Part shown: positions 1 to 64,000 of the stretch, piece after piece | Layout: every line of letters begins with the position of its first letter | Numbering within the stretch: position 1 is the stretch's first letter | From: Verrucomicrobiia bacterium | GTDB lineage: Bacteria > Verrucomicrobiota > Verrucomicrobiia > Limisphaerales > JADLHS01 | Assembly (NCBI GenBank): GCA_026125285.1 | Contig: JAHCLO010000036.1 | Coordinates: 1 to 64,000 of the forward strand | Length of the DNA: 64,000 nt | Direction: 5' to 3' | The notes under the pieces: generated by a model | The model's input: only the letters and a program-made list of their open reading frames with translations | The model's database searches: none | Told to the model about the DNA's origin: nothing | Translations under genes and position numbers: made by a program

Positions 1-100
1 CAGGGAGCAAGGGTGAGGGAGAGTGGCACGGGCAATTCACATTCCAATTGCGCTGAACCACGGAACTCAGGGACCTCGTGCAGCTGATCCCTCCGCTGCT

Positions 101-1846
101 CTACTTCAACCAGGCCAAACCGTGCGCCGGCAACTCCACGACCTCGGTTCCAAACCGGACCTGCGCGGGTTGGTCGAGAAAACTGTAAACACACGCCTCT
201 CTGCCCACCAGGACCAGGCTGACTCCGGAAGGTGCGCCGAAGGTTACGCCCAGCGGTGACAACAAATCGGCGCGCAGCGAATCGGCCAGTGGTTGAGGGA
301 TTCGCGGCAAGCCAAGCGGCCTCGGCGCGAGCAACCATTCCCCGTGCTGGCCAAAGTCCTCCTCGGAGAAGGTCCGGACGTTGAGGACGAACACCTGTCC
401 TTTGCCGGCGGTGCGGCGGGTTAAAAATGGGACTGCCCGTCCGTCAAGCATCGCCATGACCGGCACAGCGTTACCGGCCGCCTTCAAGACCGCGGCCAAT
501 TCCACCGGCATCCCGGTCGCGACCGAATTGTCGCCCATGTGAAAATGATTCGCCGCCAACGCGGCTTGACCCGCAACCAGCTCCACACCGGCGAGTGTGA
601 GTGCTTTAGGCCCGAGCTTCTTCAGCAAGGCGGGCGTCAGGACCAGCGTGGCGCCATGTTTCAAGTGGCGTTGCATCTTATCGAGCAGCTTTGCATCCGC
701 CGCCGCCTGGACGGGAAGGAAGGCCACTCTGGCATCCTTCGGATATTCCGCCACCGGCAGAACCGGCAGACCAATCATCCCGAGATAATCCGCCAGGTAC
801 ATGTTCTCGCTGCTTTCACTCCCGGGCGGTTTGTAATACGCCAGGCCGCGCCGCTTCTTCCCGCGGATGCGGTTGGCCAGTTCCCGCAACTCCGGCAACC
901 GCTCGGCCAACAGGGCGTCACCCGGATGCGGCGCCATCAAATCGCCCAAGCGGAACAAGGTCAGTTCCTGCGCCCCGGCCAGAACGCTTTGGTAAGCCTG
1001 GTCCACGAAGTTCTGCGCGCTGCACTCGATGTGGTCGAACCAGGCCCCGCGCACTTTTTTCCCGGCAATCGCGGTGAGCCAGCGGTAGTTCATGTAACCC
1101 TCGGTCGGTTGTACGAACCCCATGCGCCGCGTCTGCGGATTGCGGACTTCGGTGCCGACCCAGATGGTGTCAAACGGGGCCGACATGCGGGGCGGGTCAT
1201 AACCAAAGAGATGAAAACGGTCGTACCACTGGGGATATTTGAGAATGAGTTTTGTCCGGCGACTGGCCGTCCGCGTCGGCTGCACGATCATCGGCTGAAT
1301 CAAGGCGACCAGGAGATCGCGGCGATACTCACCCCAGGAACGAGCGGCTCTGGCCTGCTCGGATTCGGGCGAAACGTCACCGGTACAGTAGAAATCGTCC
1401 ACGATGAGCTCGTCGAAGGCGGGCGCGTTTTCGGTGAAAAAGCCGGCCACGTCGGCGCGGGTCTTCGGACTCTCCCAGTTCAGCCAGTCCAGACCGCCGG
1501 TCTGGCGCACGCCGAATTTCGTCCCCGGCACCGTGGCGATGCCGCCGCTACATTCGATGCCCGTGGCGGCAAAGAAATCCCGGACCTCGCGCAACTGTTG
1601 GGGTGACACGTATTCATCTCCGCGCCGCCCCTCCAGAAACAGCCGCGACACCGTCAGGGGTTGCAGCACCGCGAGCACGCGCTCCCGGCCCGCGGGCGTG
1701 GTCAGGTGTTGTTGAATGTCGCCCGCGGTGCAATACACGCTGACCCGCAGCGGAGCCTTCGCCGCGAAGGCGGACAAACAGGTTGCCAGAACAATCAATG
1801 GCGCGATGCCAGGCCATCCCGGTCTCGCACAGGAATTCGCACTCAT
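101..1846 (-). CDS. secreted glycosidase-like protein of unknown specificity
   Basis: 581 aa. The start is the ATG at 1846, 13 nt after the stop of the upstream gene; a longer in-frame opening exists but runs through that gene. An N-terminal hydrophobic stretch (residues about 10-28, ending LSAFAAK) is a signal peptide. Residues about 35-330 look like a TIM barrel of the glycoside-hydrolase kind, with an acidic strand end (ELIVDDFYCTGD) and WFDHIE further on. Residues about 370-500 resemble the glutamine-amidotransferase-like domain that follows the barrel in GH42-type enzymes, and a short beta domain closes the protein. I do not recognise a named family. It is the last gene seen in the long operon; what lies downstream is outside the window. 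Confidence 0.6.
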   Translation of the reverse strand: MSANSCARPGWPGIAPLIVLATCLSAFAAKAPLRVSVYCTAGDIQQHLTTPAGRERVLAVLQPLTVSRLFLEGRRGDEYVSPQQLREVRDFFAATGIECSGGIATVPGTKFGVRQTGGLDWLNWESPKTRADVAGFFTENAPAFDELIVDDFYCTGDVSPESEQARAARSWGEYRRDLLVALIQPMIVQPTRTASRRTKLILKYPQWYDRFHLFGYDPPRMSAPFDTIWVGTEVRNPQTRRMGFVQPTEGYMNYRWLTAIAGKKVRGAWFDHIECSAQNFVDQAYQSVLAGAQELTLFRLGDLMAPHPGDALLAERLPELRELANRIRGKKRRGLAYYKPPGSESSENMYLADYLGMIGLPVLPVAEYPKDARVAFLPVQAAADAKLLDKMQRHLKHGATLVLTPALLKKLGPKALTLAGVELVAGQAALAANHFHMGDNSVATGMPVELAAVLKAAGNAVPVMAMLDGRAVPFLTRRTAGKGQVFVLNVRTFSEEDFGQHGEWLLAPRPLGLPRIPQPLADSLRADLLSPLGVTFGAPSGVSLVLVGREACVYSFLDQPAQVRFGTEVVELPAHGLAWLK

Positions 1847-1859
1847 TGGTCCCACTCCG

Positions 1860-4766
1860 TCAGCGCGCGGCCCGCAATTTCGGCGCGAAGCCCACGGAGG
1901 TTTGAATGGCGTGAGTGCAGGAGCAACCGGCGCTGCTCTCCGGTGCGAGCAACATCCCGCCGGCGGGAATAAGCCCCAGCCAGCAGCCGCCGCGAATGCC
2001 CTCAAATTGCGACCGCTGGTCAGTTTCCAGATCCCACATGCCATGGAAGTGGTGACGAAAAAACAGCGCGTTGCCACTGGCCGACATGGTGCCGCAGCCG
2101 CGCCGTTCGGGCAGATCGGTGCGCAGCGTCTTGCCGGTCTTAAGGTCGAACGCGCGTTGATCCGAGTAAAACACGCCATTGAGCACCACCGGATGCTGCA
2201 GGTGACCGCTGTGATGACCTTTGTCTTCTTTGTGACTTTCCGACCACAACAGTTGATTGCCCACGTGAACCGGCTGTGACTCGTCCGCATACGGCGACCG
2301 AACCCGGGCGTTGAAAGCGTAGGTGTGGAAATGTTTGTTCTTGTCGGTGCCGGTGACGACCAGCGTGTTCTGGCTGTAAACCAGATACGTCATAAATTGC
2401 AGCTTGGAGAAATCCTGCGCCTGTTCCCACAGGGGCGTGCCGCTCCGCAAATCCAGCGCCACCAGATGCGTATCGGTCAACACATCGGGCGACAACCGGC
2501 CACCGGGGGCATTGACCGCATCGGGGTTGCGGCTTTCAATGAAGAAGATCATGCCATCACCGATGGTGATGGTGGAATTGAGAATCGCGCCACGCCGGTA
2601 TGACCAGCGATGCGTGCCGCTCTTCAGGTCAGTACCGAAAAGCGTTTCGCTGACCACGCGGCTGACCTGATCCGGATGGTAATCCTCGAACCATTCGCCG
2701 TCATCCCCCTGATAGCGGGCTTCCTGTTTGACGCGGCTGCCGATGAGGTGTTGCTCCACCACTGCGACATATCCCCAATCGAACTTCGCCCCGTCAGCTT
2801 CTGGCGGAACGGAATGGCGACGGCGGCGCTCACCGGTTTGGCCGTCGAACTCCAGGCAATACTGATTGTGGGCAATGTAGAGCGTGGTGTCGTCCGCGGC
2901 GGCGTTGCTGCAATCGCGCGGCAGGTTGGCGCGCCGCACCTCGGGGGCAATCACCGACCACAATACGCTGCCATTGTAGGCATCCAGACCGAACAGGATC
3001 CGGTCGCCTTGGATATACAACCGGCCATTGACACTCAGGGGCGCCGGGTTGCGTGGGCCGCGATCCGGCATGGGCCGCGGGCCGGGATCGCCCCACCACG
3101 CGACTTCCAGGTCGCCCCGCACGTGCTCGTCGAGGCTGGTGGAGCTGTTATCGGTGCTGCCGTATTGATGACTCCACTCTCCCGCACCCGGCAAGCGACC
3201 CCGTTCGTAACGCAGCCACCAACTGCCGGCGGTTTCGCGCCGCGCCGCCAGCAATTCACCCGAGGCCAGCCACTGATTCCACGCTTCCACCTTGGGCGCC
3301 GCTCCGTCCGGCGCGGGTGCGCCCAGCAGCGCGACCCCGCCCGCCGGACGCAAAAGGCGGTACACCTCGGCCGCCGGCCAGCGCGGTGGTTCGCCGGAAT
3401 GGAGTGATGATTCGGAAACAACGAGGTTCGCCATGAACGTGCCGTAAGGCAGTTCGTTGCCGGTCAGATGTTGCACGCTGGCGCGGACGCCATACACCCC
3501 GGCCGCGGACAACAACTTCCGGGCATCGGCCACGCGCTGCGCGTCCGCTTCCACAATCACCAGTTTCAAATCGCTTTGTCGCACCAGTTCCAACGCCACG
3601 CGGCCATCCTGAAGGCCGAGCACCACCCCCCAGCCTTGCCTCACGCCGCTACGCTCCAGCAGTTCACGGGCAAGCGCCGCCTCCCGGTCGCGCCCGGTCA
3701 TCACTTGAGCTGCGACCGGCGGCACGGGTGCCGGTTGGTAATGAAATGAGGTATCAAAGAGATAGCGCCGCGTCGCGTGTTCACGTCCGTCTCGATCCGG
3801 TGCCCGCAGGCGAAAGCGGTATTCGGTGTCGCGTTTCAATTCCGTCAGGCGGACCTCGTGCCGCCGCGCCGGAGCGTTATCCCCCAACGAGGTGGTCTTT
3901 CCTGACGGATCGAACAATTCCAGCCGGGTGGGGATATCCGTATCGGTTTCCCAGGTCACCAACGCCGTGGTGCGATCCAACCAATCAATGAACGGGCCAT
4001 AAGGCAACGCGAGCCGCAGTGGCTCGGGTGCCGGTGCGGGAAACTCCGCCGCCCGCTGGCGATACCGGGTTGCGACCTCCTCGGACGAGAGGGCGCGTTG
4101 AAAGACCCGGATTGATTCCAGCGCGCCTTTCATGCGGTAGAATTCGTTGTCATCCTGATAGGCGCCCACCACAACCGGCGCGGAAGGCGGATACCACACC
4201 GGACCGGATTGGACCGAACTCTCACCGGCGAGCCGGCCATTGACGAAGATGCGTTGCTGCTTGCCATCATAAGTGCCCACCACATGATGCCAGTGCCCGG
4301 TGGCGAAGGCGGTGTCCGCCGCAAGGTAGGTCAATCGGCCCGCGGCTTCCGTCGCGATCCCCAGGCAGAAGCGATCTTCACGATAGCCCAGCAACAGTCC
4401 GCGCTCGAAATCGCCGTTGTCCTGCAAGGCGCTGAAAATACCGCCCCATTCCTGAGTGCGATCCACACGCACCCAGGCCTCCACCGTCAGGTCTTGTTTG
4501 GGCAGCAACGCTTTCTCAATGCTTTCGGCGACCAACAACCGTTCGTCACGCGCGGGGAGTTCAATGCGAGCCGGCGACGGTTCATTCGCAAACCGGTAAC
4601 TGCCCGAGGGCGTGATGTTGAGTCCGCCGTGCCACGCCTTGATCGAAGCACCTTGCTGCCGGTCGGAACTGAAAGACCACCAACTGATCAAACCCGCCTC
4701 CTGGGCGAACGCAGATGTCGTTGCGCCGACGGCTGCCGCCGTAAGAATGAAACGAAGCCGCTTCAT
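1860..4766 (-). CDS. secreted LamG / methyltransferase-like / PQQ-propeller protein
   Basis: 968 aa with a signal peptide (residues 1-21, ending TTSAFA). Domains in order: a LamG/concanavalin-type domain (about 30-235, with LTVEAWVRVD and HWHHVVGTYDGK); a fibronectin-III or phosphatase-N-like beta domain (about 245-350); a Rossmann segment resembling a class-I SAM methyltransferase (about 365-520, with LVIVEADAQRV and RLLRPAGGVALLG); then PQQ-like beta-propeller repeats (about 560-950, for example LFGLDAYNGSVLWS). Its start overlaps the stop of the next propeller gene upstream by 4 nt (ATGA), so the two are probably translationally coupled. A periplasmic or surface location is inferred. The methyltransferase-like part may be only structural, since SAM would not normally be available outside the cytoplasm. 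Confidence 0.75.
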   Translation of the reverse strand: MKRLRFILTAAAVGATTSAFAQEAGLISWWSFSSDRQQGASIKAWHGGLNITPSGSYRFANEPSPARIELPARDERLLVAESIEKALLPKQDLTVEAWVRVDRTQEWGGIFSALQDNGDFERGLLLGYREDRFCLGIATEAAGRLTYLAADTAFATGHWHHVVGTYDGKQQRIFVNGRLAGESSVQSGPVWYPPSAPVVVGAYQDDNEFYRMKGALESIRVFQRALSSEEVATRYRQRAAEFPAPAPEPLRLALPYGPFIDWLDRTTALVTWETDTDIPTRLELFDPSGKTTSLGDNAPARRHEVRLTELKRDTEYRFRLRAPDRDGREHATRRYLFDTSFHYQPAPVPPVAAQVMTGRDREAALARELLERSGVRQGWGVVLGLQDGRVALELVRQSDLKLVIVEADAQRVADARKLLSAAGVYGVRASVQHLTGNELPYGTFMANLVVSESSLHSGEPPRWPAAEVYRLLRPAGGVALLGAPAPDGAAPKVEAWNQWLASGELLAARRETAGSWWLRYERGRLPGAGEWSHQYGSTDNSSTSLDEHVRGDLEVAWWGDPGPRPMPDRGPRNPAPLSVNGRLYIQGDRILFGLDAYNGSVLWSVIAPEVRRANLPRDCSNAAADDTTLYIAHNQYCLEFDGQTGERRRRHSVPPEADGAKFDWGYVAVVEQHLIGSRVKQEARYQGDDGEWFEDYHPDQVSRVVSETLFGTDLKSGTHRWSYRRGAILNSTITIGDGMIFFIESRNPDAVNAPGGRLSPDVLTDTHLVALDLRSGTPLWEQAQDFSKLQFMTYLVYSQNTLVVTGTDKNKHFHTYAFNARVRSPYADESQPVHVGNQLLWSESHKEDKGHHSGHLQHPVVLNGVFYSDQRAFDLKTGKTLRTDLPERRGCGTMSASGNALFFRHHFHGMWDLETDQRSQFEGIRGGCWLGLIPAGGMLLAPESSAGCSCTHAIQTSVGFAPKLRAAR

Positions 4767-6190
4767 CGCCGCACCTCCTTTCCACTCCGCGCCGGCGCAA
4801 GTGCCGCGTGAGCCTCCGGCGCCCGCAGGCAGTGAATGACGCCTTCATCCGTGCTGACCAGCAACAGGCCGTCGGCCGCCGCCAGACCGTAGGCGCCACC
4901 GCTGACTTTGTGTTGCCAGCGCAACGTGCCGCGCTCGGTGTGAAAGCCGGCAATTTCTCCGTCGCCCCCGAGCACCAGCGTGTCGCCGGCCAGCGCCAGG
5001 CTCAACGGCCAGCGGCTTTCGTTGCGCCACAGCACGCAGTTGTTCATGCCTTCGGTGGTGGCGTCAATCTTGCGTCCCAAGTCTGCGAGTTGATCCTTGA
5101 TCTTTTGCTGCTCCGCTGCCGTGCCGGTTTTCTTGCCCAACTCGCGCAACTCCTTCGCCAGTTGACCCTGCCGGGCCGACAACGCTTTCTGTTCGCGGGC
5201 CAGCTCGAGGTAGCGCGTCCGGTCCAGCACGGATATCTCCGTGTCGGAGTGCAGATACGAGCGCCCGGCCACGACGATCATGTGATTGCCTTGAAACGTG
5301 GCGAGTTGGTCCTTGCGCCCTTCCTCAACGGCCCCGAGTTGACCGGTCTTGCCCGGGCCAAACACCAACATGCCCTCGTTCAACAAGGCGTAAGTGCCGC
5401 CGGCACCTTCGACCACATGCAACCGCTTGCCATCCGCGATGTCGCAGACAATCGGATTATTCCGGCCCGAGGGCACATAAAGCCGCGTGGCCGAAGCGAG
5501 CAGATAACCCTGCGCGGGAAGATCGTTTTGCACCTGCCGCCACCTGACCGCGCCCGTGGCGGCATCGAGCGCGACCAAATGCACGCCCTCCGACGGAAAC
5601 ATGCCGGCAGTCGTATAAACCAACCCGTTCTGCACCACCACCGAGGTCCGAATGGGCCAGTTGGAAATCACGCGGCCATTGCCCGGAATACGGCGATCCG
5701 TCTCCACGGCCCGCTGTTGCCACACAACCTTTCCGGAAGAAGCCTCCAGACAATATACCCGGCCATCATCTGAGCCGAAGTAGGCGCGGCCATTCACAAT
5801 CGTGGGCGCGAATCGCACTGGGCCCTCCGTGAAAAACGTCCACAGCTCCCGCCCCGACTTCGCGTCAAGGCAATAGACTTGATCATCCGCGGAAGAACCA
5901 AAATAGACCCGCCCGGACGCGATCACGGCGTGAAAGACGCGATCGAAGGTCTGGCGGGCTTTCAGGTCGTAAACCTTGTTCCAGCCATCCCATTTCGCCT
6001 CGCCCTGCCACGCCGGTTGCGGAGGCTGCGCGGAGCGCCAGGTCCAGGCCTCAGTCAGGTTGCGCGGCAACGGGTCGGGCGATACCCCGGTTCGCGCATA
6101 GTCGTTTCGATACGTCGGCCAGTCGGCGGCCATAGCGGTGGCCAGCGACGAGGTGGCCAACATCACCAGCAGTCTTGTGGTTGTTATCAT
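4763..6190 (-). CDS. secreted PQQ-like beta-propeller protein
   Basis: 475 aa with a signal peptide (SSLATAMAADW near residue 20). Repeated blade motifs of the PQQ-binding-like type are visible (VYCLDAKSGRELWTF, VYCLEASSGKVVWQQ, LVALDAATGAVRWRQ). Residues about 320-385 form a charged, Leu/Lys-rich insertion likely to be a coiled coil (LAREQKALSARQGQLAKEL). The stop overlaps the start of the LamG/propeller gene, and its own ATG overlaps the stop of the ATPase gene, each by 4 nt. Whether it binds PQQ is unknown: such propellers are often only scaffolds. With the upstream FtsX/LolD exporter it may form an envelope module. Confidence 0.8.
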   Translation of the reverse strand: MITTTRLLVMLATSSLATAMAADWPTYRNDYARTGVSPDPLPRNLTEAWTWRSAQPPQPAWQGEAKWDGWNKVYDLKARQTFDRVFHAVIASGRVYFGSSADDQVYCLDAKSGRELWTFFTEGPVRFAPTIVNGRAYFGSDDGRVYCLEASSGKVVWQQRAVETDRRIPGNGRVISNWPIRTSVVVQNGLVYTTAGMFPSEGVHLVALDAATGAVRWRQVQNDLPAQGYLLASATRLYVPSGRNNPIVCDIADGKRLHVVEGAGGTYALLNEGMLVFGPGKTGQLGAVEEGRKDQLATFQGNHMIVVAGRSYLHSDTEISVLDRTRYLELAREQKALSARQGQLAKELRELGKKTGTAAEQQKIKDQLADLGRKIDATTEGMNNCVLWRNESRWPLSLALAGDTLVLGGDGEIAGFHTERGTLRWQHKVSGGAYGLAAADGLLLVSTDEGVIHCLRAPEAHAALAPARSGKEVRR

Positions 6191-6900
6191 AGTGAAGGAA
6201 TGGGTTGATCGGCGTTGACAGGCGTATTCACCGGGCGATCAGCCTCAACCAATCGTCCGGCAACAAGGTTCAAAGTGCGGGTGGTGTACGGCGCGGCATC
6301 ATTGCCGTGCGTTACCACGACCACAGTACCGCCCGCCTGCTGATAGGCGGCCAGATGGCGGAAGACTTCGGCGGCGTTCGCCGGATCGAGATTGCCCGTG
6401 GGTTCGTCCGCCAGGATCAAAGCGGGTTGCTTGACGAGGGCCCGCGCCAGAGCGGTGCGCTGCCGTTCACCCGCGCTTAATGTGCCCGGACGCGCCGCCG
6501 CGCGTTCGCGCAAACCAAGTTGACGGAGCAAGGTTTCGACGCGCGCCGCGGCCGCCCCAACGTCACTGCCCGTGGGTAACCCGGCCAGGATGTTCTCGCG
6601 CACCGTCAAATAGGGAACCAGGTGAAACAACTGAAACACAAACCCGATGCGCTCGGCGCGGAGACGGTTGCGTTGCGGCGCGGACAGCGCGTAGAGATCG
6701 CGCCCCTCGAAACTCACGCGACCGGCGCTGGGCCGTTGCATGCCGCCCAACGCGAGCAATAACGTCGTCTTGCCACAGCCGGAGGGCCCTTTGATGGCCA
6801 CGAACTCCCCGCGCGCGATGCTCACGCTCACGCCCGCCAGCGCCCTGACTGCGCCCGTTGCCGCGGGAAAACACCGTTCCACTTGTTCGCAAACAATCAT
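6187..6900 (-). CDS. LolD/MacB-type ABC transporter ATPase
   Basis: 237 aa. Walker A is GPSGCGKTT, the signature is LSAGERQRTALARAL, Walker B is LILADEPTGNLD, and the switch His is in VVVTHG; the TGNLD form is typical of the LolD/MacB/FtsE class that pairs with FtsX-type permeases. I chose the ATG at 6900, two bases after the FtsX stop; a TTG two codons earlier is also possible. Together with the next gene upstream it forms an FtsX-type ABC system that drives envelope processes rather than import. Confidence 0.9.
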   Translation of the reverse strand: MIVCEQVERCFPAATGAVRALAGVSVSIARGEFVAIKGPSGCGKTTLLLALGGMQRPSAGRVSFEGRDLYALSAPQRNRLRAERIGFVFQLFHLVPYLTVRENILAGLPTGSDVGAAAARVETLLRQLGLRERAAARPGTLSAGERQRTALARALVKQPALILADEPTGNLDPANAAEVFRHLAAYQQAGGTVVVVTHGNDAAPYTTRTLNLVAGRLVEADRPVNTPVNADQPIPSL

Positions 6901-6902
6901 CG

Positions 6903-8054
6903 TCAATCGGCTCGCAAAGTCTCCGCCGGTTCCTGCGCCACCGCCGCCATCGTGGGCAGCAGGCTGGCCAGCGCCGCAAACGCCGGAGTCAACGCCAATG
7001 CCCAGAAGAGGAGGATTGGTTCCGGCCGAAGGCTTTTCGCGGTCACCTTAAAAATTTCCGGCCCGGCGCTCAGGGCAATCCACATGCCCAAGGCGTAACC
7101 GGCCAAGGCTCCGACCGCGCCGAGCACCAGTGCCTTGCCCAACAACAGTCCGGCGATCCGCGCCGAGCCATGTCCCAGTGCCCGCCAAAGGCCGATCTCC
7201 GCCCGCCGTTCACGGACATTCAGCCAGGCCAGCAACGCCAGCCAGCCCGCGCCGACCACGAGCACCAACGGCACTGCAAACTGCGCGTAACGTTCCGCCA
7301 TCTGCCGCTGCCGCGCCCGGGCGTCAGCCAGCACGGTCAGTTGCATCACGCGCGCTTCGGGAACAATCTTCTCGACCACCGCGCGCAACTGGGCCAGCGG
7401 ATCCTCGTCCGCCGTCAGGCACAAACAGTCAATGGCCTTGATCTCATTGATACGACCGGGCAAGCCGAGCACCGCTTGCACGTCGGCGAGTGCGCCATAA
7501 ATCCGCACGTCCTCGTCCGTGCCGCTTTCCCCGAGAATTCGTTCGACGGTAAACTCCCGATCCGACAAGCGGATGGTTTCGCCGCGCCTGGCCTCCAGGC
7601 GCGTGGCAATCGCGCGCCCCAGAATGACCTGCCCGGGTTTCAAGCGATAGCCCATCGGTTGTTTGCCTTCGTTCGGGTCCACAATGGTTTCGCCCAAACC
7701 AGTGAGCAGCGCGGGTCGTCCTGCCACGTCGAGCCGTCCTTCGAGGGCCGGCGTGAGATGGTTGAAACTCAGAAACACCCCATGACTGGCAGCCAGTCGC
7801 CGCACCGCTTCCTCGGGCATGGTCTGATCCGAAAAACCATGCGTCCAGAAGTGGTCCATGTCGGTCGCGCGCGGAATGATGCGCAAATTGAAACCCAGAT
7901 CACGCATGACCCGCCGGGTTTCGCGTTCGGCGGCGGCGGTCGTCATCTTGACCGCGACCAGGAGCGCGACCGCGATGACCAATCCCAGCGTCACCAGCAA
8001 AGCGTTCGCCCAGTGATGGCGCAACTCGCGGAGAATGAGGTCCGCCAGGCTCAT
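6903..8054 (-). CDS. FtsX-family ABC permease
   Basis: 383 aa, starting at the ATG that overlaps the previous stop by 4 nt. It shows the classical MacB/LolC layout: one N-terminal TM (ANALLVTLGLVIAVALLVAV), a periplasmic domain of about 220 residues, then three C-terminal TMs (LVLVVGAGWLALLAWL, GAVGALAGYALGMWI, ILLFWALALTPAFAALASLL). It pairs with the LolD-type ATPase immediately downstream. Substrate unknown. The upstream protein (8051-9193) has an extracytoplasmic domain and may be its periplasmic partner. Confidence 0.88.
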   Translation of the reverse strand: MSLADLILRELRHHWANALLVTLGLVIAVALLVAVKMTTAAAERETRRVMRDLGFNLRIIPRATDMDHFWTHGFSDQTMPEEAVRRLAASHGVFLSFNHLTPALEGRLDVAGRPALLTGLGETIVDPNEGKQPMGYRLKPGQVILGRAIATRLEARRGETIRLSDREFTVERILGESGTDEDVRIYGALADVQAVLGLPGRINEIKAIDCLCLTADEDPLAQLRAVVEKIVPEARVMQLTVLADARARQRQMAERYAQFAVPLVLVVGAGWLALLAWLNVRERRAEIGLWRALGHGSARIAGLLLGKALVLGAVGALAGYALGMWIALSAGPEIFKVTAKSLRPEPILLFWALALTPAFAALASLLPTMAAVAQEPAETLRAD

Positions 8055-9193
8055 CCCTGTTCCCTCCGGATTTTGTACCACCAGCCAATCGCCACCACCA
8101 CCAATACCGCGGCGCCGGCCACCAGAAGCACCCACAACATGCGGCTGGAAGTATCCAGGGCAACAACAGTCGTCGCCCCACTGGGCGTGGGCGACGTCGC
8201 AACGGCGGGCGCAGGTTCATCGGACATCGGAGAGTCGGTCGCGATCTCTTCCACCGATACTTCCGAGTATCCAATCCCCGGTGCCACGCCCGGCAGTTTG
8301 CGCACCTGCCCCGCAGTTGGTCCGCGCAGAACGATGCGACTGACTTCCGCGCGCACCATCGGATTCTCCGGGTCAAACCCAAGCCGCTGCACGGCCAGAC
8401 GCTGGCGATCCGCGTCCCACCGCGCCGGCAGCAGCGGCCCTTTCATCCACTCACGATCCAATTCACATTCGCAATCCTGGCCGATGATGACGAGTCGCTC
8501 CTGTAAAACGGTCTGGGTAATCAGCGGTCCCTCCAACGGGCTGCCAATGCGCCGGCCGCGACCAAACACCACTGCCACCCGCGGTTCATTTGCCGGCTCG
8601 GGAGCAAAGCCCAATCCCCACAACGTCACACGCTCGCGAGCCGCCGTGTCCGCTGTCACGCGAATCAGCTTCGGCGGCGTGTCCACCGGCTTGGGCATGG
8701 AAGGCAGCAACCGGGTCACGGCGCGAATCGCCGCCTCACTGGCCGACCGCACGCGCGCCACCTCCGCTGCGGGACCGCCTTCAATCAGAATCACGACGGC
8801 GAACGCGTTAAGCGCTGCTTCATGAATCTCCGCGCGTAGCGGCGACAGCGCCACCGATTCAATCAGCGCCGTGGCGGCCGGCACCTCCATCGGCAATTCA
8901 TCACCTTGCGCTATCAGCAACTTGCGGCCATCTGCCGCCACTAGCGTCAGCGTCGGCACCGCCATTGTGGTCTCTTCACGCGCGCTAAAAACAATGTTTG
9001 CATCCAGGAGACTCGCGGCGGCGATGCGGCGATAAACGTCGCCGCGCGCCCCAAGGTCATTGCCCGCCAGCACCAATTGGTAGGGTTCGTCGCCGAGGTC
9101 CACAAACCCGGTATCGCGCACCGAATAACGGCACGCCCACGCCACGCTGAGGAGCGTAAGAAACACGAAGAGGATGACGGCTCGTTGTTTCAC
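8051..9193 (-). CDS. two-TM envelope protein, unknown function
   Basis: 380 aa from the GTG at 9193, which overlaps the stop of the ThiF-like gene by 4 nt, matching the spacing style of this operon; an ATG upstream would lie inside that gene. It has an N-terminal TM or signal segment (AVILFVFLTLLSVAWAC; the Cys could be a lipobox), about 310 extracytoplasmic residues with no family I recognise, a Pro/Ala/Thr linker, and a C-terminal TM (MLWVLLVAGAAVLVVVAIGWW). Position between the Mo/W-type genes and FtsX suggests an accessory envelope protein. Confidence 0.7.
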   Translation of the reverse strand: MKQRAVILFVFLTLLSVAWACRYSVRDTGFVDLGDEPYQLVLAGNDLGARGDVYRRIAAASLLDANIVFSAREETTMAVPTLTLVAADGRKLLIAQGDELPMEVPAATALIESVALSPLRAEIHEAALNAFAVVILIEGGPAAEVARVRSASEAAIRAVTRLLPSMPKPVDTPPKLIRVTADTAARERVTLWGLGFAPEPANEPRVAVVFGRGRRIGSPLEGPLITQTVLQERLVIIGQDCECELDREWMKGPLLPARWDADRQRLAVQRLGFDPENPMVRAEVSRIVLRGPTAGQVRKLPGVAPGIGYSEVSVEEIATDSPMSDEPAPAVATSPTPSGATTVVALDTSSRMLWVLLVAGAAVLVVVAIGWWYKIRREQG

Positions 9194-9981
9194 TTGGCTT
9201 TGCTTTCGGGGCACAGCCTGCCACATTCCGCACAATCCGCCAACCTTTGGATTCGGACCTGACGAAACGTCATTGACCGCAGGTCGCCGATCAACATCCG
9301 GCCCGCCAAAGGCTCACCCAAACCGGCCAGCACTTTCACGACTTCCACAGCCGCCAGCGACCCGGCGGTGGCCGACACCGCGCCCAGCACGGGGAAGCGG
9401 CGCGTCCAATGCGGATTGGACTCCGGATACAAGCAGCGCAAGCACGGCGTGCGGCCCGGAATCAGAGTGGTCAGATGCAGTTCCAAATCATACACGGCAC
9501 ACTCGATCATGGGCTTGCGCAACACCACTGCGGCGTGGTTCAAAGCGAAGCGCTCCTGAAACAGCGGCGCGCAATCCACGATTACGTCTGCCTCACGGGC
9601 CAGTGGTTCCGCGTTTTCCGTGCTCGCGTTCTCCAGCACCGTCACGATGTCCAGCCGCGGATTCAATGCGCGCAGCTTCTCCACCGCGGAGGTCAGTCGC
9701 GCCGTGCCAATGCGATCATGCGTCATCAACGTCTGCCGGTTCAAATCACTGGGTTTGATGTTGCCGGCGTGCGCGAGGATCAGGCGGCCCACCCCTGCGG
9801 CGGCCAGTTGCCAGGCCACCGACCCACCCAATCCGCCGATGCGGGAGATCAAGACAGTGGCGCCTTTGAGCCGGCGCTGGCCGGCTTCACCGAAGCCTTC
9901 GATGTCCAACTGCCATTCATACACGGCCCGCTCCTCGGCGTTCAACGGCGGAAGCTCGTGGCCGGGCGTCCCTTCAACCAT
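9190..9981 (-). CDS. ThiF/MoeB/HesA-like E1 protein, variant active site
   Basis: 263 aa. The ATG at 9981 overlaps the stop of the ATPase gene by 8 nt. The MoeB fold is clear: a Gly-rich nucleotide loop (IGGLGG, about 48-53), the conserved LNRQ (80-83), and two Cys pairs for a structural zinc (CLRC at 180-183 and CAEC near the C-terminus). Two features differ from MoeB/ThiF: the acidic strand end after the Gly loop is AHAGN rather than an Asp-rich one, and the usual D-C-T-D motif reads DCAP (136-139), removing the second Asp. E1 proteins of this family adenylate the C-terminal Gly of a sulfur carrier. Its place after ModABC-like genes suggests a role in Mo/W cofactor assembly; no carrier gene is visible. 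Confidence 0.8.
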   Translation of the reverse strand: MVEGTPGHELPPLNAEERAVYEWQLDIEGFGEAGQRRLKGATVLISRIGGLGGSVAWQLAAAGVGRLILAHAGNIKPSDLNRQTLMTHDRIGTARLTSAVEKLRALNPRLDIVTVLENASTENAEPLAREADVIVDCAPLFQERFALNHAAVVLRKPMIECAVYDLELHLTTLIPGRTPCLRCLYPESNPHWTRRFPVLGAVSATAGSLAAVEVVKVLAGLGEPLAGRMLIGDLRSMTFRQVRIQRLADCAECGRLCPESKAK

Positions 9982-10618
9982 GATGCACCTCCAATTTGCC
10001 ATCGTGAAGTTGCAGAACGCAGTCCGCCAGCCGCTCGGCTTCGGCACTGCTGTGCGTGATGTGCAGCACGGTGACACCCGTGCGGGTCTGGATTTCCTCG
10101 AGCAGCCTGCACATGGCGTCCCGCGTTTCCTCGTCCAACGCGCCCAGCGGTTCGTCCAGGCACAACACGCGCGGTTGAAACGCCAGCGCGCGGCCGAGCG
10201 CGATGCGTTGGATTTCACCGCCGCTCAATCCGGCCACCGAACGCTCCAGCAACGGCGTGATGCCCAGCCAGCCGGCCAGTTCTTCAACGCGCTGCCGGAT
10301 GAGCGCCACCGGCTGGTTGCGCACCGCCAGCGAGAACCCCAGTTGCTCGCGCACCTTCAAGTGGGGAAACAACGCGGCGTCCTGGGGCACAAAACCGATG
10401 TTGCGTCGCGCCGGCGGCCAATCCGTCATATCGTCCGTGCCCAAGCGGATGCGACCACTCTCGACGCGACGCAAACCGCAGATGGCTTCCAGCAGCGTCG
10501 TCTTGCCCGACCCGGTGCGGCCCATCAGCACGGCGTAACTGCCCGGCGGCAAGGCAAACGAAAGTCCGCGCAGCGCAAACTTGCCGGCGGAGATGGTGAG
10601 TTGTTCGACCGTGATCAT
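9974..10618 (-). CDS. modC: ModC-type molybdate/tungstate ABC ATPase
   Basis: 214 aa from the ATG at 10618, overlapping the permease stop by 4 nt. Walker A GRTGSGKTT, signature LSGGEIQRIALGRAL, Walker B VLCLDEPLGALD and switch HITHSS are all present. The APLGALD-type Walker B and neighbours identify the molybdate/sulfate/tungstate importer class. It is shorter than typical ModC (about 350 aa) because it lacks the C-terminal Mop oxyanion-binding domain, as in many WtpC/TupC proteins. It should energise the permease encoded just upstream. Confidence 0.85.
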   Translation of the reverse strand: MITVEQLTISAGKFALRGLSFALPPGSYAVLMGRTGSGKTTLLEAICGLRRVESGRIRLGTDDMTDWPPARRNIGFVPQDAALFPHLKVREQLGFSLAVRNQPVALIRQRVEELAGWLGITPLLERSVAGLSGGEIQRIALGRALAFQPRVLCLDEPLGALDEETRDAMCRLLEEIQTRTGVTVLHITHSSAEAERLADCVLQLHDGKLEVHHG

Positions 10619-11448
10619 GACCGGCGGGGTTCGCCCAGGGCGGTTTCCCGTCCCCAATGACGCAGAACGAACAAGGCCGCAACGGCGGTCACGACCATTA
10701 ACAGCGAAACCGCCACGGCGGCTTCAAGATTGCCGACGCTTAACTCCAGAAACACCGTGGTGGACAACACCTCGGTCTTGAAGCGCGTAGCGCCGGAGAA
10801 AACCAGAATCGGTCCGAATTCACCCAGCGAACGCGCCCAGGCCAGCGTGGCCGCGGCCAACATGCCGCGCCGCGCCGCCGGGAACGCCACGAGCCAGAAG
10901 GCTTGCGCCCGATGGCAGCCCAGCGTCAGCGCCACCTGCTCGGGGCGCGGGCTGAGTTGGTCGAAGGTCGTTCGCATCGTCCGCACCGCGAAGGCGCAGG
11001 CCACCATGAATTGCGCGAGGATCACACTGGGGATGGCGTACGTAACCGGAAAGAACTGTTCAAGCGCCCGGCCCGGAGCCGTCTGGAACAGAATGAGCAG
11101 ACTCAGACCCACCACCAGCGGCGGCAGCACAATCGGGATTTCCACAATCAGGTCAACGATCTCCCGCCCGGGAAAACGGGTGCGCGAGAGCAGATAACCA
11201 AGCGGCACGGCGACCCAGAGCGAGAGCAGGGTCGTGAGCGTGCAGGACAACAGACTGAGGCGGATCGCATAGCGAATCTCCGGGCTTTGCAGAGCCTGCC
11301 AAAGATGTCCTGGCGTTGTGTAGGCCGCATCCGCCACCAGCATGGCCAGCAACAAAAACACGTACAGGCCGCCAATCAATCCCAGCACCGCGTAAAACCG
11401 CCGGTCACTGCCGGACAACGGCGCGTGGTCCCCAGCCAGGCGGTTCAC
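10615..11448 (-). CDS. modB: ModB/TupB-type ABC permease
   Basis: 277 aa, GTG start overlapping the binding-protein stop by 4 nt. Several TM segments are visible (YAVLGLIGGLYVFLLLAMLV, IPIVLPPLVVGLSLLILF, AVAVSLLMVVTAVAALFVL). The ATPase-contact loop is recognisable as ARSLGEFGPILVFSG, the form found in molybdate and tungstate permeases. It lies between its binding protein and its ATPase. Oxyanion specificity (Mo or W) cannot be decided from the permease. Confidence 0.88.
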   Translation of the reverse strand: MNRLAGDHAPLSGSDRRFYAVLGLIGGLYVFLLLAMLVADAAYTTPGHLWQALQSPEIRYAIRLSLLSCTLTTLLSLWVAVPLGYLLSRTRFPGREIVDLIVEIPIVLPPLVVGLSLLILFQTAPGRALEQFFPVTYAIPSVILAQFMVACAFAVRTMRTTFDQLSPRPEQVALTLGCHRAQAFWLVAFPAARRGMLAAATLAWARSLGEFGPILVFSGATRFKTEVLSTTVFLELSVGNLEAAVAVSLLMVVTAVAALFVLRHWGRETALGEPRRS

Positions 11449-12941
11449 GGCGCGGCCTCCTTGCGCCAGCGAAACCCGGTGGCCGTGAAGCGGGACTGCG
11501 ACTGCGCGGAACTCAATGCGGCGATCAATCGCTGCATGAGCCGGGGATACACTGTTTGCTGATGAATCGCCACAGGTTGGATGGCGGTCGCGCCCGGCAA
11601 CTCGATGGGTTGCACGGCAAGGTGATCGCCCGCCGCCACCGTGTTGGCTTCATAGACAATCACGGCATCAAGTCCGCCGGCGCGCAACTGATTCACCAAC
11701 AGATCGGCGGTCGGCGTCTGCACCACCACGTTGGCCATGAGTCCCTCGTAAAGACCGTGCTGCCGCAACAGTCGGGCGGTCAGCGCGCCGAGTGCGCTCT
11801 GTTGCTCGTTGGCCACGCCGAGTTTCAAGCCGGGCTGCGTGAGCGACTGGAGATCGCGCAAGCCGCGTGGATTGCCGGGTGGGGTGGCGATCACCATACT
11901 GGTTTCCGCCAAAGCCAGCGCCGGGGTGAATTCATCGCCCACGGTGCGCATGAAGGACACGTCGCACGCGAAGTAGCCATCGGGTTTCTGCCCGGCACGA
12001 ATCTGCGCCGTGAGAATCCCGCAGCCATTGTAAATGCGGTTGATGCGCACGCCCTCGCGCTGCTCGAACTCCCGCAGCGTTTCCTCAATGGCGACGCGGT
12101 TCACACCGCCGCTGAACAACACCAGTTCCGGTGTCTCACTCCAGCGATCTCCCGGCATCGGGATAAAACCCTCTTGCTCGAAGTGCCGCAGCCCGCGTTC
12201 GGGAGCGCCGAGAAAGCGCGCCAGGCGCAGCGCCGCCGCCGGCTGGCGGCACGAACGCAGGACGCCCACGCCCACTTCAGATCCCACCGAACCAAGAACC
12301 CCGCTGGCCACCGCTTCAAGCTCCGCGTATTGGCGGACGGTGACATCCCAGACGATCACCGCGTCGGCGCTGCCGAGTTTCACGTCGTTGGCGAGATCGT
12401 TGACGGTGGGTTTGAACGCCCGGGCGTGCGCCGCCAGCGCATCCCACCGCCCATCTGCCACCAGCGCACGGCGGGCGACCTGGCCAACGGCAGCCGCGCC
12501 GGGATTGGGCAACACCAAGCGCACGTCCGCTCGCAGGAGATCATCAAACGTAAGAACGGCTTTCGGATTTCCTCTGGCCACCGCGATCACCGGTGTCATT
12601 CGGGCCAGAGGAATCATTTCGGCCACCAGGTCCGCGGCGCGGGCTTGATCCAGAATCAAGTGATCGGCCGCAATAAACAAATCGCCGAGGGCGGCAATCT
12701 TGAGATTGGACAGCAACGTGCCCGAGCCGCCGTACTGGAGTTGCACCCGGGCGCCGGTGGCGGCCTCGAATTCGCGCACAGCTGGTTCCACGGCGGATTT
12801 CAGCCCCGCGGCGCAATACACCAGCAGCGGTTCCGCGGTGCGAACCGGGCCTCGCCGCGAGGCGGAGTTCCACAGCAACAGTCCGCCCAGCCCGACCAGC
12901 AGCAGCAGCGAGCCAAGAACGGTAACGCGCGCCGGATTCAT
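11445..12941 (-). CDS. modA: tandem ModA-like oxyanion-binding protein (two domains)
   Basis: 498 aa, about twice the length of ModA. After an N-terminal membrane anchor or signal (VTVLGSLLLLVGLGGLLLW) there are two consecutive periplasmic binding domains: one at about 38-265 (LLVYCAAGLKSAVEPAVREF, YGGSGTLLSNLK) and one at about 278-490 (ELVLFSGGVNRVAIEETLRE, YNGCGILTAQIR, FACDVSFM). Both carry the ModA-type first strand and the Gly-containing oxyanion loop, but with different residues, so they may bind different ligands or cooperate. The start is the ATG at 12941, 25 nt after phnW ends. It is the first gene of the Mo/W transport block. Confidence 0.85.
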   Translation of the reverse strand: MNPARVTVLGSLLLLVGLGGLLLWNSASRRGPVRTAEPLLVYCAAGLKSAVEPAVREFEAATGARVQLQYGGSGTLLSNLKIAALGDLFIAADHLILDQARAADLVAEMIPLARMTPVIAVARGNPKAVLTFDDLLRADVRLVLPNPGAAAVGQVARRALVADGRWDALAAHARAFKPTVNDLANDVKLGSADAVIVWDVTVRQYAELEAVASGVLGSVGSEVGVGVLRSCRQPAAALRLARFLGAPERGLRHFEQEGFIPMPGDRWSETPELVLFSGGVNRVAIEETLREFEQREGVRINRIYNGCGILTAQIRAGQKPDGYFACDVSFMRTVGDEFTPALALAETSMVIATPPGNPRGLRDLQSLTQPGLKLGVANEQQSALGALTARLLRQHGLYEGLMANVVVQTPTADLLVNQLRAGGLDAVIVYEANTVAAGDHLAVQPIELPGATAIQPVAIHQQTVYPRLMQRLIAALSSAQSQSRFTATGFRWRKEAAP

Positions 12942-12966
12942 GCTGCCACCCTGGGACGACGCTGCT

Positions 12967-14097
12967 TCACGGTCTGACACCCATCTCGCCCAGCACCGCT
13001 TCGATGGCGTGGACCAGTTGCTCCAGCTCGGACGGGAACAGGCGGCCAATGTTGCCGATGCGGAACGTGTCCACCTGCGTGAGCTTCCCGGGATAAATGA
13101 TGAATCCCCGGTCACTCAACTTGCGGTAAAAAGTGTTGAAGTCGAATCCGGCCGTCGGGTAATGGAACGCCGTGATGATGTGGCTCTGCACTGAAGGATT
13201 GAGCAAGAGCCGGAAGCCCAGTCGCTTCATACCGGCGAGCAGCGTTTCGTGATTGCGCTGGTAGCGCTCGCTCCGCGCGGCCACGCCGCCTTCGGCTTCC
13301 AACTCCCGCAACGCCTGATCGAAGGCCAGGATCACGTGCGTTGGCGGCGTGTAACGGAACTGGCCGCTCTTCTCGAATCCTTTGAGCTGGCCCAACAAAT
13401 CGAGACTGAGGCTGCGCGCCCATCCTTCGGTGGCCAGCAACCGCGCGCGACGAACGAAAATGAAGGAGAATCCCGGCACGCCCTCGATGCACTTGTTGGA
13501 CGAGGAAACGAGGTAATCAATCTGGCAGGCTTCAAAGTCAATCGGCATCCCGCCAAAACTACTCATCGCGTCCACCACATAAACCTTGCCGTGGCGTTTC
13601 GCCACCTGTCCGAGGGCTGCGATGGGATTCAGAATGCCAGTCGTGGTTTCGCAATGGACCACCGCCACGTGCGTCACCGCGGGATTGTCCTTGAGGCAGA
13701 CTTCGAGTGCCGCGGGATCACCGGCGGTGTCCTCGGGCGTGCGCAAGACGACGTGGTCAATCTTCGCCTGCTTGAGCATCAGCACAATGCGGTCGCCGTA
13801 AGCGCCGTTGGTGAGCACCGCCACTTTGCCGTTGGGCGGAACGCAAGATTGAAAGATCGCCTCCACACCGAAGGTGCCGCTGCCCTGGAGCAACACGACC
13901 TCCCAGCCGGACTCCCGCGAAACGCCGGCCAGTTCGAGCAGGCGTTCGCGCACGCTGGCGACGAGCGCGTTAAACTCGAAATGCCACGAGCCGGCATCGT
14001 GCAGCATCGCTCGTTTGACGGTCAGGCTGGTCGTGAGCGGACCGGGGGTGAATAACAGCTTGTCACGGGCGGAAGGGAGGTTCGATTCAAGGTTCAT
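12967..14097 (-). CDS. phnW: 2-aminoethylphosphonate:pyruvate aminotransferase
   Basis: 376 aa. PhnW converts 2-aminoethylphosphonate and pyruvate to phosphonoacetaldehyde and alanine using PLP. Recognition is by family pattern along the whole length: LFTPGPLTTS near the N-terminus, LLQGSGTFGVEA (69-80), SETTTG-like CETTTG (149-154), VVDAMSSFGG with the cofactor Asp (176), the PLP lysine in SSSNKCIEGVPGF (K202), and a YPGKLTQVDTFRIGNIG end. I start at the ATG at 14097; an upstream TTG would add six residues. The MFS transporter and PbfA-like genes upstream support a phosphonate role. Confidence 0.9.
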   Translation of the reverse strand: MNLESNLPSARDKLLFTPGPLTTSLTVKRAMLHDAGSWHFEFNALVASVRERLLELAGVSRESGWEVVLLQGSGTFGVEAIFQSCVPPNGKVAVLTNGAYGDRIVLMLKQAKIDHVVLRTPEDTAGDPAALEVCLKDNPAVTHVAVVHCETTTGILNPIAALGQVAKRHGKVYVVDAMSSFGGMPIDFEACQIDYLVSSSNKCIEGVPGFSFIFVRRARLLATEGWARSLSLDLLGQLKGFEKSGQFRYTPPTHVILAFDQALRELEAEGGVAARSERYQRNHETLLAGMKRLGFRLLLNPSVQSHIITAFHYPTAGFDFNTFYRKLSDRGFIIYPGKLTQVDTFRIGNIGRLFPSELEQLVHAIEAVLGEMGVRP

Positions 14098-14139
14098 AGG
14101 GAATCCATCATGCAATACCGAGCTTCACTTATTCGTGGT

Positions 14140-15444
14140 TCATTGGGTCACTGCGGGTGGCGTAGCCGAATTGGGTCGCCGGCCAAACCGCCAGGGCCAA
14201 CCATACAGAAAGAGACACAACACGGCTGACATCAAGGCCAGACCGGCCAGACAGTCGAAGCCGAGCCGGTATCCGCCCAGGTCCAGAATCCGGCCAAATT
14301 GTTGACCGGCCAATATCGCCGCCAGATAGCCCACGCCATCAACAAGACCCGCCACGGTGGCGACGTATTCTTTCCCCCGGATTTCGACCGCCAACACCCC
14401 CGCAAGGAGGCTGTAAGGGCCGTAGGCCAGGAAACCGATCGCGCCGACGCCCGCCGTGGCCAGCCACATATTGCGCGAAGCCAGGACCGGAAGCAAATAG
14501 ATGAAGACCGCCAGCAAACCGAGAATGGTGAAAAGCAGCCAGGTGCGCGTGAGGTGACCGATGCGGCCAAATACCCAGCCCAGCAGCACGATCCCGACCG
14601 CACCGCACGCATCAAACGGCGTCGAGAGAAACGCGGCGATCCGGCTGGACATCTCGTCCCCGCCAGTGGTTTTGAAGAAATCAACGGTCCAGGTGTTGAA
14701 GGTTTCGCGCAGCAACGTCAGCGTGAAACTCAGCGCGCACACGATCCAGAAACGGCGAATCGCCAGCAGGTCCACCACGTGGCGAAATTGAAACCCCGCG
14801 GCACGGTTTTGTCCGGCATCCGCTTTTACATCCCGCGTGTTGTCACCCCGGGGCAGAACCACCCAGCACAGCATCAGCAGGGCAGCGAGCACGATCGAAG
14901 GGCCGCTCATCACCCAGCGCCAGTCGTTGCCGCTCCAATCGGCAATGACGCCCGCCAGCAAGGTCGCGCATACACCGCCAAACACGAATCCCAGCGAAAG
15001 CACGCCCATGCTCAACGCCATCAGCCGGCCCGGAAACCAATCGGGCACCAACTTGACCATCCCGCCCCAGCCCGCCGAGCCGGCGAGCCGGTTCAGACTG
15101 TAAACCAGCGTCAGCATCGGCAGCGTACTCACCAGGCCACCGAACGCGCCAAACACTGCCACCGCCAACAACGCCAATAGAAAGGAAATTCGGCCACCGA
15201 TGCGGTCTATGAACGGGCCGAAGGCAAATTTCCCGATCATGTAGGCAATGGTGCTGTAACTGGCCACCATTCCGATCTGCTCTTTCGTCAATCCAAACGC
15301 CTCGCGGATCAACGGATTGGCCACAGCGAAGTTCTTCCGGCAAAGATAAATGCCGATGTAGCCCAGCACCAATATTCCAAGCAAGACCCACGCGCGCGCG
15401 GGTTTCATCGAAGAATGATGCTCCGCCGTGGCGGGGTTGCTCAC
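14140..15444 (-). CDS. MFS transporter of organophosphate:phosphate antiporter type
   Basis: 434 aa, about 12 TM segments. The start is a GTG overlapping the stop of the PbfA-like gene by 4 nt. The N-terminal pattern YIGIYLCRKNFAVANPLI followed by GLTKEQIGMVASYSTIAYM is that of the GlpT/UhpT/UhpC (OPA) group, and the GPFIDRIGGR loop is the MFS signature. OPA carriers exchange phosphorylated compounds for phosphate. Between phnW and the PbfA-like gene, the likely cargo is an organophosphonate such as 2-aminoethylphosphonate, which is an inference from context. Confidence 0.85.
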   Translation of the reverse strand: MSNPATAEHHSSMKPARAWVLLGILVLGYIGIYLCRKNFAVANPLIREAFGLTKEQIGMVASYSTIAYMIGKFAFGPFIDRIGGRISFLLALLAVAVFGAFGGLVSTLPMLTLVYSLNRLAGSAGWGGMVKLVPDWFPGRLMALSMGVLSLGFVFGGVCATLLAGVIADWSGNDWRWVMSGPSIVLAALLMLCWVVLPRGDNTRDVKADAGQNRAAGFQFRHVVDLLAIRRFWIVCALSFTLTLLRETFNTWTVDFFKTTGGDEMSSRIAAFLSTPFDACGAVGIVLLGWVFGRIGHLTRTWLLFTILGLLAVFIYLLPVLASRNMWLATAGVGAIGFLAYGPYSLLAGVLAVEIRGKEYVATVAGLVDGVGYLAAILAGQQFGRILDLGGYRLGFDCLAGLALMSAVLCLFLYGWPWRFGRRPNSATPPAVTQ

Positions 15445-16814
15445 GTGCGCCGACCTTTCACCTCGTTGAGGGCAACTTCAAGCCGCGTCCACGCCTGATC
15501 AAGTTCCTCCTCGGTGATGTTGAGCGGCGGCGCAAACGTGAGCACGTTGCCCTTCGATACCTTGAAGTTCAATCCGTGCCGTAATGCCGCATACATGATC
15601 TGTTCGGCGAGATCGGAGGATTCGCTCCGGCTGCCGGCGATTTCCACGCCGATCAACAATCCCAACCCGCGCACGTCACGCACCAGCGCCTGACCGGCCA
15701 ACCTTCCGCGCAAGTCAGCCACCGTCCTTTGCCCGATGACCGCCGCGCGTTCGACCAGGTTCTGTTCCGCGATGACTTCCAGCGTGGCCAGCCCCGCCGC
15801 ACAGGCTGCCGGATTCTTTTCGTGCGTGTAATGGCCAACGGATTTTTCCGCCGCGATGTTCAAATGCTCACGCACCACCACGCCGGCCAGCGGGAAAACG
15901 CCCCCGCCCAGCCCTTTGCCGAGCACGACAATGTCCGGAACCACGTCGAAATGCTCGAAGGCATAGAAACGCCCGGTGCGACCCAGGCCGATGGGAATTT
16001 CATCGAGCACGAGCAACGCGCCGTGCTTGTCGCACGCGGCGCGGATGCGTTTCCAGTAATCCGGCGGCGGAATCACTGGCACGTTGCGCACCGTTTCCGC
16101 GATCACCGCCGCCACGTCACCCTCGTGTTCCAGCATGTATTCCACATAGTCGGCGCAGGCGAGGCTGCACGACGCCCCGCAGCGGAAGGGACAATGCGTG
16201 GGATCGGGCGGCGGCGCGTGTTCACAACCCGGCAACAGTGGACCCGCGTTGTGGCGGAAGCCATATTCACCGCCAATCGAAATGGCATCCAGCGACGCCC
16301 CATGAAAAGCGTCCCACATGGAAATGGTCTTGAACCGGCCGGTGGCGGCACGCGCCAACTTCAACGCGATGCCGTTGGCCGAGGAGCCGCCAGGCGCGAA
16401 CAGCACGCGGCGAAGGTCGCCCGGAGAAAAACTGACGAGCTTCTCCGCCAGGCGAATCGCCGGTTCATTCGTGTAGCGCCGCGTGCAAAAAGGCAGTTGG
16501 TCGAGTTGTTCCTTGACCGCCGCGATGACGCGCGGATGACCGAAGCCGATCTGGTGGACGTTGTTGCCGTGAAAATCCAGGTAGCGCCGCCCTTCGACAT
16601 CCTCGATCCACGCCCCGCTGGCGCAGCGCAGCGCATTGAGGCAGGGCGTGGACATGGCCTGATGCACAAACCAGCGCGAATCTTCGGCCAACAGCGCCTG
16701 AGTGGCCGGACTCAAATGGCCCGCCTGCCAGGCCTGGCGATGTGGTGAAAGGTTGATGTCGCCCTCGACGCGCAGGCCATCGAGGTTTACCGGGTTGGGA
16801 GACGGGTTTGACAT
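15441..16814 (-). CDS. pbfA: class-III aminotransferase-fold enzyme, probably PbfA-like ammonia-lyase
   Basis: 457 aa from the ATG at 16814; a GTG seven codons earlier is an alternative. PLP-site features are present: WDAFHGASLDAIS (167-179), the cofactor Asp in DEIPIGLGRTG (D271) and the PLP lysine in VLGKGLGGG (K300). In this fold some members are transaminases and others are lyases; PbfA removes ammonia from (R)-1-hydroxy-2-aminoethylphosphonate, giving phosphonoacetaldehyde, and travels with phnW. The phnW/MFS neighbours make that the best guess. A curious Cys ladder at 208, 212, 216 and 220, each four apart, could bind a metal. Ordinary class-III aminotransferase remains possible. Confidence 0.65.
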   Translation of the reverse strand: MSNPSPNPVNLDGLRVEGDINLSPHRQAWQAGHLSPATQALLAEDSRWFVHQAMSTPCLNALRCASGAWIEDVEGRRYLDFHGNNVHQIGFGHPRVIAAVKEQLDQLPFCTRRYTNEPAIRLAEKLVSFSPGDLRRVLFAPGGSSANGIALKLARAATGRFKTISMWDAFHGASLDAISIGGEYGFRHNAGPLLPGCEHAPPPDPTHCPFRCGASCSLACADYVEYMLEHEGDVAAVIAETVRNVPVIPPPDYWKRIRAACDKHGALLVLDEIPIGLGRTGRFYAFEHFDVVPDIVVLGKGLGGGVFPLAGVVVREHLNIAAEKSVGHYTHEKNPAACAAGLATLEVIAEQNLVERAAVIGQRTVADLRGRLAGQALVRDVRGLGLLIGVEIAGSRSESSDLAEQIMYAALRHGLNFKVSKGNVLTFAPPLNITEEELDQAWTRLEVALNEVKGRRT

Positions 16815-16821
16815 GATGATC

Positions 16822-17724
16822 TCACTTGCTGGCACCGACGAACGCCTCGCGCACGGGGCGTGCGATCCAGGCCTCAGGCGCTTGAACCTTCAAGGCGAAC
16901 GCAATGGTGGCGGCCGTGTCGTAGGTGTTTACCGGCGATTGAATCTCGTGACCAGCGCGCACGCCCGGGCCGACCACGAGCCACGGGATTTCTATCTCCG
17001 CCATGGTGGCGCCGCCGTGCCCTTTGCCTTTGCCGCCATGATCGGAGGTCACCAGCAGCAACGTGTGATCTTTGATTCCCGCTTTCTCAATCGCCCCCAT
17101 CACCTCGCCGATAAGCTCGTCGGCCATTGCCACGGCCGCGTAATACTCCGGGGTGCCGTGGCCATACTTGTGCCCGGCGCCATCCACGTGATCGAGGTGG
17201 ATAAAAGTGAGCGTGGGTTTGCGGCGGTGGATGAACTCCACGGCGCGTTGAGTGGTATTGGTCGGTCCGGCGGTGTCTTCGATCACATCCACCGCCTGAC
17301 GCTCGAACAGGTGACCGTAGCCGCCCCAATCATGAAACACACCCAGCGTGGCCCCGGGCATCTGTTCACGCAGCACGCTGAAGATCGTCGGGAAAATCCC
17401 GCCCGGCCCCCGAACCGTGGGCGCGATGTCGTATTTGTCCGGCCGCCAATCGTTGGAAGTAACCCCGTGCTGCTCCGGGCCGGCCCCCATGATCATGGAA
17501 GCCCAATTCGGCCCGCTGGAGGTGGGCATCACCGCCCGTGCCCGCAATGTCCATGCGCCCTGGCTCTGCAGCCGCTTCAGATGGGGCGCCTCGGCGCGCA
17601 ATAAACCGTCCGGGCTAAGGCCGTCCACGCCCACCACGACCACGTGCCTGACCTGCGCCGGCGCACCGGCAACCAGCAAGCCGAAACAGGCAACGAGACT
17701 GAAACTGAGCAATCGCGGAGTCAT
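16822..17724 (-). CDS. secreted alkaline-phosphatase-superfamily hydrolase
   Basis: 300 aa from the ATG at 17724 with a signal peptide (residues 1-24, ending APAQ). Metal and catalytic residues of the nucleotide pyrophosphatase/phosphodiesterase branch are visible: Asp34 in VGVDGLS, a Ser nucleophile in TSSGPNW (about 70, where NPPs usually have Thr) with Asn73, Asp/His in HLDHVDGAGH (about 178-185), SDHGG (228-229) and His236. It is the first gene of the phosphonate block, 7 nt before the PbfA-like start. It could dephosphorylate or release phosphonates from esters outside the cytoplasm. It differs from PhnA phosphonoacetate hydrolase, which belongs to the same superfamily but is longer and cytoplasmic. 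Confidence 0.8.
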   Translation of the reverse strand: MTPRLLSFSLVACFGLLVAGAPAQVRHVVVVGVDGLSPDGLLRAEAPHLKRLQSQGAWTLRARAVMPTSSGPNWASMIMGAGPEQHGVTSNDWRPDKYDIAPTVRGPGGIFPTIFSVLREQMPGATLGVFHDWGGYGHLFERQAVDVIEDTAGPTNTTQRAVEFIHRRKPTLTFIHLDHVDGAGHKYGHGTPEYYAAVAMADELIGEVMGAIEKAGIKDHTLLLVTSDHGGKGKGHGGATMAEIEIPWLVVGPGVRAGHEIQSPVNTYDTAATIAFALKVQAPEAWIARPVREAFVGASK

Positions 17725-17936
17725 CTGTTTCAAGCCAAGCCGAATCCAGAAATGGTTCCCAGCAAGGCGGACTTGGTCAATGCCGCAACGCCGAAGCCTG
17801 GACCTGTGAAGTCGCGCCCTTTGACTTGGATCGTCTGATTGTGCATTGCGGCAAAGCAGTAATGAGGACGGTGCTCCACGTCAACCACGAACGACACCAG
17901 GAACGCACGAATTCAAAGTGCGGGAGGTCGTATCTC

Positions 17937-19649
17937 CTATTCTCCGAGCGCCTCAATCAACGGCCGCGGGGCAGGCTGCCAGCCCGCAGCCGTCCAGAAC
18001 TCCGCACGCCCTTGCGGATTCAAGCGCGCGGGAACGCCGACGGCGCGCAGCGCCGCCACGTAAACCCGCTCGAAACCCTTTGCGTTCGTAATCTGCCGCC
18101 GCCACACGGTTTCGACTTCCACCGGGAGATTCTCTCCTCCAGTAATGCTCACCCGCTCGCGCAGATGACGGACGACGATGCCCGCCGCGCCGGTCAAATC
18201 CGTTTCCCTGCGGATGCGCGGATACAGGCTTTCCCACAACGGGCGACGCCAGTTCAGTTCCTCGCCTCCCTCCGAACTGACCCATGGTGACAAGACGAAC
18301 TTGCGGTAAAGGTCATCTTCCAGTTCCCAGTTAACGAGCCGGCGATTGTAACCGGCCAGTTCAACGTGGGTCAGGAGGCTCTGCAACCGTTTGCCCGACC
18401 ACGGTGCTTCGGCCACGAGGAAGTCGAAATCCGCTCGCTGGCTTGGCCGGATGAGATAGTCGCGGGCAAGGGTCAGCGTCCGGTCCCTGATCGTGAGCCG
18501 GGGCGGAATGAGATGCAGCGCCGTCCAGGCGATGGCCACAACCGCCAGCAAGATCGCGACACACCACAGGCCGATTCGAAGTCGCGTGGGCTCGCCAGCG
18601 AACCTCGTCTTCCGCTCCGTCGTTGCCGCTGGTTCTTCTCCGCTGGACGCGGCGGAAGCGGCAAGCGGGACGCCAGTGCCGTTCCCGGTTCGATGGCGGT
18701 GGTTTGTCCCGAAAAACCACAACCCCGACCAGAACAACGCCGGCAGCCAGTAAAACAAGAACGGCTTGGCGCCGGCTTGCCACGCCGCGACGGAGCGATA
18801 TTCAGAAAGCGCCTGGGTGCCCCGTAGCTCCGTGAGACAATGTTCACCAATGGCCCGAAAGATGATTCCACGATCCGCCATGGGCGTGTGCGACTGGCCT
18901 GGAAGAACGGTCATGTTCACCGACACGCCGTTGGTCCGCAGGCACGCCGCCGTGCGTTCGGCATCCGCAAGCGGGAAGACATTGTCCTGATCGCCGTGGA
19001 GGATGAGCACGCGGGGAATCTTCCCGGAGGCTGAATCGCGGAAGCCAGTAGCAGGTTCGCCCGGCCCGGACAAAGCAGGCAGGGCTGAGGATGGACGATG
19101 GAAGGATTCAAGTTCCGGCACCCAACCGCCGGCCAGGCGCACCAACACCTCCGGCCGCCACTCCGTCTGCTCCAGCAGAAAGCTCAACTGCCGTTGGGCG
19201 CCCAGGCTGAAACCCACCCACGCCATTACATTTGTCTCGGCCCACTTTTGCCGTGTCACGTACTGATGCAGGGCGATGAACTGAGCGTCAAAGGCAGCCA
19301 TGTTGGTCTGGTCGTACTCCAACCCCACCACGGCCAGTCCCAGTTCCGCCATCTGTCGCAGTTCATTCCCGCTGCGGCGCAAGCTCCCGCCGGCACCATG
19401 CAAATACAGGACAACTGGCAACGGTTTCGCGGCGTTCTTGGGCAGCACCGCGACCCCTCGCGTCTGCCCGTGCTCAGGCGTTTTCACCATGAACCAAATC
19501 CGGTCGAACGGATCCCGCGCCTTGGCCCAGGCGAGTGAACCTCCGAAACCCAGCGCCGCCAACAGCACCAATGCCCAGACCGGATGCGAGACGAGCGAGC
19601 GCAACCACGACCAGCCAACCGCCGCAATTGTCCTGGGGTGGACCGTCAT
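17937..19649 (-). CDS. alpha/beta-hydrolase fused to degenerate transglutaminase-like domain
   Basis: 570 aa. An N-terminal TM is followed by an alpha/beta-hydrolase (about 55-290) with oxyanion HGAGGS, nucleophile Ser148 in GFSLG, acid in HGDQDN and His in GQSHTPM. Two further TMs follow (FYWLPALFWSGLWFFG and GLWCVAILLAVVAIAWTAL). The C-terminus (about 470-560) has the transglutaminase-like order ...YVAALRAVGVPARLN...GRAEFW, but the position of the catalytic Cys is Phe in AKGFERV and the His is missing, so this part is probably inactive. Its ATG overlaps the stop of the MauE-like gene by 4 nt, tying it to the A1/S1/peptidase module upstream. Confidence 0.75.
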   Translation of the reverse strand: MTVHPRTIAAVGWSWLRSLVSHPVWALVLLAALGFGGSLAWAKARDPFDRIWFMVKTPEHGQTRGVAVLPKNAAKPLPVVLYLHGAGGSLRRSGNELRQMAELGLAVVGLEYDQTNMAAFDAQFIALHQYVTRQKWAETNVMAWVGFSLGAQRQLSFLLEQTEWRPEVLVRLAGGWVPELESFHRPSSALPALSGPGEPATGFRDSASGKIPRVLILHGDQDNVFPLADAERTAACLRTNGVSVNMTVLPGQSHTPMADRGIIFRAIGEHCLTELRGTQALSEYRSVAAWQAGAKPFLFYWLPALFWSGLWFFGTNHRHRTGNGTGVPLAASAASSGEEPAATTERKTRFAGEPTRLRIGLWCVAILLAVVAIAWTALHLIPPRLTIRDRTLTLARDYLIRPSQRADFDFLVAEAPWSGKRLQSLLTHVELAGYNRRLVNWELEDDLYRKFVLSPWVSSEGGEELNWRRPLWESLYPRIRRETDLTGAAGIVVRHLRERVSITGGENLPVEVETVWRRQITNAKGFERVYVAALRAVGVPARLNPQGRAEFWTAAGWQPAPRPLIEALGE

Positions 19650-20149
19650 GCGGCCTTGCGGTTCGGTTCACCAGCCGCCGTGGACGGCGGCGGTTCGGAG
19701 ACTGCCCGCCAGGAAACCAGGCAGCCGAGGAGCAAATAGCCGCTCGTTGCGATCAGCCAACCATCGGCCGTGCTGGCCGGAACGCCGAACGCATCAGCCA
19801 ACGGTCCCAGGTAACCCTTGAAACCATGGCTCAACCCCAAGGCGGACCCACCGATCCGGGCCGCGAGCAAACTGGTCGCCATCACGGAAACCAGCGCCAT
19901 CGGCAGCCTTGAGTTCTTGGCCAAGAGGCAAATCAGACCCACCGCCATCCCGATTCCGCCGACAAACCAGAAAAGTCGGGAGACGGGCACGCGGAGGATG
20001 GGGACATTGGTCGGCGACCAGTCGGCGGGACTCGTCGCATTGACGAGGAACAACGCCGTGGCCAGAAACAGCAGGATGGCTCCGGCGGAGTGGATGAATC
20101 CCCGCACCCATCTCTGCCTGGCATCATGGTTCAACACTCGAGTTGACAC
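19646..20149 (-). CDS. MauE/DoxX-type membrane protein without the Cys pair (MauE-2)
   Basis: 167 aa, GTG start 6 nt after the peptidase stop, with an AGGGA preceding it. Four TM segments are visible (SAGAILLFLATALFLV, VSRLFWFVGGIGMAVGLICLL, LVSVMATSLLAARIGGSALG, LIATSGYLLLGCLVSW). It is a paralogue of the protein at 33148-33663: the stretch GYLGPLADAFGVP aligns with CGCLGNLTDALHL. MauE-type proteins are thought to support disulfide formation in exported Cys-rich proteins. Here the two cysteines of the CGC motif are absent, so it may have a different or regulatory role. Confidence 0.65.
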   Translation of the reverse strand: MSTRVLNHDARQRWVRGFIHSAGAILLFLATALFLVNATSPADWSPTNVPILRVPVSRLFWFVGGIGMAVGLICLLAKNSRLPMALVSVMATSLLAARIGGSALGLSHGFKGYLGPLADAFGVPASTADGWLIATSGYLLLGCLVSWRAVSEPPPSTAAGEPNRKAA

Positions 20150-20155
20150 GGTCCC

Positions 20156-21919
20156 TCATGGCCTGCCCAGGAAGGCGGCCAATTGATGCAGCCTTTCCTT
20201 TTCAATGGAGAGCAGGCGGCAATTGTGGCCGACCCCCGGGCGGATGAAAAGGGTTACATTCACTCCCGCCCGCGCCGCCGCATCCCGAAAATCCTTGGCC
20301 GTGCGGTTGTTCTCCCCGGAGTATTTGTCCAACTCCCCGATGTCTATCAGAATTCTCGACGCCTTCAGCCGGGCCGGATCGGGCAGGGAATTCGGACTGT
20401 AATACATGGCGCCCCGCCACAATTCCGGCCTTCGCGCCAGAAGCTGATTGATCGGCACGGCCCCGACGCTGATGCCCAGCGCATACACCCGGTTCGTGTC
20501 AACGCTGACCTGATGGACGAGCGCCTCGTAAACTGAAAGCGCCTCATCCGCCCATTCGTTGACCGCGCTGTTACGCCGGTCAACAATCACGAAGTAGTAG
20601 CCGCAATTGGCAATCGTCTGGGCGTAGCGGTCCCAATTGTAGGCCTGTTCCAGCTTGCCCATGACGCCGAAGACCAGGGGCGCTGGTTGGCCCGGCTTAA
20701 CGTGTGACGGCGCCAACAAATAATAGGTCAGGCGTTTGCCTGACGCATTGGTCATGAAGTTTTGAATCGGCGGCTGGCTGGTGGCGAACTGAAACGGGCG
20801 CTCCTGGTTTGAAACAATCTGCTCCAGCGCGCCGGAATTGAGGTCCAACTTCCAGATGCCCGTCGGTTCGTTCGTCAAGGCACTGATGACGAAGAGTTGC
20901 TCCTGGCTCACCGCGAAACTCTTGATCTCGCTCCGCCACGGCAGGCTGACCGGAGGCTGCGACCTCTCCATCCTGACGACCGGTGTGTTGAGGCTGAAAT
21001 CGCTCTCATTGAGATAAGCGTAGCCGCGGCCACCGTTGAGCAGCCGCGCCTGCGTGGGATGCGCCCCCGGGCCGCCAATGCTTTCCTGGTTCGTGAGCGT
21101 ATTCCGGCCGCCCGGCGTCCCGGGGAACAACTCCGCCAGAAAGTCAGCCTCCTGGTCCCGGCCATGCACCAGGAACTGGCGGGCTTCCCGAGAATAGTGA
21201 TACTCCACCAATTCACTCTCACCGGCTTGCCAGACTTTGACGGGCGCCGAATCCCTCCCCGCGCTCCAAATCGCGTCACCTTGCTGCCAGAGCAAGGTAT
21301 CCGCGGAAAACGCCTGGAGCGATTCCACGGGCGGGTTCGTGGCGGCGGCGCTGCCCGCCGGCGCCGCGGAAGCCGTGAAGACTCGCGGTCCAGTCCATTG
21401 CCCGGCGGATTGAACGAACTCCAGCAGCCGTTCGCCATCCGTGCAAACCAGCGTCTGCGGCGACAGCCACGCGCCTGAGGTAACGGGCTTATCCGCCTCA
21501 TAAACCACTGTGCGCTTTCCCGATTCCACGTCGCAGATCACGATCCGCCTCTGCCGGCCCCGGCTGTAGGCAAAGTGTTGATCGTCCGGCGACCAACCGA
21601 AGGTGCGGAGTTGTTCATAAACCACGCCCTCGCGCCAGGTATCCGTCAGCAACACATCCAGCAACTTGCGTTTCCCGTGGGCCATCTCCCGCACGTAGAT
21701 GCCCCACGCATCATTCGTCCGGTATTGGATGAATACCAACTTGGTGCCGGCATGGTTGGGGAGCGGGCGGCCCGCGAAGACCAGGATCGAGCCCAACTCT
21801 TCAACCATTTGATGCACGTGACTTCGGCTCCCCCCAGTCACCAGGTGATGGCAGAGCAGCACCAAACCTGGTGTGACCACCGTCAGCAGGATTCCCGGCA
21901 ATTTCGAGCACAAACACAT
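20156..21919 (-). CDS. S9-like prolyl-oligopeptidase/esterase with TolB-like propeller
   Basis: 587 aa from the ATG at 21919, chosen because the second, truncated copy at 28070-28408 begins at the matching point. An N-terminal TM (LPGILLTVVTPGLVLLCHHL) is followed by a WD40/TolB-like propeller (about 50-370: WSPDDQHFAYSRGRQRRIVICD) and an alpha/beta-hydrolase domain (about 390-587). The nucleophile is Ser in LGISVGAVP, the acid is in DIGELDKYS and the His in GVGHNCRL. The protein is probably periplasmic and membrane-anchored. It sits between S1 and MauE-2 and could process exported peptides; no substrate is known. Confidence 0.78.
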   Translation of the reverse strand: MCLCSKLPGILLTVVTPGLVLLCHHLVTGGSRSHVHQMVEELGSILVFAGRPLPNHAGTKLVFIQYRTNDAWGIYVREMAHGKRKLLDVLLTDTWREGVVYEQLRTFGWSPDDQHFAYSRGRQRRIVICDVESGKRTVVYEADKPVTSGAWLSPQTLVCTDGERLLEFVQSAGQWTGPRVFTASAAPAGSAAATNPPVESLQAFSADTLLWQQGDAIWSAGRDSAPVKVWQAGESELVEYHYSREARQFLVHGRDQEADFLAELFPGTPGGRNTLTNQESIGGPGAHPTQARLLNGGRGYAYLNESDFSLNTPVVRMERSQPPVSLPWRSEIKSFAVSQEQLFVISALTNEPTGIWKLDLNSGALEQIVSNQERPFQFATSQPPIQNFMTNASGKRLTYYLLAPSHVKPGQPAPLVFGVMGKLEQAYNWDRYAQTIANCGYYFVIVDRRNSAVNEWADEALSVYEALVHQVSVDTNRVYALGISVGAVPINQLLARRPELWRGAMYYSPNSLPDPARLKASRILIDIGELDKYSGENNRTAKDFRDAAARAGVNVTLFIRPGVGHNCRLLSIEKERLHQLAAFLGRP

Positions 21920-22047
21920 CAAGACCACCAAGCGCGCGTTTCTCTGAAATGGACGATCGAGATCTTCCCAGCTTGAGACCGTCGCATTCCGCCCCCAATC
22001 AGTGGCAACTGCCGCCAACTGGAAATCGCGATCCGCTCATGCAAGAG

Positions 22048-22526
22048 CTAGCCAAGGGGACACTCCTCCACTCTATCCTCGGCCCAACTATAGTCGGTGC
22101 TTGAGCTTGTAGTTTCGGTGTCCCAGTCAATACAGCCGGCGTCACAAGTGGGCGTCCCTTCGGTTGGGGTGCAGTACGGTACGCCCACGTAGAAAGTCAC
22201 CGTTGGGTAAACCCGATGAGGTACACATCTGTAGCCTGTTTCCTCAAACCCAGAATAGCAGATTCTTTCGTGCGTAGGGGGGCAGGCGTGAACTGCAAGC
22301 CGCTCCTACAGATCCCGAAAGTCAACGTGCAATCATTCGTCCCTTGAATATCACAGACAATCGCAATGTTGTTGCTGCCGTCGCCAAGGCCAACATAAGG
22401 GTGGTAGGTAAGGTATCCGGGACAGAGTTCCGCATGAGCAGCCAATGGCATGGACATGAGAAGCAATCCCAGCCGGACGAGCACCTTGAGGTGTAAGCGA
22501 GCAGATATACTGGTTCTTTTGGTCAT
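22048..22526 (-). pseudogene. small secreted Cys-rich protein S1, frameshifted
   Basis: Start at the ATG at 22526 with a strong AAAGGAAC ribosome site. A signal peptide (LGLLLMSMPLAAHA) is followed by Cys-rich sequence (ELCPGYLTYH, IVCDIQG, DCTLTFGICRSG). The reading frame is lost at a run of six G on the plus strand (22276-22281); in the annotated frame it ends at 22197. One extra base in this run would join it to a second open frame with many Cys (HACPPTHERICYSG, YCTPTEGTPTCDAGCIDWD) ending in EECPLG at 22048. The repaired gene would have exactly 160 codons. It follows A1 by 44 nt. Confidence 0.65.
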
Positions 22527-22570
22527 ATTAGTTCCTTTCGAGCTATGTGGATTTTGTTTTTGCGTCAATT

Positions 22571-23722
22571 CTAGCTACTCGGCTTCTGGCGCAGTCCGCG
22601 CCAGCCCCCCCACGCCAGCGGGATGGAAAGCAATCCCAAGAGTGCAATTATCAACAATCTGCGGTTAGCGTGCTGTGTGCTTCTGTGCCTGAGTTCAATC
22701 CCGTGCTCGATTCGTCCCCGAAGGCGTGCGCGCTGATCTGGATTAAGCCAATGGGCGTTTGTCACCGGGTAGGCGCCGTACTGGTACTCACTGGTCTGGC
22801 CAAGACTTTGTACGGTCCCTCGAATCCGGTAGTCCACGACACTTGCCTCACCAGTGAACCGTGCGATTTGCGCCTTCTCGCGTGCGTGGTCCGCTACTTC
22901 ATCCACCCAGCCACGCACCAACACGCGCTCGAAAGGAACATCCCCGGCCCGGATCGGGGAGGAATAGACTGCGAAGACGAATCGCGCCGGCAAGGTATGC
23001 TTGGCGGTGTTGGTCAGGGAAAGAACCTGATAAATGGCATTGGTGAAACCCGAATCATAAGGCGGAGCAAGCTTCCTTACATCCATTTCCTCGGTCACAG
23101 GATTGTATGAACGATAGAATCCATCGTTGACAAAACTCACTCTCGCCGGCAGGTGCGGCGGTGCGGACAGAAGTTCCGCAAAGACTGCCATTGGGAATGG
23201 TTGCCGGCGGGTCTTGGGGTCTTCCGGACTCCATATTGGCAACATCACCTCTTCTGACAAAGTTCTGAAGAAACCGTGGGCCGCCAGCGCGAACCAGACG
23301 AATTGCGCACGAGTTCCGTCGTTCGGGGGGATTTCTCTTTCCTCGATCCGCGCGGGGAACATCAATGGCATTGCCGCTGGGGTATCCGGGGATTTTACCG
23401 GCAGAACGTGATGAACAATGTGCATCACGCCGTTCTCACAGGCATACTCGTAATAGTCGTCGGCCGATTTGAGGTCTTCAATCCTCACCTTGTAGTTATC
23501 ACCTATCGCCTCAACATAAAAATTCCAGCCATTGGTTTTGCCCGGGCCCGTAGCAGCCACTCGTGTTTCGACCCGGATGTGTCCCTTTGCGGAATACTCA
23601 TCCCCCCTAGCGGTGAGGCCGAAGCCCATCAGCGGCCCGCACGACATCACGACCATTATTCGACCCGTCCAGCACCGCAATGTCCATGCGTGACAAATCC
23701 TATGTTGCGGATGCGGGTTCAT
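22571..23722 (-). CDS. membrane-anchored A-family paralogue A1
   Basis: 383 aa. N-terminal export segment (MVVMSCGPLMGFGLTARG, residues about 23-40; an internal ATG at 23656 is an alternative start), then an extracytoplasmic region, then one C-terminal TM (RRLLIIALLGLLSIPLAWGGW) with a basic tail. Family features: YSAKGHIRVETR near the mature N-terminus, FVWFALAAHG in the middle (the WLA-type motif), and IYQVLSLTNTAKHTLPARF followed by SVVDYRI. No known family is recognised. It is followed by S1, the peptidase, MauE-2 and the hydrolase. Confidence 0.7.
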   Translation of the reverse strand: MNPHPQHRICHAWTLRCWTGRIMVVMSCGPLMGFGLTARGDEYSAKGHIRVETRVAATGPGKTNGWNFYVEAIGDNYKVRIEDLKSADDYYEYACENGVMHIVHHVLPVKSPDTPAAMPLMFPARIEEREIPPNDGTRAQFVWFALAAHGFFRTLSEEVMLPIWSPEDPKTRRQPFPMAVFAELLSAPPHLPARVSFVNDGFYRSYNPVTEEMDVRKLAPPYDSGFTNAIYQVLSLTNTAKHTLPARFVFAVYSSPIRAGDVPFERVLVRGWVDEVADHAREKAQIARFTGEASVVDYRIRGTVQSLGQTSEYQYGAYPVTNAHWLNPDQRARLRGRIEHGIELRHRSTQHANRRLLIIALLGLLSIPLAWGGWRGLRQKPSS

Positions 23723-23777
23723 TGAAAGAGTTGAGGCATTGAATCATCCGGGCATCTGCTCCATAAACTGAAAACTC

Positions 23778-23794
23778 ATACCATTTTTCGTCAA
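23778..23794 (-). repeat. short dispersed repeat, copy 1 (upstream of A1)
   Basis: On the minus strand this contains TTTGACGAAAAATGG, 56 nt upstream of the A1 start. The core TGACGAAAAATGG is shared with the copies near 28060, 29750, 35480 and 40810. Confidence 0.6.
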
Positions 23795-23848
23795 ACCTAC
23801 CAATGTTCGTCATATTGGGTCTCTAGCCCCACCTGAGACTTGGAAGGG

Positions 23849-23876
23849 TGAGGTGGACCCCATCTTCAAACCACTG
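23849..23876. repeat. IS terminal inverted repeat, orfB end
   Basis: Matches the reverse complement of 25283-25311 at about 20 of 28 positions, including an unbroken TGGACCCCA and ACCACTG. Confidence 0.8.
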
Positions 23877-24021
23877 ACCGCAGAAAATAAGGTGTGATTC
23901 CTTGGGTCTGCATCGTTGGTTTTTTGTTGTTGTCTGCTCTGCGCACAGAACCCTTTTGGAAAAGAGAAGGCGACGCCAGGCGCCGGCCTCCTCTCTCCCG
24001 TTTTCTTTAGGCACCGTCATC

Positions 24022-24909
24022 TTACCGCCGCAGGCGGTCTGATTTCAACTCCCACTTCGCCGGCCTGGCCCCATGCGATTCAGGGAAGCGATACACTTCC
24101 CGGGGCGTCGCGTAGCCCAGCGCCTGGTGCGGTCGTTCGTCGTTGTAATGGGCGAACCAGTGGAACATTCCGTTCTCCAACTCCAGTCCGTCCTCGTAGT
24201 CGCGCAGGTAGATGTCCTCATACTTGAGACTGCGCCACAGCCGTTCCACGAACACGTTGTCCAGGCCCCGGCCCCGGCCGTCCATGCTGACCAATGTGCC
24301 CCCTTCCTCCACCGCCTCAATGTACGCCAGTGAGGTGAACTGCGATCCTTGATCCGTGTTGCCGATCAACGGCGCTCGCGTGCCATTCTTGAGCGCCGCC
24401 TGCCAGGCCCACACGCAGAAGGCCGCCTCCAAGGTATTGCTCAAACGCCACGCCAGCACATACCGGCTCCACCAATCCATCACCGCCACCAGATACATGA
24501 ATCCGTGGCGCATCGGGAGGTAGGTGATGTCGGCGCACCACGCTTGATCCGGGCCCGTGATCTCCTTTCCACGCAGTAAATACGGGTAGATCTCGTGCCC
24601 CGGCTCCGGTCGGCTGGTGTTCCTTTGCGGGTAGATCGCCCGGATGCCCATCAGCGCCATCAGGCGTTGCACCCGCTTGCGATTGACCGCCCAGCCCTCA
24701 CGCCGCAACAGCGCCGCCAGCCGCCAACTCCCGAAGACCGGACGCTCCAGGTGCAGTTCGTCCAGCCGGCGCAGGAGGGCCAGGTTCTCCGCGCTTTCGG
24801 GCCGCGGCTCGTAGTAATACGCCCCCCGCGAGATGCCCAGCAACGCGCACTGCGCCCGCAGCGACAGTCCCGCCGGAAGGGCCTCCACCAGTTCCGCGCG
24901 CTCCTTCAC
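24022..24909 (-). CDS. IS3-family transposase OrfB (DDE integrase)
   Basis: 295 aa from a GTG at 24909 overlapping the orfA stop. An HTH_21-like N-terminus (LVEALPAGLSLRAQCALLGI) is followed by an rve integrase core with the DDE residues: Asp in WCADITYLP, Asp in NTDQGSQFTS, and Glu in VFVERLWRSLKYED. The C-terminal FAHYNDERPHQALGYATP is typical of the family. It is probably made as an OrfAB fusion through -1 slippage on the A8 run at 24928-24935. The gene appears intact. Confidence 0.93.
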   Translation of the reverse strand: MKERAELVEALPAGLSLRAQCALLGISRGAYYYEPRPESAENLALLRRLDELHLERPVFGSWRLAALLRREGWAVNRKRVQRLMALMGIRAIYPQRNTSRPEPGHEIYPYLLRGKEITGPDQAWCADITYLPMRHGFMYLVAVMDWWSRYVLAWRLSNTLEAAFCVWAWQAALKNGTRAPLIGNTDQGSQFTSLAYIEAVEEGGTLVSMDGRGRGLDNVFVERLWRSLKYEDIYLRDYEDGLELENGMFHWFAHYNDERPHQALGYATPREVYRFPESHGARPAKWELKSDRLRR

Positions 24910-25199
24910 AAGCCCAGTTGTCTGGACTTTTTTTTGAGCCAGTCCAACTCCATCGTCAACTGCCCCACCTTGCGCTCCAGCCGTTCGATCTCCTTCTCAC
25001 TCTCCTGGATTTGCACCGTCGGCCCCGTCTCGAACACCTCGGGCAGCCGCTGACTCACCTCGCCCTTCCACTGGCTGACCTGATTGGGATGCACCTGATA
25101 CTCCCGGGCAATCTGCGCCACCGTCTTGATCCCCTTCAACGCTTCCAGCCCCACCTTGGCCTTGAAGCCCGCTTCCAACCGTCGTCGTTTCGCTCTCAT
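24906..25199 (-). CDS. IS3-family transposase OrfA (HTH)
   Basis: 97 aa. A helix-turn-helix region (FKAKVGLEALKGIKTVAQIA, then EYQVHPNQVSQWKGE) is followed by a Leu-zipper-like segment (IQESEKEIERLERKVGQLTM). A purine-rich AAAGGACAG precedes the ATG. Near its end the codons run CTC AAA AAA AAG, an A8 slippery run that places ribosomes in the orfB frame after a -1 shift. Confidence 0.92.
   Translation of the reverse strand: MRAKRRRLEAGFKAKVGLEALKGIKTVAQIAREYQVHPNQVSQWKGEVSQRLPEVFETGPTVQIQESEKEIERLERKVGQLTMELDWLKKKSRQLGL
24928..24935 (-). promoter_or_regulatory. A8 slippery site for -1 frameshift (OrfA to OrfAB)
   Basis: Eight T on the plus strand are eight A in the mRNA. Reading the -1 frame after this site gives KVQTTGLVKERAEL, which enters the orfB frame without a stop. 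Confidence 0.75.
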
Positions 25200-25228
25200 T
25201 TTGTTGTCTGTCCTTTCCTTTCTTTTTA

Positions 25229-25251
25229 ACCGGCTCGTTCATCGAGCCGGT
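25229..25251. other. perfect hairpin upstream of IS orfA
   Basis: ACCGGCTCG / loop TTCAT / CGAGCCGGT, a 9-bp stem with a 5-nt loop inside the IS between the terminal repeat and orfA. Such hairpins can shield the transposase start from transcripts entering from outside. Confidence 0.6.
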
Positions 25252-25282
25252 CAGGAGCAGACACCAAAAAATCCACCCATAC

Positions 25283-25311
25283 CAGTGGTCTAAAAACTGG
25301 GGTCCATTTCA
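25283..25311. repeat. IS terminal inverted repeat, orfA end
   Basis: Reverse complement matches the 23849-23876 end; the outermost bases are TCA. Confidence 0.8.
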
Positions 25312-25349
25312 GGGCAAAGGCAACCGCTCGCTTGCCCGAGCCCAGTAAT

Positions 25350-26378
25350 TCACCCCTTTCTCGAAACGAATCTCTTCGCAACTGCTATCAAAGCGACCAC
25401 TGTCATGAACATGACCACGAGCAGGACAATTCTTGCGGTTCTGGTTGCAGTCTTGACTTTGACTAACTCCGGAGCCGTTCTGGTCAACTTTCGCTGGTCC
25501 GAATCCCAAACCACAGCAGCCGCGTTTTCGTCGAGCTTGAACACCGAATCTGCTATCTGGTCTGGAATGTGTGCCGATACTAAAGTCACCGTTCCTGTTG
25601 AAAGCACCGTCGGGGGAGAAGTCGGAGGATAGGAACACATCGTCCATTCTACCCTGCTTGGAAACTGATATGCCCCCAGGTTAGTGTACTCGAGGAACCG
25701 ATGAACGACTTCATACTTACTTCCAGGAGCAATGAACTTAATGGTCCTTGGCGTGAACGAACCGCCATCCTCGTCCATGGCAATTGTCCATGTCGTCGGC
25801 TGCTTCCCAAGTGGGAGACCTGACATCTGGAACTCGAGCAAGCCATCCGCTTTTTGCCCTCTTGCGAGAGTCACTCCATTCGCAAATCCCTCGGAAGTGA
25901 GATCTGTGAAACGCAGCACGCATTTTCTACAGTCATCGGAAAGCTTTGTTAAAAACATGAACGGCGCAATGATCGGGTTATGAGGGGTCTCACTATTAGA
26001 GCCCGGCTCTTTTCGACCGCTCGTTACCATGGAGCCGTTGGATGAGTATTCGGCATACGACTTGCCGTCAAAGGCCGCTTCCGTTAGCTGCGTTATGTTT
26101 GTACTCGTTCCTGATATTAGCTTGCACGTTGCGCGAAACTTGGGTCCCGCGGCTATAAAGGAATAGTGCATCGTGCGGGAAAAGTCTTGAAGGTTTACCG
26201 CCTTCAAATCCAACTCCTTTATCCATAGAGTGTCACGCCAATGGACTTCCACATTCGAAAGGGATTTCGCGTTTCTCAGCGAGCTTTCAAACCTCGCTTG
26301 TGCATCTTGATCCGCCGGACTCGCCAGTGGCAGGCAAGCGAAGGCAGCCAAGACCAACGGAATCAGTTGTTCTCTCAT
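25350..26378 (-). CDS. membrane-anchored A-family paralogue A2
   Basis: 342 aa from the ATG at 26378, which gives a clean signal peptide (LIPLVLAAFACLPLASPADQ). The extracytoplasmic part contains PIIAPFMFLTKLSDD in the middle and the family block YEVVHRFLEYTNLGAYQFP followed by SRVEWT. The C-terminus is a single TM (TARIVLLVVMFMTVVALIAV) with a basic tail. An IS3 element lies just downstream, so any S-type gene that once followed it may have been displaced. Function unknown. Confidence 0.7.
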   Translation of the reverse strand: MREQLIPLVLAAFACLPLASPADQDAQARFESSLRNAKSLSNVEVHWRDTLWIKELDLKAVNLQDFSRTMHYSFIAAGPKFRATCKLISGTSTNITQLTEAAFDGKSYAEYSSNGSMVTSGRKEPGSNSETPHNPIIAPFMFLTKLSDDCRKCVLRFTDLTSEGFANGVTLARGQKADGLLEFQMSGLPLGKQPTTWTIAMDEDGGSFTPRTIKFIAPGSKYEVVHRFLEYTNLGAYQFPSRVEWTMCSYPPTSPPTVLSTGTVTLVSAHIPDQIADSVFKLDENAAAVVWDSDQRKLTRTAPELVKVKTATRTARIVLLVVMFMTVVALIAVAKRFVSRKG

Positions 26379-26439
26379 GGATGGGCGGAGGCAAAGCAGC
26401 CAGATGCATTTCGCTCCAGCTGCCCAAGTTGAAGAGGTG

Positions 26440-26631
26440 TTATGTACACGTCGTCGCAATCCCAGTGCCGCGGGGAAGTTGATCGAGAGCGCGGCGATCA
26501 GGCCCAAGGCGAGTTTCTGGGTGGTCCGACCTAAACAAAGGAACAGCGATTGCGAGCCAACAACCGAGTCCGTAGGCGGTCGCAACGGCCGCGTATGCAA
26601 GCGCCAGGTATGGCAGTTTCTTTTTCATCAT
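26440..26631 (-). CDS. small hydrophobic protein, possibly frameshifted
   Basis: 63 aa (or 62 from the second ATG) after an AAAGGATC ribosome site. It has one TM (LPYLALAYAAVATAYGLGCW) and then an unconvincing tail. In the next frame, overlapping at the end of this TM, there is a second hydrophobic stretch (LALGLIAALSINFPAALGL); a single shift near 26541 would give a two-TM protein. It lies between A3 and A2. It could be a real short protein or a decayed one. Confidence 0.4.
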   Translation of the reverse strand: MMKKKLPYLALAYAAVATAYGLGCWLAIAVPLFRSDHPETRLGPDRRALDQLPRGTGIATTCT

Positions 26632-26655
26632 TGATCCTTTCTGTGGTTGGCTTTG

Positions 26656-27840
26656 TTATTCACGCTTTCTGAAATAGTGCCGAAACGCGATTGTCATGAA
26701 GGTCGCGGTCAGAAGAAAGAACGCGGACAAAACAATGATGCGATTCGTCGGATTCACGGGCGTATCGGCCGGCTTGTCGCTGGCAGGCGCGTTCCTTCTG
26801 GTTTTCCCATCTGGCAGCAACGTGTAAGCGGCCCGGTTGCTGTACACGTTCGTAAATTGCACCTGCGCCGTAAATCTAGCCGGACTAAAAAACTCTTCAC
26901 CCAGCGGTTGCTCTGCCAACTGAACCTCGATCAGTGTCCATTCAACCGCCGGACGCCAGCCAGCTTCAGTTGGGATGGATCGGATCATTCTGGAAGGGTA
27001 GCCCCGAAGCGACCCTGCGTCTGGGTAAACATATTGAATCAGGCTGAAGGGGGACTCCCCTTTCTTCATTCTGACGGTCAAAAGGTGCGGCATCCGGTTT
27101 GACAGTGTCAGTTCAGCGTGGATGGAACGACCACTTTCCGTGTTTGCGTTTAGTTCGTTTCCGTGCCAGACCGCACTGCCAGCCTTTACGCTGCCCAAGC
27201 CCATGCAAAAAAGTTCGTTCACGTAATTGTAATTGGCCTTGCTCCATGTTGCTGGAGGGTTGGCGGCATCAAATGCGGCTTGCTCAAACGTTTGCCGGAC
27301 TTGTGTGAGCCCCACCTGGTAGGAGTTCGACCCGACGCGTCCAGAGACAATCCGTGAACCGAGGTCTGGTTGCGACAGTGAATGGCCGAAGTCAACCCTT
27401 GAGTTTGTGTGCTGTGTTTGGCTCAGAAGAAAGTTCTCCCCCGACCTGGCACCTTCAAAAAAAGTCGGCGGGCTGGGCTGGTTGATGTCGAGCCCCCTGG
27501 CAGTCAGTTCTTTCATCACCTGGGCCGGCAACTGGCTGGACGTCAAACGTTGTTGCGATGCTCGGAAATACTTCACATCAGGCGGCGAAACAACCGCGCC
27601 CTTAAAGAACGTGACCAGATCTTCTGGCGCCTCCGCGCCGCGGCATTGGGGCGCCAGGCCCAGCAAGAGGAAGCCAATGAATGTAAAACATCCGACCAGA
27701 ATGTTGGCGTTGAGGGAATGGCGAAGTCCCACGATCCGGGAAAGCGGTTGGACTGCTGGATTTGACCGCGCCGTTCGGCGGGAAGCGCCAGTATTTGAAA
27801 CCCGTTCACGTTCCCCGGTCGCGCTCCCAAATCGGTGCAT
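26656..27840 (-). CDS. membrane-anchored A-family paralogue A3
   Basis: 394 aa from the ATG at 27840; the frame stays open to 28056, but that extension overlaps a repeat and looks non-coding. The export signal is at about residues 35-60 (LVGCFTFIGFLLLGLAPQCRG). A mid region FCMGLGSVKAGSAVWHGNEL and the GWRPAVEWTLIEV block are followed by a Pro-rich linker and a C-terminal TM (RIIVLSAFFLLTATFMTIAF) with a basic end. It is among the more divergent family members. Function unknown. Confidence 0.65.
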   Translation of the reverse strand: MHRFGSATGERERVSNTGASRRTARSNPAVQPLSRIVGLRHSLNANILVGCFTFIGFLLLGLAPQCRGAEAPEDLVTFFKGAVVSPPDVKYFRASQQRLTSSQLPAQVMKELTARGLDINQPSPPTFFEGARSGENFLLSQTQHTNSRVDFGHSLSQPDLGSRIVSGRVGSNSYQVGLTQVRQTFEQAAFDAANPPATWSKANYNYVNELFCMGLGSVKAGSAVWHGNELNANTESGRSIHAELTLSNRMPHLLTVRMKKGESPFSLIQYVYPDAGSLRGYPSRMIRSIPTEAGWRPAVEWTLIEVQLAEQPLGEEFFSPARFTAQVQFTNVYSNRAAYTLLPDGKTRRNAPASDKPADTPVNPTNRIIVLSAFFLLTATFMTIAFRHYFRKRE

Positions 27841-28055
27841 CCGTGACCCTGCAAACCACCGCGCGACGAGGAAGCAGAGTGCTTTTCTCGCGGCCCGCTG
27901 ACCAAAGCCTTGGCGTTGCGGACCAACGGCGCGTGAACCGCCGCTTCCACGTATGGCTCTCAAACCAACTTCTCGTTCTTGCTCGGGATCCGCCATAAGA
28001 TACCAATGGTCTCGGCCACGTTGAGCCGGATTGGCTTCCACCTCAAACCCAATCA

Positions 28056-28093
28056 CCTGCCATTTTTCGTCACTTCCGGCGGTGGCAAACCGG
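28056..28093 (-). repeat. short dispersed repeat, copy 2
   Basis: Minus strand reads GGAAGTGACGAAAAATGG followed by CAGG, preceded by CGGTTTGCCACCGCC. The same 5' extension (CGGTTCGCCAGCACC) occurs at copy 3. Its TGA supplies the stop of the peptidase-gene fragment at 28070. Confidence 0.65.
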
Positions 28094-28408
28094 CCCCGTG
28101 CCTGGCCGCACGCCCTCCCGCCAGGTATCCGTCAGCAACACATCCAGCAACTTGCGTTTCCCGTGGGCCATCTCCTGCACGTAGATGCCCCACGCATCAT
28201 TCGTCCGGTACTGGATGAATACCAACTTGGTGCCGGCATGGTTGGGAAGCGGGCGGCCCGCGAAGACCAGGATCGAGCCCAACTCTTCAACCATTTGACG
28301 CACCTGACCCCCGGAACGGTTGGCGGCCAAGTGATGGCACAAGAACGCCAAACTTGGGGTGATGACGGCCAAAAGAATGCCGGGCCACGCAGAGCGCAGT
28401 TTATTCAC
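28070..28408 (-). pseudogene. truncated duplicate of the S9-like peptidase N-terminus
   Basis: 112 codons that match the first ~110 residues of the peptidase gene at 20156-21919 (PGILLAVITPSLAFLCHHL, then VEELGSILVFAGRPLPNHAG), after which the frame runs into the short dispersed repeat and stops. At the DNA level 28110-28306 and 21624-21820 differ at about 6 of 197 positions by my reading. The catalytic domain is absent, so the copy cannot be an active peptidase. It lies between A4 and A3, the place the peptidase might occupy in a complete module. Confidence 0.85.
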
Positions 28409-28418
28409 AGCCGCAGTT

Positions 28419-29507
28419 TCATACGTTGGTTCCGGTTGGTTTTGTTGACGGATGTTGTTTCTTGGTAATGGCGCGACACCAGAGCGCCAAAGGCAGGATG
28501 CAGGCGATGCATAGAAGAACCAGGGGCAAAAGGCGGTTCGCCGACTTTGAAACCCCCGTCGCTTTCATTTTGGCATCAAGGGCTTTCATTTTCTGCAGCT
28601 TCTCTGCGCTGAGATCCAGGCGGCGATCACGGGTGGTATAAGATAGTGACTGACCGGCATCATTTTGTTCACGCCGATCCACAACCACCGCAACCGAATT
28701 GGTCCACGATGGCGAGAAGACAGCTTCCGCCAGCGGCTCATAATGAATTGACTCATTCTCTACAACGAACATGGTCCCGATCTGGTAGGCAAAACCGCTT
28801 GGCTGACTAACGTCAGGAATTCCCCCCACATAGGACAACTCAACACGCTTTGGGATTGAATCTCGCTCATCCAACTGCTCTTGGGAAAACAACAACTCCG
28901 CCTGCTTGAAGCCCTTGTTGAAGGGAGCCGGGTACTCCACTGCCCTGGATCGGCCATTTTCGTCCAGAATGTATTTGCGGCCACGGTTAAGGAATACGAT
29001 CGCATTGTTCGTCCTGAACATCAGGTGCGACTTGTTGGTTGAACCTCTGAACTTCGGGTCAAGCAGCCAGAAGGGTGGACATTCACCAGATGGACCAATC
29101 TCTGATAGAATCTGATCGCGGTTCAATGCGAGCCATACCGCGTGTGCCCCGTGGATGCTGGGAGGTACGAACCGATTGGTGAGGACTTCCACAAATGCGC
29201 TGCTGTTCGATTGGGTCGCGGTCGTCGGATACGTCCTGAGGGAAACCAACTCCTGCCCACCGGAAGGCAGCACCGAGTGCCAGACTCCGGAAGGAAATCT
29301 CCCGTCAGGCTCAAGAACATCCACGCGCCACAACGCGTTCTTCCGATGCCAGACGAAGTCACATTTGCTTTTCGTAGTCGCGTTGCCTTGCTTGTCAAAC
29401 CAGTAAGTCGTGACCTTGCCGTAGATACGATACTCCGAGGCAAAGCACTTCGGCGAGACAACGGTCAGCGTAGAAATCAGGACAAACGCATGGACGAACC
29501 GGCTCAC
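28419..29507 (-). CDS. membrane-anchored A-family paralogue A4
   Basis: 362 aa from a GTG at 29507 preceded by the strongest ribosome site in the array (GGAGGGG, 8 nt away). Signal peptide: FVLISTLTVVSPKCFA. Family features: EYRIYGKVTTYWFDKQGN after the signal, GAHAVWLALNRDQI in the middle, IPKRVELSYVGG later, and a C-terminal TM (LLPLVLLCIACILPLALWC) with a Lys-rich tail. It lies downstream of the AraC-type gene and 10 nt before the peptidase fragment. Confidence 0.75.
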   Translation of the reverse strand: MSRFVHAFVLISTLTVVSPKCFASEYRIYGKVTTYWFDKQGNATTKSKCDFVWHRKNALWRVDVLEPDGRFPSGVWHSVLPSGGQELVSLRTYPTTATQSNSSAFVEVLTNRFVPPSIHGAHAVWLALNRDQILSEIGPSGECPPFWLLDPKFRGSTNKSHLMFRTNNAIVFLNRGRKYILDENGRSRAVEYPAPFNKGFKQAELLFSQEQLDERDSIPKRVELSYVGGIPDVSQPSGFAYQIGTMFVVENESIHYEPLAEAVFSPSWTNSVAVVVDRREQNDAGQSLSYTTRDRRLDLSAEKLQKMKALDAKMKATGVSKSANRLLPLVLLCIACILPLALWCRAITKKQHPSTKPTGTNV

Positions 29508-29687
29508 AGGTCACCCCTCCCCAGCGTTCGCAACGCGCGTTTGCCGTTGCCGTTTCGATAGTCATCAATCAACTCGGTGCGCGGACAAGAACAACAGTTC
29601 TCGAAGCCAGTCCATCGCTGGTGTGGCAAGGTGCGAGTGCTTGTTGGCCGGGTGGTCATGATAGCTGTTTACCGTGCGCGACCTGGG

Positions 29688-30101
29688 CTATTGATCGCAT
29701 TCAATAAAGCACGCGGTCATCTGCTGTGCCAACTGAAGACACTTACCATTTTTCGTCACTTCCGGTGCTGGCGAACCGGTCTGGGGACTGACCGGTAGCC
29801 GATGGAACGACGGCGGCTGGCCGAAGTGCTTCTTGAACGCGCGCGCGAAATGGCTCGGGTCCGGGTAACCCGCATCGTAGCTGGCCGCCGAAACCGTTGC
29901 GCCGTTCTGCAAGCGGGTGCGCGCCTGCTCCAGCCGCAGCCGTATCATCCACTCTCGCGGACGGACCCCCAACGTTTCCCGGCAGCGCCGTTCCAGCGTC
30001 TTCACGGAGACACCGTACATTCCCGCCAACTCGGCCACCGACCACTGCGCTTGCGCTGCCAGTTCCGGCAACAGTTGAGTTAATTCCAATCCGCCATTCA
30101 T
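29688..30101 (-). CDS. AraC-family HTH protein, DNA-binding domain only
   Basis: 137 aa. Two helix-turn-helix units of the AraC type are clear: WSVAELAGMYGVSVKTLERR and the second with AASYDAGYPDPSHFARAFKK then HFGQPPS. There is no ligand-binding N-terminal domain, which is usual for SoxS/MarA-sized regulators. The last ~30 residues (from VSPQTGSPAPE on) are encoded by the short dispersed repeat and are probably a read-through tail. It is the only regulator in the A/S array and may control it. It follows the tiny CGG-ending ORF by 65 nt. Confidence 0.82.
   Translation of the reverse strand: MNGGLELTQLLPELAAQAQWSVAELAGMYGVSVKTLERRCRETLGVRPREWMIRLRLEQARTRLQNGATVSAASYDAGYPDPSHFARAFKKHFGQPPSFHRLPVSPQTGSPAPEVTKNGKCLQLAQQMTACFIECDQ
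29742..29779 (-). repeat. short dispersed repeat, copy 3 (end of the AraC-type gene)
   Basis: Minus strand CGGTTCGCCAGCACC then GGAAGTGACGAAAAATGG. Within the AraC frame it is translated as SPAPEVTKNG. Confidence 0.65.
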
Positions 30102-30166
30102 GACTCATGCGCCTTCGCTTCCGGCCCAGCACCTGCGGCTCATGATCCAATGGTGAGGCTTAATCC

Positions 30167-30304
30167 TCAGCCGCCGCAAAACGTCCCATTGTATTTCCGG
30201 TGCATGAGCGACTGATGCGGACCTCCAGCATATTCCCATGATTCGGAGTCGCAGTCGCAGTCTTCCTCGGAATCTCCATCGTTGGTGTAAACAGAGCATG
30301 TCAT
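30167..30304 (-). CDS. 45-aa Cys-rich mini-ORF ending in CGG (S-type remnant or peptide)
   Basis: Too short for most gene finders. Its ATG overlaps the A5 stop by 4 nt (ATGA), implying translational coupling. It begins MTCSVYTNDG, has DCDCDSESW in the middle, and ends NGTFCGG. There is no signal peptide. The CGG end and the Cys...Trp spacing match the C-termini of the S proteins encoded after the other A genes, and the position directly after an A gene is the same. It may be the C-terminal remnant of an S gene, or a small cytoplasmic peptide. Confidence 0.5.
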   Translation of the reverse strand: MTCSVYTNDGDSEEDCDCDSESWEYAGGPHQSLMHRKYNGTFCGG

Positions 30305-31500
30305 TCAACCCGCCGTTTCGCTAACCACTTCCAGAAAATGACTCCCACCGGTGGAACCAGAAGCAGCGCCAGCAACATCCAGCGGAACGTTGTGCGCGGA
30401 CTCGAGGTTTTAACCGCCGCCAGCGTCTGCAGGTAGAACTTGCTTCGCTTTACCTGTTCGACTGTTGGCAGGGCATTTGAATCATGCAGATAACCGACGG
30501 GTGATCCTTTCAACTCCTCCGCTGAAGCTCGATAATCAGTGACGAAGGTCCTGCCGGGTAACTCCGGATCCGACGGCGACGCGGAGAGTGTCTGGCAGTC
30601 AACCACAGTCCCGACCATAGTGCTCGATACGATTTCCTTCCCAGCCTCCGCTTCCGTCGCAGCATACCGGATGAGGCGGAATTCCAATGGCAACCTCAAT
30701 TGCGCGAAGTTCGTGGCCGTCGGCACTTCATAGCGGGCCGCAACTTGTCCCGCCCTTTTGGCAGATGAGGTGGTAATCTCCTCCAACCTGCCGCTGGGAT
30801 GAAGCTGCTTTCCCGACCAATGGTACTCGGCACTCGAAACCAAGTTTGGCGCTTCGTTAAACTCGTTCCACTTGGCGTGTCTGAAACGAACCTTCTGCGG
30901 TTGTCCATCATCCCAGATCTGGAGCAATGCGTTGCTGGTCCCATGAGCCTGATCGCCGGGGGAAGTAAACGCGAACCAGAGGAATGCAACATACGATTGG
31001 TCCACCCGCGGAAAATTGCCTTTCAGCGCAACCGCAACCGCGACATTGGAAGCATTGACTGTGGGTCGGGATGAAACTGCCGCCGAAACCGCGTTGGAGA
31101 CAACCGCTCGGGGCGGGGGTGGGTTGCTGAAGTAAACCTCGATCGCTTTGGATGCCTTCAGTTCGGCGCGCAGGCTCTGAAACGGCGATTCAGATTCGCT
31201 GGAGGCCGTCTCCAGAGCCGTCACCATCAAGATCACCCCCTCGCGGTGGGACGCTTCATAGAACCCAATCCCGCCGTTGCCTTCGATCACCGGTTCCGTG
31301 CGGATGCGCCAGTCCGCACCATGAACCTGGACATCGAACATCAGCACATTCTTGTGAGTTGGCTGGCCCGAAGTATCGAAACGGGTGTATGTCAAATAAC
31401 CCAAGACTGCATAACCCTCTGCGCCGACAGCCTTTTTCCACCATACCGCCAAGCAGAGCAATACAATCCCCAAGTTCTGTGGTCGGTGGCGTGGTCTCAT
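30301..31500 (-). CDS. membrane-anchored A-family paralogue A5
   Basis: 399 aa from the ATG at 31500, which places the signal (NLGIVLLCLAVWWKKAVGAE) at the N-terminus. Family features: YAVLGYLTYTRFDTSGQPTH, AFLWFAFTSPGDQ, RYEVPTATNFAQLRLPLEF and RTFVTDYRA, and a C-terminal TM (FRWMLLALLLVPPVGVIFWKW) with a KRR tail. These blocks are the clearest statement of the family pattern. It lies 85 nt after the S5 stop and overlaps a 45-aa mini-ORF. Confidence 0.75.
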   Translation of the reverse strand: MRPRHRPQNLGIVLLCLAVWWKKAVGAEGYAVLGYLTYTRFDTSGQPTHKNVLMFDVQVHGADWRIRTEPVIEGNGGIGFYEASHREGVILMVTALETASSESESPFQSLRAELKASKAIEVYFSNPPPPRAVVSNAVSAAVSSRPTVNASNVAVAVALKGNFPRVDQSYVAFLWFAFTSPGDQAHGTSNALLQIWDDGQPQKVRFRHAKWNEFNEAPNLVSSAEYHWSGKQLHPSGRLEEITTSSAKRAGQVAARYEVPTATNFAQLRLPLEFRLIRYAATEAEAGKEIVSSTMVGTVVDCQTLSASPSDPELPGRTFVTDYRASAEELKGSPVGYLHDSNALPTVEQVKRSKFYLQTLAAVKTSSPRTTFRWMLLALLLVPPVGVIFWKWLAKRRVE

Positions 31501-31585
31501 GGCAATGCGTTCATGACTGGAATCCTCACACTGAGGTGGACCCTGGCAGTCTCCCCCGGCAAAGCCGGGGGATTTCCCGATGCTT

Positions 31586-31981
31586 TTAACCCGTTGGCTG
31601 GGCACATGCACGAGTCGCTGTTTGTTGGCCGTACAACTGCGGATCGTTTGGTCCTGGACCATTCGGTGGAACTGAAGGGAGAGTGCAATTTGGTGGGTTA
31701 AAATCGCAGCCTGTACCGTTCACCGTGACGGCACGGTAGTTGATGGGATTTCCGACCCGGTAACACTCGAAGGCCGGATCGCCACCCCCCTTGCACGTTA
31801 CAGGCACGGCGGATCCCTGATCGTCCATGTAAAAAATTGTTTTGCAGGTTGGACAGTTAGGGTAAGCATCATTGCTGTCTGCGGTTTCGCCACAACCGAG
31901 GGCGTACACAAGGCATGCTCCTGAGGTAAACAAGATCAAGCCGAGGGTAAGTTTGCGGATTTCTGTTTTGATGGTTTTCAT
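31586..31981 (-). CDS. small secreted Cys-rich protein S5
   Basis: 131 aa. An N-terminal hydrophobic segment (LTLGLILFTSGACLVYALGC) is followed by a mature part with about nine Cys, including NCPTCKTIF, VTCKGGG, FECYRVG and NCTLPS, and a Pro/Gly-rich tail ending CAQPTG. No enzyme motif is seen. It lies between A6 (gap 52 nt) and A5 (gap 85 nt). Related in plan, though not clearly in sequence, to the S proteins at 22.3, 33.8 and 39.4 kb. Confidence 0.65.
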   Translation of the reverse strand: MKTIKTEIRKLTLGLILFTSGACLVYALGCGETADSNDAYPNCPTCKTIFYMDDQGSAVPVTCKGGGDPAFECYRVGNPINYRAVTVNGTGCDFNPPNCTLPSVPPNGPGPNDPQLYGQQTATRACAQPTG

Positions 31982-32033
31982 AGTTTTCTTGGTATTCGTG
32001 GTTGGTGTCGTAGGGATTCTGTAAGCACTTCGG

Positions 32034-33125
32034 TTACTTGATGCCCTGTCGCTTCGTCTTCAGGCTGATAGCGACAATAAACGCAGCGGTGCTGACGAAG
32101 AGAGTAAGCAAGACCGCGCGCCGGACGGTTCGCCGAGGTTCCATTGGCCCGCCAGCCGCCATGCGACTTGCCTTGAGTATTTCCAGAAGTTCAGCCTTGG
32201 CCAACCAACGGTTGGTCAAATACGAGAACCCCTCGGAACTGCCGCTCTCCAAAGGGATTCTTGCATCTGAGAACAGCGTAGGCGCCGGGACTTTTGGTAC
32301 GAATTCCGTAGTCTGGAGTTTGGCACTTGCTTTTGTCAGCCATCCTCTGTGCGATCGCCAACGCTGGAGACCCGCCATCGCGGAATCGCTGGCAGGTCTG
32401 AACTCATCAAGCTCGAAGTCGCTTGGCAGCGTGAACGTTCCAACGTTCGTGTAGTGCGTAACGCGGTATTCAGCTAACACGAATCCTCGGTCGAATGGCG
32501 GTTGCCGTTTCCGCCCGTACCGGTGATCAACCCCATCGTCAAAGAAAGTCATTAAAGTGGGCAGCCCCGGCCAGAGGTCTTGACGGACGATCTCCGTTGA
32601 CAGGGGTTTCAAGAACCGCGGCGATACATCCGAACGAAACACCGGAACGAGCTTCCCGTCCTTGGCGGTATCCAACAAACAGCCTGAACAATAAGCGAGC
32701 CATAAAACCGGACTTGCGGTGGCCCCTGACCGCAAGGGCATATTGCCCTCCATTATGGAGGCGTCCGCCTTGTTCGCACCGACCGGCTGTCCCGCCAGAG
32801 CTTGCTTCTCTGCCCAAGCTTCTCTCGAAATCAGTGAGTAGATTACATCCTCAACACAGGCAACCTCCTGATAACCAACCCGGGCATTTTGATACACTAT
32901 TCTGATGAACCAGTTGCAGTTCGATACCGCGATCAGAAACGAGTTGGTGATTGAGCTTTGGACGCCCGCGAGGTCTTCAACGCTGATGACTTGGCCCTCG
33001 ATTTCAAATTCCCCTGCGCGTACCGGCAGCAATAACAAAGCAGCGATGCGAATGGTGGTAATAACCACCAGCAATTTGGTCAGCGCGCAGCCTCGCAAAC
33101 TGGAAACTAGCCGCAGTGTGGTCAT
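32034..33125 (-). CDS. membrane-anchored A-family paralogue A6
   Basis: 363 aa from the ATG at 33125. Signal: LLVVITTIRIAALLLLPVRAG. Family features: FEIEGQVISVEDLAGVQ after the signal, PVLWLAYCSGCLLD in the middle (almost the same as EPLWLAYCSTWYF in A8), and LAEYRVTHYTNVGTFTLPSD followed by FELDEF. A C-terminal TM (RAVLLTLFVSTAAFIVAI) ends in a basic tail. It is 22 nt downstream of the MauE-type gene, so it is very probably co-transcribed with it. Confidence 0.75.
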   Translation of the reverse strand: MTTLRLVSSLRGCALTKLLVVITTIRIAALLLLPVRAGEFEIEGQVISVEDLAGVQSSITNSFLIAVSNCNWFIRIVYQNARVGYQEVACVEDVIYSLISREAWAEKQALAGQPVGANKADASIMEGNMPLRSGATASPVLWLAYCSGCLLDTAKDGKLVPVFRSDVSPRFLKPLSTEIVRQDLWPGLPTLMTFFDDGVDHRYGRKRQPPFDRGFVLAEYRVTHYTNVGTFTLPSDFELDEFRPASDSAMAGLQRWRSHRGWLTKASAKLQTTEFVPKVPAPTLFSDARIPLESGSSEGFSYLTNRWLAKAELLEILKASRMAAGGPMEPRRTVRRAVLLTLFVSTAAFIVAISLKTKRQGIK

Positions 33126-33147
33126 AGGTTCCGCTTCCAATACGGCT

Positions 33148-33663
33148 TCATGGTGCGAAGCCCTCACCTGACTGGCACCGCGCCCAGCCATTCTGCCAGC
33201 GCCAAATCACCAGCCCGTAACTGCCGATGAGCAGGTAGGCCAGCAGGACTTTCATGATGTTCTCCGCTGCCTGCGGCGAGAGGTGGAGGGCGTCCGTGAG
33301 ATTCCCCAGACACCCACACGGTCGCTTCCAGTCCATCCACCACAGGCCGACGCGATAAACCAGAAAGTTGGTGGCCAGCCACGCCACCAAGCCGAGCGCC
33401 AGCGTTTGCCGCTTGCTCAAGCAGCACACGAGCGCCACCGCAATCTCGGCCAGACCCACGGCCAAGAGCAATTGCCCAAACTTGATCCCAAGGATCGGAT
33501 CCACCGCCGCCAGGAACTTGGAAGTGCCGAGCGCGCTCCAGAGCTTGGCGGCCCCGGTGAGCATGAGGACCGCCCCGGAACTCGCTAGGAACCAACGCCT
33601 AACTCTTCCGTGGCCAAGGCCAGCACCAAAGGCCGCTGGTTTACTTGCTATCTCACCAGTCAT
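33148..33663 (-). CDS. MauE/DoxX-type redox-associated membrane protein (MauE-1)
   Basis: 171 aa from the ATG at 33663 with GAGGGAG just upstream. Four TM segments are visible (WFLASSGAVLMLTGAAKLW, LLLAVGLAEIAVALVCCL, LALGLVAWLATNFLVYRVG, MKVLLAYLLIGSYGLVIW). The loop KRPCGCLGNLTDAL carries the Cys-x-Cys pair expected of MauE-type proteins, which help form disulfides in exported Cys-rich subunits. Immediate neighbours are the Cys-rich S7 (17 nt upstream) and A6. It is the best functional clue to what the array does. Confidence 0.75.
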   Translation of the reverse strand: MTGEIASKPAAFGAGLGHGRVRRWFLASSGAVLMLTGAAKLWSALGTSKFLAAVDPILGIKFGQLLLAVGLAEIAVALVCCLSKRQTLALGLVAWLATNFLVYRVGLWWMDWKRPCGCLGNLTDALHLSPQAAENIMKVLLAYLLIGSYGLVIWRWQNGWARCQSGEGFAP

Positions 33664-33680
33664 CTCCCTCGCTCTTAAGC

Positions 33681-34058
33681 TTACCCCCCTGGGCACGGGT
33701 TGCCTGTGCAATTCCCATAATAGTAATCGTCAATAGCCCCCCATTCAGTAATGGCCCCCCCACAGCAAGTTCCAGTTGCTGTAACTGTCACCCAGCATGT
33801 CCCTGGTCGGAGGCTGATATTATCCGTCCCAAAAGCACTCGCGTACTCAGCATCCGGCAGAGGAACTCCTTCCGATGAACCCGTGCAAATTGCGGTACTC
33901 GGCGGGAAAAGACTGCAAACGATAAAATACCACGTTGTGCCTTCGCCGCAGATCGTGGTTCCCGTCATCCCGCAACAATTATTTGCCGCGCGGAGACCCA
34001 ATACTGCTCCGGCCATTACAAGAGCGACCAGACTACCGTTTATTATTAGTTTTTTCAT
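33681..34058 (-). CDS. small secreted Cys-rich protein S7
   Basis: 125 aa with a signal peptide (GSLVALVMAGAVLGLRAANN). The mature part has CC, C, C, C, C, CC and two more Cys: NNCCGMTGTTICGEG, FIVCSLF, ATGTCCGGAITEW, then YGNCTGNPCPGG at the end. The CxGxxxxW arrangement and the Cys-Pro-Gly-Gly terminus echo S1 (CDAGCIDWD) and the 39.2-kb ORF (CSSGQFDW). It follows A7 by 65 nt and precedes MauE-1 by 17 nt. Confidence 0.7.
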   Translation of the reverse strand: MKKLIINGSLVALVMAGAVLGLRAANNCCGMTGTTICGEGTTWYFIVCSLFPPSTAICTGSSEGVPLPDAEYASAFGTDNISLRPGTCWVTVTATGTCCGGAITEWGAIDDYYYGNCTGNPCPGG

Positions 34059-34123
34059 TTGTATTAGCTTGGTTGAGTTTTGTGGAGGTGTTTGGAGACA
34101 AATAGCAATTTACTGGAATGGTC

Positions 34124-35362
34124 TTAACTTGCCCGCCGCTTATACCGAACAAGGAGGATCGCAAGCGGCAAGACAATTGCGAGGAGACAAACGATGCGCA
34201 CCATCAGTGTTTTTGGAACCACGTTTGGGGCTTGCGCCACAGAAACCGGCACCAACCCCCTCGGACTGAAGAAATGCTGCTCTCCATTCTCTTTGGTAAG
34301 CACTCGCCGGTCGGTTTCGGTCAAGAACTGTTCCACCGCGCACGAAGTTTCCGGCAGCTCACCTGTTGGCATATCAAGCTGGATCACTTCGTAGTAGCTA
34401 TAGAGAGACGGTTCGCTTTTGGCACCCACGAGATTGGATACTTGGAAGGAGTGCAGCCGTCCATTTTCATGAATAACGTTGATAATTCGCCCGGTAATTT
34501 TCGAACTGGTGTTTGAGATCCGGTACGCAATCTCCAAAACGAATCCGTCCCGGCATTTGGCGACGCCGTCAATGAGTCCTCCGTATTCAGAACGTCCGGT
34601 GAAATGAATCCCATCCGAAGGCGAACCCAAGGCATCAGTCCCCTCAATGCTACTCATGACCAGGTCATACATCCCGAGTCGCAGGAATTCCGTGGCCATT
34701 CGGTATTTGTCCGCAAACGCGGTAATTTCAGAACCGTTCCGCCTGTAGATCCCGTTTTGCGAGTCGGTGGTCATCGCGCCAGTCGGAGTCAACGACCACC
34801 AGATCTCGTTGTAGCGCCCAAAAAATGTCCCCACTCGGGTGGTTTTTGACCAGGCGTTAGTGACAGCGTCCAGTTTCTGAAAGACCAGATGACGTGGAGA
34901 GAGATACTTTAGAGCAAACAGCTCTTCCGATTTGTTATCGAATATTTTTCCCTTCGACTTCTCCAGGAAATCGTTGAGTTCGGCCTTCGTCCTGAAAGCC
35001 CTGGGCCGATTCAGCAGCACCCGCCGATAAACCAGTGTATCAATCAGCGGCGGTGTCCTCAGAAACTGCATGAAGTTGGTGCTGGTCACAGCAAAGGGTT
35101 GGCCAGAAGGATGCAGGCGCTTCTCGTCAGCGGAGGAAGCGCTGTGAGAGGCTGCGGCACCGGCAGCAAGGGTTACTGAAACCGCCAGCACCAACGATAC
35201 AAAGCGGACTCGACAAGAAGATGGCCTGCGGTGGGCCTGGCGACGCGGCACCAACGCGAAGTTCAACTTAACGGCGGGTCCGGCACCGGCAAACTTTGCC
35301 TCCAGCACCTTGTCGGTGTCAGCCGCACCCAAATCATTCTTCTCTCGTGTTTTCCAGCGCAT
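34124..35362 (-). CDS. membrane-anchored A-family paralogue A7
   Basis: 412 aa from the ATG at 35362; an ATG at 35479 lies inside the short dispersed repeat and is less likely. The export segment is internal (RFVSLVLAVSVTLAAGAA, about residues 55-75), followed by an extracytoplasmic region and a C-terminal TM (LMVRIVCLLAIVLPLAILLV) with an RYKRR tail. It has the YNEIWWSLTPTG mid motif but is the least similar member in the C-terminal block. It heads the A7-S7-MauE-A6-S5-A5 run. Confidence 0.65.
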   Translation of the reverse strand: MRWKTREKNDLGAADTDKVLEAKFAGAGPAVKLNFALVPRRQAHRRPSSCRVRFVSLVLAVSVTLAAGAAASHSASSADEKRLHPSGQPFAVTSTNFMQFLRTPPLIDTLVYRRVLLNRPRAFRTKAELNDFLEKSKGKIFDNKSEELFALKYLSPRHLVFQKLDAVTNAWSKTTRVGTFFGRYNEIWWSLTPTGAMTTDSQNGIYRRNGSEITAFADKYRMATEFLRLGMYDLVMSSIEGTDALGSPSDGIHFTGRSEYGGLIDGVAKCRDGFVLEIAYRISNTSSKITGRIINVIHENGRLHSFQVSNLVGAKSEPSLYSYYEVIQLDMPTGELPETSCAVEQFLTETDRRVLTKENGEQHFFSPRGLVPVSVAQAPNVVPKTLMVRIVCLLAIVLPLAILLVRYKRRAS

Positions 35363-35472
35363 CGCCGTCGGGTTTCGCAGAGTTGTGAGTTTAGAAATGT
35401 TCTTCGCAACTATCGGGTAAAGGCTCGCGAGTATGAACGCACAACAACAAGGGCGAGGTAAACAAGAATCTC

Positions 35473-35500
35473 CTGCCATTGTTCGTCATTCTCGCGCCCA
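35473..35500 (-). repeat. short dispersed repeat, copy 4 (upstream of A7)
   Basis: Minus strand AGAATGACGAACAATGG then CAGGAGATTC. It differs from the core by one base (C for A). Confidence 0.6.
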
Positions 35501-35540
35501 AGAGCGGGCGCATCTCAGTTTCCTGCAACTCTCATTCTGG

Positions 35541-35687
35541 GGTAGCGCACGCGCCTCGCATGCGTCCGGTTGCGCCTCGCGGCCGGAACCACGAGCGCCA
35601 TCGCGCGTTGGAAACTCGCGCGAGGGCGCGCCCGGGTGCGCTGGCCGCGGGCGGCCAGCGCCGCACGCGAGGGCGCGTGCGCTCCCC
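35541..35687. repeat. long GC-rich palindrome with nested hairpin
   Basis: Outer arms GGTAGCGCACGCGCCTCGCA and the complement of GCGAGGGCGCGTGCGCTCCC; a second hairpin (GCGCTGGCC / GGCCAGCGC) lies within at about 35638-35662. No gene is seen here. Confidence 0.65.
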
Positions 35688-35734
35688 AAAAGAATTACGC
35701 CACCCGGTTACTCCCCCTGCCCATGAACCTCGAC

Positions 35735-35807
35735 GTAGCGGCGGCTCGGCAGAGCGCCGCCCTTCCCACCCCAGCCAGTATGCGGCGCTCTACCGAGACG
35801 CCGCTAC
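35735..35807. repeat. palindromic repeat, GTAGCGGCG variant
   Basis: Arms GTAGCGGCGGCTCGGCAGAG and CTCTACCGAGACGCCGCTAC pair as an imperfect stem with a loop of about 25 nt. Confidence 0.7.
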
Positions 35808-35862
35808 GGTTCATGGCCCCGATGCTCGTCCGTTCTCGGAGGTCGAAGCTCTGCATGAACCT

Positions 35863-35934
35863 TGTAGCAGCGGATGTGAGTCCGCTCCCTCTGAAAACGG
35901 GGAGAAGTCAGAGCCGACTCACGTCGGCGGCTAC
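35863..35934. repeat. palindromic repeat, GTAGCCGCCGACGT class (diverged left arm)
   Basis: Arms GTAGCAGCGGATGTGAGTC and GACTCACGTCGGCGGCTAC. Followed by TTCAAAGCTCGAATCCGGGT, a flank also seen beside the copies at 37.97 and 52.97 kb. Confidence 0.7.
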
Positions 35935-36012
35935 AGTGCAGAGGTTCAAAGCTCGAATCCGGGTCCGGAGGATTTTATCCCGCAAAGCCCCTCGCCCCTC
36001 GGCCCCCGGACG

Positions 36013-36933
36013 CTACAGCTTCGGCACCGGCATTGTGCCGCTGACGTGGGCTGAGGTGCGTTCCCGCATCCATAGCCAGTCGCGCTGGTCAGCCGCATCT
36101 CGGATGAATCCGCGTTGTTTCTCGGCGCGGCTCGCCCAACGGCGCGTTTCCGAATGGCCGTCCGCGAAGGCAAAGCCACCACCGTAATCGTGATACGTCC
36201 CGGGCACGTCATGCCAGATGGGCCGTTCCATCCCAAACGCGAACGCGGCATCGTTGAGTTCCCTGGGACTTTCATCCATCAGCACCCACAACCTCGAAGG
36301 TCCCGGCGCCACCGTGCTCGAGAGCTTGCCGTAGGTGTGCCAGGTGGTGTCCCGCCGATGCGCGTTGCTGTGGTCCAACCAGGGGCCATTGACCGAAAGG
36401 CGCGGCGCCCCGTAATGCGGAGCCCGCTGCAGGGCGGAATCGAATCCCGGACATATTGTTCCGACCGCTTGATTCATCGCGAAGGTGCGCGCCGACGGCA
36501 CCGGCCGGCCGGCTAGGGCGGGGTCCGCGCCCTGATACCCGCCCATGCGCTTGTCCCCCGGACAGTGAAACACCGAGATGTTGCCATTCAGATACGAGAC
36601 CAACAGGCTGCGTTCCGGGTCCTTGAGCACGTCGGGATTGAACTCATCCGCGCCGCCAATGCCTGCTTTACCGCTGCACCAGTTGTGGCCCGGTAGGCTG
36701 TTGCCATCATCGGGGTTTGGAGGGAAATAGTCATGGTTATCGCCGGCGTACATGGTCATGGCCATCATCAACTGTTTACCCTCGTTCAGGCACACCACCC
36801 CTTGGGCGCGCTGCTTGCCCCGCGAGAAAGCCGGAAATAGCAGCGCCGTCAGCAGGCCGATGATCGCAATCACCACGAGCAACTCGAGCAGAGTAAAACC
36901 GATTTTCGATTGGGCTACAGGGCAGTTTTTCAT
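36013..36933 (-). CDS. type-II pseudopilin-like protein (H-X9-DG type)
   Basis: 306 aa from the ATG at 36933. The N-terminal prepilin methylation motif is [17 protein letters not shown] with the Glu at +5, cleaved after Gly. The rest resembles the large secreted pseudopilin-like proteins common in Verrucomicrobia and Planctomycetes: CLNEGKQLMMAMTMYAGDN near the N-terminus, FHCPGDKR in the middle and a C-terminal FAFADGHSETRRW (the DGH motif). No type-II secretion genes are nearby. It follows the O-antigen-ligase-like gene by about 100 nt. Confidence 0.88.
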   Translation of the reverse strand: MKNCPVAQSKIGFTLLELLVVIAIIGLLTALLFPAFSRGKQRAQGVVCLNEGKQLMMAMTMYAGDNHDYFPPNPDDGNSLPGHNWCSGKAGIGGADEFNPDVLKDPERSLLVSYLNGNISVFHCPGDKRMGGYQGADPALAGRPVPSARTFAMNQAVGTICPGFDSALQRAPHYGAPRLSVNGPWLDHSNAHRRDTTWHTYGKLSSTVAPGPSRLWVLMDESPRELNDAAFAFGMERPIWHDVPGTYHDYGGGFAFADGHSETRRWASRAEKQRGFIRDAADQRDWLWMRERTSAHVSGTMPVPKL

Positions 36934-37035
36934 GTCATCAAGGCCGGACACGCCACTCCGTTCGTGCCGCACTCAGTCAGCCAAAACGACGCGCGCGGAG
37001 CCACGCGCCCGATCCTGCCGCCACGGGGCAGGAGT

Positions 37036-39015
37036 TCAACGCATGGTGGATTCGACATGCTCACGATTCAACTGTTCAATCCTTTCGCATCGGCCCAATT
37101 CCAGCAGAATCCAAAACACCGACGCGGTGGCCAGCTTGAACAAGCCGCCGTCAAACCAGAACCCCACGAGCAGGACGATGGCCCCGGCGCGACAGGTCAC
37201 ACGCAACCAATCTGTAGTGGGACAGTGCTGCCAGTCTGTCGCTGACATCCCAAGGTTGGATTCTGCGTTGTCGCCGCCGAGGTGACGAGGCGGACGCATG
37301 GGGTTCGCCGCCCTTTCCGCCTCCTCACGTCGGCGGCTACCAGAGGCTGCATGGAGAGAATCCGTTTCCCGGCGCACGGGCGCTTGGATTTCTCCCTCTC
37401 CGCATGGGAGAGAGGACCGGGGTGAGGGGCCATCGCGGGTTAGACTCAAACCAACGTAAACCAGAAAGCACACCAGCGCCGGAATCCCCAACGTCGTGCC
37501 CAGGGTGAAGTAATCATTCATTTGCAGGGCGGCGCTCTCGGTCACTTTCGGCACGCGATAAAACTGATCATAAACCCGTTCCGGCTCGTTCCAGCCAAAA
37601 CCGAGGAACGGTTTGCCGGCCATCATCTGCAGCGCGCCTTCCCACGCCGCCACGCGATTGCGCCACGAGAAATCATTCAGGTTTGCGACGGAAAACGCGC
37701 GGCGCGCGGTGGCCTGCTCCGTGTGCCGGAAGTTCCACAACGCGAGCATGGCCACGGACAAGCAGATCACCGACAATGGAACCAGATTGCGGCGAAGCGA
37801 GGGAATCAACCGCGCCTCCCGTGAAAGCGTTTCTCCCTCTCCGCCCGAGGTTCCCTTCTCCGCATCGGATGGGGAGAAGGTGGCCGAAGGCCGGATGAGG
37901 TGTCTGATACTGCGGGCCGGGGTGAGAATTCTCCCAACCCAAGTTCGCGCTTTGAACCCCTGAACCGTGGCGGTGGCAGGGCGCGTCACTCCGTGCGCGC
38001 CGGAGGCGGTTGCAGGCGATGTCGGCGCGCACGGAGTGAGGCGCCCTACCTTCAGGTTCATGCGGAGGTGGGTTCTTGCAGTCCACCAACTCCATCCCAA
38101 GTAACTCAGCCCGACTGCCGCGCCCAACCACGCGCCGCGACTATAGCTCTTCAGCAAACCGATTCCGCAAACCACACCAGCGGCGGTGAACAAAACAAGT
38201 CGCATCCAGCGCCAACTCCAGCGACTTTGGGCTGTGGACTTTGGACTCCAGACTAATTGGCCTGCTGCCAACACGCAGCCCACCGCCATCAAGAGTCCGA
38301 AGATGTTCGGATTATCCCACGGCCCCGTCCAGCGCCCCTGCCCGCGATACTGGAATTGGAATCCGGTGTCACTTTGAAGAAAGACCGCAACCACCAGCAG
38401 AACCAGCAACCCCGCCAGGAGAGACGCCCTCGCCCCATCGGATGGGGAACTGGCCGGGGTAAGAATGTTGCGAACGGAGTTTCGCGCTATGCACCCCAGC
38501 GCCGTAGCCGCCGACGTGAGGAGGCGGAACTTGTTGCCACCCCAGCGCGTCCGCCTCCTCACGTCAGCGGCTACGAGCGAAGGGTTCGGTGGGAGAGGAG
38601 CCGTGATGGCGCGAAGTCTTGCTCTTCGGTTTTGCCTCCCGCTCCACACCACCGCGCCTTTCCCAAGCACCGCACCTCCCAGCAGGGTCAAGGCGTGGGT
38701 GCTTCCGGAGGCCGATTCGTAAGCAAACACGTAGTGCAAACTCGCCAGCACGAGCAAGGCGACGGCCCAAACCTGCGGCTGGCCCCATTGCCAGAACCGC
38801 CCGCCGGTTGCCCATCGCTCCAGCAGCGTGAACATGACGAAATAGACCGCGCAACAGCCAAACACCATCCACTGGGTGGATGGGTCGCGAAACGCGGCCT
38901 GAATCTCTCTGAGCAAAGGCTCGGCGAATCTCGACGACTGGGGAGGTCGTGACGATGCAAACAAACATAGGCTCAACATCCCCGCCGCAATCATGGTAGA
39001 TACAATCTGCCGCAT
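37036..39015 (-). CDS. O-antigen ligase/Wzy_C-type membrane protein carrying three repeat insertions
   Basis: 659 aa from the ATG at 39015. TM segments of a polytopic protein alternate with the Wzy_C/O-antigen ligase signatures: GPWDNPNIFGLLMAVGCVLA, SYSRGAWLGAAVGLSYLGW and a large loop with RNRVAAWEGALQMM and GFGWNEPE. Family members are about 420-480 aa; the excess is three hydrophilic blocks at residues about 141-192, 318-401 and 525-603. Each is the translation of a palindromic repeat and flanks (LVAADVRRRT, LTSAAT, LTPCAPTSPA, SGSRRREEAE). The frame is preserved through all three. Expected role: joining or polymerising surface glycans. Confidence 0.8.
   Translation of the reverse strand: MRQIVSTMIAAGMLSLCLFASSRPPQSSRFAEPLLREIQAAFRDPSTQWMVFGCCAVYFVMFTLLERWATGGRFWQWGQPQVWAVALLVLASLHYVFAYESASGSTHALTLLGGAVLGKGAVVWSGRQNRRARLRAITAPLPPNPSLVAADVRRRTRWGGNKFRLLTSAATALGCIARNSVRNILTPASSPSDGARASLLAGLLVLLVVAVFLQSDTGFQFQYRGQGRWTGPWDNPNIFGLLMAVGCVLAAGQLVWSPKSTAQSRWSWRWMRLVLFTAAGVVCGIGLLKSYSRGAWLGAAVGLSYLGWSWWTARTHLRMNLKVGRLTPCAPTSPATASGAHGVTRPATATVQGFKARTWVGRILTPARSIRHLIRPSATFSPSDAEKGTSGGEGETLSREARLIPSLRRNLVPLSVICLSVAMLALWNFRHTEQATARRAFSVANLNDFSWRNRVAAWEGALQMMAGKPFLGFGWNEPERVYDQFYRVPKVTESAALQMNDYFTLGTTLGIPALVCFLVYVGLSLTRDGPSPRSSLPCGEGEIQAPVRRETDSLHAASGSRRREEAERAANPMRPPRHLGGDNAESNLGMSATDWQHCPTTDWLRVTCRAGAIVLLVGFWFDGGLFKLATASVFWILLELGRCERIEQLNREHVESTMR
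37270..37340. repeat. palindromic repeat inside the ligase gene (insertion a)
   Basis: Arms GTCGCCGCCGAGGTGACGAG and CTCCTCACGTCGGCGGCTAC. It is embedded with a CTCTCCGCATGGGAGAGAGG-type second hairpin at about 37391-37415. Confidence 0.8.
37972..38050. repeat. palindromic repeat inside the ligase gene (insertion b)
   Basis: Arms GGGCGCGTCACTCCGTGCGC and GCGCACGGAGTGAGGCGCCC, a different sequence but the same geometry as the GTAGCCGCC class. Flank AACCCAAGTTCGCGCTTTGA is shared with the 52.97-kb copy (AAAGCACGAACTTGGGTTGG in reverse). Confidence 0.8.
38504..38574. repeat. palindromic repeat inside the ligase gene (insertion c)
   Basis: Arms GTAGCCGCCGACGTGAGGAG and CTCCTCACGTCAGCGGCTAC, 25 bp each with one mismatch, loop about 20 nt. 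Confidence 0.85.
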
Positions 39016-39147
39016 GTCCTGGCCTGACCACCGTCTTTCTTGCGCGGTGCAATGACACTTCTCTCGCTTTACCCAACGAAGCCAAACACGTCCGCTGGCC
39101 AACAAGGCCGGAGCGCTCTCAATCCCCAATTCCCAACGGCCTCAGAC

Positions 39148-39276
39148 TTAGCCGCCGCAAGGCGTCAGCTTCGGAATCATGTTCGTGATTGTGCCACCCC
39201 AGTCGAATTGCCCGCTGCTGCAATATCCGCCCACATAATCTCCGACCTTGTAGTGGTCCGCATGACGCCCTTGCAT
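39148..39276 (-). CDS. 42-aa mini-ORF ending in CGG (S-type remnant or peptide)
   Basis: ATG at 39276, four bases after the S8 stop and in a different frame. It reads MQGRHADHYKVGD, then GGYCSSGQFDWGG and ends IPKLTPCGG. The last six residues equal the S8 terminus (LTPCGG). There is no signal peptide. It is either the tail of a second S gene joined here by deletion or a coupled small peptide; a very similar situation exists at 30167-30304. Confidence 0.45.
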   Translation of the reverse strand: MQGRHADHYKVGDYVGGYCSSGQFDWGGTITNMIPKLTPCGG

Positions 39277-39280
39277 TGCT

Positions 39281-39619
39281 CTACCCGCCACAGGGTGTGA
39301 GGCAGCCGTCATCACTGCTGAATTCCTGCACGGGACAGTCATAATCAACATAGAGTATGACGTTGATGCAAGTGTCACCGCTGCATGTGCCAATGGATCT
39401 GTAGCGCGTGGTATAAGCCCAGCCCGAAGCGAAACATCTCAACGTGTCACAGGTGCTTTTGCATCGCATGACAGCTGGCAAGTACGCATCGGCAACACAG
39501 GCACTGCTGCAATCAGCAGTCGTACCTTCCGTCAACGTGGGAGTTGCGTACTGGCACATGGCGAGCAGCATCCCGACAGACAGGCTCAACGAGGCTCCGG
39601 TCACAATAAGTTTCCTCAT
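39281..39619 (-). CDS. small secreted Cys-rich protein S8
   Basis: 112 aa from the ATG at 39619 with an AAAGGGAC ribosome site. Signal: VTGASLSLSVGMLLAMCQYA. The mature part has about eleven Cys in groups: ADCSSACVAD, MRCKSTCDTLRCFASGW, GTCSGDTCINV, YDCPVQ and a GCLTPCGG end. It follows A8 by 20 nt, so the two are surely co-transcribed. Function unknown; a disulfide-stabilised exported protein is the natural reading. Confidence 0.7.
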   Translation of the reverse strand: MRKLIVTGASLSLSVGMLLAMCQYATPTLTEGTTADCSSACVADAYLPAVMRCKSTCDTLRCFASGWAYTTRYRSIGTCSGDTCINVILYVDYDCPVQEFSSDDGCLTPCGG

Positions 39620-39639
39620 ATTTTGTCCCTTTCTCATGG

Positions 39640-40743
39640 TTAACGTTTACTGGTTTTCGTCATCGCAAAAGCAAAGACCACGATACTTGCGACGACAAAA
39701 GCGATGACAATGATGCGCCGGCGATTCTTCGCTGGAGTATTCGTTTGTCCCGAGGACTCGATATTGGCCACCCGTTTCGCAATCTCGAAATGCCTGGTCG
39801 TTGCCAGTTCAGATTTCTCCAGCCACAAGCCATTGGTTACCAGATGTCGCACCACTGGAACGGGTGCGGGATCCCCGGAAAATCGGTAGTCCATCATCAT
39901 CACTGGGACTGCAATCGTTGGTCTTGGGTTTACCGGGGAAGCGAGGCGCAGCACATTGGTTGCGCGGCAGGAAAATGTTACGAACGGGATTTGCTTGCTG
40001 ACATCTTCCTCCCGGTAACGGATAAACTCAAACTGACTGGGCACTTCAACCCCTGCCACGGTCTTCGTCTGAGTCACTCGGTACACAACCAGAGGGAAAT
40101 CGGCTGAACCTCCAGGACGTGATTCCGGAAAATACTCCACGCGCGAAAGATATTGGCCCCCATTGGCACACCAATCCCAGACGGCCTTAACCGGGGGATT
40201 CGTCACCACAGGGCTGGGTGAAGTGTCTCCGGACAGCCAAATCTGCCGAGCTTTACCGCTGTGGTTCGTGCTGAAATACCAGGTTGAACAATACGCCAGC
40301 CATAACGGTTCACATCGAAAAAATCGAGGGCTGGGCAGGGTATCCGGAATGATCATGGCAAAGCCCCGATTCAATGGGACAATGGGGACGTTGTTCGTGT
40401 CCTTCCACACGACACGCTCCACGTTCTGTTCGTGGTAGGCGTACAGCGTCTCTCCGTCGCATCCGATTTCAATGTACTTGATCGGACGTTTCTCCGCATC
40501 CGTTGGGACCATCTGGATATTCCACTGTTGACCCTGCGCAGTCAGCTTGAAGACATATTGCTCTTCGTTCGCGCCACCCGCCGGAATCGGCCCGGCGGTG
40601 CTGTAAACGAGCGTTCCCTCAACCTGGATGCCAGCGGCGGCGAAGAGCCACCCCGCGTGCCAAGCCAAAAGCAGGCACATTAAACTCGTCGCTCGTTTCA
40701 AGAACGCGCACGTGTTTATTGCGAATGTACTTAACTCGTTCAT
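39640..40743 (-). CDS. membrane-anchored A-family paralogue A8
   Basis: 367 aa, ATG at 40743 with GGAAAG six bases upstream. Signal: LMCLLLAWHAGWLFAAAG. Family features: GTLVYSTAGPIPAGG, QQWNIQMVP, EPLWLAYCSTWYF, VVYRVTQTKTVAGVEVPSQF then EFIRYREED, and VMMMDYRFSGD. A C-terminal TM (RRIIVIAFVVASIVVFAFAM) ends with KTSKR. With S8 it forms a minimal A-S pair separated from the main array by the pseudopilin and ligase genes. Confidence 0.75.
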   Translation of the reverse strand: MNELSTFAINTCAFLKRATSLMCLLLAWHAGWLFAAAGIQVEGTLVYSTAGPIPAGGANEEQYVFKLTAQGQQWNIQMVPTDAEKRPIKYIEIGCDGETLYAYHEQNVERVVWKDTNNVPIVPLNRGFAMIIPDTLPSPRFFRCEPLWLAYCSTWYFSTNHSGKARQIWLSGDTSPSPVVTNPPVKAVWDWCANGGQYLSRVEYFPESRPGGSADFPLVVYRVTQTKTVAGVEVPSQFEFIRYREEDVSKQIPFVTFSCRATNVLRLASPVNPRPTIAVPVMMMDYRFSGDPAPVPVVRHLVTNGLWLEKSELATTRHFEIAKRVANIESSGQTNTPAKNRRRIIVIAFVVASIVVFAFAMTKTSKR

Positions 40744-41118
40744 TCACTTTCCGGTGGAGGGGAGTTAGGAAAGCACGCCAACCGAAGCAGCGTAAACGAA
40801 AATCTCCTGCCATTTTTCGTCATTCCAAGCGTTGGCGGAGCGGCGCAGGAAAGCCGGCGCACCCTGCCGACTAGAATCTCGTCGCTGCCGGCAGGCGATT
40901 CATTGAGCGCGAAATCGCCGGTGGAAGTTCAGCGAGACACTGCGCATGTTGCACAAAGTCGTGTCTTTTAACTTGAGGAACTGGCGCGGACTTCCGTCGC
41001 GCGTGCGGCACGGAGCAGGCATTGTGCAGCGGCGCACCGGACAGTCTCGCAGACACAGTCTCGTAGAGCCGTTGACCTGCGGCTCGCGGATGGTTAGCGT
41101 GCGGTCATCGGAGTGAAC
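40744..41118. other. divergent intergenic region A8 / GH2
   Basis: 375 bp between divergently transcribed genes, so it must hold promoters for both. Apart from repeat copy 5 and the CGGAG ribosome site before the GH2 gene I see nothing I can name. Confidence 0.5.
40806..40836 (-). repeat. short dispersed repeat, copy 5 (upstream of A8)
   Basis: Minus strand GGAATGACGAAAAATGGCAG then GAGATT, 63 nt upstream of the A8 start. Confidence 0.65.
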
Positions 41119-44100
41119 ATGTGCTTGCGTCTCTTTCTGACCGCGCTCCTGTCCCTGGCCAGGTTGGCCAGTTTGGCTCGCGGAGCGGAGGAGGCGTCCG
41201 CGCTGTTACCGCCGGGTGCGCGGGCGGTGTGGGACCTGTCCCTCGCCTGGCGGGAAACGACGCCGACGCGCGAGCGGGTCAGCCTCAATGGCCTCTGGCG
41301 CTGGCAGCCCGCCACGCCCGGCGCCGACGCCGTTCCCACACAGGGTTGGGGATTCTTCAAAGTGCCGGGTCCGTGGCCGGGCATCACCGACTACATGCAG
41401 AAGGACTCGCAGACGGCGCATGTTCATCCAAGTTGGAAAGCGACGCGGTTGCGGGACGTGACGGCAGCCTGGTATGAGCGCGAGATTAACGTGCCGGAGG
41501 CCTGGACCGGTCGGCGCATCGCGTTGAGCGCCGAATACCTGAACTCGTTCGCCGCGGTGTTTGTAGATGGAGAAAAGGCTGGCGAACTGCAGTTTCCAGC
41601 CGGCGAACTCGACCTCACGGCGGCTTTGCGGCCCGGCCAACCACACCGGCTATCGTTGCTGGTCGTTGCCCTGCCGCTCAGAGGGGTGATGCTTTCCTAC
41701 TCGGACAGCGCCTCGGCGCGCGAAGTCAGAGGGAGCGTGGCGCGACGAGGACTCTGTGGCGACGTTTTCCTCGTCTGCACGCCGAGGCAGTCGCGATTGA
41801 CTGATGTGCGATTGAGGACTTCGGTGCGGCGTTGGGAAATCTCACTGCAAGCGGCGTTGAAGGAACTTGAACCCAGCAAGGACCACCGGCTGGCTGCGCG
41901 GATCACTGACGGCGACCAGACCGTGAAGGAATTTCGCAGTCCGCCATTCCAAGCCGCCGATCTCGATCACGGCCAACTCACCCTCACGAAATCCTGGCAG
42001 CCGGCCAAGCTGTGGGACATCCACACGCCGCAGCATCAATACGAGTTGCACGTGTCGCTCTTGGACGCGAACGACCGCTTGCTGGACGCGCTGCCGCCGG
42101 TGCGCTTCGGCTTCCGCGAGTTTTGGATCGAGGGGCGCGATTTTTTCCTGAACGGCACGAGGCTGTTCCTCTCCACCGTGCCGCTGGATAACGCCCAGGT
42201 CGGCGCGGCGGCCGCGACCTATTCCGCCGCGCGCGAAAGCCTCGAACGCCTCCGCAGCTTCGGCATCAACTTCGTTTACACACACAACTACGACTGCCAG
42301 CCGGGCGCGCATCTGAGCTTCGCCGAGATTCTGCGGGCGGCGGATGACGAGGGCATGTTGGTGGCGTTAACCCAGCCGCACTTCAGTCATTACGACTGGA
42401 CCACGCGGAACGCCGACACGGCCAATGGCTACGCCCGGCATGCGGAGTTTTTCGCGCGCGTGGCGGGCAATCATCCCTCGGTCGTGATGTATGCCACCAG
42501 TCACAACGCCACGGGTTACAACGAAGACATGAACCCGCGCCTGCTGGACGGCCACTCCGCGCCGCGCGACAACTGGGCGGCGAACAACGTCAAACGCGCC
42601 CTCCGCGCCGAGGCCGTCATCCGGTCGTTCGATGCGAGCCGCATCATTTATCACCACGCCTCCGGCAACCTCGGCCCGATGCACTTGAGCAACTTTTATC
42701 CGAACTTCGTGCCGGTGCAGGAGATGTCCGATTGGTTCGAGCACTGGGCGACCAACGGAATCAAGCCGTTGTTTCTGTGCGAATACGGCGCGCCCTTCAC
42801 GTGGGACTGGGCGATGTATCGCGGCTGGTATCAGGGCAAACGCGAATTTGGCAGCGCCCCGGTGCCGTGGGAGTTCTGCCTCGCGGAATGGAACGCGCAG
42901 TTCCTCGGCGACGGCGCACTTGCCATCAGCGACAGGGAGAAGCGCAACCTGCGCTGGGAGGCGCGGCAGTTTCGCGAGGGGCGGTTGTGGCATCGCTGGG
43001 ATTATCCGCATCAACTGGGTTCGACCGACTTCCCGGAGCGCGAGCCGGTCTTTGCGAAATACTTCACCGAGAACTGGCGCGCGTTCCGCACCTGGGGGCT
43101 TTCGGCAAACTCACCGTGGGAACACCACATTCTGTTCAAGCCGCGCCCCGGCCTGAATCGCAATCGCCGCCAGGAACTGCCGGTGGATTGGGCGAATCTA
43201 CAACGCCCCGGTCTCAGCCCGGACTATCTGGCGGAACGCTTTGAGCGGATGGACATGGCCTACGACCGCACCGACTGGGTGCCCACCGGCGGCGGCGAGG
43301 CATTGATGCGCAACAACCGTCCGCTGCTGGCATGGCTGGCCGGCAAGCCGGAACGCTTCACCAGCAAGGATCATGTTTTTCAACCGGATGAAACCGTTGA
43401 GAAACAACTCATCGTGATCAACAACTCACGGGTGACGGTTCGTGCCGAAGTTGTCTGGGAGTTGAAATTGACGCCGCCCATTGCGGGGCGAACGCACCTG
43501 GTGATCGAAACCGGCCAACAGACGCGCGTGCCCTTGCGGTTTGCGCTGCCAACCGACATCGCGCCAGGCGAATACCGACTCACCGCGAAGGTGGAGTTCG
43601 ATACGGGCGAGGCGCAGACCGATGAGTTTGCCATTCACGTCCTGCCGGCGAGCGCTCCGCCCAGGGTGGACCGGCGCGTTGCTTTGTTTGATCCGAGAGG
43701 CGAGACGGCTGAGTCCTTGCGGACCTTGGGGATTCGCTTCGAGTTGGTGAATGGTACGACCGACCTTGCTGGCTTCGATGTGTTGGTGGTTGGCCAGGGC
43801 GCACTAACCGTTGATGGCCCGGCGCCGGACATCCATCGCGTGCGCGACGGCCTCAAGGTGCTGGTCTTCGAACAAACCTCGGAAGTGCTGGAGAAGCGAT
43901 TTGGCTTTCGCGTCACCGAATACGGACTGCGCAATGTCTTTCCCCGGATTCCAGACCACCCGGCACTCACGGGTTTGCGAGCGGAGCACCTGCGCGATTG
44001 GCGCGGCGCGGCAACTCTGTTGCCGTCGGAGTTGAAGTACGAATTGAATCCCAAGTTCAACGGCGCACCAACGGTGAGGTGGTGTGACATTCCCGTGACC

Positions 44101-45024
44101 CGTCTGTGGCGTTGCGGCAATCAGGGCAACGTGGCTTCCGTGCTCATCGAGAAACCCGCCCGCGGCGATTTCCTGCCGCTGCTGGATGGCGGGTTCAGTT
44201 TGCAGTACAGCCCGCTGCTTGAATTCCGCGAGGGCCGGGGAGTGATCCTGTTCTGCCAGTTGGACGTGACGGGGCGCACGGAGCGCGATCCGGCAGCCGA
44301 ACGGTTGACCGCCAAGCTGCTGGAACACGTCGCAAGTTGGCAGCCGGCGCCGAAGCGCGCGACGCTTTACGTCGGCGACGTCAAGGGCCGCGAGAGCCTC
44401 GTTGCCGCCGGCTTTCAACCCGAAGAATACACCGGTGGTTCGCTGACACCTGACCACGTGTTGATCGTCGGGCCGGGCGGCGGTCAGACGCTGCGTCCGC
44501 ACCGCGATGCGGTGACGGCTTTCCTGCGAGCGGGTGGAAACATGCTGGCGTTGGGTTTGGACCAGGCGGACGCCGACGCGTTTTTGGAACTCAAGGTGTC
44601 TTTCACAAGGGCCGAGCACATCAGTGCGGTTTTTCATCCGCCGCCGTTCGGCTCTTTGCTGGCTGGAGTCGGCCCCGCCGATGTGCATTGCCGCGATCCG
44701 CGCCCGCTGCCGCTGGTGTCAGAGGGAGCAAGTGTGGTGGGCAACGGCGCTCTGGCATCGGGAACGGATGTGAACCTCGTGTTCTGCCAGCTTGCGCCCT
44801 GGCAATTTGATTACGCGAAGAATTACGGCCTCAAGCGGACCTTCCGCCGCACGGCGTTTCTGATCACGCGGCTGGCGTGCAACCTTGGGGCGCACAGCGA
44901 AACGCCTTTGCTGACGCGCTGGTCCTCGCCGGTTGCCAGGAATGAACCGGGCCGCTGGTTGGAGGGATTCTACCTTGATCAAGCGGAAGAGTGGGACGAC
45001 CCCTACCGTTTCTTCCGGTGGTGA
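41119..45024 (+). CDS. secreted GH2-type protein with unusual acid/base site
   Basis: 1301 aa from the ATG at 41119 (CGGAG five bases upstream; a GTG two codons earlier is possible). Signal: LRLFLTALLSLARLASLARG. A GH2 sugar-binding N-domain (WYEREINVPEAWTGRRIALS), an immunoglobulin-like domain, then a TIM barrel starting DFFLNGTRLFLS. The nucleophile is Glu555 in FLCEYGAPFTWDW. At the acid/base place the usual Asn-Glu is replaced by SHNATGYNE (Glu469 lies six residues late). The C-terminal ~450 residues include two glutamine-amidotransferase-like segments (FDVLVVGQGALT, DHVLIVGPGGGQ). The only clear plus-strand gene. Substrate unknown. Confidence 0.8.
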   Translation: MCLRLFLTALLSLARLASLARGAEEASALLPPGARAVWDLSLAWRETTPTRERVSLNGLWRWQPATPGADAVPTQGWGFFKVPGPWPGITDYMQKDSQTAHVHPSWKATRLRDVTAAWYEREINVPEAWTGRRIALSAEYLNSFAAVFVDGEKAGELQFPAGELDLTAALRPGQPHRLSLLVVALPLRGVMLSYSDSASAREVRGSVARRGLCGDVFLVCTPRQSRLTDVRLRTSVRRWEISLQAALKELEPSKDHRLAARITDGDQTVKEFRSPPFQAADLDHGQLTLTKSWQPAKLWDIHTPQHQYELHVSLLDANDRLLDALPPVRFGFREFWIEGRDFFLNGTRLFLSTVPLDNAQVGAAAATYSAARESLERLRSFGINFVYTHNYDCQPGAHLSFAEILRAADDEGMLVALTQPHFSHYDWTTRNADTANGYARHAEFFARVAGNHPSVVMYATSHNATGYNEDMNPRLLDGHSAPRDNWAANNVKRALRAEAVIRSFDASRIIYHHASGNLGPMHLSNFYPNFVPVQEMSDWFEHWATNGIKPLFLCEYGAPFTWDWAMYRGWYQGKREFGSAPVPWEFCLAEWNAQFLGDGALAISDREKRNLRWEARQFREGRLWHRWDYPHQLGSTDFPEREPVFAKYFTENWRAFRTWGLSANSPWEHHILFKPRPGLNRNRRQELPVDWANLQRPGLSPDYLAERFERMDMAYDRTDWVPTGGGEALMRNNRPLLAWLAGKPERFTSKDHVFQPDETVEKQLIVINNSRVTVRAEVVWELKLTPPIAGRTHLVIETGQQTRVPLRFALPTDIAPGEYRLTAKVEFDTGEAQTDEFAIHVLPASAPPRVDRRVALFDPRGETAESLRTLGIRFELVNGTTDLAGFDVLVVGQGALTVDGPAPDIHRVRDGLKVLVFEQTSEVLEKRFGFRVTEYGLRNVFPRIPDHPALTGLRAEHLRDWRGAATLLPSELKYELNPKFNGAPTVRWCDIPVTRLWRCGNQGNVASVLIEKPARGDFLPLLDGGFSLQYSPLLEFREGRGVILFCQLDVTGRTERDPAAERLTAKLLEHVASWQPAPKRATLYVGDVKGRESLVAAGFQPEEYTGGSLTPDHVLIVGPGGGQTLRPHRDAVTAFLRAGGNMLALGLDQADADAFLELKVSFTRAEHISAVFHPPPFGSLLAGVGPADVHCRDPRPLPLVSEGASVVGNGALASGTDVNLVFCQLAPWQFDYAKNYGLKRTFRRTAFLITRLACNLGAHSETPLLTRWSSPVARNEPGRWLEGFYLDQAEEWDDPYRFFRW

Positions 45025-45064
45025 GTGATTTGGTGGAAGAACCTCGCGCCTTGCGACGAGCGCG

Positions 45065-46549
45065 TTACCGCTTCGTCCGCGTCTGAATCGGCTTCTGCCC
45101 GTCAGGCTTCGGCATCCAAAAGTCCTGGTAGCCCAGCTTGCAGGCGCTGATCAATTCCAGCGCGTACTCGGCCCGGCCCAAATCGCTGTCGGTGTTGTTG
45201 CAGCCGAGGGTGAACTTCAGCCCCGCATCTCTGGCCATTTGCACGAAGGTGCGGCTCGGCAGCCGCAGACGGCTGTTCAACTCGATGGCCACGTCGTTCC
45301 GTTTCGCCGCGTCAATCACGCGCCGCATGCGCTCCGGCGTCCAGAGCGCGTCGTATTCACCCGCGATCACCTCCGGCAGGAAGGTCGGGTTGGCATAAAT
45401 GTCCACCGGCTCCTCGGCCAGCAGCTTGACGATGGTTTCCACGAGATGCTCCATGAACGCCTGCGGGTCGGGGACTTCGACCTCCTCCCTGATCCAAAGC
45501 CGCGCGCGTTGGCCGCGGTGGTCAACGATCGTCATGCTGTCGGTGAAAACGTAATCGAACCGGGCGATCACGGCGGGCGAAAAGAGCGTCGGCCATTCGC
45601 GGCCCTCGGCCTGCATGCCCACGAAAAACGGCTGGCCCGCCAGGGACTCCAGAAAGGCCAGCGCGCCGGCGTCGTTGGTAACGGCGAAGCCCACGCCGCA
45701 ATTGACGGCAATCCCGTGATTGATGCCGGTGCGGAAGGTGTGCTGGCGGACGCCCTCCAGCGTCAGCCCGCCCTTGAGGTGCGTGTGAAAATCCACGAGC
45801 GGAAAATTGGCGCCGCCGAGCCGGACGAGCTGGGCGTCCACGGCGTCGAACGATACCGGAGCCACCGAATGAAACGGCAGTTCGTCCGGCAACGGCTTCA
45901 CGCGGAGGTTGCGGAAGTACACCTTGCTTTCGGGATCGTGTCCTTGCAGCGCGAACGTGCCGCGCGAAAGCCGGCGTCGCGGACGATTGGGATCGGAAGG
46001 CGGGTTGTCCGGCTCGATGTAGTCCACCACCAACTGTCCGTTCAAGCGGACTTGCACATGCGGGTTGCGGACGGCGATGTGCATCGTGAACCACTCGTCG
46101 TCCTTTACGAGCGCCTTGTAGAGATTGCGAATGCCGTAGAGGCTGCCGGTCTTTTTCATCTCGACGTAGCCACCCGCGCCCCGGTGGGTGTTGCAGACCT
46201 GCACCTCGAATCCTCTGCCGGGAAAACCCTTCTCCTGATAGCCAGTGTGGAAATAAACGCCGGAGTTGGCCGCCGGCCGCGTCAGGACCTCAACCTGAAG
46301 CTCAAAGTTTTTGAAATCGGCGTTCTGCACCGGGCCGGCGTAGAACAGGTGCGACCGCGCGCCCGCAAAGGCAATCGTCCCGTCCACCACCTTGAAGCCG
46401 CTGGGATTCTCGCTCGCCCGCCAGCCGTCCAGCGTCTGGCCGTCGAACAAGGAAATCCAACCGTCCGCATCCGCCGCCCATGCGCTGATGCCCAGGTTCA
46501 ACGCCGTCACCAGACTGACCCAACCCCACGCCCTGCGCCAATTCCTCAT
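45065..46549 (-). CDS. secreted DUF1080 domain fused to PHP-type domain
   Basis: 494 aa from the ATG at 46549; signal WGWVSLVTALNLGISAWA. Residues about 30-230 are a DUF1080 (3-keto-disaccharide hydrolase) domain: GWISLFDGQTLDGWRASE, NSGVYFHTGYQEKGFPGRGF, GTFALQGHDPESKVYFRNLR. Residues about 250-480 are a PHP/metal-hydrolase fold: FPLVDFHTHLKGG with the His-x-His pair, FTDSMTI, AIELNSRLRLPS and GLKFTLGCNNTDSD. The two functions together suggest sugar oxidation/cleavage outside the cytoplasm. Convergent with the GH2 gene; 40 nt apart. Confidence 0.82.
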   Translation of the reverse strand: MRNWRRAWGWVSLVTALNLGISAWAADADGWISLFDGQTLDGWRASENPSGFKVVDGTIAFAGARSHLFYAGPVQNADFKNFELQVEVLTRPAANSGVYFHTGYQEKGFPGRGFEVQVCNTHRGAGGYVEMKKTGSLYGIRNLYKALVKDDEWFTMHIAVRNPHVQVRLNGQLVVDYIEPDNPPSDPNRPRRRLSRGTFALQGHDPESKVYFRNLRVKPLPDELPFHSVAPVSFDAVDAQLVRLGGANFPLVDFHTHLKGGLTLEGVRQHTFRTGINHGIAVNCGVGFAVTNDAGALAFLESLAGQPFFVGMQAEGREWPTLFSPAVIARFDYVFTDSMTIVDHRGQRARLWIREEVEVPDPQAFMEHLVETIVKLLAEEPVDIYANPTFLPEVIAGEYDALWTPERMRRVIDAAKRNDVAIELNSRLRLPSRTFVQMARDAGLKFTLGCNNTDSDLGRAEYALELISACKLGYQDFWMPKPDGQKPIQTRTKR

Positions 46550-46674
46550 GCGCGCAGGTTGGAACAAACCGCTCGGTTTGAACAGTGGCAAATGATGAAG
46601 TCGGCGGCGATGAGGGGAGCTTGTCCTTGCGCTCCCATCAATCGCACAGAGGTGGGGGCGGAATCGGCTCACGT

Positions 46675-47856
46675 TTATTTCGCCGCCGCGTTGCCGGTGA
46701 TTTCTGCGAGCAGATCGAAGAACGCCCGTTTGCGCGGCGAACTGATCTGCCAGTTGACCGGCACACTCTGGAAACCTTCCGCGAACGGCTCGTCCCGCTG
46801 CCGGAAATCAAAATAACCCCAGGACACGTAGTTGGTGACGCAGGCCACGAAGTTGTTGCCCGCGACGCCCCAGCCTTGGTGCGCATCGCGCCACGGACGG
46901 TCGTCCTCGTTGTTCACGATCGGTTTGGCGGTGAACTCCGGCATGGTGCGTACTGTGCGGATCATCTCGACCATGCGCGCGGGCTGCTGCACGCCGTTAC
47001 CGTGGAGCAGAATGTAGTCGGCCATCGCGACCACGTTCGCGCGGGGAATCGAACCGCCATTGTAACTGACACTGACGGGCAACGGGTGGTTGTTCAGGCG
47101 CGAGCGTGCTTGCGCAAGCGCGATCAATTCATGCACCCGGTCGGCCTTGATGATTTCGCGGTCGTAGGCGCGGTTGTCGCACTCATTGGCAATTTCGAGC
47201 AGCACGTTGCGATAGCCGCGCGCGGCCACCCAGTCCACGGTGTTGATCACGGCCCGCTTCACGGCTTCGTCATCCACCAACCGCTGGTCCTGGCCGAAAT
47301 AGAAGATGCCCAGCATGACCACCATGCCCAATTCATCAGCGCGATCCAGAATCCTCTCCAGCCGCGCCATATAGTCCGGGCGCAGCGAGCCGTCGGCGGC
47401 GATGGCGGAATTGTGCCAGGGCTGATCGGCCGAGTAGCCTTCCGGGCTGCCGCCCTGGAGATTCAGCACCACGCACAGCAGGCCATGCCGATGCCACTCG
47501 GGCATGGCCGCCACAAACTCGCGCGTGTTGCGCTCCGCGTCCCAGCGGCCGGTGTCAGGATATGCCCAGCGCGACAGCGTTTCCGGGTTCAGGTCATCGA
47601 AAATCCCCTGAACCATGCGTGAGTTGAGCAGCAACCCTTCGATCTTGTATCCGCGCCAGGTGCGGCCGGCGTAGGTTGGCTGGCCGTTGAGGAAGAATTG
47701 TTCGTTCACGATGGTCAGGGCGGTCTTCCGTGGTGGGATTCGGGCGGAAGGATTCGGGATGACGTCTGAACTCACCAAGGGAACAGGGACTGCATCCTCG
47801 GCGCGCGAAAGCGCCGGCAAAGTTACCACGACCAAGATAGCGATAAAGGCAGTCAT
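46675..47856 (-). CDS. secreted GH5-like cellulase-fold protein
   Basis: 393 aa from the ATG at 47856; the frame is open further upstream without convincing coding character. Signal: FIAILVVVTLPALSRAED. A TIM barrel of clan GH-A: the acid/base Glu lies in NVLLEIANECDNR and the probable nucleophile in KPIVNNEDDRP at a later strand. A His near YILLHGNGVQ fits strand 6. Specificity unknown. It lies between the DUF1080-PHP gene and the aldehyde dehydrogenase. Confidence 0.75.
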   Translation of the reverse strand: MTAFIAILVVVTLPALSRAEDAVPVPLVSSDVIPNPSARIPPRKTALTIVNEQFFLNGQPTYAGRTWRGYKIEGLLLNSRMVQGIFDDLNPETLSRWAYPDTGRWDAERNTREFVAAMPEWHRHGLLCVVLNLQGGSPEGYSADQPWHNSAIAADGSLRPDYMARLERILDRADELGMVVMLGIFYFGQDQRLVDDEAVKRAVINTVDWVAARGYRNVLLEIANECDNRAYDREIIKADRVHELIALAQARSRLNNHPLPVSVSYNGGSIPRANVVAMADYILLHGNGVQQPARMVEMIRTVRTMPEFTAKPIVNNEDDRPWRDAHQGWGVAGNNFVACVTNYVSWGYFDFRQRDEPFAEGFQSVPVNWQISSPRKRAFFDLLAEITGNAAAK

Positions 47857-48212
47857 GACCAGCAATGCGATCCGGGCAAAACCGTTCCCACAGGACAGCG
47901 GGCAATGTCGGCGGTGCAGATTGCGGACGGAGGAGTGAGGTGGGGAAGCGGAGTTCTCGATGATGGTGCGAGATTGCGGGTTGCGCTCCTCTGCCGCTGC
48001 GGTAACTGGATTTGTCGAGCAGCGGGCGCTGTCAGAACACCCCGAAGCTCGCATCGCAAAGAGTCTGCTCACAGCCGGACTATGGCTCGACGCGCGAACA
48101 GTCGTCAACCCTGATAGACCAGAGCTCCCTCCGACGCAGGAAGCGTCACTGAAAATCCATTGCCGCTCAGGCAGCTGCGTCTGAATCTCAGATCACGAGT
48201 TGGGCCGGTGAC
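47857..48212. other. intergenic region between aldehyde dehydrogenase and GH5-like gene
   Basis: 356 bp. I see no conserved element or credible short gene; it may contain the promoter of the GH5-like gene. Confidence 0.4.
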
Positions 48213-49637
48213 TCAATCCAGTTGCAGCGAGATATGTTTGGTGTCGAGGAACGCGTCCACTCCCTCGCGGCCGAGTTCCCTTCCCCAACCGCTTTGTTTC
48301 ACGCCGCCGAAGGGGCATTGCGACGTGGTGGGCAGGCCGTCGTTCACACCGATCATCCCGGCCTCCAGCGATTCGACGAGCCGGAACATTCGCTTCATGT
48401 CGTTTGTGAATACGTAGGCGCTGAGGCCGTAATCCGAGTTGTTCGCGAGCGCGACCGCTTCGCGTTCGGTGTCAAAGCATGTCAGAGGTGCCACGGGGGC
48501 AAACGTCTCTTCAAACATGCACAGACTGTTGCGCCCCACGTCCGCGAGCACGGTTGGCTCGAAGAAGAAACCTTCGCGTTTGAGCGGGTGGCCACCGCAC
48601 AGCAGCTTCGCGCCGCCGTTGACCGCATCGTTCACGTGCTCGGCCGCCTTATCCACCGCGGCGCGGTCAATCAGCGGGCCGATCTGGGTCTGCGGATCAA
48701 TGCCGTCGCCCACCTTGAGGGCAACGACTTTTTCGGTCAGCGATTGCAGGAACGCGGGATACACCCCGCGCTGGACATAAATGCGATTTGCGGCGATGCA
48801 GGACTGGCCGGTGTTCCGGAACTTGGCCAGGAGGGTCCCCTTCACGGCGTCGTCCAGCGAGCAATCGTCAAACACCAACAGGGGGGCGTTGCCGCCCAGT
48901 TCCAGCGACAGGGGCTTGACCCGCGCGGCGGCACCGGCAATGAGTTTGCGCCCGACTTCCGTGGAGCCGGTGAAGGTAATTTTGCGACAGAGCGGATTAT
49001 CCAGAAACTCCCGGCCGATCTCGGCGGCATTGCCGGCCACCAGTTGAAACACGCCGGCGGGCAATTCCGCCGCGTGGACACATTCGGCGAAGGTCACCGC
49101 CGAGAGGGGGGTCTGCCGAGCGGGCTTGAGAATCACCGGACAACCGGCGGCCAGTGCGGGGGCCACCTTGCGAACCGCCAGCACGAGTGGAAAATTCCAC
49201 GGACTGATGGCGGCCACCACACCCATGGGGGTCTTGATCACCAGGTGACGTTTGCTTTCGTTTTGCGGCGGCACCACGCGCCCGTAAACCCGCCGTGCCT
49301 CCTCGGCGAACCAGCGCAGGTGGTCTTCGGCCATGGCCACCTCGCCCTGGCTTTGGGCAATGGGTTTCCCGTTCTCCAACGTAATGATCCGGGCAAGCTC
49401 TTCGCGGCGCCGGTGAACCTCATCGGCAATTCGCTCCAGAATCTCGCCCCGGCCCCGGCCGGTAATCTGACGCCATCCGGCGAACGCCTTGTGTGCGTCT
49501 TCCAAGGCTTGGACCACGTGCCGCCGTTCCACTTGCGACATGCGCCCAATAATATCCTCGCTCGCCGGATTCACGACGCCGACGGAATCCGTGGTAACGA
49601 GCCATTCCCCATTCAGGTAAACGGGGTAAGTTTTCAT
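48213..49637 (-). CDS. NAD(P)-dependent aldehyde dehydrogenase, succinate-semialdehyde type
   Basis: 474 aa from the ATG at 49637 (another ATG seven codons earlier). Full ALDH pattern: ISPWNFPLVLAVRKVAPALA, LKPARQTPLSA, FTGSTEVGRKL, catalytic Glu in LSLELGGNAP, catalytic Cys in NTGQSCIAANR, and a CPFGGVKQSGWGRELG end. The GKPIAQSQGEV and ASEDIIG segments fit the GabD/SSADH group. It could serve other aldehydes; it lies 32 kb from phnW, so a phosphonoacetaldehyde role is not indicated by position. Confidence 0.85.
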   Translation of the reverse strand: MKTYPVYLNGEWLVTTDSVGVVNPASEDIIGRMSQVERRHVVQALEDAHKAFAGWRQITGRGRGEILERIADEVHRRREELARIITLENGKPIAQSQGEVAMAEDHLRWFAEEARRVYGRVVPPQNESKRHLVIKTPMGVVAAISPWNFPLVLAVRKVAPALAAGCPVILKPARQTPLSAVTFAECVHAAELPAGVFQLVAGNAAEIGREFLDNPLCRKITFTGSTEVGRKLIAGAAARVKPLSLELGGNAPLLVFDDCSLDDAVKGTLLAKFRNTGQSCIAANRIYVQRGVYPAFLQSLTEKVVALKVGDGIDPQTQIGPLIDRAAVDKAAEHVNDAVNGGAKLLCGGHPLKREGFFFEPTVLADVGRNSLCMFEETFAPVAPLTCFDTEREAVALANNSDYGLSAYVFTNDMKRMFRLVESLEAGMIGVNDGLPTTSQCPFGGVKQSGWGRELGREGVDAFLDTKHISLQLD

Positions 49638-49874
49638 GGCTTGGCCCAACCCCGGCATGAAAACGTGATGACGATGTGATGCATCATTGCCGGCAAATGG
49701 TTATTGTCTCATGCCGTCGGGGTCACGACTTTTCTGCGAAGGCGAGTTGAATCATCCGCCGGCGACAACCAACTGCGGTCAGGAGACGGCAGTTAATCCG
49801 GGACGGCCAGACGGAGGAAAACGATTGCGCCTCCCGAAAATGCCCTGCCGAACGATTGCAGAAAGTACGCCCGG

Positions 49875-50660
49875 CTAATAAACGAAGCCCGGGAGTCCTT
49901 GCTGGATGCGTCGCAAATCCGGAAGTTCGGCGGGACGAGCGCCCCGCCCGCGCACCACCAGGATTTTGGTCCGCCACTTCCAGAACTCCACGTGGCCATC
50001 CACCATGGAAACGGTCGCACCCTCGTGGCGTTGGGCAGGCAAATCACCCCAGTCAGTCGAAGGATACAGGCGCAAGCCAATGTTCCCATCGTTGATGAAA
50101 TTATCCGAAACTGTGCGGTTTTCCTGTTCTTCCACAAACACCAAGGCTTTGGAGGGGTTCGGATCGCGGATGTTCATGGCCTTGACGTTTCCCGCGCCAC
50201 CCAAGGCGCTGACCATGGAAAAGCTGCGGGTGGTCGGGTAGTTACCGCTGGGGCGGGTGATGGTCCAACGATCCGTGGGACACACGTAAGTGGGCAAGGC
50301 CGGCGAGTACTTATACATCACTCCGAGCTGGATGTTCGTGGTGCTGATGTCCGTCTGCACGTTTCCGTAAACCCAGGCTTCCTGCCCGGGCACTCCGTTT
50401 TGGCCGCCAGGGTTGTTCGGGGGAATCAGGTCGCCATTGTCATCGCAGTACATGATCCACCCAAGCTGAAGCTGTTTGACATTGTTGAAGCATCGGGTGC
50501 GTTGGGCCTTGTCCTTGGCCTTCGACAAGGCGGGCAAGAGCATGGCAGCCAGAATGGCGATGATCGCAATAACCACCAGTAGTTCGATCAGGGTAAATGC
50601 CTGCCGCCGGCAATGAGCGCAAGCGGAAGACCACTTTGCTGGGAGAGGATTCAACCACAT
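49875..50660 (-). CDS. type-II pseudopilin-like protein (H-X9-DG type)
   Basis: 261 aa from the ATG at 50660. Prepilin motif [20 protein letters not shown] with Glu at +5, then [20 protein letters not shown], the common verrucomicrobial form, and [16 protein letters not shown] near the end. It lies 139 nt downstream of the secreted protein at 50800-52485, an arrangement common in this phylum. Exported and possibly incorporated in a pseudopilus-like structure; partner machinery is not in the window. Confidence 0.88.
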
Positions 50661-50799
50661 ACTGGGTCGAGTTTTGAGTCGAAGTGTGAAAAGCCGAGTC
50701 TTGAATTCCTCGGCCCGCCGCGCTCGAAAGCAGCGACGGGCCGAGGGTATTGATTTCATTCGGCCTCAACCAAAGGAGGCCGAAACGTCAACCTGAAGC

Positions 50800-52485
50800 T
50801 TATTGCTTCAGGCGATAGAACCGCGTGCCAGTGGCGGTGACCACCACTGAGTTATTGACTACGCCTGGCACCGGAGTCCAGACCGCACCAGCGCCCAGAA
50901 CGGGAGACGACTCCAAAGTGAAACCGGTCACATCCGCCGGCCACGAAATCGTCACGTTGGCACCGCTGCTGGAGATGGACAAGCTGGGGCCGCTCGGCGT
51001 CCCGGTGAGGAACAGACGGTAGGCAATTGTCCTAATGCCATGGAGACTTGGATCCACGTAGTTCTTGCTGAACCACGCCACGGCAACGTTGCCGTCCCGC
51101 CAAGCCACTTTGGGACTGTCGGAGTCGAAGAACACTGGCGAGTCGAAGCTGGGGATTTCGGTCTCCCCCACGTAGAAGGTGCCACCGACGGCATTGCCCT
51201 CCGCGTCAAAGCGCCGCCCCATGATGGCCTGACTCATGGTAGGATCAAGCCGCGCGCTGAACGTTACGACCACTTGCCCCAATTCATCAATGGCGGCACT
51301 CGTTCCATTGAAGCCAGTGAGCACCTTATCATCGGCTGCGTTCCTTGACCAGCGCACCGAGCCATCGGCATTGAGCACCGTCACCCAGACCGTGTTCCCG
51401 CCAAAGTCGCCCACGACCACGTAGGCATCCTTGCCGTTGCTGTCAATCCCGGCACCACCCCCGTTACCACCACCCGAGGCCTCCGGATGACCCGTCAATG
51501 TCGCCAAATCCAGATTCCCAGTCGTCGGATTCCCCGCATTGTCAAACAACCGCACCGTCGCCCCGCCGGCCCCCTGCCAGCGGATCGCAAAACCACCCGC
51601 CACTGCTGCCGCCCCGTTCCGCGAGATGCTCCCCGATTCCGCCGTCGCACTCACCGCCGAATACCCTTTGACCTGGATGCCCCCCGGCGTCACGATCCGA
51701 TACACCGGCGTATTGCCAGACGCCTGGCCTGTCAACGCCCGGTCCGCCGCCTGCCGGCTCTCCCCCACTATCACAATGTTCCCGCTCGACAGATAATCCC
51801 AGCCCCCAAGCCGAATCGCCCCCGCCGGCTCCACATCCGCATCCGCCAACGTCACAATCCCCAGATTCGTAATCCCGCTGATGGGCCCCAGCCGCAACGG
51901 CGTCCCGTCATTATTCAACAACTGCACGCACGGAAAATCATCCGACGCCGGCGGCGGCCCGCCCGCATCCGCGTTAATCTCAAACAACTCGGGGATCTCC
52001 AACCCAATCGCCCACGGCATCGCCCCCATCCCCATCCCATTGCCAAACCGATTCGCCCGCACCTTCGGCCCCCAGCCCCCGGGAAACCCCGGCGTCGCCG
52101 TGTTGTCCGACCGGAAAAACGACAAATACTGATTCGTCGTGGATTCCAGCGTCCCCAAGTCCCCGGTCGTGTCCCGATTGGTCTGCACCGTCATCGGCGT
52201 AATCATGTTCCCGTTGCCGTCCAACATCGTCCACACCCCCAAAAAGTGGTTGATCGTGCCTTCGGCATCGTCCTCCCAACCGATGATCACATTGCCGTTA
52301 TTGGCCATGTCCAAGGACAAAGCCTCGCTGTTGAAGTTGTTGATCCCATTCGTGCCGTTGATCCAGCCCGTCGCCGTCTTCGGCGTCAGTCCGGCAAGCT
52401 CCGGCGCGAGGGGAAGCGTCTGCCCTGAAGCTGAGATGGCACAGACGGCCATCCCCATTGCCACGAGGGTTAAGTAGTTTTTCAT
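50800..52485 (-). CDS. large secreted protein with verrucomicrobial C-terminal beta domain
   Basis: 561 aa; signal LTLVAMGMAVCAISASGQ. The body has repeats of beta-strand character (NGNVIIGWEDDAEG, GNIVIVGESR, GQVVVTFSARLD) resembling a sequence-repeat propeller. The last ~70 residues form a compact fibronectin-like domain ending ATGTRFYRLKQ, with SWPADVTGFTLESSPVLGAG before it; the same kind of ending (SDRFYRLV) closes the giant CotH protein. No catalytic motif. No ribosome site is seen in front of the ATG. Confidence 0.75.
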   Translation of the reverse strand: MKNYLTLVAMGMAVCAISASGQTLPLAPELAGLTPKTATGWINGTNGINNFNSEALSLDMANNGNVIIGWEDDAEGTINHFLGVWTMLDGNGNMITPMTVQTNRDTTGDLGTLESTTNQYLSFFRSDNTATPGFPGGWGPKVRANRFGNGMGMGAMPWAIGLEIPELFEINADAGGPPPASDDFPCVQLLNNDGTPLRLGPISGITNLGIVTLADADVEPAGAIRLGGWDYLSSGNIVIVGESRQAADRALTGQASGNTPVYRIVTPGGIQVKGYSAVSATAESGSISRNGAAAVAGGFAIRWQGAGGATVRLFDNAGNPTTGNLDLATLTGHPEASGGGNGGGAGIDSNGKDAYVVVGDFGGNTVWVTVLNADGSVRWSRNAADDKVLTGFNGTSAAIDELGQVVVTFSARLDPTMSQAIMGRRFDAEGNAVGGTFYVGETEIPSFDSPVFFDSDSPKVAWRDGNVAVAWFSKNYVDPSLHGIRTIAYRLFLTGTPSGPSLSISSSGANVTISWPADVTGFTLESSPVLGAGAVWTPVPGVVNNSVVVTATGTRFYRLKQ

Positions 52486-53492
52486 AGTAATGAACTAGGT
52501 TTTTTTGTTTAGGGTACTTGGTTGGTTGAGAACTGTTGAGGTTCTTCAATGCTGCGTGAGCCCAGAACGCTGGAACAAATGCTACAGTTGGTCAACGGCG
52601 CCAACGCCATCCATCCGAACAGATTTTTCAAATGCGACATTTGGTTCTGCGTTCGCAGAAAACTTGATTGGGTTCCACGAAATTTGTAGAGCAACCGTCG
52701 CCCCGGAGGCAAGCTAATTTTTCAGGGAAATTTTCGCGAAACGGTTTGTGTCTCCGAGCGAAGAAATTGGCATGGCTAAAGAATTGTACCGCTCACCATC
52801 CAGCAGGCAACTGCTGCCTTCGATAGCAGTCCCCCCGCCTGCACGGAACGCCTGTGCCTTCTTTCCTGTGCCTTCCCTCCCCCGAACCCTGCGCTCGTAG
52901 CCGCCGACGTAAGGAGGCGGATTCCCATGCGTTGCAGCGCTATCCGCCTCCTTACGTCGGCGGCTACGGTTCGGGGGTTCAAAGCACGAACTTGGGTTGG
53001 GAGAAATCTTGCCCCGCAGCCTGAACATCCAATGGTTGCAGCCCCGGACTTCACCCAAGTTGATGCGGCTACGAACCACACCATCCGGCGAAGGTATCAT
53101 CTCCCCCGCAGTGTCGCCGCGCGGCGATACCGTTCGGTGGTGGTCGCGGGCTTGGGGGGCGGATTTATGCCGGCGCCCAGGTAGAAGCCCGGATGCCGTG
53201 GTTGGTATTGCACGACGTTCAGCCAAGCATTGGCCAACTAAGACTGCAAGTCGTGCGTCAGGGTGACGAGCGATGCTCCGTTGGCACGGGAGCGAACAAA
53301 TGCTTAATTCGCGCAGCAGGCCGCCATCCCACTACACGGGAACATTGCGCGACCTTGGCGGGCGCACGTGAAACAGCTCGCCTTTGACGTTGAACAAACA
53401 GCGGACGCTGCCAGCCACCTACATCTCTGCGCATGAATATCGCGGATCAATGTCCACCGCCAGCGCACGGCCTGGTCATGATCGCAGCCGCG
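52486..53492. other. 1-kb intergenic region with palindromic repeat
   Basis: Contains the palindrome at 52897-52967 and its flanks, and a small inverted repeat GTATCGCCGCGCGGCGACAC (minus strand, about 53113-53132). Open frames here are repeat-derived and are not called. Confidence 0.6.
52897..52967. repeat. palindromic repeat, GTAGCCGCCGACGT class (intergenic)
   Basis: Arms GTAGCCGCCGACGTAAGGAG and CTCCTTACGTCGGCGGCTAC with perfect pairing over 25 bp. The right flank (GGTTCGGGGGTTCAAAGCAC) is shared with ligase insertion b. Confidence 0.85.
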
Positions 53493-56400
53493 TCAAGGTT
53501 GCATGGGAGTCACCAACCGGTAGAAGCGATCAGAGGACAGGGCGGTGGAATTCGTGACTGTCTCCACACGATTGGTGTCATGCATAGGCGCGTCCGCCAA
53601 CTTGAACCACATCGGCACGATCAGACTTTCAGCATACAGCACGCTGTAGGTGCGGTTCGAAACGGCCAGAAACTGAAGCGCCACCGTGCCGGCTTCCGCG
53701 CGAAACACCTCCAGCCGCAAAGAGCTCTCCGGATCGTTTGGGTGCGTGCCGGCCAGGAATTCCTCCCAGTTGCTCATGCCATCCGCATCCAGATCGGTGT
53801 CCGCATCGGGCAGTCTCCAGTTCGTGCCGTGCGCGATCTCCCACCCATCGGGCAGGCCGTCGCCGTCACTGTCGGCAGTGGGCGAGAACTGACCCGGCGT
53901 CGGCGCAGCGGCGACCCAGTTGATGGGATCGTTACCGTAGGCCAAGGCGGACACCCGTTGCAGCGAAGGCCCGCTGCCGTCCGCCGCCGGGAGCCAGGGC
54001 GAGTCGTCGCGGTAACGCACCTCCTCGACGGTGACGTAAGGCACAACGCCGGCTGTGAGGCCATCCGGCGCATCCAAGGCCAGACGCTCGCCGCCGTTGT
54101 CGAGCCGACCGGAATAGGGGCCAAGGACTTGCACCTCAGCAGGCACGTTGTATTTCGCGCGGAACTCCGCGGGCTCAATCGGCACCAGCAACAATAGTTC
54201 CGCCGGACCAAGCGTTATTCCTGCCGGGAAGGAGTAGCCGATGCCTCGAAAGATCCAGGTGTTGGTGGGATATTCGAGATCAAAAAACGCCACCGTCTCG
54301 TCGCTGGTGTTGAGCAGTTCGATGAACTCCTCGTCCTCGGCTCCGGCGGGGTGATAGTGAATTTCATTCAGCACAATCGGGCCGACGCGCGGGCCAGGGT
54401 TGGGCGCCCCCAAGCTCATCTCGGTCTGCGCTGGAAACAACTCCTCGCCCACGCTGTTCACATAACGTCCGAAGCTCACATTATTGAAGGCCGCGCCAAA
54501 AGCGAAGCCGTGATTATAGCCCGTGAGTTGTCCGTTGGTGGTGGCCGAGAACAGGTACACATCCTCGCCAAGCGAACTGAACGCAAACGGCACGTTGCCG
54601 TCCGTCCCGGTATTGAATTGGGTCTCGTCAAATAAGATGTAACCGCCGGCGGGCAACAGGGTGCCAATCGGGATGCGATATTTCGCCGGCGTGGCGGCAT
54701 CATCCGTGAGCCACCAGCCGCTCAAATCCACGTCTGCGCCGGTTGGGTTGTGCAATTCCACGGCATCGCGCTGCGGCAGGTCGGTATGCGTGAGGATTTC
54801 ATTCACCAGAATCGGCGGAATGATTGGCTCCGGATCATTGGCTCCGGGAGAACCGCCGGACAAGGCGCTCGCCCGCCATCTATCCCCCTGGTCCGGCGCT
54901 TGCGTCAAGCCGGGTTGCTTCGGCACCAGTGAGAAGCCGTGCCCATCGGGGGTCACCGGCCACGGGGCGCGATCACGGTAGGTGACCGAAAACACGTTGC
55001 CACCGGACGGGAACGACAGGGTCACGGTTTCGCCCGCGTTGTCCAACTGGCCGGTGTAAGTGCCCTGGACGGCAACTCCGGGATACTTGACCGCAAACGC
55101 AGCGGCATTGCGCACCAGGACGACAAACTCCCCGGGCAACACGAGCATGGCCTCGGGAAACATAAACGTGATTCCCGCGCTGAAAGTTAGATCGGACAAG
55201 TTAAGCGTGTTGGTACCGACGTTCTTCAATTCCAGAAACTCCAACGCGTTACCCGGAATCGCCTCCAGATCAGGCGGATTGTACATAATTTCCGTGAGCG
55301 CCAGTTTGCTCAAGTCTTGTGGCGGCGTGAAGGTCGCTTCGACCAGCGCACTCCAGTTCGTGCCCGCCAACACCCGAGCCCGAACGAGCACGGGCTGGTT
55401 GATTGGGATGGGAGTCTCGTAGGCTTGCGCCGTGGGCGTGATTGCGCCGGAGCCGTAAGTGCGCGGATCCGAACCATCGAGCGTAAAATAAACGGCACCG
55501 CTGGGATTGGCGTGCATCATACTAAGATTGAAGCCTGCCGGAACGTCACCACCGAACTGGGAAAACTCCGGCGCGTCCAAACCGGGATACAGATTGGCCG
55601 CACGCAGCCGGGAGAGGGTGAGGGCGTTGAGGTTGGGAAAGAAGTTCGTGTAAAGCTTGTGCAGTTCCGGCGCCCACCATTCATCGCGGGTGAAGGTCTG
55701 GCCGTGGCCCGGATTCACCCCAATCGTGAATTCCCGCGCGTCGCCCCAGCGCGCGGACTCGCCGACAATGGCCCGGTCAAGGCGCGCCGCCAGGCCCTGC
55801 ATGCGGGTGATATTGTTGCTGACACTAAGCGCGCCGGCGTTGAACAGATGCTGCTGCACTCGATCCCCGAACAACCGCCGGAACTCCGGCCAGGCGCGCA
55901 GTTGCGAGTAAATACGGGCGGGGGTGTTGTTGTTATTCACACCCACGCGATTGCGCGTGACCAGTTGGTCCAGGACGATTTCCTGATCCCAGGAGAGGAA
56001 TATCCATTTCGTGGCCGGCAGGCCATTGACCGGGTTGGCGCGGCGATGGGCCGCATACCAGTTGTGATGCGGCCAGTCCTCGGCTTCTCCGAAAAAGTGC
56101 AGCAGCATGTAGTCAATGAGATTCTCCACGTCCACCAGTTCCGCCACGGCCTGATAGCTGGCTTCCGAAGTTACGCCGGCGTTGACCAGCGCCATCATCT
56201 GATCCCAGTCGTCAGGCGTACCATCCAGCAATTCGGTAAAATCGCGAATTACGTCCCAATCGGCTTCGAGGCCGCCGAGCTGTTGACTGAAGAATGAGGC
56301 ATCCAGCCGCTCGGTGGGATTGTAAATCCCCCAATAAAGACCGTTGACATAGAGATGCACAAAGTTGCCGCGGCCCGATAAATGGCCCATGTCGCGCAGC

Positions 56401-58904
56401 GAGTCTTTCACCCACACGTCGCGCAGGTACAGTGAATCCTCGGGCCGGTATCGGGCGCCGCCATCGTCAGGCGAGTAGCGTGTCGCCCAGGAATCCGTGA
56501 AGCACGCGCGCAAGACGATGTTGTCGAATCGGCTTACCCCTCCGCCGAACCAGTCGTGATCCAGTTTCGAGGGTCCGTAGGCCGACTTGAACAGCAGCCG
56601 GAACGCGTGTTTGGCCAGACGAACGTTATCCCGGCTGGCGTTGCCCTGCATCCGCACACCGCAATTGATCTGGAACTCGGACGTGTTGTCGCCGTTGAAC
56701 AACTCCACCGACGCCGCTCGTTCCCACAGTATGCCCGAGCGCGTCGCATCCACATAGATGCCCGTGGAGGGATGCCAGAAAGTGTTGTGATCGCTGACCA
56801 ATGAGAGCGTGGGAATGGCGCGCAGATCGTTCGAGAGAGTCGTCCCGTAATTCGGATGATTCACCACGTTCGGGTCCATTTCATAGTCGGCGGGATAACT
56901 GGCCTGCCATGTTGTCGGATAGCCGGGGGGATTGTTCGGTTGCTGGAGCACCTGGTTCAGAAATAGATAAGTGTGCGTCACCGGCACACTGGGCACGTGA
57001 TTGGCCAGGAAGGCCGCGGCCCGCAGGAACGTGTTGCCCGTGACGGAGACAGGCGCGGTGTAAAGTGTGCCATTGGTGGGCGACGGCGGGCTGCCATTGG
57101 TGGTCCAATAAACCGAGGCGCTGGCGGTGGCGGAAGTGATGGCCACGGTGAAAGGTGTATCGTAGAAGCCACGTGTCACGCTGAACTCGGTGTCCGCTAC
57201 CAGGCCGAGATAGCCTGAATCATTAAGCTCGCCCGGCGTTGCCGGACTAAAATAACGCAGCATGTACGCGCCGCTGACGACACCCTCCAACTCCGGGACA
57301 ATCAGGAAATTGGCGTCGTTCGCGTTGACGTTCATGCCGTGAATCGCCAGCACGTTCTCGCCGGCAACCAGCAGACCCGGCGAGTTGGGAATATGGATCT
57401 CCTCCGGCACCAACGTTTCCACTTCGGAACGCCCAACTGTGGCGGTGGAATTCCACTGCGGCGTTGCCGGAGCATTACGCGCCACCACCAGTTGGCCGTT
57501 GAGATAAGCGACAAAGCCGTCGTTGTAACGGATACGCAATCGCAGCAGGTCGAGTTCGCCGGGATTCGACACCGTGAACGGAATGCGGATATAGGCCGAA
57601 GCGTTGTTGCTCAACATGAGCGCCGCGAGACCATTGGTCGCCGCGACGGACGCCAGCGTCTCTACCTGCAGCGCGTTGAGGAACACACCGAACGAACTAT
57701 TGCTGGGCGGCACGCGCCGACCGGAAAGCACCACGACGCCGGTGTTGTCAGCCGGTGCCTCGAAACTGAAGCGATATTGCTCGTTCGAGGCCGGCCAGTT
57801 GTTTCCGTTGAACGTGTAGGCCGAGGCAACCAAAACGCCGTTCGCAGACCAGTCAGCCACGCGGTTACCGCCGCTGCCAGTGTCGAATGACCAAATCGTA
57901 AATCGGTGTGCCAGATTAGGTGTCAGACCGCTCAGAGTGATATCGAGTCCTCCGGTGCCGGTGTCGTCGCGGGAGAAAATGAAGTCGCGCAGGAGCAGCG
58001 ATTCGGTGAATGTCCCGGTGTTTTCCGGCGTGGTCCGCAACCGGTCGTCGTAACCGTAGGGTGCGGTGTTGGAAACCGTCACTGAAATGTTGCCATAAAC
58101 GCGCGTGACCGCCTGGGTTTCGATGGCGCTGCTGGAAACGTTCGAGTTGATGACGAAAGACGTAAAACCAGCCTGGGTGGTCGTTGACGCGTTTGCCCCG
58201 CGCTCGTTGACATCCAGCGCCAGCACCGGAGTTGGCACCGTGCCGACGGCGAAACCCACGGGACTGTTCGTGCTCATCCATCCTGAGTCATCGAAGACGC
58301 GAGCGGTCCAGTTCAGTCCCAACGCGCCATCAGACGGCACCAGCACCCGCGCCGTGGCGCCGGTGATCACGACCGGTGTCACGAATGATTCAACGTACAC
58401 CCCGTATGAAACGTTCCCCCGTTGCAGCGGATAGGCGGGCGCATACTCATGCGCGACCGTTACCCCGTCCGGCGCAACCAGCGCCAGATACTCGCCCTGG
58501 CTGGCAAGCTCGAAATTCGTGTGCAACTCACGCCCCGCCACCGCTCGGTTCTTGCCAGAGGCGAACACAATCAAATGACCGAACGGCGGCAAATTGGTCG
58601 CCGGAAACGTCCACTTGGCAAGATTGTTGTAGTTATCTGTTAAGTGCCAGCCTCCGAGATTCACCTCCGTGCCGGAAGTGTTGTGGATTTCGATCCAGTC
58701 GGGACTCTCGCCGTCTTCGTCCTGCAAGAAGCCGTTGTTGACGGCCATGAATTCACTGATCATCAATGCACCGGAAACCTGGGGTGCGGCGCTGAAGAGA
58801 GACAATAGCAGAACACACAGGCCGCCCCACGCAGCGAGCAACTGATGCTTTGTCGAACTTACGCCCGGCCTGCTGACCCTCTGCCCAGCTTCTTGGGAAA
58901 CCAC
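53493..58904 (-). CDS. giant secreted lamin-tail / CotH / calcium-repeat protein
   Basis: About 1803 aa from a GTG at 58904; an ATG at 59102 would add residues encoded by a palindromic repeat and seems wrong. Signal: LLAAWGGLCVLLLSLFSAAP. Domains: lamin-tail (about 45-190, ISEFMAVNNGFLQDEDGES, WIEIHNTSGTEVNLGGW), a long beta region, a chitobiase-type domain (about 585-640), a CotH kinase-like domain (about 690-1035, FVHLYVNGLYWGIYN, FLSWDQEIVLDQ), three further lamin-tail domains (about 1195-1640), a thrombospondin-3/EF-like segment (DSDGDGLPDGWE, DADTDLDADGMSNWEEF) and a FYRL-type end. Surface or exported; CotH domains can phosphorylate proteins, but activity here is unknown. Confidence 0.85.
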   Translation of the reverse strand: MVSQEAGQRVSRPGVSSTKHQLLAAWGGLCVLLLSLFSAAPQVSGALMISEFMAVNNGFLQDEDGESPDWIEIHNTSGTEVNLGGWHLTDNYNNLAKWTFPATNLPPFGHLIVFASGKNRAVAGRELHTNFELASQGEYLALVAPDGVTVAHEYAPAYPLQRGNVSYGVYVESFVTPVVITGATARVLVPSDGALGLNWTARVFDDSGWMSTNSPVGFAVGTVPTPVLALDVNERGANASTTTQAGFTSFVINSNVSSSAIETQAVTRVYGNISVTVSNTAPYGYDDRLRTTPENTGTFTESLLLRDFIFSRDDTGTGGLDITLSGLTPNLAHRFTIWSFDTGSGGNRVADWSANGVLVASAYTFNGNNWPASNEQYRFSFEAPADNTGVVVLSGRRVPPSNSSFGVFLNALQVETLASVAATNGLAALMLSNNASAYIRIPFTVSNPGELDLLRLRIRYNDGFVAYLNGQLVVARNAPATPQWNSTATVGRSEVETLVPEEIHIPNSPGLLVAGENVLAIHGMNVNANDANFLIVPELEGVVSGAYMLRYFSPATPGELNDSGYLGLVADTEFSVTRGFYDTPFTVAITSATASASVYWTTNGSPPSPTNGTLYTAPVSVTGNTFLRAAAFLANHVPSVPVTHTYLFLNQVLQQPNNPPGYPTTWQASYPADYEMDPNVVNHPNYGTTLSNDLRAIPTLSLVSDHNTFWHPSTGIYVDATRSGILWERAASVELFNGDNTSEFQINCGVRMQGNASRDNVRLAKHAFRLLFKSAYGPSKLDHDWFGGGVSRFDNIVLRACFTDSWATRYSPDDGGARYRPEDSLYLRDVWVKDSLRDMGHLSGRGNFVHLYVNGLYWGIYNPTERLDASFFSQQLGGLEADWDVIRDFTELLDGTPDDWDQMMALVNAGVTSEASYQAVAELVDVENLIDYMLLHFFGEAEDWPHHNWYAAHRRANPVNGLPATKWIFLSWDQEIVLDQLVTRNRVGVNNNNTPARIYSQLRAWPEFRRLFGDRVQQHLFNAGALSVSNNITRMQGLAARLDRAIVGESARWGDAREFTIGVNPGHGQTFTRDEWWAPELHKLYTNFFPNLNALTLSRLRAANLYPGLDAPEFSQFGGDVPAGFNLSMMHANPSGAVYFTLDGSDPRTYGSGAITPTAQAYETPIPINQPVLVRARVLAGTNWSALVEATFTPPQDLSKLALTEIMYNPPDLEAIPGNALEFLELKNVGTNTLNLSDLTFSAGITFMFPEAMLVLPGEFVVLVRNAAAFAVKYPGVAVQGTYTGQLDNAGETVTLSFPSGGNVFSVTYRDRAPWPVTPDGHGFSLVPKQPGLTQAPDQGDRWRASALSGGSPGANDPEPIIPPILVNEILTHTDLPQRDAVELHNPTGADVDLSGWWLTDDAATPAKYRIPIGTLLPAGGYILFDETQFNTGTDGNVPFAFSSLGEDVYLFSATTNGQLTGYNHGFAFGAAFNNVSFGRYVNSVGEELFPAQTEMSLGAPNPGPRVGPIVLNEIHYHPAGAEDEEFIELLNTSDETVAFFDLEYPTNTWIFRGIGYSFPAGITLGPAELLLLVPIEPAEFRAKYNVPAEVQVLGPYSGRLDNGGERLALDAPDGLTAGVVPYVTVEEVRYRDDSPWLPAADGSGPSLQRVSALAYGNDPINWVAAAPTPGQFSPTADSDGDGLPDGWEIAHGTNWRLPDADTDLDADGMSNWEEFLAGTHPNDPESSLRLEVFRAEAGTVALQFLAVSNRTYSVLYAESLIVPMWFKLADAPMHDTNRVETVTNSTALSSDRFYRLVTPMQP

Positions 58905-58927
58905 CTTTACCGCCAAGGCGCAACCGC

Positions 58928-59002
58928 AGGAGCGCGGACCGCTGAGTCCGCGCCCTGTTGGCGCATGAGTCGGAACCGGCGGACAAAGCTGTCCGCGCTC
59001 CT
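58928..59002. repeat. palindromic repeat, GGAGCGCGGAC class
   Basis: Arms AGGAGCGCGGACCGCTGAGT and the complement of CAAAGCTGTCCGCGCTCCT pair around a loop of about 30 nt. It lies between the CotH gene start and DUF2905. Confidence 0.75.
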
Positions 59003-59185
59003 GGAACCTCCTCTCCCCACGCAACGGTTGGGCTGGAGGACACCGCCAAGCGTGCAAAGCGCGGAGGAAGCATGAGACTCGGGGAATTCTCTTGGCGATC
59101 ATGTATTACTCGCAGCAACGTCCCAGACTTGCCGCCAAAAAGCAAAAATTTAGTGCGGAAACACCGGAACTAACCGCAAGCACGA

Positions 59186-59398
59186 TCATTTCCGAAACAA
59201 CCACACGAGCAGAGTCATTACTGCGCTGATGATCAGGCAGGTCACGAGCGGAAAGCGGAAGCTGAATTCGCCTTTGGTGTAATGAATGTCTCCGGGCAGC
59301 CGCCCGAGCCAGCTTTTTCCGATACCCAACCAGAGCAGCAGGCCCACACTCGCAATCACCAGGCCGACTACGATCAGGAGCTTTCCAAATTCGCTCAT
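59186..59398 (-). CDS. DUF2905 family small membrane protein
   Basis: 70 aa, two TMs (LLIVVGLVIASVGLLLWLG and LVTCLIISAVMTLLVWLF) separated by GRLPGDIHYTKGEFSFRFP, the hallmark of DUF2905. Its ATG overlaps the stop of the truncated esterase by 4 nt. Function unknown in the whole family. Confidence 0.9.
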   Translation of the reverse strand: MSEFGKLLIVVGLVIASVGLLLWLGIGKSWLGRLPGDIHYTKGEFSFRFPLVTCLIISAVMTLLVWLFRK

Positions 59399-60012
59399 GA
59401 GTTCAATTCAGACGTCAGACCTGACAGTGAACCGAAACGCCCCGCATCAAGTTGTTCCAGTTCCGTGATGGACGGCGGAAGGTGCGGCACGAGTGAAAGA
59501 CCATCCGCATCCAGATCGGCGTCAGCGTCGGGCAGTTTCCAGTTCGTGTGCTGCAAGTCGTGCTGGCCGATGTCGGGCGAGATGACCACGTAACCCATCT
59601 CCGCCAGGGCCCGGCCATACCAATAAAGACCCTCGCCGCGCACGATCTGGCTGCCCGTTCCGCCGTGCCCGTGCAACGCCAGCACCGCGCCGACCTTTCC
59701 TTTCCGGTCCTTTGGCACCGCCATCCACGCGTGTACCCGGCGCTCCGGCAGCGTTTGGAGAGACAGTTCCTCCAGGACGTATCCCCCCGCCGGCATTTCG
59801 ATGCGCTGAAGCATCCTGGCATCGAGCGGCCCCGACTTTGGCTTCGCGCCGCCCATCATCAGGGCGAACAACTGTTCGCGGGCTTCGACCTGCCAGCGGA
59901 GCGCCTCGCGGGCGGTCGAAGCGTCGAAAACCAATGAACGCTTTGGCGCCGCATCCACTGCCGCGATTAAAGGAGCGGCTCCGAGGAAAAGGAGCAGGAT
60001 GACTTTGACCAT
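59395..60012 (-). pseudogene. truncated alpha/beta-hydrolase (esterase) with grafted calcium-repeat tail
   Basis: 205 codons. Signal: VKVILLLFLGAAPLIAAVDA. An acetyl-esterase/dienelactone-type hydrolase start is clear (VHAWMAVPKDRKGKVGAVLA, LHGHGGTGSQIV, GYVVISPDIGQHDLQHTN). After HTN the sequence changes to WKLPDADADLDADGL, which matches WRLPDADTDLDADGM of the CotH protein, and the frame then ends with no homology. The nucleophile Ser, acid and His of the hydrolase are missing, so it should be inactive. It overlaps DUF2905 by 4 nt. Confidence 0.8.
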
Positions 60013-60039
60013 GGAGTTACCGTTGTCCCTCGGAAACTG

Positions 60040-61239
60040 TCACGCCTTCAAACCCTTGAGTTTGGGCTCCAGCTTCTCATTCCTTTTGAGGAGGACGTCC
60101 CAGGCGATCTCCTCACCGCTGTAAGCGGCGTCGCGTCCGAGAATCGCGGTCAAGTTTGAGCGCACCGAGGGGGCGACCGTGGGATTGGCGACGTTGCCCT
60201 TCACGATGTCTTCGTGAAACTCGTTGATGTTCACCACGGTGCCGCCCGTGTAAAGATCGCCCACGCTGGCGCGGACACCTTCCTCCCGGCCGCGCAGCAT
60301 GACGCCAGTGTAGTAATCGGCGTCGAAGATGCCCTCCGCGCCGAAGGCCCGCACGCGGATTTCATCCTTCACGAACGGAATGCTTTGGATGCAGGTGAAC
60401 GAGCACACCAGGTTATCGGGAAACGTGTACTGGACCGCGAAGTGATCATAGATGCTGTTGGGCGGGCGAACCTTGCGACCCCCCAAACCGCGCGCGCGGA
60501 GGGGATCGGCATTGATGACCCAGGTGGCGACGTCGAGCGAATGGATGCTCTGCTCGACGATGAAGTCACCGGAGATCGGCAGTACATAATACCATTGCCG
60601 CAACTGTTCCTCGGGAGTTGGCGGCGGCGCGCCGCGACCGCCACCCGCCCACGGATAAAACGCCTCGACCATGACCAGCTTGCCAATCGCGCCCTGGTGA
60701 ACCAGCCGCACGGCCTCGCGGAAATGCTCGTTGGCCCGGGTCTGGAAATCCACGCGGAACACCCGCTGCTTCTCGGTGGCGAGTTTGCCCGCTTTGGCGA
60801 TGGTCAGGCAGCCGGGAACGTCCACGGCAATCGGTTTGGCCAGAAACACATGCTTGCCGGCCTCCACCGCCGCCAGCGCCTGCTCGGGATGGAAATACGG
60901 CGGAGTTTCGATCACGACCGCGTCGAGTTTGGCTTCGAGGAGTCGCTTGTAGCCTGATAACCCGGTGTAACGCCGGTTCGCGGCGATGCCATGTTTCTCG
61001 CCGACGGCATCCACCCGGTCCTGAAAATAATCCGCGCAGGCCACGAGCTTGTATTTGCCGGACTGCGCGAAGAGGTCGGCAATCCATCTTCCGCGTCCGC
61101 CACAGCCGATGAGGCCGAGTTCGATGGTGGAGTTGGCTTCGGCGGTCAATGCCGTGGATGGCTTCAACAGTGTGAGCGTGCTCGCGGCGGCAGTGGCCGT
61201 GAGAAACGTGCGACGATTGAAGGAGGAGGAATGGTTCAT
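60040..61239 (-). CDS. Gfo/Idh/MocA-family oxidoreductase, Tat-exported
   Basis: 399 aa. The N-terminus has a twin-arginine motif (FNRRTFLTATAAASTLTLL). The Rossmann start is GLIGCGGRGR, followed by HVFLAKPIAVDV with the family Lys-Pro and GDFIVEQSIHSLDVATWVI with the catalytic-region His. Related proteins in Verrucomicrobia and Planctomycetes are exported NAD(P)-using enzymes acting on sugars or inositols. The sugar-isomerase-like gene two genes upstream fits such a pathway. No convincing ribosome site. Confidence 0.88.
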   Translation of the reverse strand: MNHSSSFNRRTFLTATAAASTLTLLKPSTALTAEANSTIELGLIGCGGRGRWIADLFAQSGKYKLVACADYFQDRVDAVGEKHGIAANRRYTGLSGYKRLLEAKLDAVVIETPPYFHPEQALAAVEAGKHVFLAKPIAVDVPGCLTIAKAGKLATEKQRVFRVDFQTRANEHFREAVRLVHQGAIGKLVMVEAFYPWAGGGRGAPPPTPEEQLRQWYYVLPISGDFIVEQSIHSLDVATWVINADPLRARGLGGRKVRPPNSIYDHFAVQYTFPDNLVCSFTCIQSIPFVKDEIRVRAFGAEGIFDADYYTGVMLRGREEGVRASVGDLYTGGTVVNINEFHEDIVKGNVANPTVAPSVRSNLTAILGRDAAYSGEEIAWDVLLKRNEKLEPKLKGLKA

Positions 61240-61385
61240 GATTTGCCAGATTTGAAGGTTCAGATTCTTTGCAGATTCCCCAAAATGTACCCGCCGAATT
61301 GAGGCGTTTTCGCCAACACTGTCTGTTGCTGAACGTGACGTCGCCGAGCCACCAAACTTGCCCCCGCTGGAGTCCCTCGGAGATT

Positions 61386-61604
61386 TCAGGCCGCGGCCTG
61401 GTCCAGTTCCACGCCCAGGATCATCTGGTGGTTGAGCATGCGCGTGGCCCCGCTCTCGGCCACCACAATCACCGTGCGCCGATCCGGATGGACCCAGATA
61501 TGATCTGTGTGAGGTATGCGGATCTTGTCGCCGTTGGGCAGGAGCACGGAGAACGGCTCGAATGGCGTCGCGTACATCAACTCCCGAAGTCGCTCAACAT
61601 TCAT
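61386..61604 (-). CDS. small conserved hypothetical protein
   Basis: 72 aa, soluble. It reads MNVERLRELMYATPFEPFSV, then HTDHIWVHPDRRTVIVVAES with a GVELDQAAA end. I recall similar short proteins as hypothetical in this phylum and in Planctomycetes, but know no function. It lies between the oxidoreductase and the isomerase-like gene. Confidence 0.7.
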   Translation of the reverse strand: MNVERLRELMYATPFEPFSVLLPNGDKIRIPHTDHIWVHPDRRTVIVVAESGATRMLNHQMILGVELDQAAA

Positions 61605-61655
61605 AGCCTCAGTCTGGCATCAAGCGCACGGGAGTCAAGCAGCCCGGTCGGCTCC

Positions 61656-62531
61656 TCAGCCGTTCCGCACTTTGACCGTCTTCAAGCTATTGACCAAACC
61701 CCGCATCCACTCGACGCTCTTGCGCGTGTTTTCATCCGTGCCGCTGCACTCGATGGACACCACACCATCCCAACCGGTCCTGTGGAGATACTCCAGGCAC
61801 TTGCGGATGTTGTCGGCGTTGACGCCGCCGCCAACAAAGACTTCCGAACTGCCAATGCCGGTTTCTTCGCCGCGCACCGCTGCCGCCAACGCCGGGCTGA
61901 CGTCCTTGATGTGGCAATGGACGATGTATTTGCGGAGCGCTTTGCAGTAATCGAGCGGGTTGTGGCCGGCGATAAAACTGTTGCCGGTGTCAAAATTGCA
62001 GCGCAGATGTTCCGAGTCGAAGTGGCGGAACAGGCGGTCCATGAAATCAATGTCATTGGTGTACGGCCCATGCGGTTCGACGTTCACGACCACGTTGTAA
62101 TCCTCAGCCCAGGGCAACACCTGGGCGTAATTGTCGCACGTGACGCGGAAGACTTCCTTGCGCGTCATTCCCGGCGTCTCGAATGCGCCGTCCACCGTGT
62201 CCACCATGGGGCACCCGAGTTCCGCCGCAAAACGGATGGCCTGCTGGACGTATTGCACGCCGAACGCGGAACCACTCGGGCCCATCATCGGATAGGCGCC
62301 GTCAATTTGCGAAACCTTGAGCCTGAGTTGGTCCAGGAAGCGGCGCACGGCGCGCGGATTGGATTGCAGCGACACGCCCGGGTCGTAACCGAGCGCCTGG
62401 ATGAAATTCTGCCCGTGGATGACGGCAAACTCGAGGTGCTTGAGGCCGGTGGCGGCGATTTTCTCACAGGCGGCTTCAAAGCCGGTGCTCAACGGCCGCC
62501 AGTTGTCGGTGTGTAATCCCAGTTGAATCAT
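61656..62531 (-). CDS. sugar phosphate isomerase/epimerase-like TIM barrel
   Basis: 291 aa, ATG preceded by GGGAGA. AP-endonuclease-2/xylose-isomerase-like fold: metal residues lie in NVEPHGPYTNDI (Glu), CNFDTGNSF (Asp), VHCHIKDV (His pair) and GVVSIECSGTDE (Glu). FAVIHGQNFIQ is near the first strand. Such enzymes isomerise or epimerise keto-sugars and often pair with Gfo/Idh/MocA oxidoreductases, as here. Substrate unknown. Confidence 0.88.
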   Translation of the reverse strand: MIQLGLHTDNWRPLSTGFEAACEKIAATGLKHLEFAVIHGQNFIQALGYDPGVSLQSNPRAVRRFLDQLRLKVSQIDGAYPMMGPSGSAFGVQYVQQAIRFAAELGCPMVDTVDGAFETPGMTRKEVFRVTCDNYAQVLPWAEDYNVVVNVEPHGPYTNDIDFMDRLFRHFDSEHLRCNFDTGNSFIAGHNPLDYCKALRKYIVHCHIKDVSPALAAAVRGEETGIGSSEVFVGGGVNADNIRKCLEYLHRTGWDGVVSIECSGTDENTRKSVEWMRGLVNSLKTVKVRNG

Positions 62532-62717
62532 GATGGTTCTCCCTTCGTGGCCGGCCCCGCTGGGGTTGTCGGAATGGACGCGCCCGAGTGGCTCGTCCGG
62601 AGGTTAAGCAAATCAAAACCCGCCCGCTGCTCTGCGGTGCCGTTCATGCCGGTTTGCTAACGAGTTGAGCGCACGGCGTCAAGCCGAACCTTGTGCATCG
62701 GCGGGCAGCGGGCAGGT

Positions 62718-64000
62718 TCAGGAGATTTCGATCTCCAACCGGTTCTGCCGCCCCGGTTGCCAATGGACTTCCTTGGTGATCTCGCGTCCGCTGGGCAACC
62801 CGACGGTGACGCGGTGATGTCCGTGAAAAGCCTGCATCGTCAGGATGCCGGACGGATCCGGGCGGCCTTCGAGCTTCGTCCACCATTCACCACGGATGAG
62901 CGATTTCATCCGATCGTAAACCGGCTTGGGTGACATGTCGCGGCGCAGCCAGCCCGCGGGCGCCCGCTGCCACGCGCCGTGATCAGAAAAATCCCACCAC
63001 GTGATCGCTTGCAGTGCCGGGTGCGCGAACAGGGTGGTGTAGCACGCCGCTGTCTGTTCTGCCTGCCGTTGCTCGCCATCGGGTGTGGTCGCGCCCCAGT
63101 TTTCTCCCGGACCCAACCGCGGCCCGCTGAGTATGGTGGTTTCGGTGAAGTGAATCGGCAGTCCCAATTTCGCGTAAAGGTCACAAACCTCTCCGATTCT
63201 TCGCAACGGCCAGACGCGGTCATGCATGTGGCTCTGGATGCCGACCGCGTCAAAGAGCGAAGGCGATTGCGCCCGCAGGTCTTCCAGGATTTTCAAGTAA
63301 GCCGGCTCGAGGCGGTAATCGTTTACCAGCAACGTCGCGGCTGGATTGGCTTCGCGGGCAATGCGAAGATGTCGGGCCACGTAATCCACCGGGCCGAGGC
63401 TCTTGCCCCAGCGCGCCATGCGGGTTTGGTTGACGTCCTCCGGCAAATGCGTGGGTTCGTTGACCACGTCCCACACATCAATTCGCCCTTTGAATCGCGC
63501 CACGATCTCCCGCACGCGCGCGGCGGAGAGTTGCTCCAGTTGCTGATCGTCCTCCGGCAACCAGCGCGGCGATGCAGCGGGATGATCCCAAACCAGCGGA
63601 TGCCCTTTGCAGATGATGCTTTGCTGCGCGCACCACTCGGCGACCTTGTCGGTGTAGTCGTAATTCGGTTTTCGCTGCTCGGACTCGTAGTTCGCCCAGT
63701 AGAAGCCCAGGGTGGCAAAGTTGAACAGCTCGGCAAACTGCCGGCGATACTTCTCCTCGCGTTCCGGATCGCCGGTGCGGTTGAACATGAAAAAATTGCA
63801 GCCGAACCGAAACTCATGTCGCAATTGTTCCACGCGAATCGTGGCATGCGTCACCGGTTTGCCGGCCGTGTCCCGCAACACGATCGCCCCCTCGCTCTGG
63901 CGATGCCGCTCGATGCGCGCCCGGCATTGGGCGAGGATTTCGTCGTCGCCCAGCAGCTCCTTTTTGGTCTGGGCGCTCCCGGCGTAACTCGCGATCGAGA
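62718..64000 (-). CDS. endo-1,4-beta-xylanase GH10 domain, partial (5' end outside the window)
   Basis: The frame is open to the right edge (about 427 residues seen; upstream codons read TKKELLGDDEILAQCRARIE). After a beta domain (AIVLRDTAGKPVTHATIRV) comes a GH10 barrel: FGCNFFMFNRT, CKGHPLVWDHPAASPRWL, acid/base Glu in DVWDVVNEPTHL, nucleophile Glu in PIHFTETTIL and ITWWDFSDHGAWQ. A short beta domain ends the protein. Xylan or a related polymer is the likely substrate. Exported status cannot be judged because the N-terminus is missing. Confidence 0.88.
   Translation of the reverse strand, partial: SIASYAGSAQTKKELLGDDEILAQCRARIERHRQSEGAIVLRDTAGKPVTHATIRVEQLRHEFRFGCNFFMFNRTGDPEREEKYRRQFAELFNFATLGFYWANYESEQRKPNYDYTDKVAEWCAQQSIICKGHPLVWDHPAASPRWLPEDDQQLEQLSAARVREIVARFKGRIDVWDVVNEPTHLPEDVNQTRMARWGKSLGPVDYVARHLRIAREANPAATLLVNDYRLEPAYLKILEDLRAQSPSLFDAVGIQSHMHDRVWPLRRIGEVCDLYAKLGLPIHFTETTILSGPRLGPGENWGATTPDGEQRQAEQTAACYTTLFAHPALQAITWWDFSDHGAWQRAPAGWLRRDMSPKPVYDRMKSLIRGEWWTKLEGRPDPSGILTMQAFHGHHRVTVGLPSGREITKEVHWQPGRQNRLEIEIS

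Follow-up and report, generated by a model that had tools for sequence, protein, structure and literature searches.

An apparently exported, NPP-like enzyme heading a PhnW/PbfA operon as a putative phosphonate-ester hydrolase

How does a bacterium use the phosphonoacetaldehyde that PhnW and PbfA yield when no C-P hydrolase is encoded beside them, and what is an apparently exported enzyme of the alkaline phosphatase superfamily doing at the head of the same operon? An earlier note on this window (the whole stretch of 64,000 nucleotides that was analysed) raised the puzzle and offered two alternatives: that the hydrolase lies elsewhere, or that the first enzyme supplies free phosphonates by cleaving exported phosphonate esters. 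The block consists of four genes, the first of which we call APSF:

16822 to 17724, minus strand: APSF, apparently exported alkaline-phosphatase-superfamily enzyme, NPP-like, about 300 aa, ATG at 17724
15441 to 16835, minus strand: PbfA (NF049939)
14140 to 15444, minus strand: MFS permease, organophosphate:phosphate antiporter type (PF07690; TIGR00881 below cut-off)
12967 to 14115, minus strand: PhnW, 2-aminoethylphosphonate--pyruvate transaminase (TIGR02326)

The operon thus reads APSF, PbfA, GlpT-like MFS permease, PhnW. The longest APSF reading frame (17733-16822) opens with a TTG at 17733, the first ATG being at 17724; the frames of APSF and PbfA overlap by 14 bases and those of PbfA and the permease by 4, and 24 bases separate the permease from PhnW. 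PhnW scores 486.7 bits against TIGR02326 (cut-off 400.8, a curated equivalog) and 499.3 bits against NF010006 (cut-off 296), and PbfA scores 656.5 bits against NF049939 (cut-off 525, a curated equivalog_domain), so the PhnW/PbfA block stands as it was first described. The permease between them, on which the earlier finding was silent, belongs to the block as well; it matches PF07690, reaches 151.5 bits against TIGR00881 (cut-off 407.75) and is probably an AepP-like importer of 2-aminoethylphosphonate (AEP), judging by its family and the published description of AepP. A promoter scan gave no excess over shuffled sequence (1 against 1.6), and a terminator scan no more than the shuffles (15 against 12.8).

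The hydrolase half of the puzzle is ordinary. A search of the bacterium's own genome returned a single PhnX match above cut-off, at 306.2 bits against TIGR01422 (cut-off 220, a curated equivalog), on contig C24, whereas the window is on contig C30; genes near it encode another permease of the GlpT-like type and a dehydrogenase resembling TIGR03366. No PhnA match reached cut-off in the genome search, and none of PhnY, PhnX and PhnA rose above cut-off in a profile scan of ten neighbouring proteins of the window. The block does lack PhnX and PhnA, as had been claimed, the hydrolase is indeed elsewhere, and a genome without any C-P hydrolase is ruled out; the genome search that the earlier note had suggested finds phnX but no phnA. 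The same note held that its idea would be refuted by phnX elsewhere together with ordinary phosphodiesterase activity, unrelated to phosphonates, in the first enzyme; of these two, the former is the case. Phosphonate biosynthesis found no support (the only PEP-mutase-like match scored 105.8 bits, cut-off 319.55), nor did a C-P lyase route (PhnJ was not found), and for these two reasons we read the operon as catabolic rather than biosynthetic.

We favour, with somewhat better than even confidence, a model in which the operon serves aminophosphonate catabolism and APSF is a putative exported phosphonate-ester hydrolase freeing AEP and (R)-1-hydroxy-AEP (HAEP) for import. Natural aminophosphonates are described in the available part of PMC8316502 as largely held within glycans and lipids, and the substrates would be present outside the cell as esters on such carriers. 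Exported APSF, with an NPP-type two-metal site and a Ser nucleophile, would hydrolyse the P-O bond of the AEP or HAEP ester and leave the C-P bond intact, and the freed aminophosphonate may then be taken up by the GlpT/AepP-like permease, as its family suggests. Once in the cytoplasm, AEP would be converted by PhnW, and R-HAEP by PbfA, to phosphonoacetaldehyde, the chemistry of both families being established, and PhnX, whose gene is the one found on the other contig and whose family reaction is likewise established, would split this into acetaldehyde and phosphate. Relatives have PhnY plus PhnA in place of PhnX, and in some of them a HAD hydrolase of the TIGR03351 type probably does this work.

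This model leans first on APSF itself, which scores 113.9 bits against PF01663, the type I phosphodiesterase/NPP family (Pfam gathering cut-off 23), and whose AlphaFold2 model (pLDDT 92.6) predicts an NPP/alkaline-phosphatase fold closest to NPPs and PafA; NPP-type enzymes are its top matches by profile and by structure. S73, N94 and the metal-ligand residues are invariant in 53 relatives, and the Asn and the metal-ligand pattern are features that APSF shares with NPPs. The nucleophile of characterised NPPs is Thr, and the Ser that APSF invariably has there counts against the ester-hydrolase reading, as does the structural tie between an NPP (Z 30.8) and a PafA-type phosphomonoesterase (Z 30.1). 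Formylglycine modification takes place at C/S-x-P-x-R, and APSF departs from this hallmark of formylglycine phosphonate monoester hydrolases (PMHs) and sulfatases with S73-x-P75-N76-W77, in which N76 and W77 too are invariant across the 53 relatives. APSF also looks exported. Its N-terminus is hydrophobic, as in 73 of the 74 scorable members of a set of 80 APSFs (L065 was negative, six were unscorable), against 0 of 23 PhnW and 0 of 47 PbfA frames, cytosolic counts that include some contigs twice; frames with over-long starts can give false positives in this test (3 of 8 PhnX, 2 of 11 PhnY). Under a stricter motif all 46 scorable APSFs were positive, the other 34 of the 80 being unscorable. 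The signal peptide, the Ser nucleophile and the length shorter than that of PhnA, all claimed for the first gene at the outset, are borne out.

The second line of evidence is genomic, and it is here that the first rival must be weighed, namely that APSF serves phosphorus scavenging in general, as an exported phosphodiesterase or phosphatase (acting on phosphoethanolamine or nucleotide diesters, for instance), and is merely co-regulated with phosphonate genes. The equal match of NPP and PafA folds would suit it. We picked 80 APSF loci by APSF sequence and called a locus linked when PhnW, PbfA, PhnX, PhnA or PhnY lay within the flanking sequence examined, neighbour labels being BLAST best hits above identity thresholds with an NCBIfam check on representatives only (the 100% identity at L105 arises because L105 is itself a reference sequence). 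By this measure 40 of the 80 are linked, 32 of the 80 with the phosphonate gene adjacent on the same strand, and linkage holds in 20 of the 38 loci with at least 4.5 kb of flank on each side. The linked loci fall in six named phyla: Verrucomicrobiota (24 of 35), Acidobacteriota (7 of 17), Bacteroidota (4 of 12), Rhodothermota (2 of 3), Planctomycetota (1 of 7) and Balneolota (1 of 1), with one of two in an unassigned phylum and none of three in Hydrogenedentota. In the other half, among them 18 of the 38 loci with long flanks, all five genes are absent, which favours the general phosphatase, as do secreted purple-acid-phosphatase-like proteins in some APSF loci. Also against the favoured model, none of the five lies within 6 kb in the closest relative, L041 (76-80% identical), and a genome of the same genus (G011) has PhnW, PhnA, PhnY and PbfA on another contig. 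Against the general phosphatase, the link is specific to the five phosphonate genes and is missing from all 15 loci of paralogues that are 29-42% identical. As an outgroup these controls are imperfect, with 4 of 13 falling within the APSF tree on long branches.

A survey of 236 genomes of the class also argues against general scavenging. APSF of at least 53% identity occurs in nine, eight of which have PbfA, compared with 6 of the 227 others (Fisher p 1e-10, kinship ignored), and in the ninth, G090, PbfA is cut by a contig end. Furthermore, three genomes (G126, G191, G234) keep APSF with PbfA where PhnW, PhnX and PhnA were not found. On the other side, six genomes with only a 34-38% identical paralogue include none with PbfA and two with PhnW and PhnX (G098, G176). 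We consider a general phosphatase rather unlikely. As a separate observation, each of the 14 PbfA genomes among the 236 has exactly one of PhnX, PhnA and a TIGR03351-like hydrolase, the last labelled phosphonatase-like by NCBIfam, and this pattern offers a direct and cheap test of TIGR03351 function.

A second rival differs from the favoured ester hydrolase in substrate only, and is compatible with it: APSF may act on exported or host phosphonolipids such as ceramide-AEP, in the manner of ENPP7, and not on glycans. ENPP7, the alkaline sphingomyelinase, releases phosphocholine from sphingomyelin; it shares the tie for best match by structure (Z 30.1), and head-group release by a phosphodiesterase would be the same chemistry. 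Glycans are suggested instead by the long APSF forms, which carry PA14 in 16 of 16 cases and CHB_HEX_C_1 in 13 of 16, and by SusC plus SusD in 6 of the 80 loci, four of these six also with PbfA; these features point to extracellular action on the glycan side and make a lipid-only substrate unlikely, although only 7 of the 16 long forms are linked to phosphonate genes. On a wider reading we are evenly divided: APSF may found a multi-phylum family of putative exported aminoethylphosphonyl-ester hydrolases stripping AEP and HAEP from phosphonoglycans or phosphonolipids, with phosphonoglycan utilisation loci in Bacteroidota (SusC/SusD, PA14 forms) and TIGR03351-type HADs hydrolysing phosphonoacetaldehyde in genomes that lack PhnX and PhnA.

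That APSF is instead an exported PhnA-like C-P hydrolase, with phosphonoacetate or some other phosphonate as its substrate beyond the cytoplasm, is very improbable: although it belongs to the PhnA superfamily (probability 98.0 by hhalign, across 203 columns) and has its place in the same pathways, it scores only 33.4 bits against TIGR02335 (cut-off 407.55, a curated equivalog), it has WxG where PhnA has KxK, and phosphonoacetaldehyde is made in the cytoplasm whereas APSF is exported. The two lysines, K145 and K147 in alignment A2, are invariant in 10 PhnA-type sequences and stand opposite W136 and G138 of APSF, no Lys being invariant or near-invariant in the 53 APSFs; in the available part of PMC10574752 they serve the leaving group. 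The score and the missing KxK rule out that APSF is PhnA, and the claim of a superfamily member clearly distinct from PhnA is upheld; the two are also frequently neighbours. No PhnA entry is among the 50 structural matches listed for APSF by VIA-align, which excludes nothing. PhnX or PhnA lies on the same sequenced stretch as APSF in 15 of the 80 loci, which argues that APSF neither replaces them nor performs C-P hydrolysis in their place. Since APSF recurs by phosphonate genes, has an export-type N-terminus and has an NPP-type site free of the PhnA lysines, ester cleavage is probably an additional truth beside phnX elsewhere and not its alternative.

Among known enzymes the NPPs (Xac NPP, ENPP1-7) give the best profile and fold matches, but their chains are of about 380-427 aa and APSF has about 300 with its signal peptide, Ser for Thr, invariant Trp residues of its own and linkage to phosphonate genes. 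PMHs (4uph, 4upk, 2w8s) have a similar fold (Z 27.4-27.8) and the same expected reaction type, APSF being free of their formylglycine motif. AepP, a GlpT-like MFS permease for 2AEP co-localised with PhnWAY or PhnWX and reported for Verrucomicrobia too (PMC8316502, in the part available), is by its description like our permease in being an antiporter-type MFS in PhnW loci. PbfA funnels R-HAEP to phosphonoacetaldehyde in the sections available of PMC8154272. There and in those of PMC12366243 the exported gene does not appear, "alkaline phosphatase" and "phosphodiesterase" occurring nowhere in either main text, and no exported AEP or HAEP ester hydrolase was found in searches of open-licence papers in PMC, including the available portions of these two and of PMC10590968, PMC5649143, PMC10574752, PMC8316502 and PMC11345257. 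The PhnWX and PhnWYA pathways with PbfA are like the present system in having PhnW and PbfA in one operon and PhnX in the genome, and differ in that phnX here is on another contig and an exported alkaline-phosphatase-superfamily gene heads the operon. To our knowledge the known hydrolytic pathways begin at the free aminophosphonate, and we know of no well-known enzyme that frees phosphonates from larger molecules outside the cytoplasm, which is what this exported first enzyme, found near such genes in several phyla, probably does. If so, APSF would be the missing first step from phosphonate-bearing polymers to usable phosphorus, and genomes would become readable for phosphonate-polymer use by the presence of APSF beside the pathway genes.

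We propose a model in which the exported alkaline-phosphatase-superfamily protein (APSF) most likely cuts esters of 2-aminoethylphosphonate (AEP) or its (R)-1-hydroxy derivative (HAEP) outside the cytoplasm, after which the product would most likely be imported by the AepP-like permease and its breakdown completed by PhnW, PbfA and PhnX; substrate, reaction and transport are what we infer. The block consists of four abutting genes on the same strand:

17724-16822, - strand, APSF, exported alkaline-phosphatase-superfamily protein
16835-15441, - strand, PbfA, score far over the NCBIfam curated cut-off
15444-14140, - strand, MFS permease
14115-12967, - strand, PhnW, score far over the NCBIfam curated cut-off

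The earlier note described a PhnW/PbfA-like block without a C-P hydrolase, as we also find it, and offered two readings, that the hydrolase lies elsewhere or that the exported enzyme frees phosphonates from esters. The first is borne out, as the assembly of the same genome (7.16 Mb, 79 contigs, 95.04% complete) encodes a PhnX on another contig (G000:C24:19630-20388; 306.2 bits, curated cut-off 220), while the second stands only as the most likely role of APSF. Because this PhnX is over cut-off, there is a known route in this genome for the phosphonoacetaldehyde that PhnW and PbfA make, and the missing-hydrolase half of the puzzle is ordinary. Profile searches of the genome gave no match over cut-off for PhnA or PEP mutase, and PhnJ was not found there; given PhnX and the lack of a PEP mutase match and of PhnJ, the block is catabolic. 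A second GlpT-like permease (TIGR00881, 263.5 bits, under the cut-off of 407.75) is encoded 352 bases upstream of phnX in the same orientation, and 36 bases before it is a dehydrogenase scoring 327.9, just under the 328.1 cut-off of TIGR03366, 'putative phosphonate catabolism associated alcohol dehydrogenase'. A similar row of phnX, GlpT-like MFS and TIGR03366-like genes occurs at another locus (L017:9588-13449), and this set possibly serves hydroxyethylphosphonate or a different alcohol from which phosphonoacetaldehyde is made. Directly 3' of phnW on the same strand (window 9190-12983) are binding protein, permease and ATPase genes of a molybdate/tungstate-type ABC importer and a ThiF-family gene; the binding protein matches the ModA type twice within a single chain (TIGR01256, 83.4 bits, cut-off 62.5), and from sequence the region looks like molybdate or tungstate uptake. 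These genes, and an alpha/beta-hydrolase-like gene upstream of the block, look to be outside the phosphonate pathway.

Scanning APSF against 84,980 species genomes gave 190 relatives, the best 80 of which were taken with flanks of up to 6 kb either side. At 40 of these 80 loci the flank includes one or more of PhnW, PbfA, PhnX, PhnA and PhnY, many of the linked loci being metagenome-assembled; one of the five is adjacent to APSF on the same strand at 32, and among the 38 loci flanked by 4.5 kb or more in both directions 20 are linked. PbfA is found 29 times, PhnW 17, PhnA 9, PhnY 7 and PhnX 6, together with MFS (13), SusC (6), SusD (6) and TIGR03351-like (5) genes. Linkage is seen at 24/35 loci in Verrucomicrobiota, 7/17 in Acidobacteriota, 4/12 in Bacteroidota, 2/3 in Rhodothermota, 1/7 in Planctomycetota, 1/1 in Balneolota, 0/3 in Hydrogenedentota and 1/2 among unassigned records. 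Control loci from the same class, 15 in all and carrying paralogues of 29-42% identity, showed none of the five genes, though a few of the sequences were short. The unlinked half of the loci is real counter-evidence: the nearest relative of APSF (L041) has none of the five genes within 6 kb, and a genus-mate (G011) carries its phosphonate genes on another contig. Linked and unlinked loci are mixed throughout a 94-row tree, in which the state changes at least 11 times, a distribution consistent with a functional link that is repeatedly broken or re-formed. A second PLP enzyme, a relative of glutamate-1-semialdehyde aminomutase that scores 324-344 bits, under the cut-offs of those families, recurs in the phosphonate operons of 8/80 loci and of G011 (L119:5985-7289, L038:8032-9501, L086:7639-8943; also L079, L073, L096, L101, L039, L061), and is perhaps an aminophosphonate mutase or lyase.

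We searched 236 genomes of the class for APSF, PbfA, PhnX, PhnW, PhnA and TIGR03351. Nine carry an APSF of at least 53% identity and 14 a PbfA over cut-off; eight carry both (Fisher p 1.2e-10, or 1.9e-9 minus the window's own genome, uncorrected for kinship, with 6/9 from one family); in the ninth APSF genome (G090) PbfA is truncated by a contig end. Six other genomes have only a 34-38% APSF paralogue, with PbfA in 0/6 and PhnW plus PhnX in 2/6.

The predicted structure of APSF (AlphaFold2, 53 sequences, pLDDT 92.6, pTM 0.89) matches Xac NPP (Z 30.8, 2.2 A, 255 residues), ENPPs including ENPP7 (30.1), PafA (30.1) and PMHs (27.4-27.8); as matches within 1 Z count as tied, the fold alone does not decide between a di- and a monoesterase. 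APSF passes the PF01663 cut-off and its first profile matches are NPPs (E 5.8e-22). Invariant among 53 relatives are S73, N94, D37, D184, H188, D231, H232 and H239, whose roles we assume from NPP numbering, as well as W77, W96, W136, D181, D205 and E246. Unlike PhnA, APSF does not have the leaving-group lysines, and the PhnA profile gives 33.4 bits against a cut-off of 407.55, short by more than one order of magnitude. The S-x-P-N-W stretch does not constitute a formylglycine site. In charge and shape a phosphonate monoester is similar to a phosphate diester, and therefore an NPP-type site would be a natural esterase for it. The export signal is conserved in 73 of 74 scorable APSFs. Sixteen long forms, from Bacteroidota, Rhodothermota, Balneolota and Phycisphaerales, add PA14 (16/16), Fn3_assoc (15/16) and CHB_HEX_C_1 (13/16) domains, and 7/16 are linked to the five genes; SusC and SusD occur together in 6 APSF loci, 4 of them also with PbfA. 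By eye, translations of two Rhodothermota loci (L091:5026-7536, L107:6004-8460) read as two tandem catalytic domains ahead of the PA14 part. Metallophosphoesterases resembling purple acid phosphatases lie close to APSF at loci of Bacteroidota and Rhodothermota (L117:9006-10601, L091:2123-3979), and upstream of APSF in several loci is a large lectin-like Laminin_G_3 protein (e.g. L039:1-3126, L121:3086-6205) whose family has members in 10/80 loci.

Among the 14 PbfA genomes, PhnX is found in two (G000, G078), PhnA in nine (G011, G067, G073, G084, G135, G211, G216, G221, G244), and TIGR03351-type proteins mark exactly the three with neither (G126, G191, G234; 193-208 bits, under the family cut-off of 218.9), in which PhnW also gave no match. 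These searches used strict thresholds (E 1e-50, 1e-60, 1e-45) that weaker copies may escape. The only other genome in the class set with a TIGR03351-type gene, G017, has it near its PhnX. In G234 PbfA shares a row with the TIGR03351-type gene, a DUF5690 protein and an FAD oxidoreductase of TIGR03364 (397.9 bits, cut-off 285.1). Two motifs with catalytic roles are retained: the PhnX lysine in MGxxK, in 5/5 aligned TIGR03351-type proteins, and the DxAGTT start, in all 4 complete sequences. 'Phosphonatase-like' HAD genes of this family also lie in APSF/PbfA loci:

L124:4116-4874
L049:6964-7644
L071:4006-4704
L105:2566-3270
L116
L117:3-380

The phosphonatase-like idea is not new, since PMC10590968 cites the TIGR03364 entry, which links that family to 'proposed phosphonatase-like enzymes'; the pattern in which TIGR03351-type proteins would replace PhnX and PhnA is new as far as the literature was searched.

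APSF, for which genes, linkage, export signal and active-site pattern are directly observed, makes a good candidate for a step not described before. Published work establishes PbfA and the compound it forms (PMC8154272), notes pbfA with phnX outside Proteobacteria (PMC12366243), and describes AepP as a GlpT-like permease for 2AEP that lies close to PhnWAY/PhnWX genes and is found also in Verrucomicrobia, Acidobacteria and Bacteroidetes (PMC8316502). Phosphonate esters in marine polysaccharides are usable by bacteria via C-P lyase (PMC5649143), and a SusC/D pair of Maribacter forsetii, strongly expressed on laminarin, is named alongside three other proteins: an FAD oxidoreductase, a phosphonatase-like hydrolase and an alkaline phosphatase (PMC11345257).
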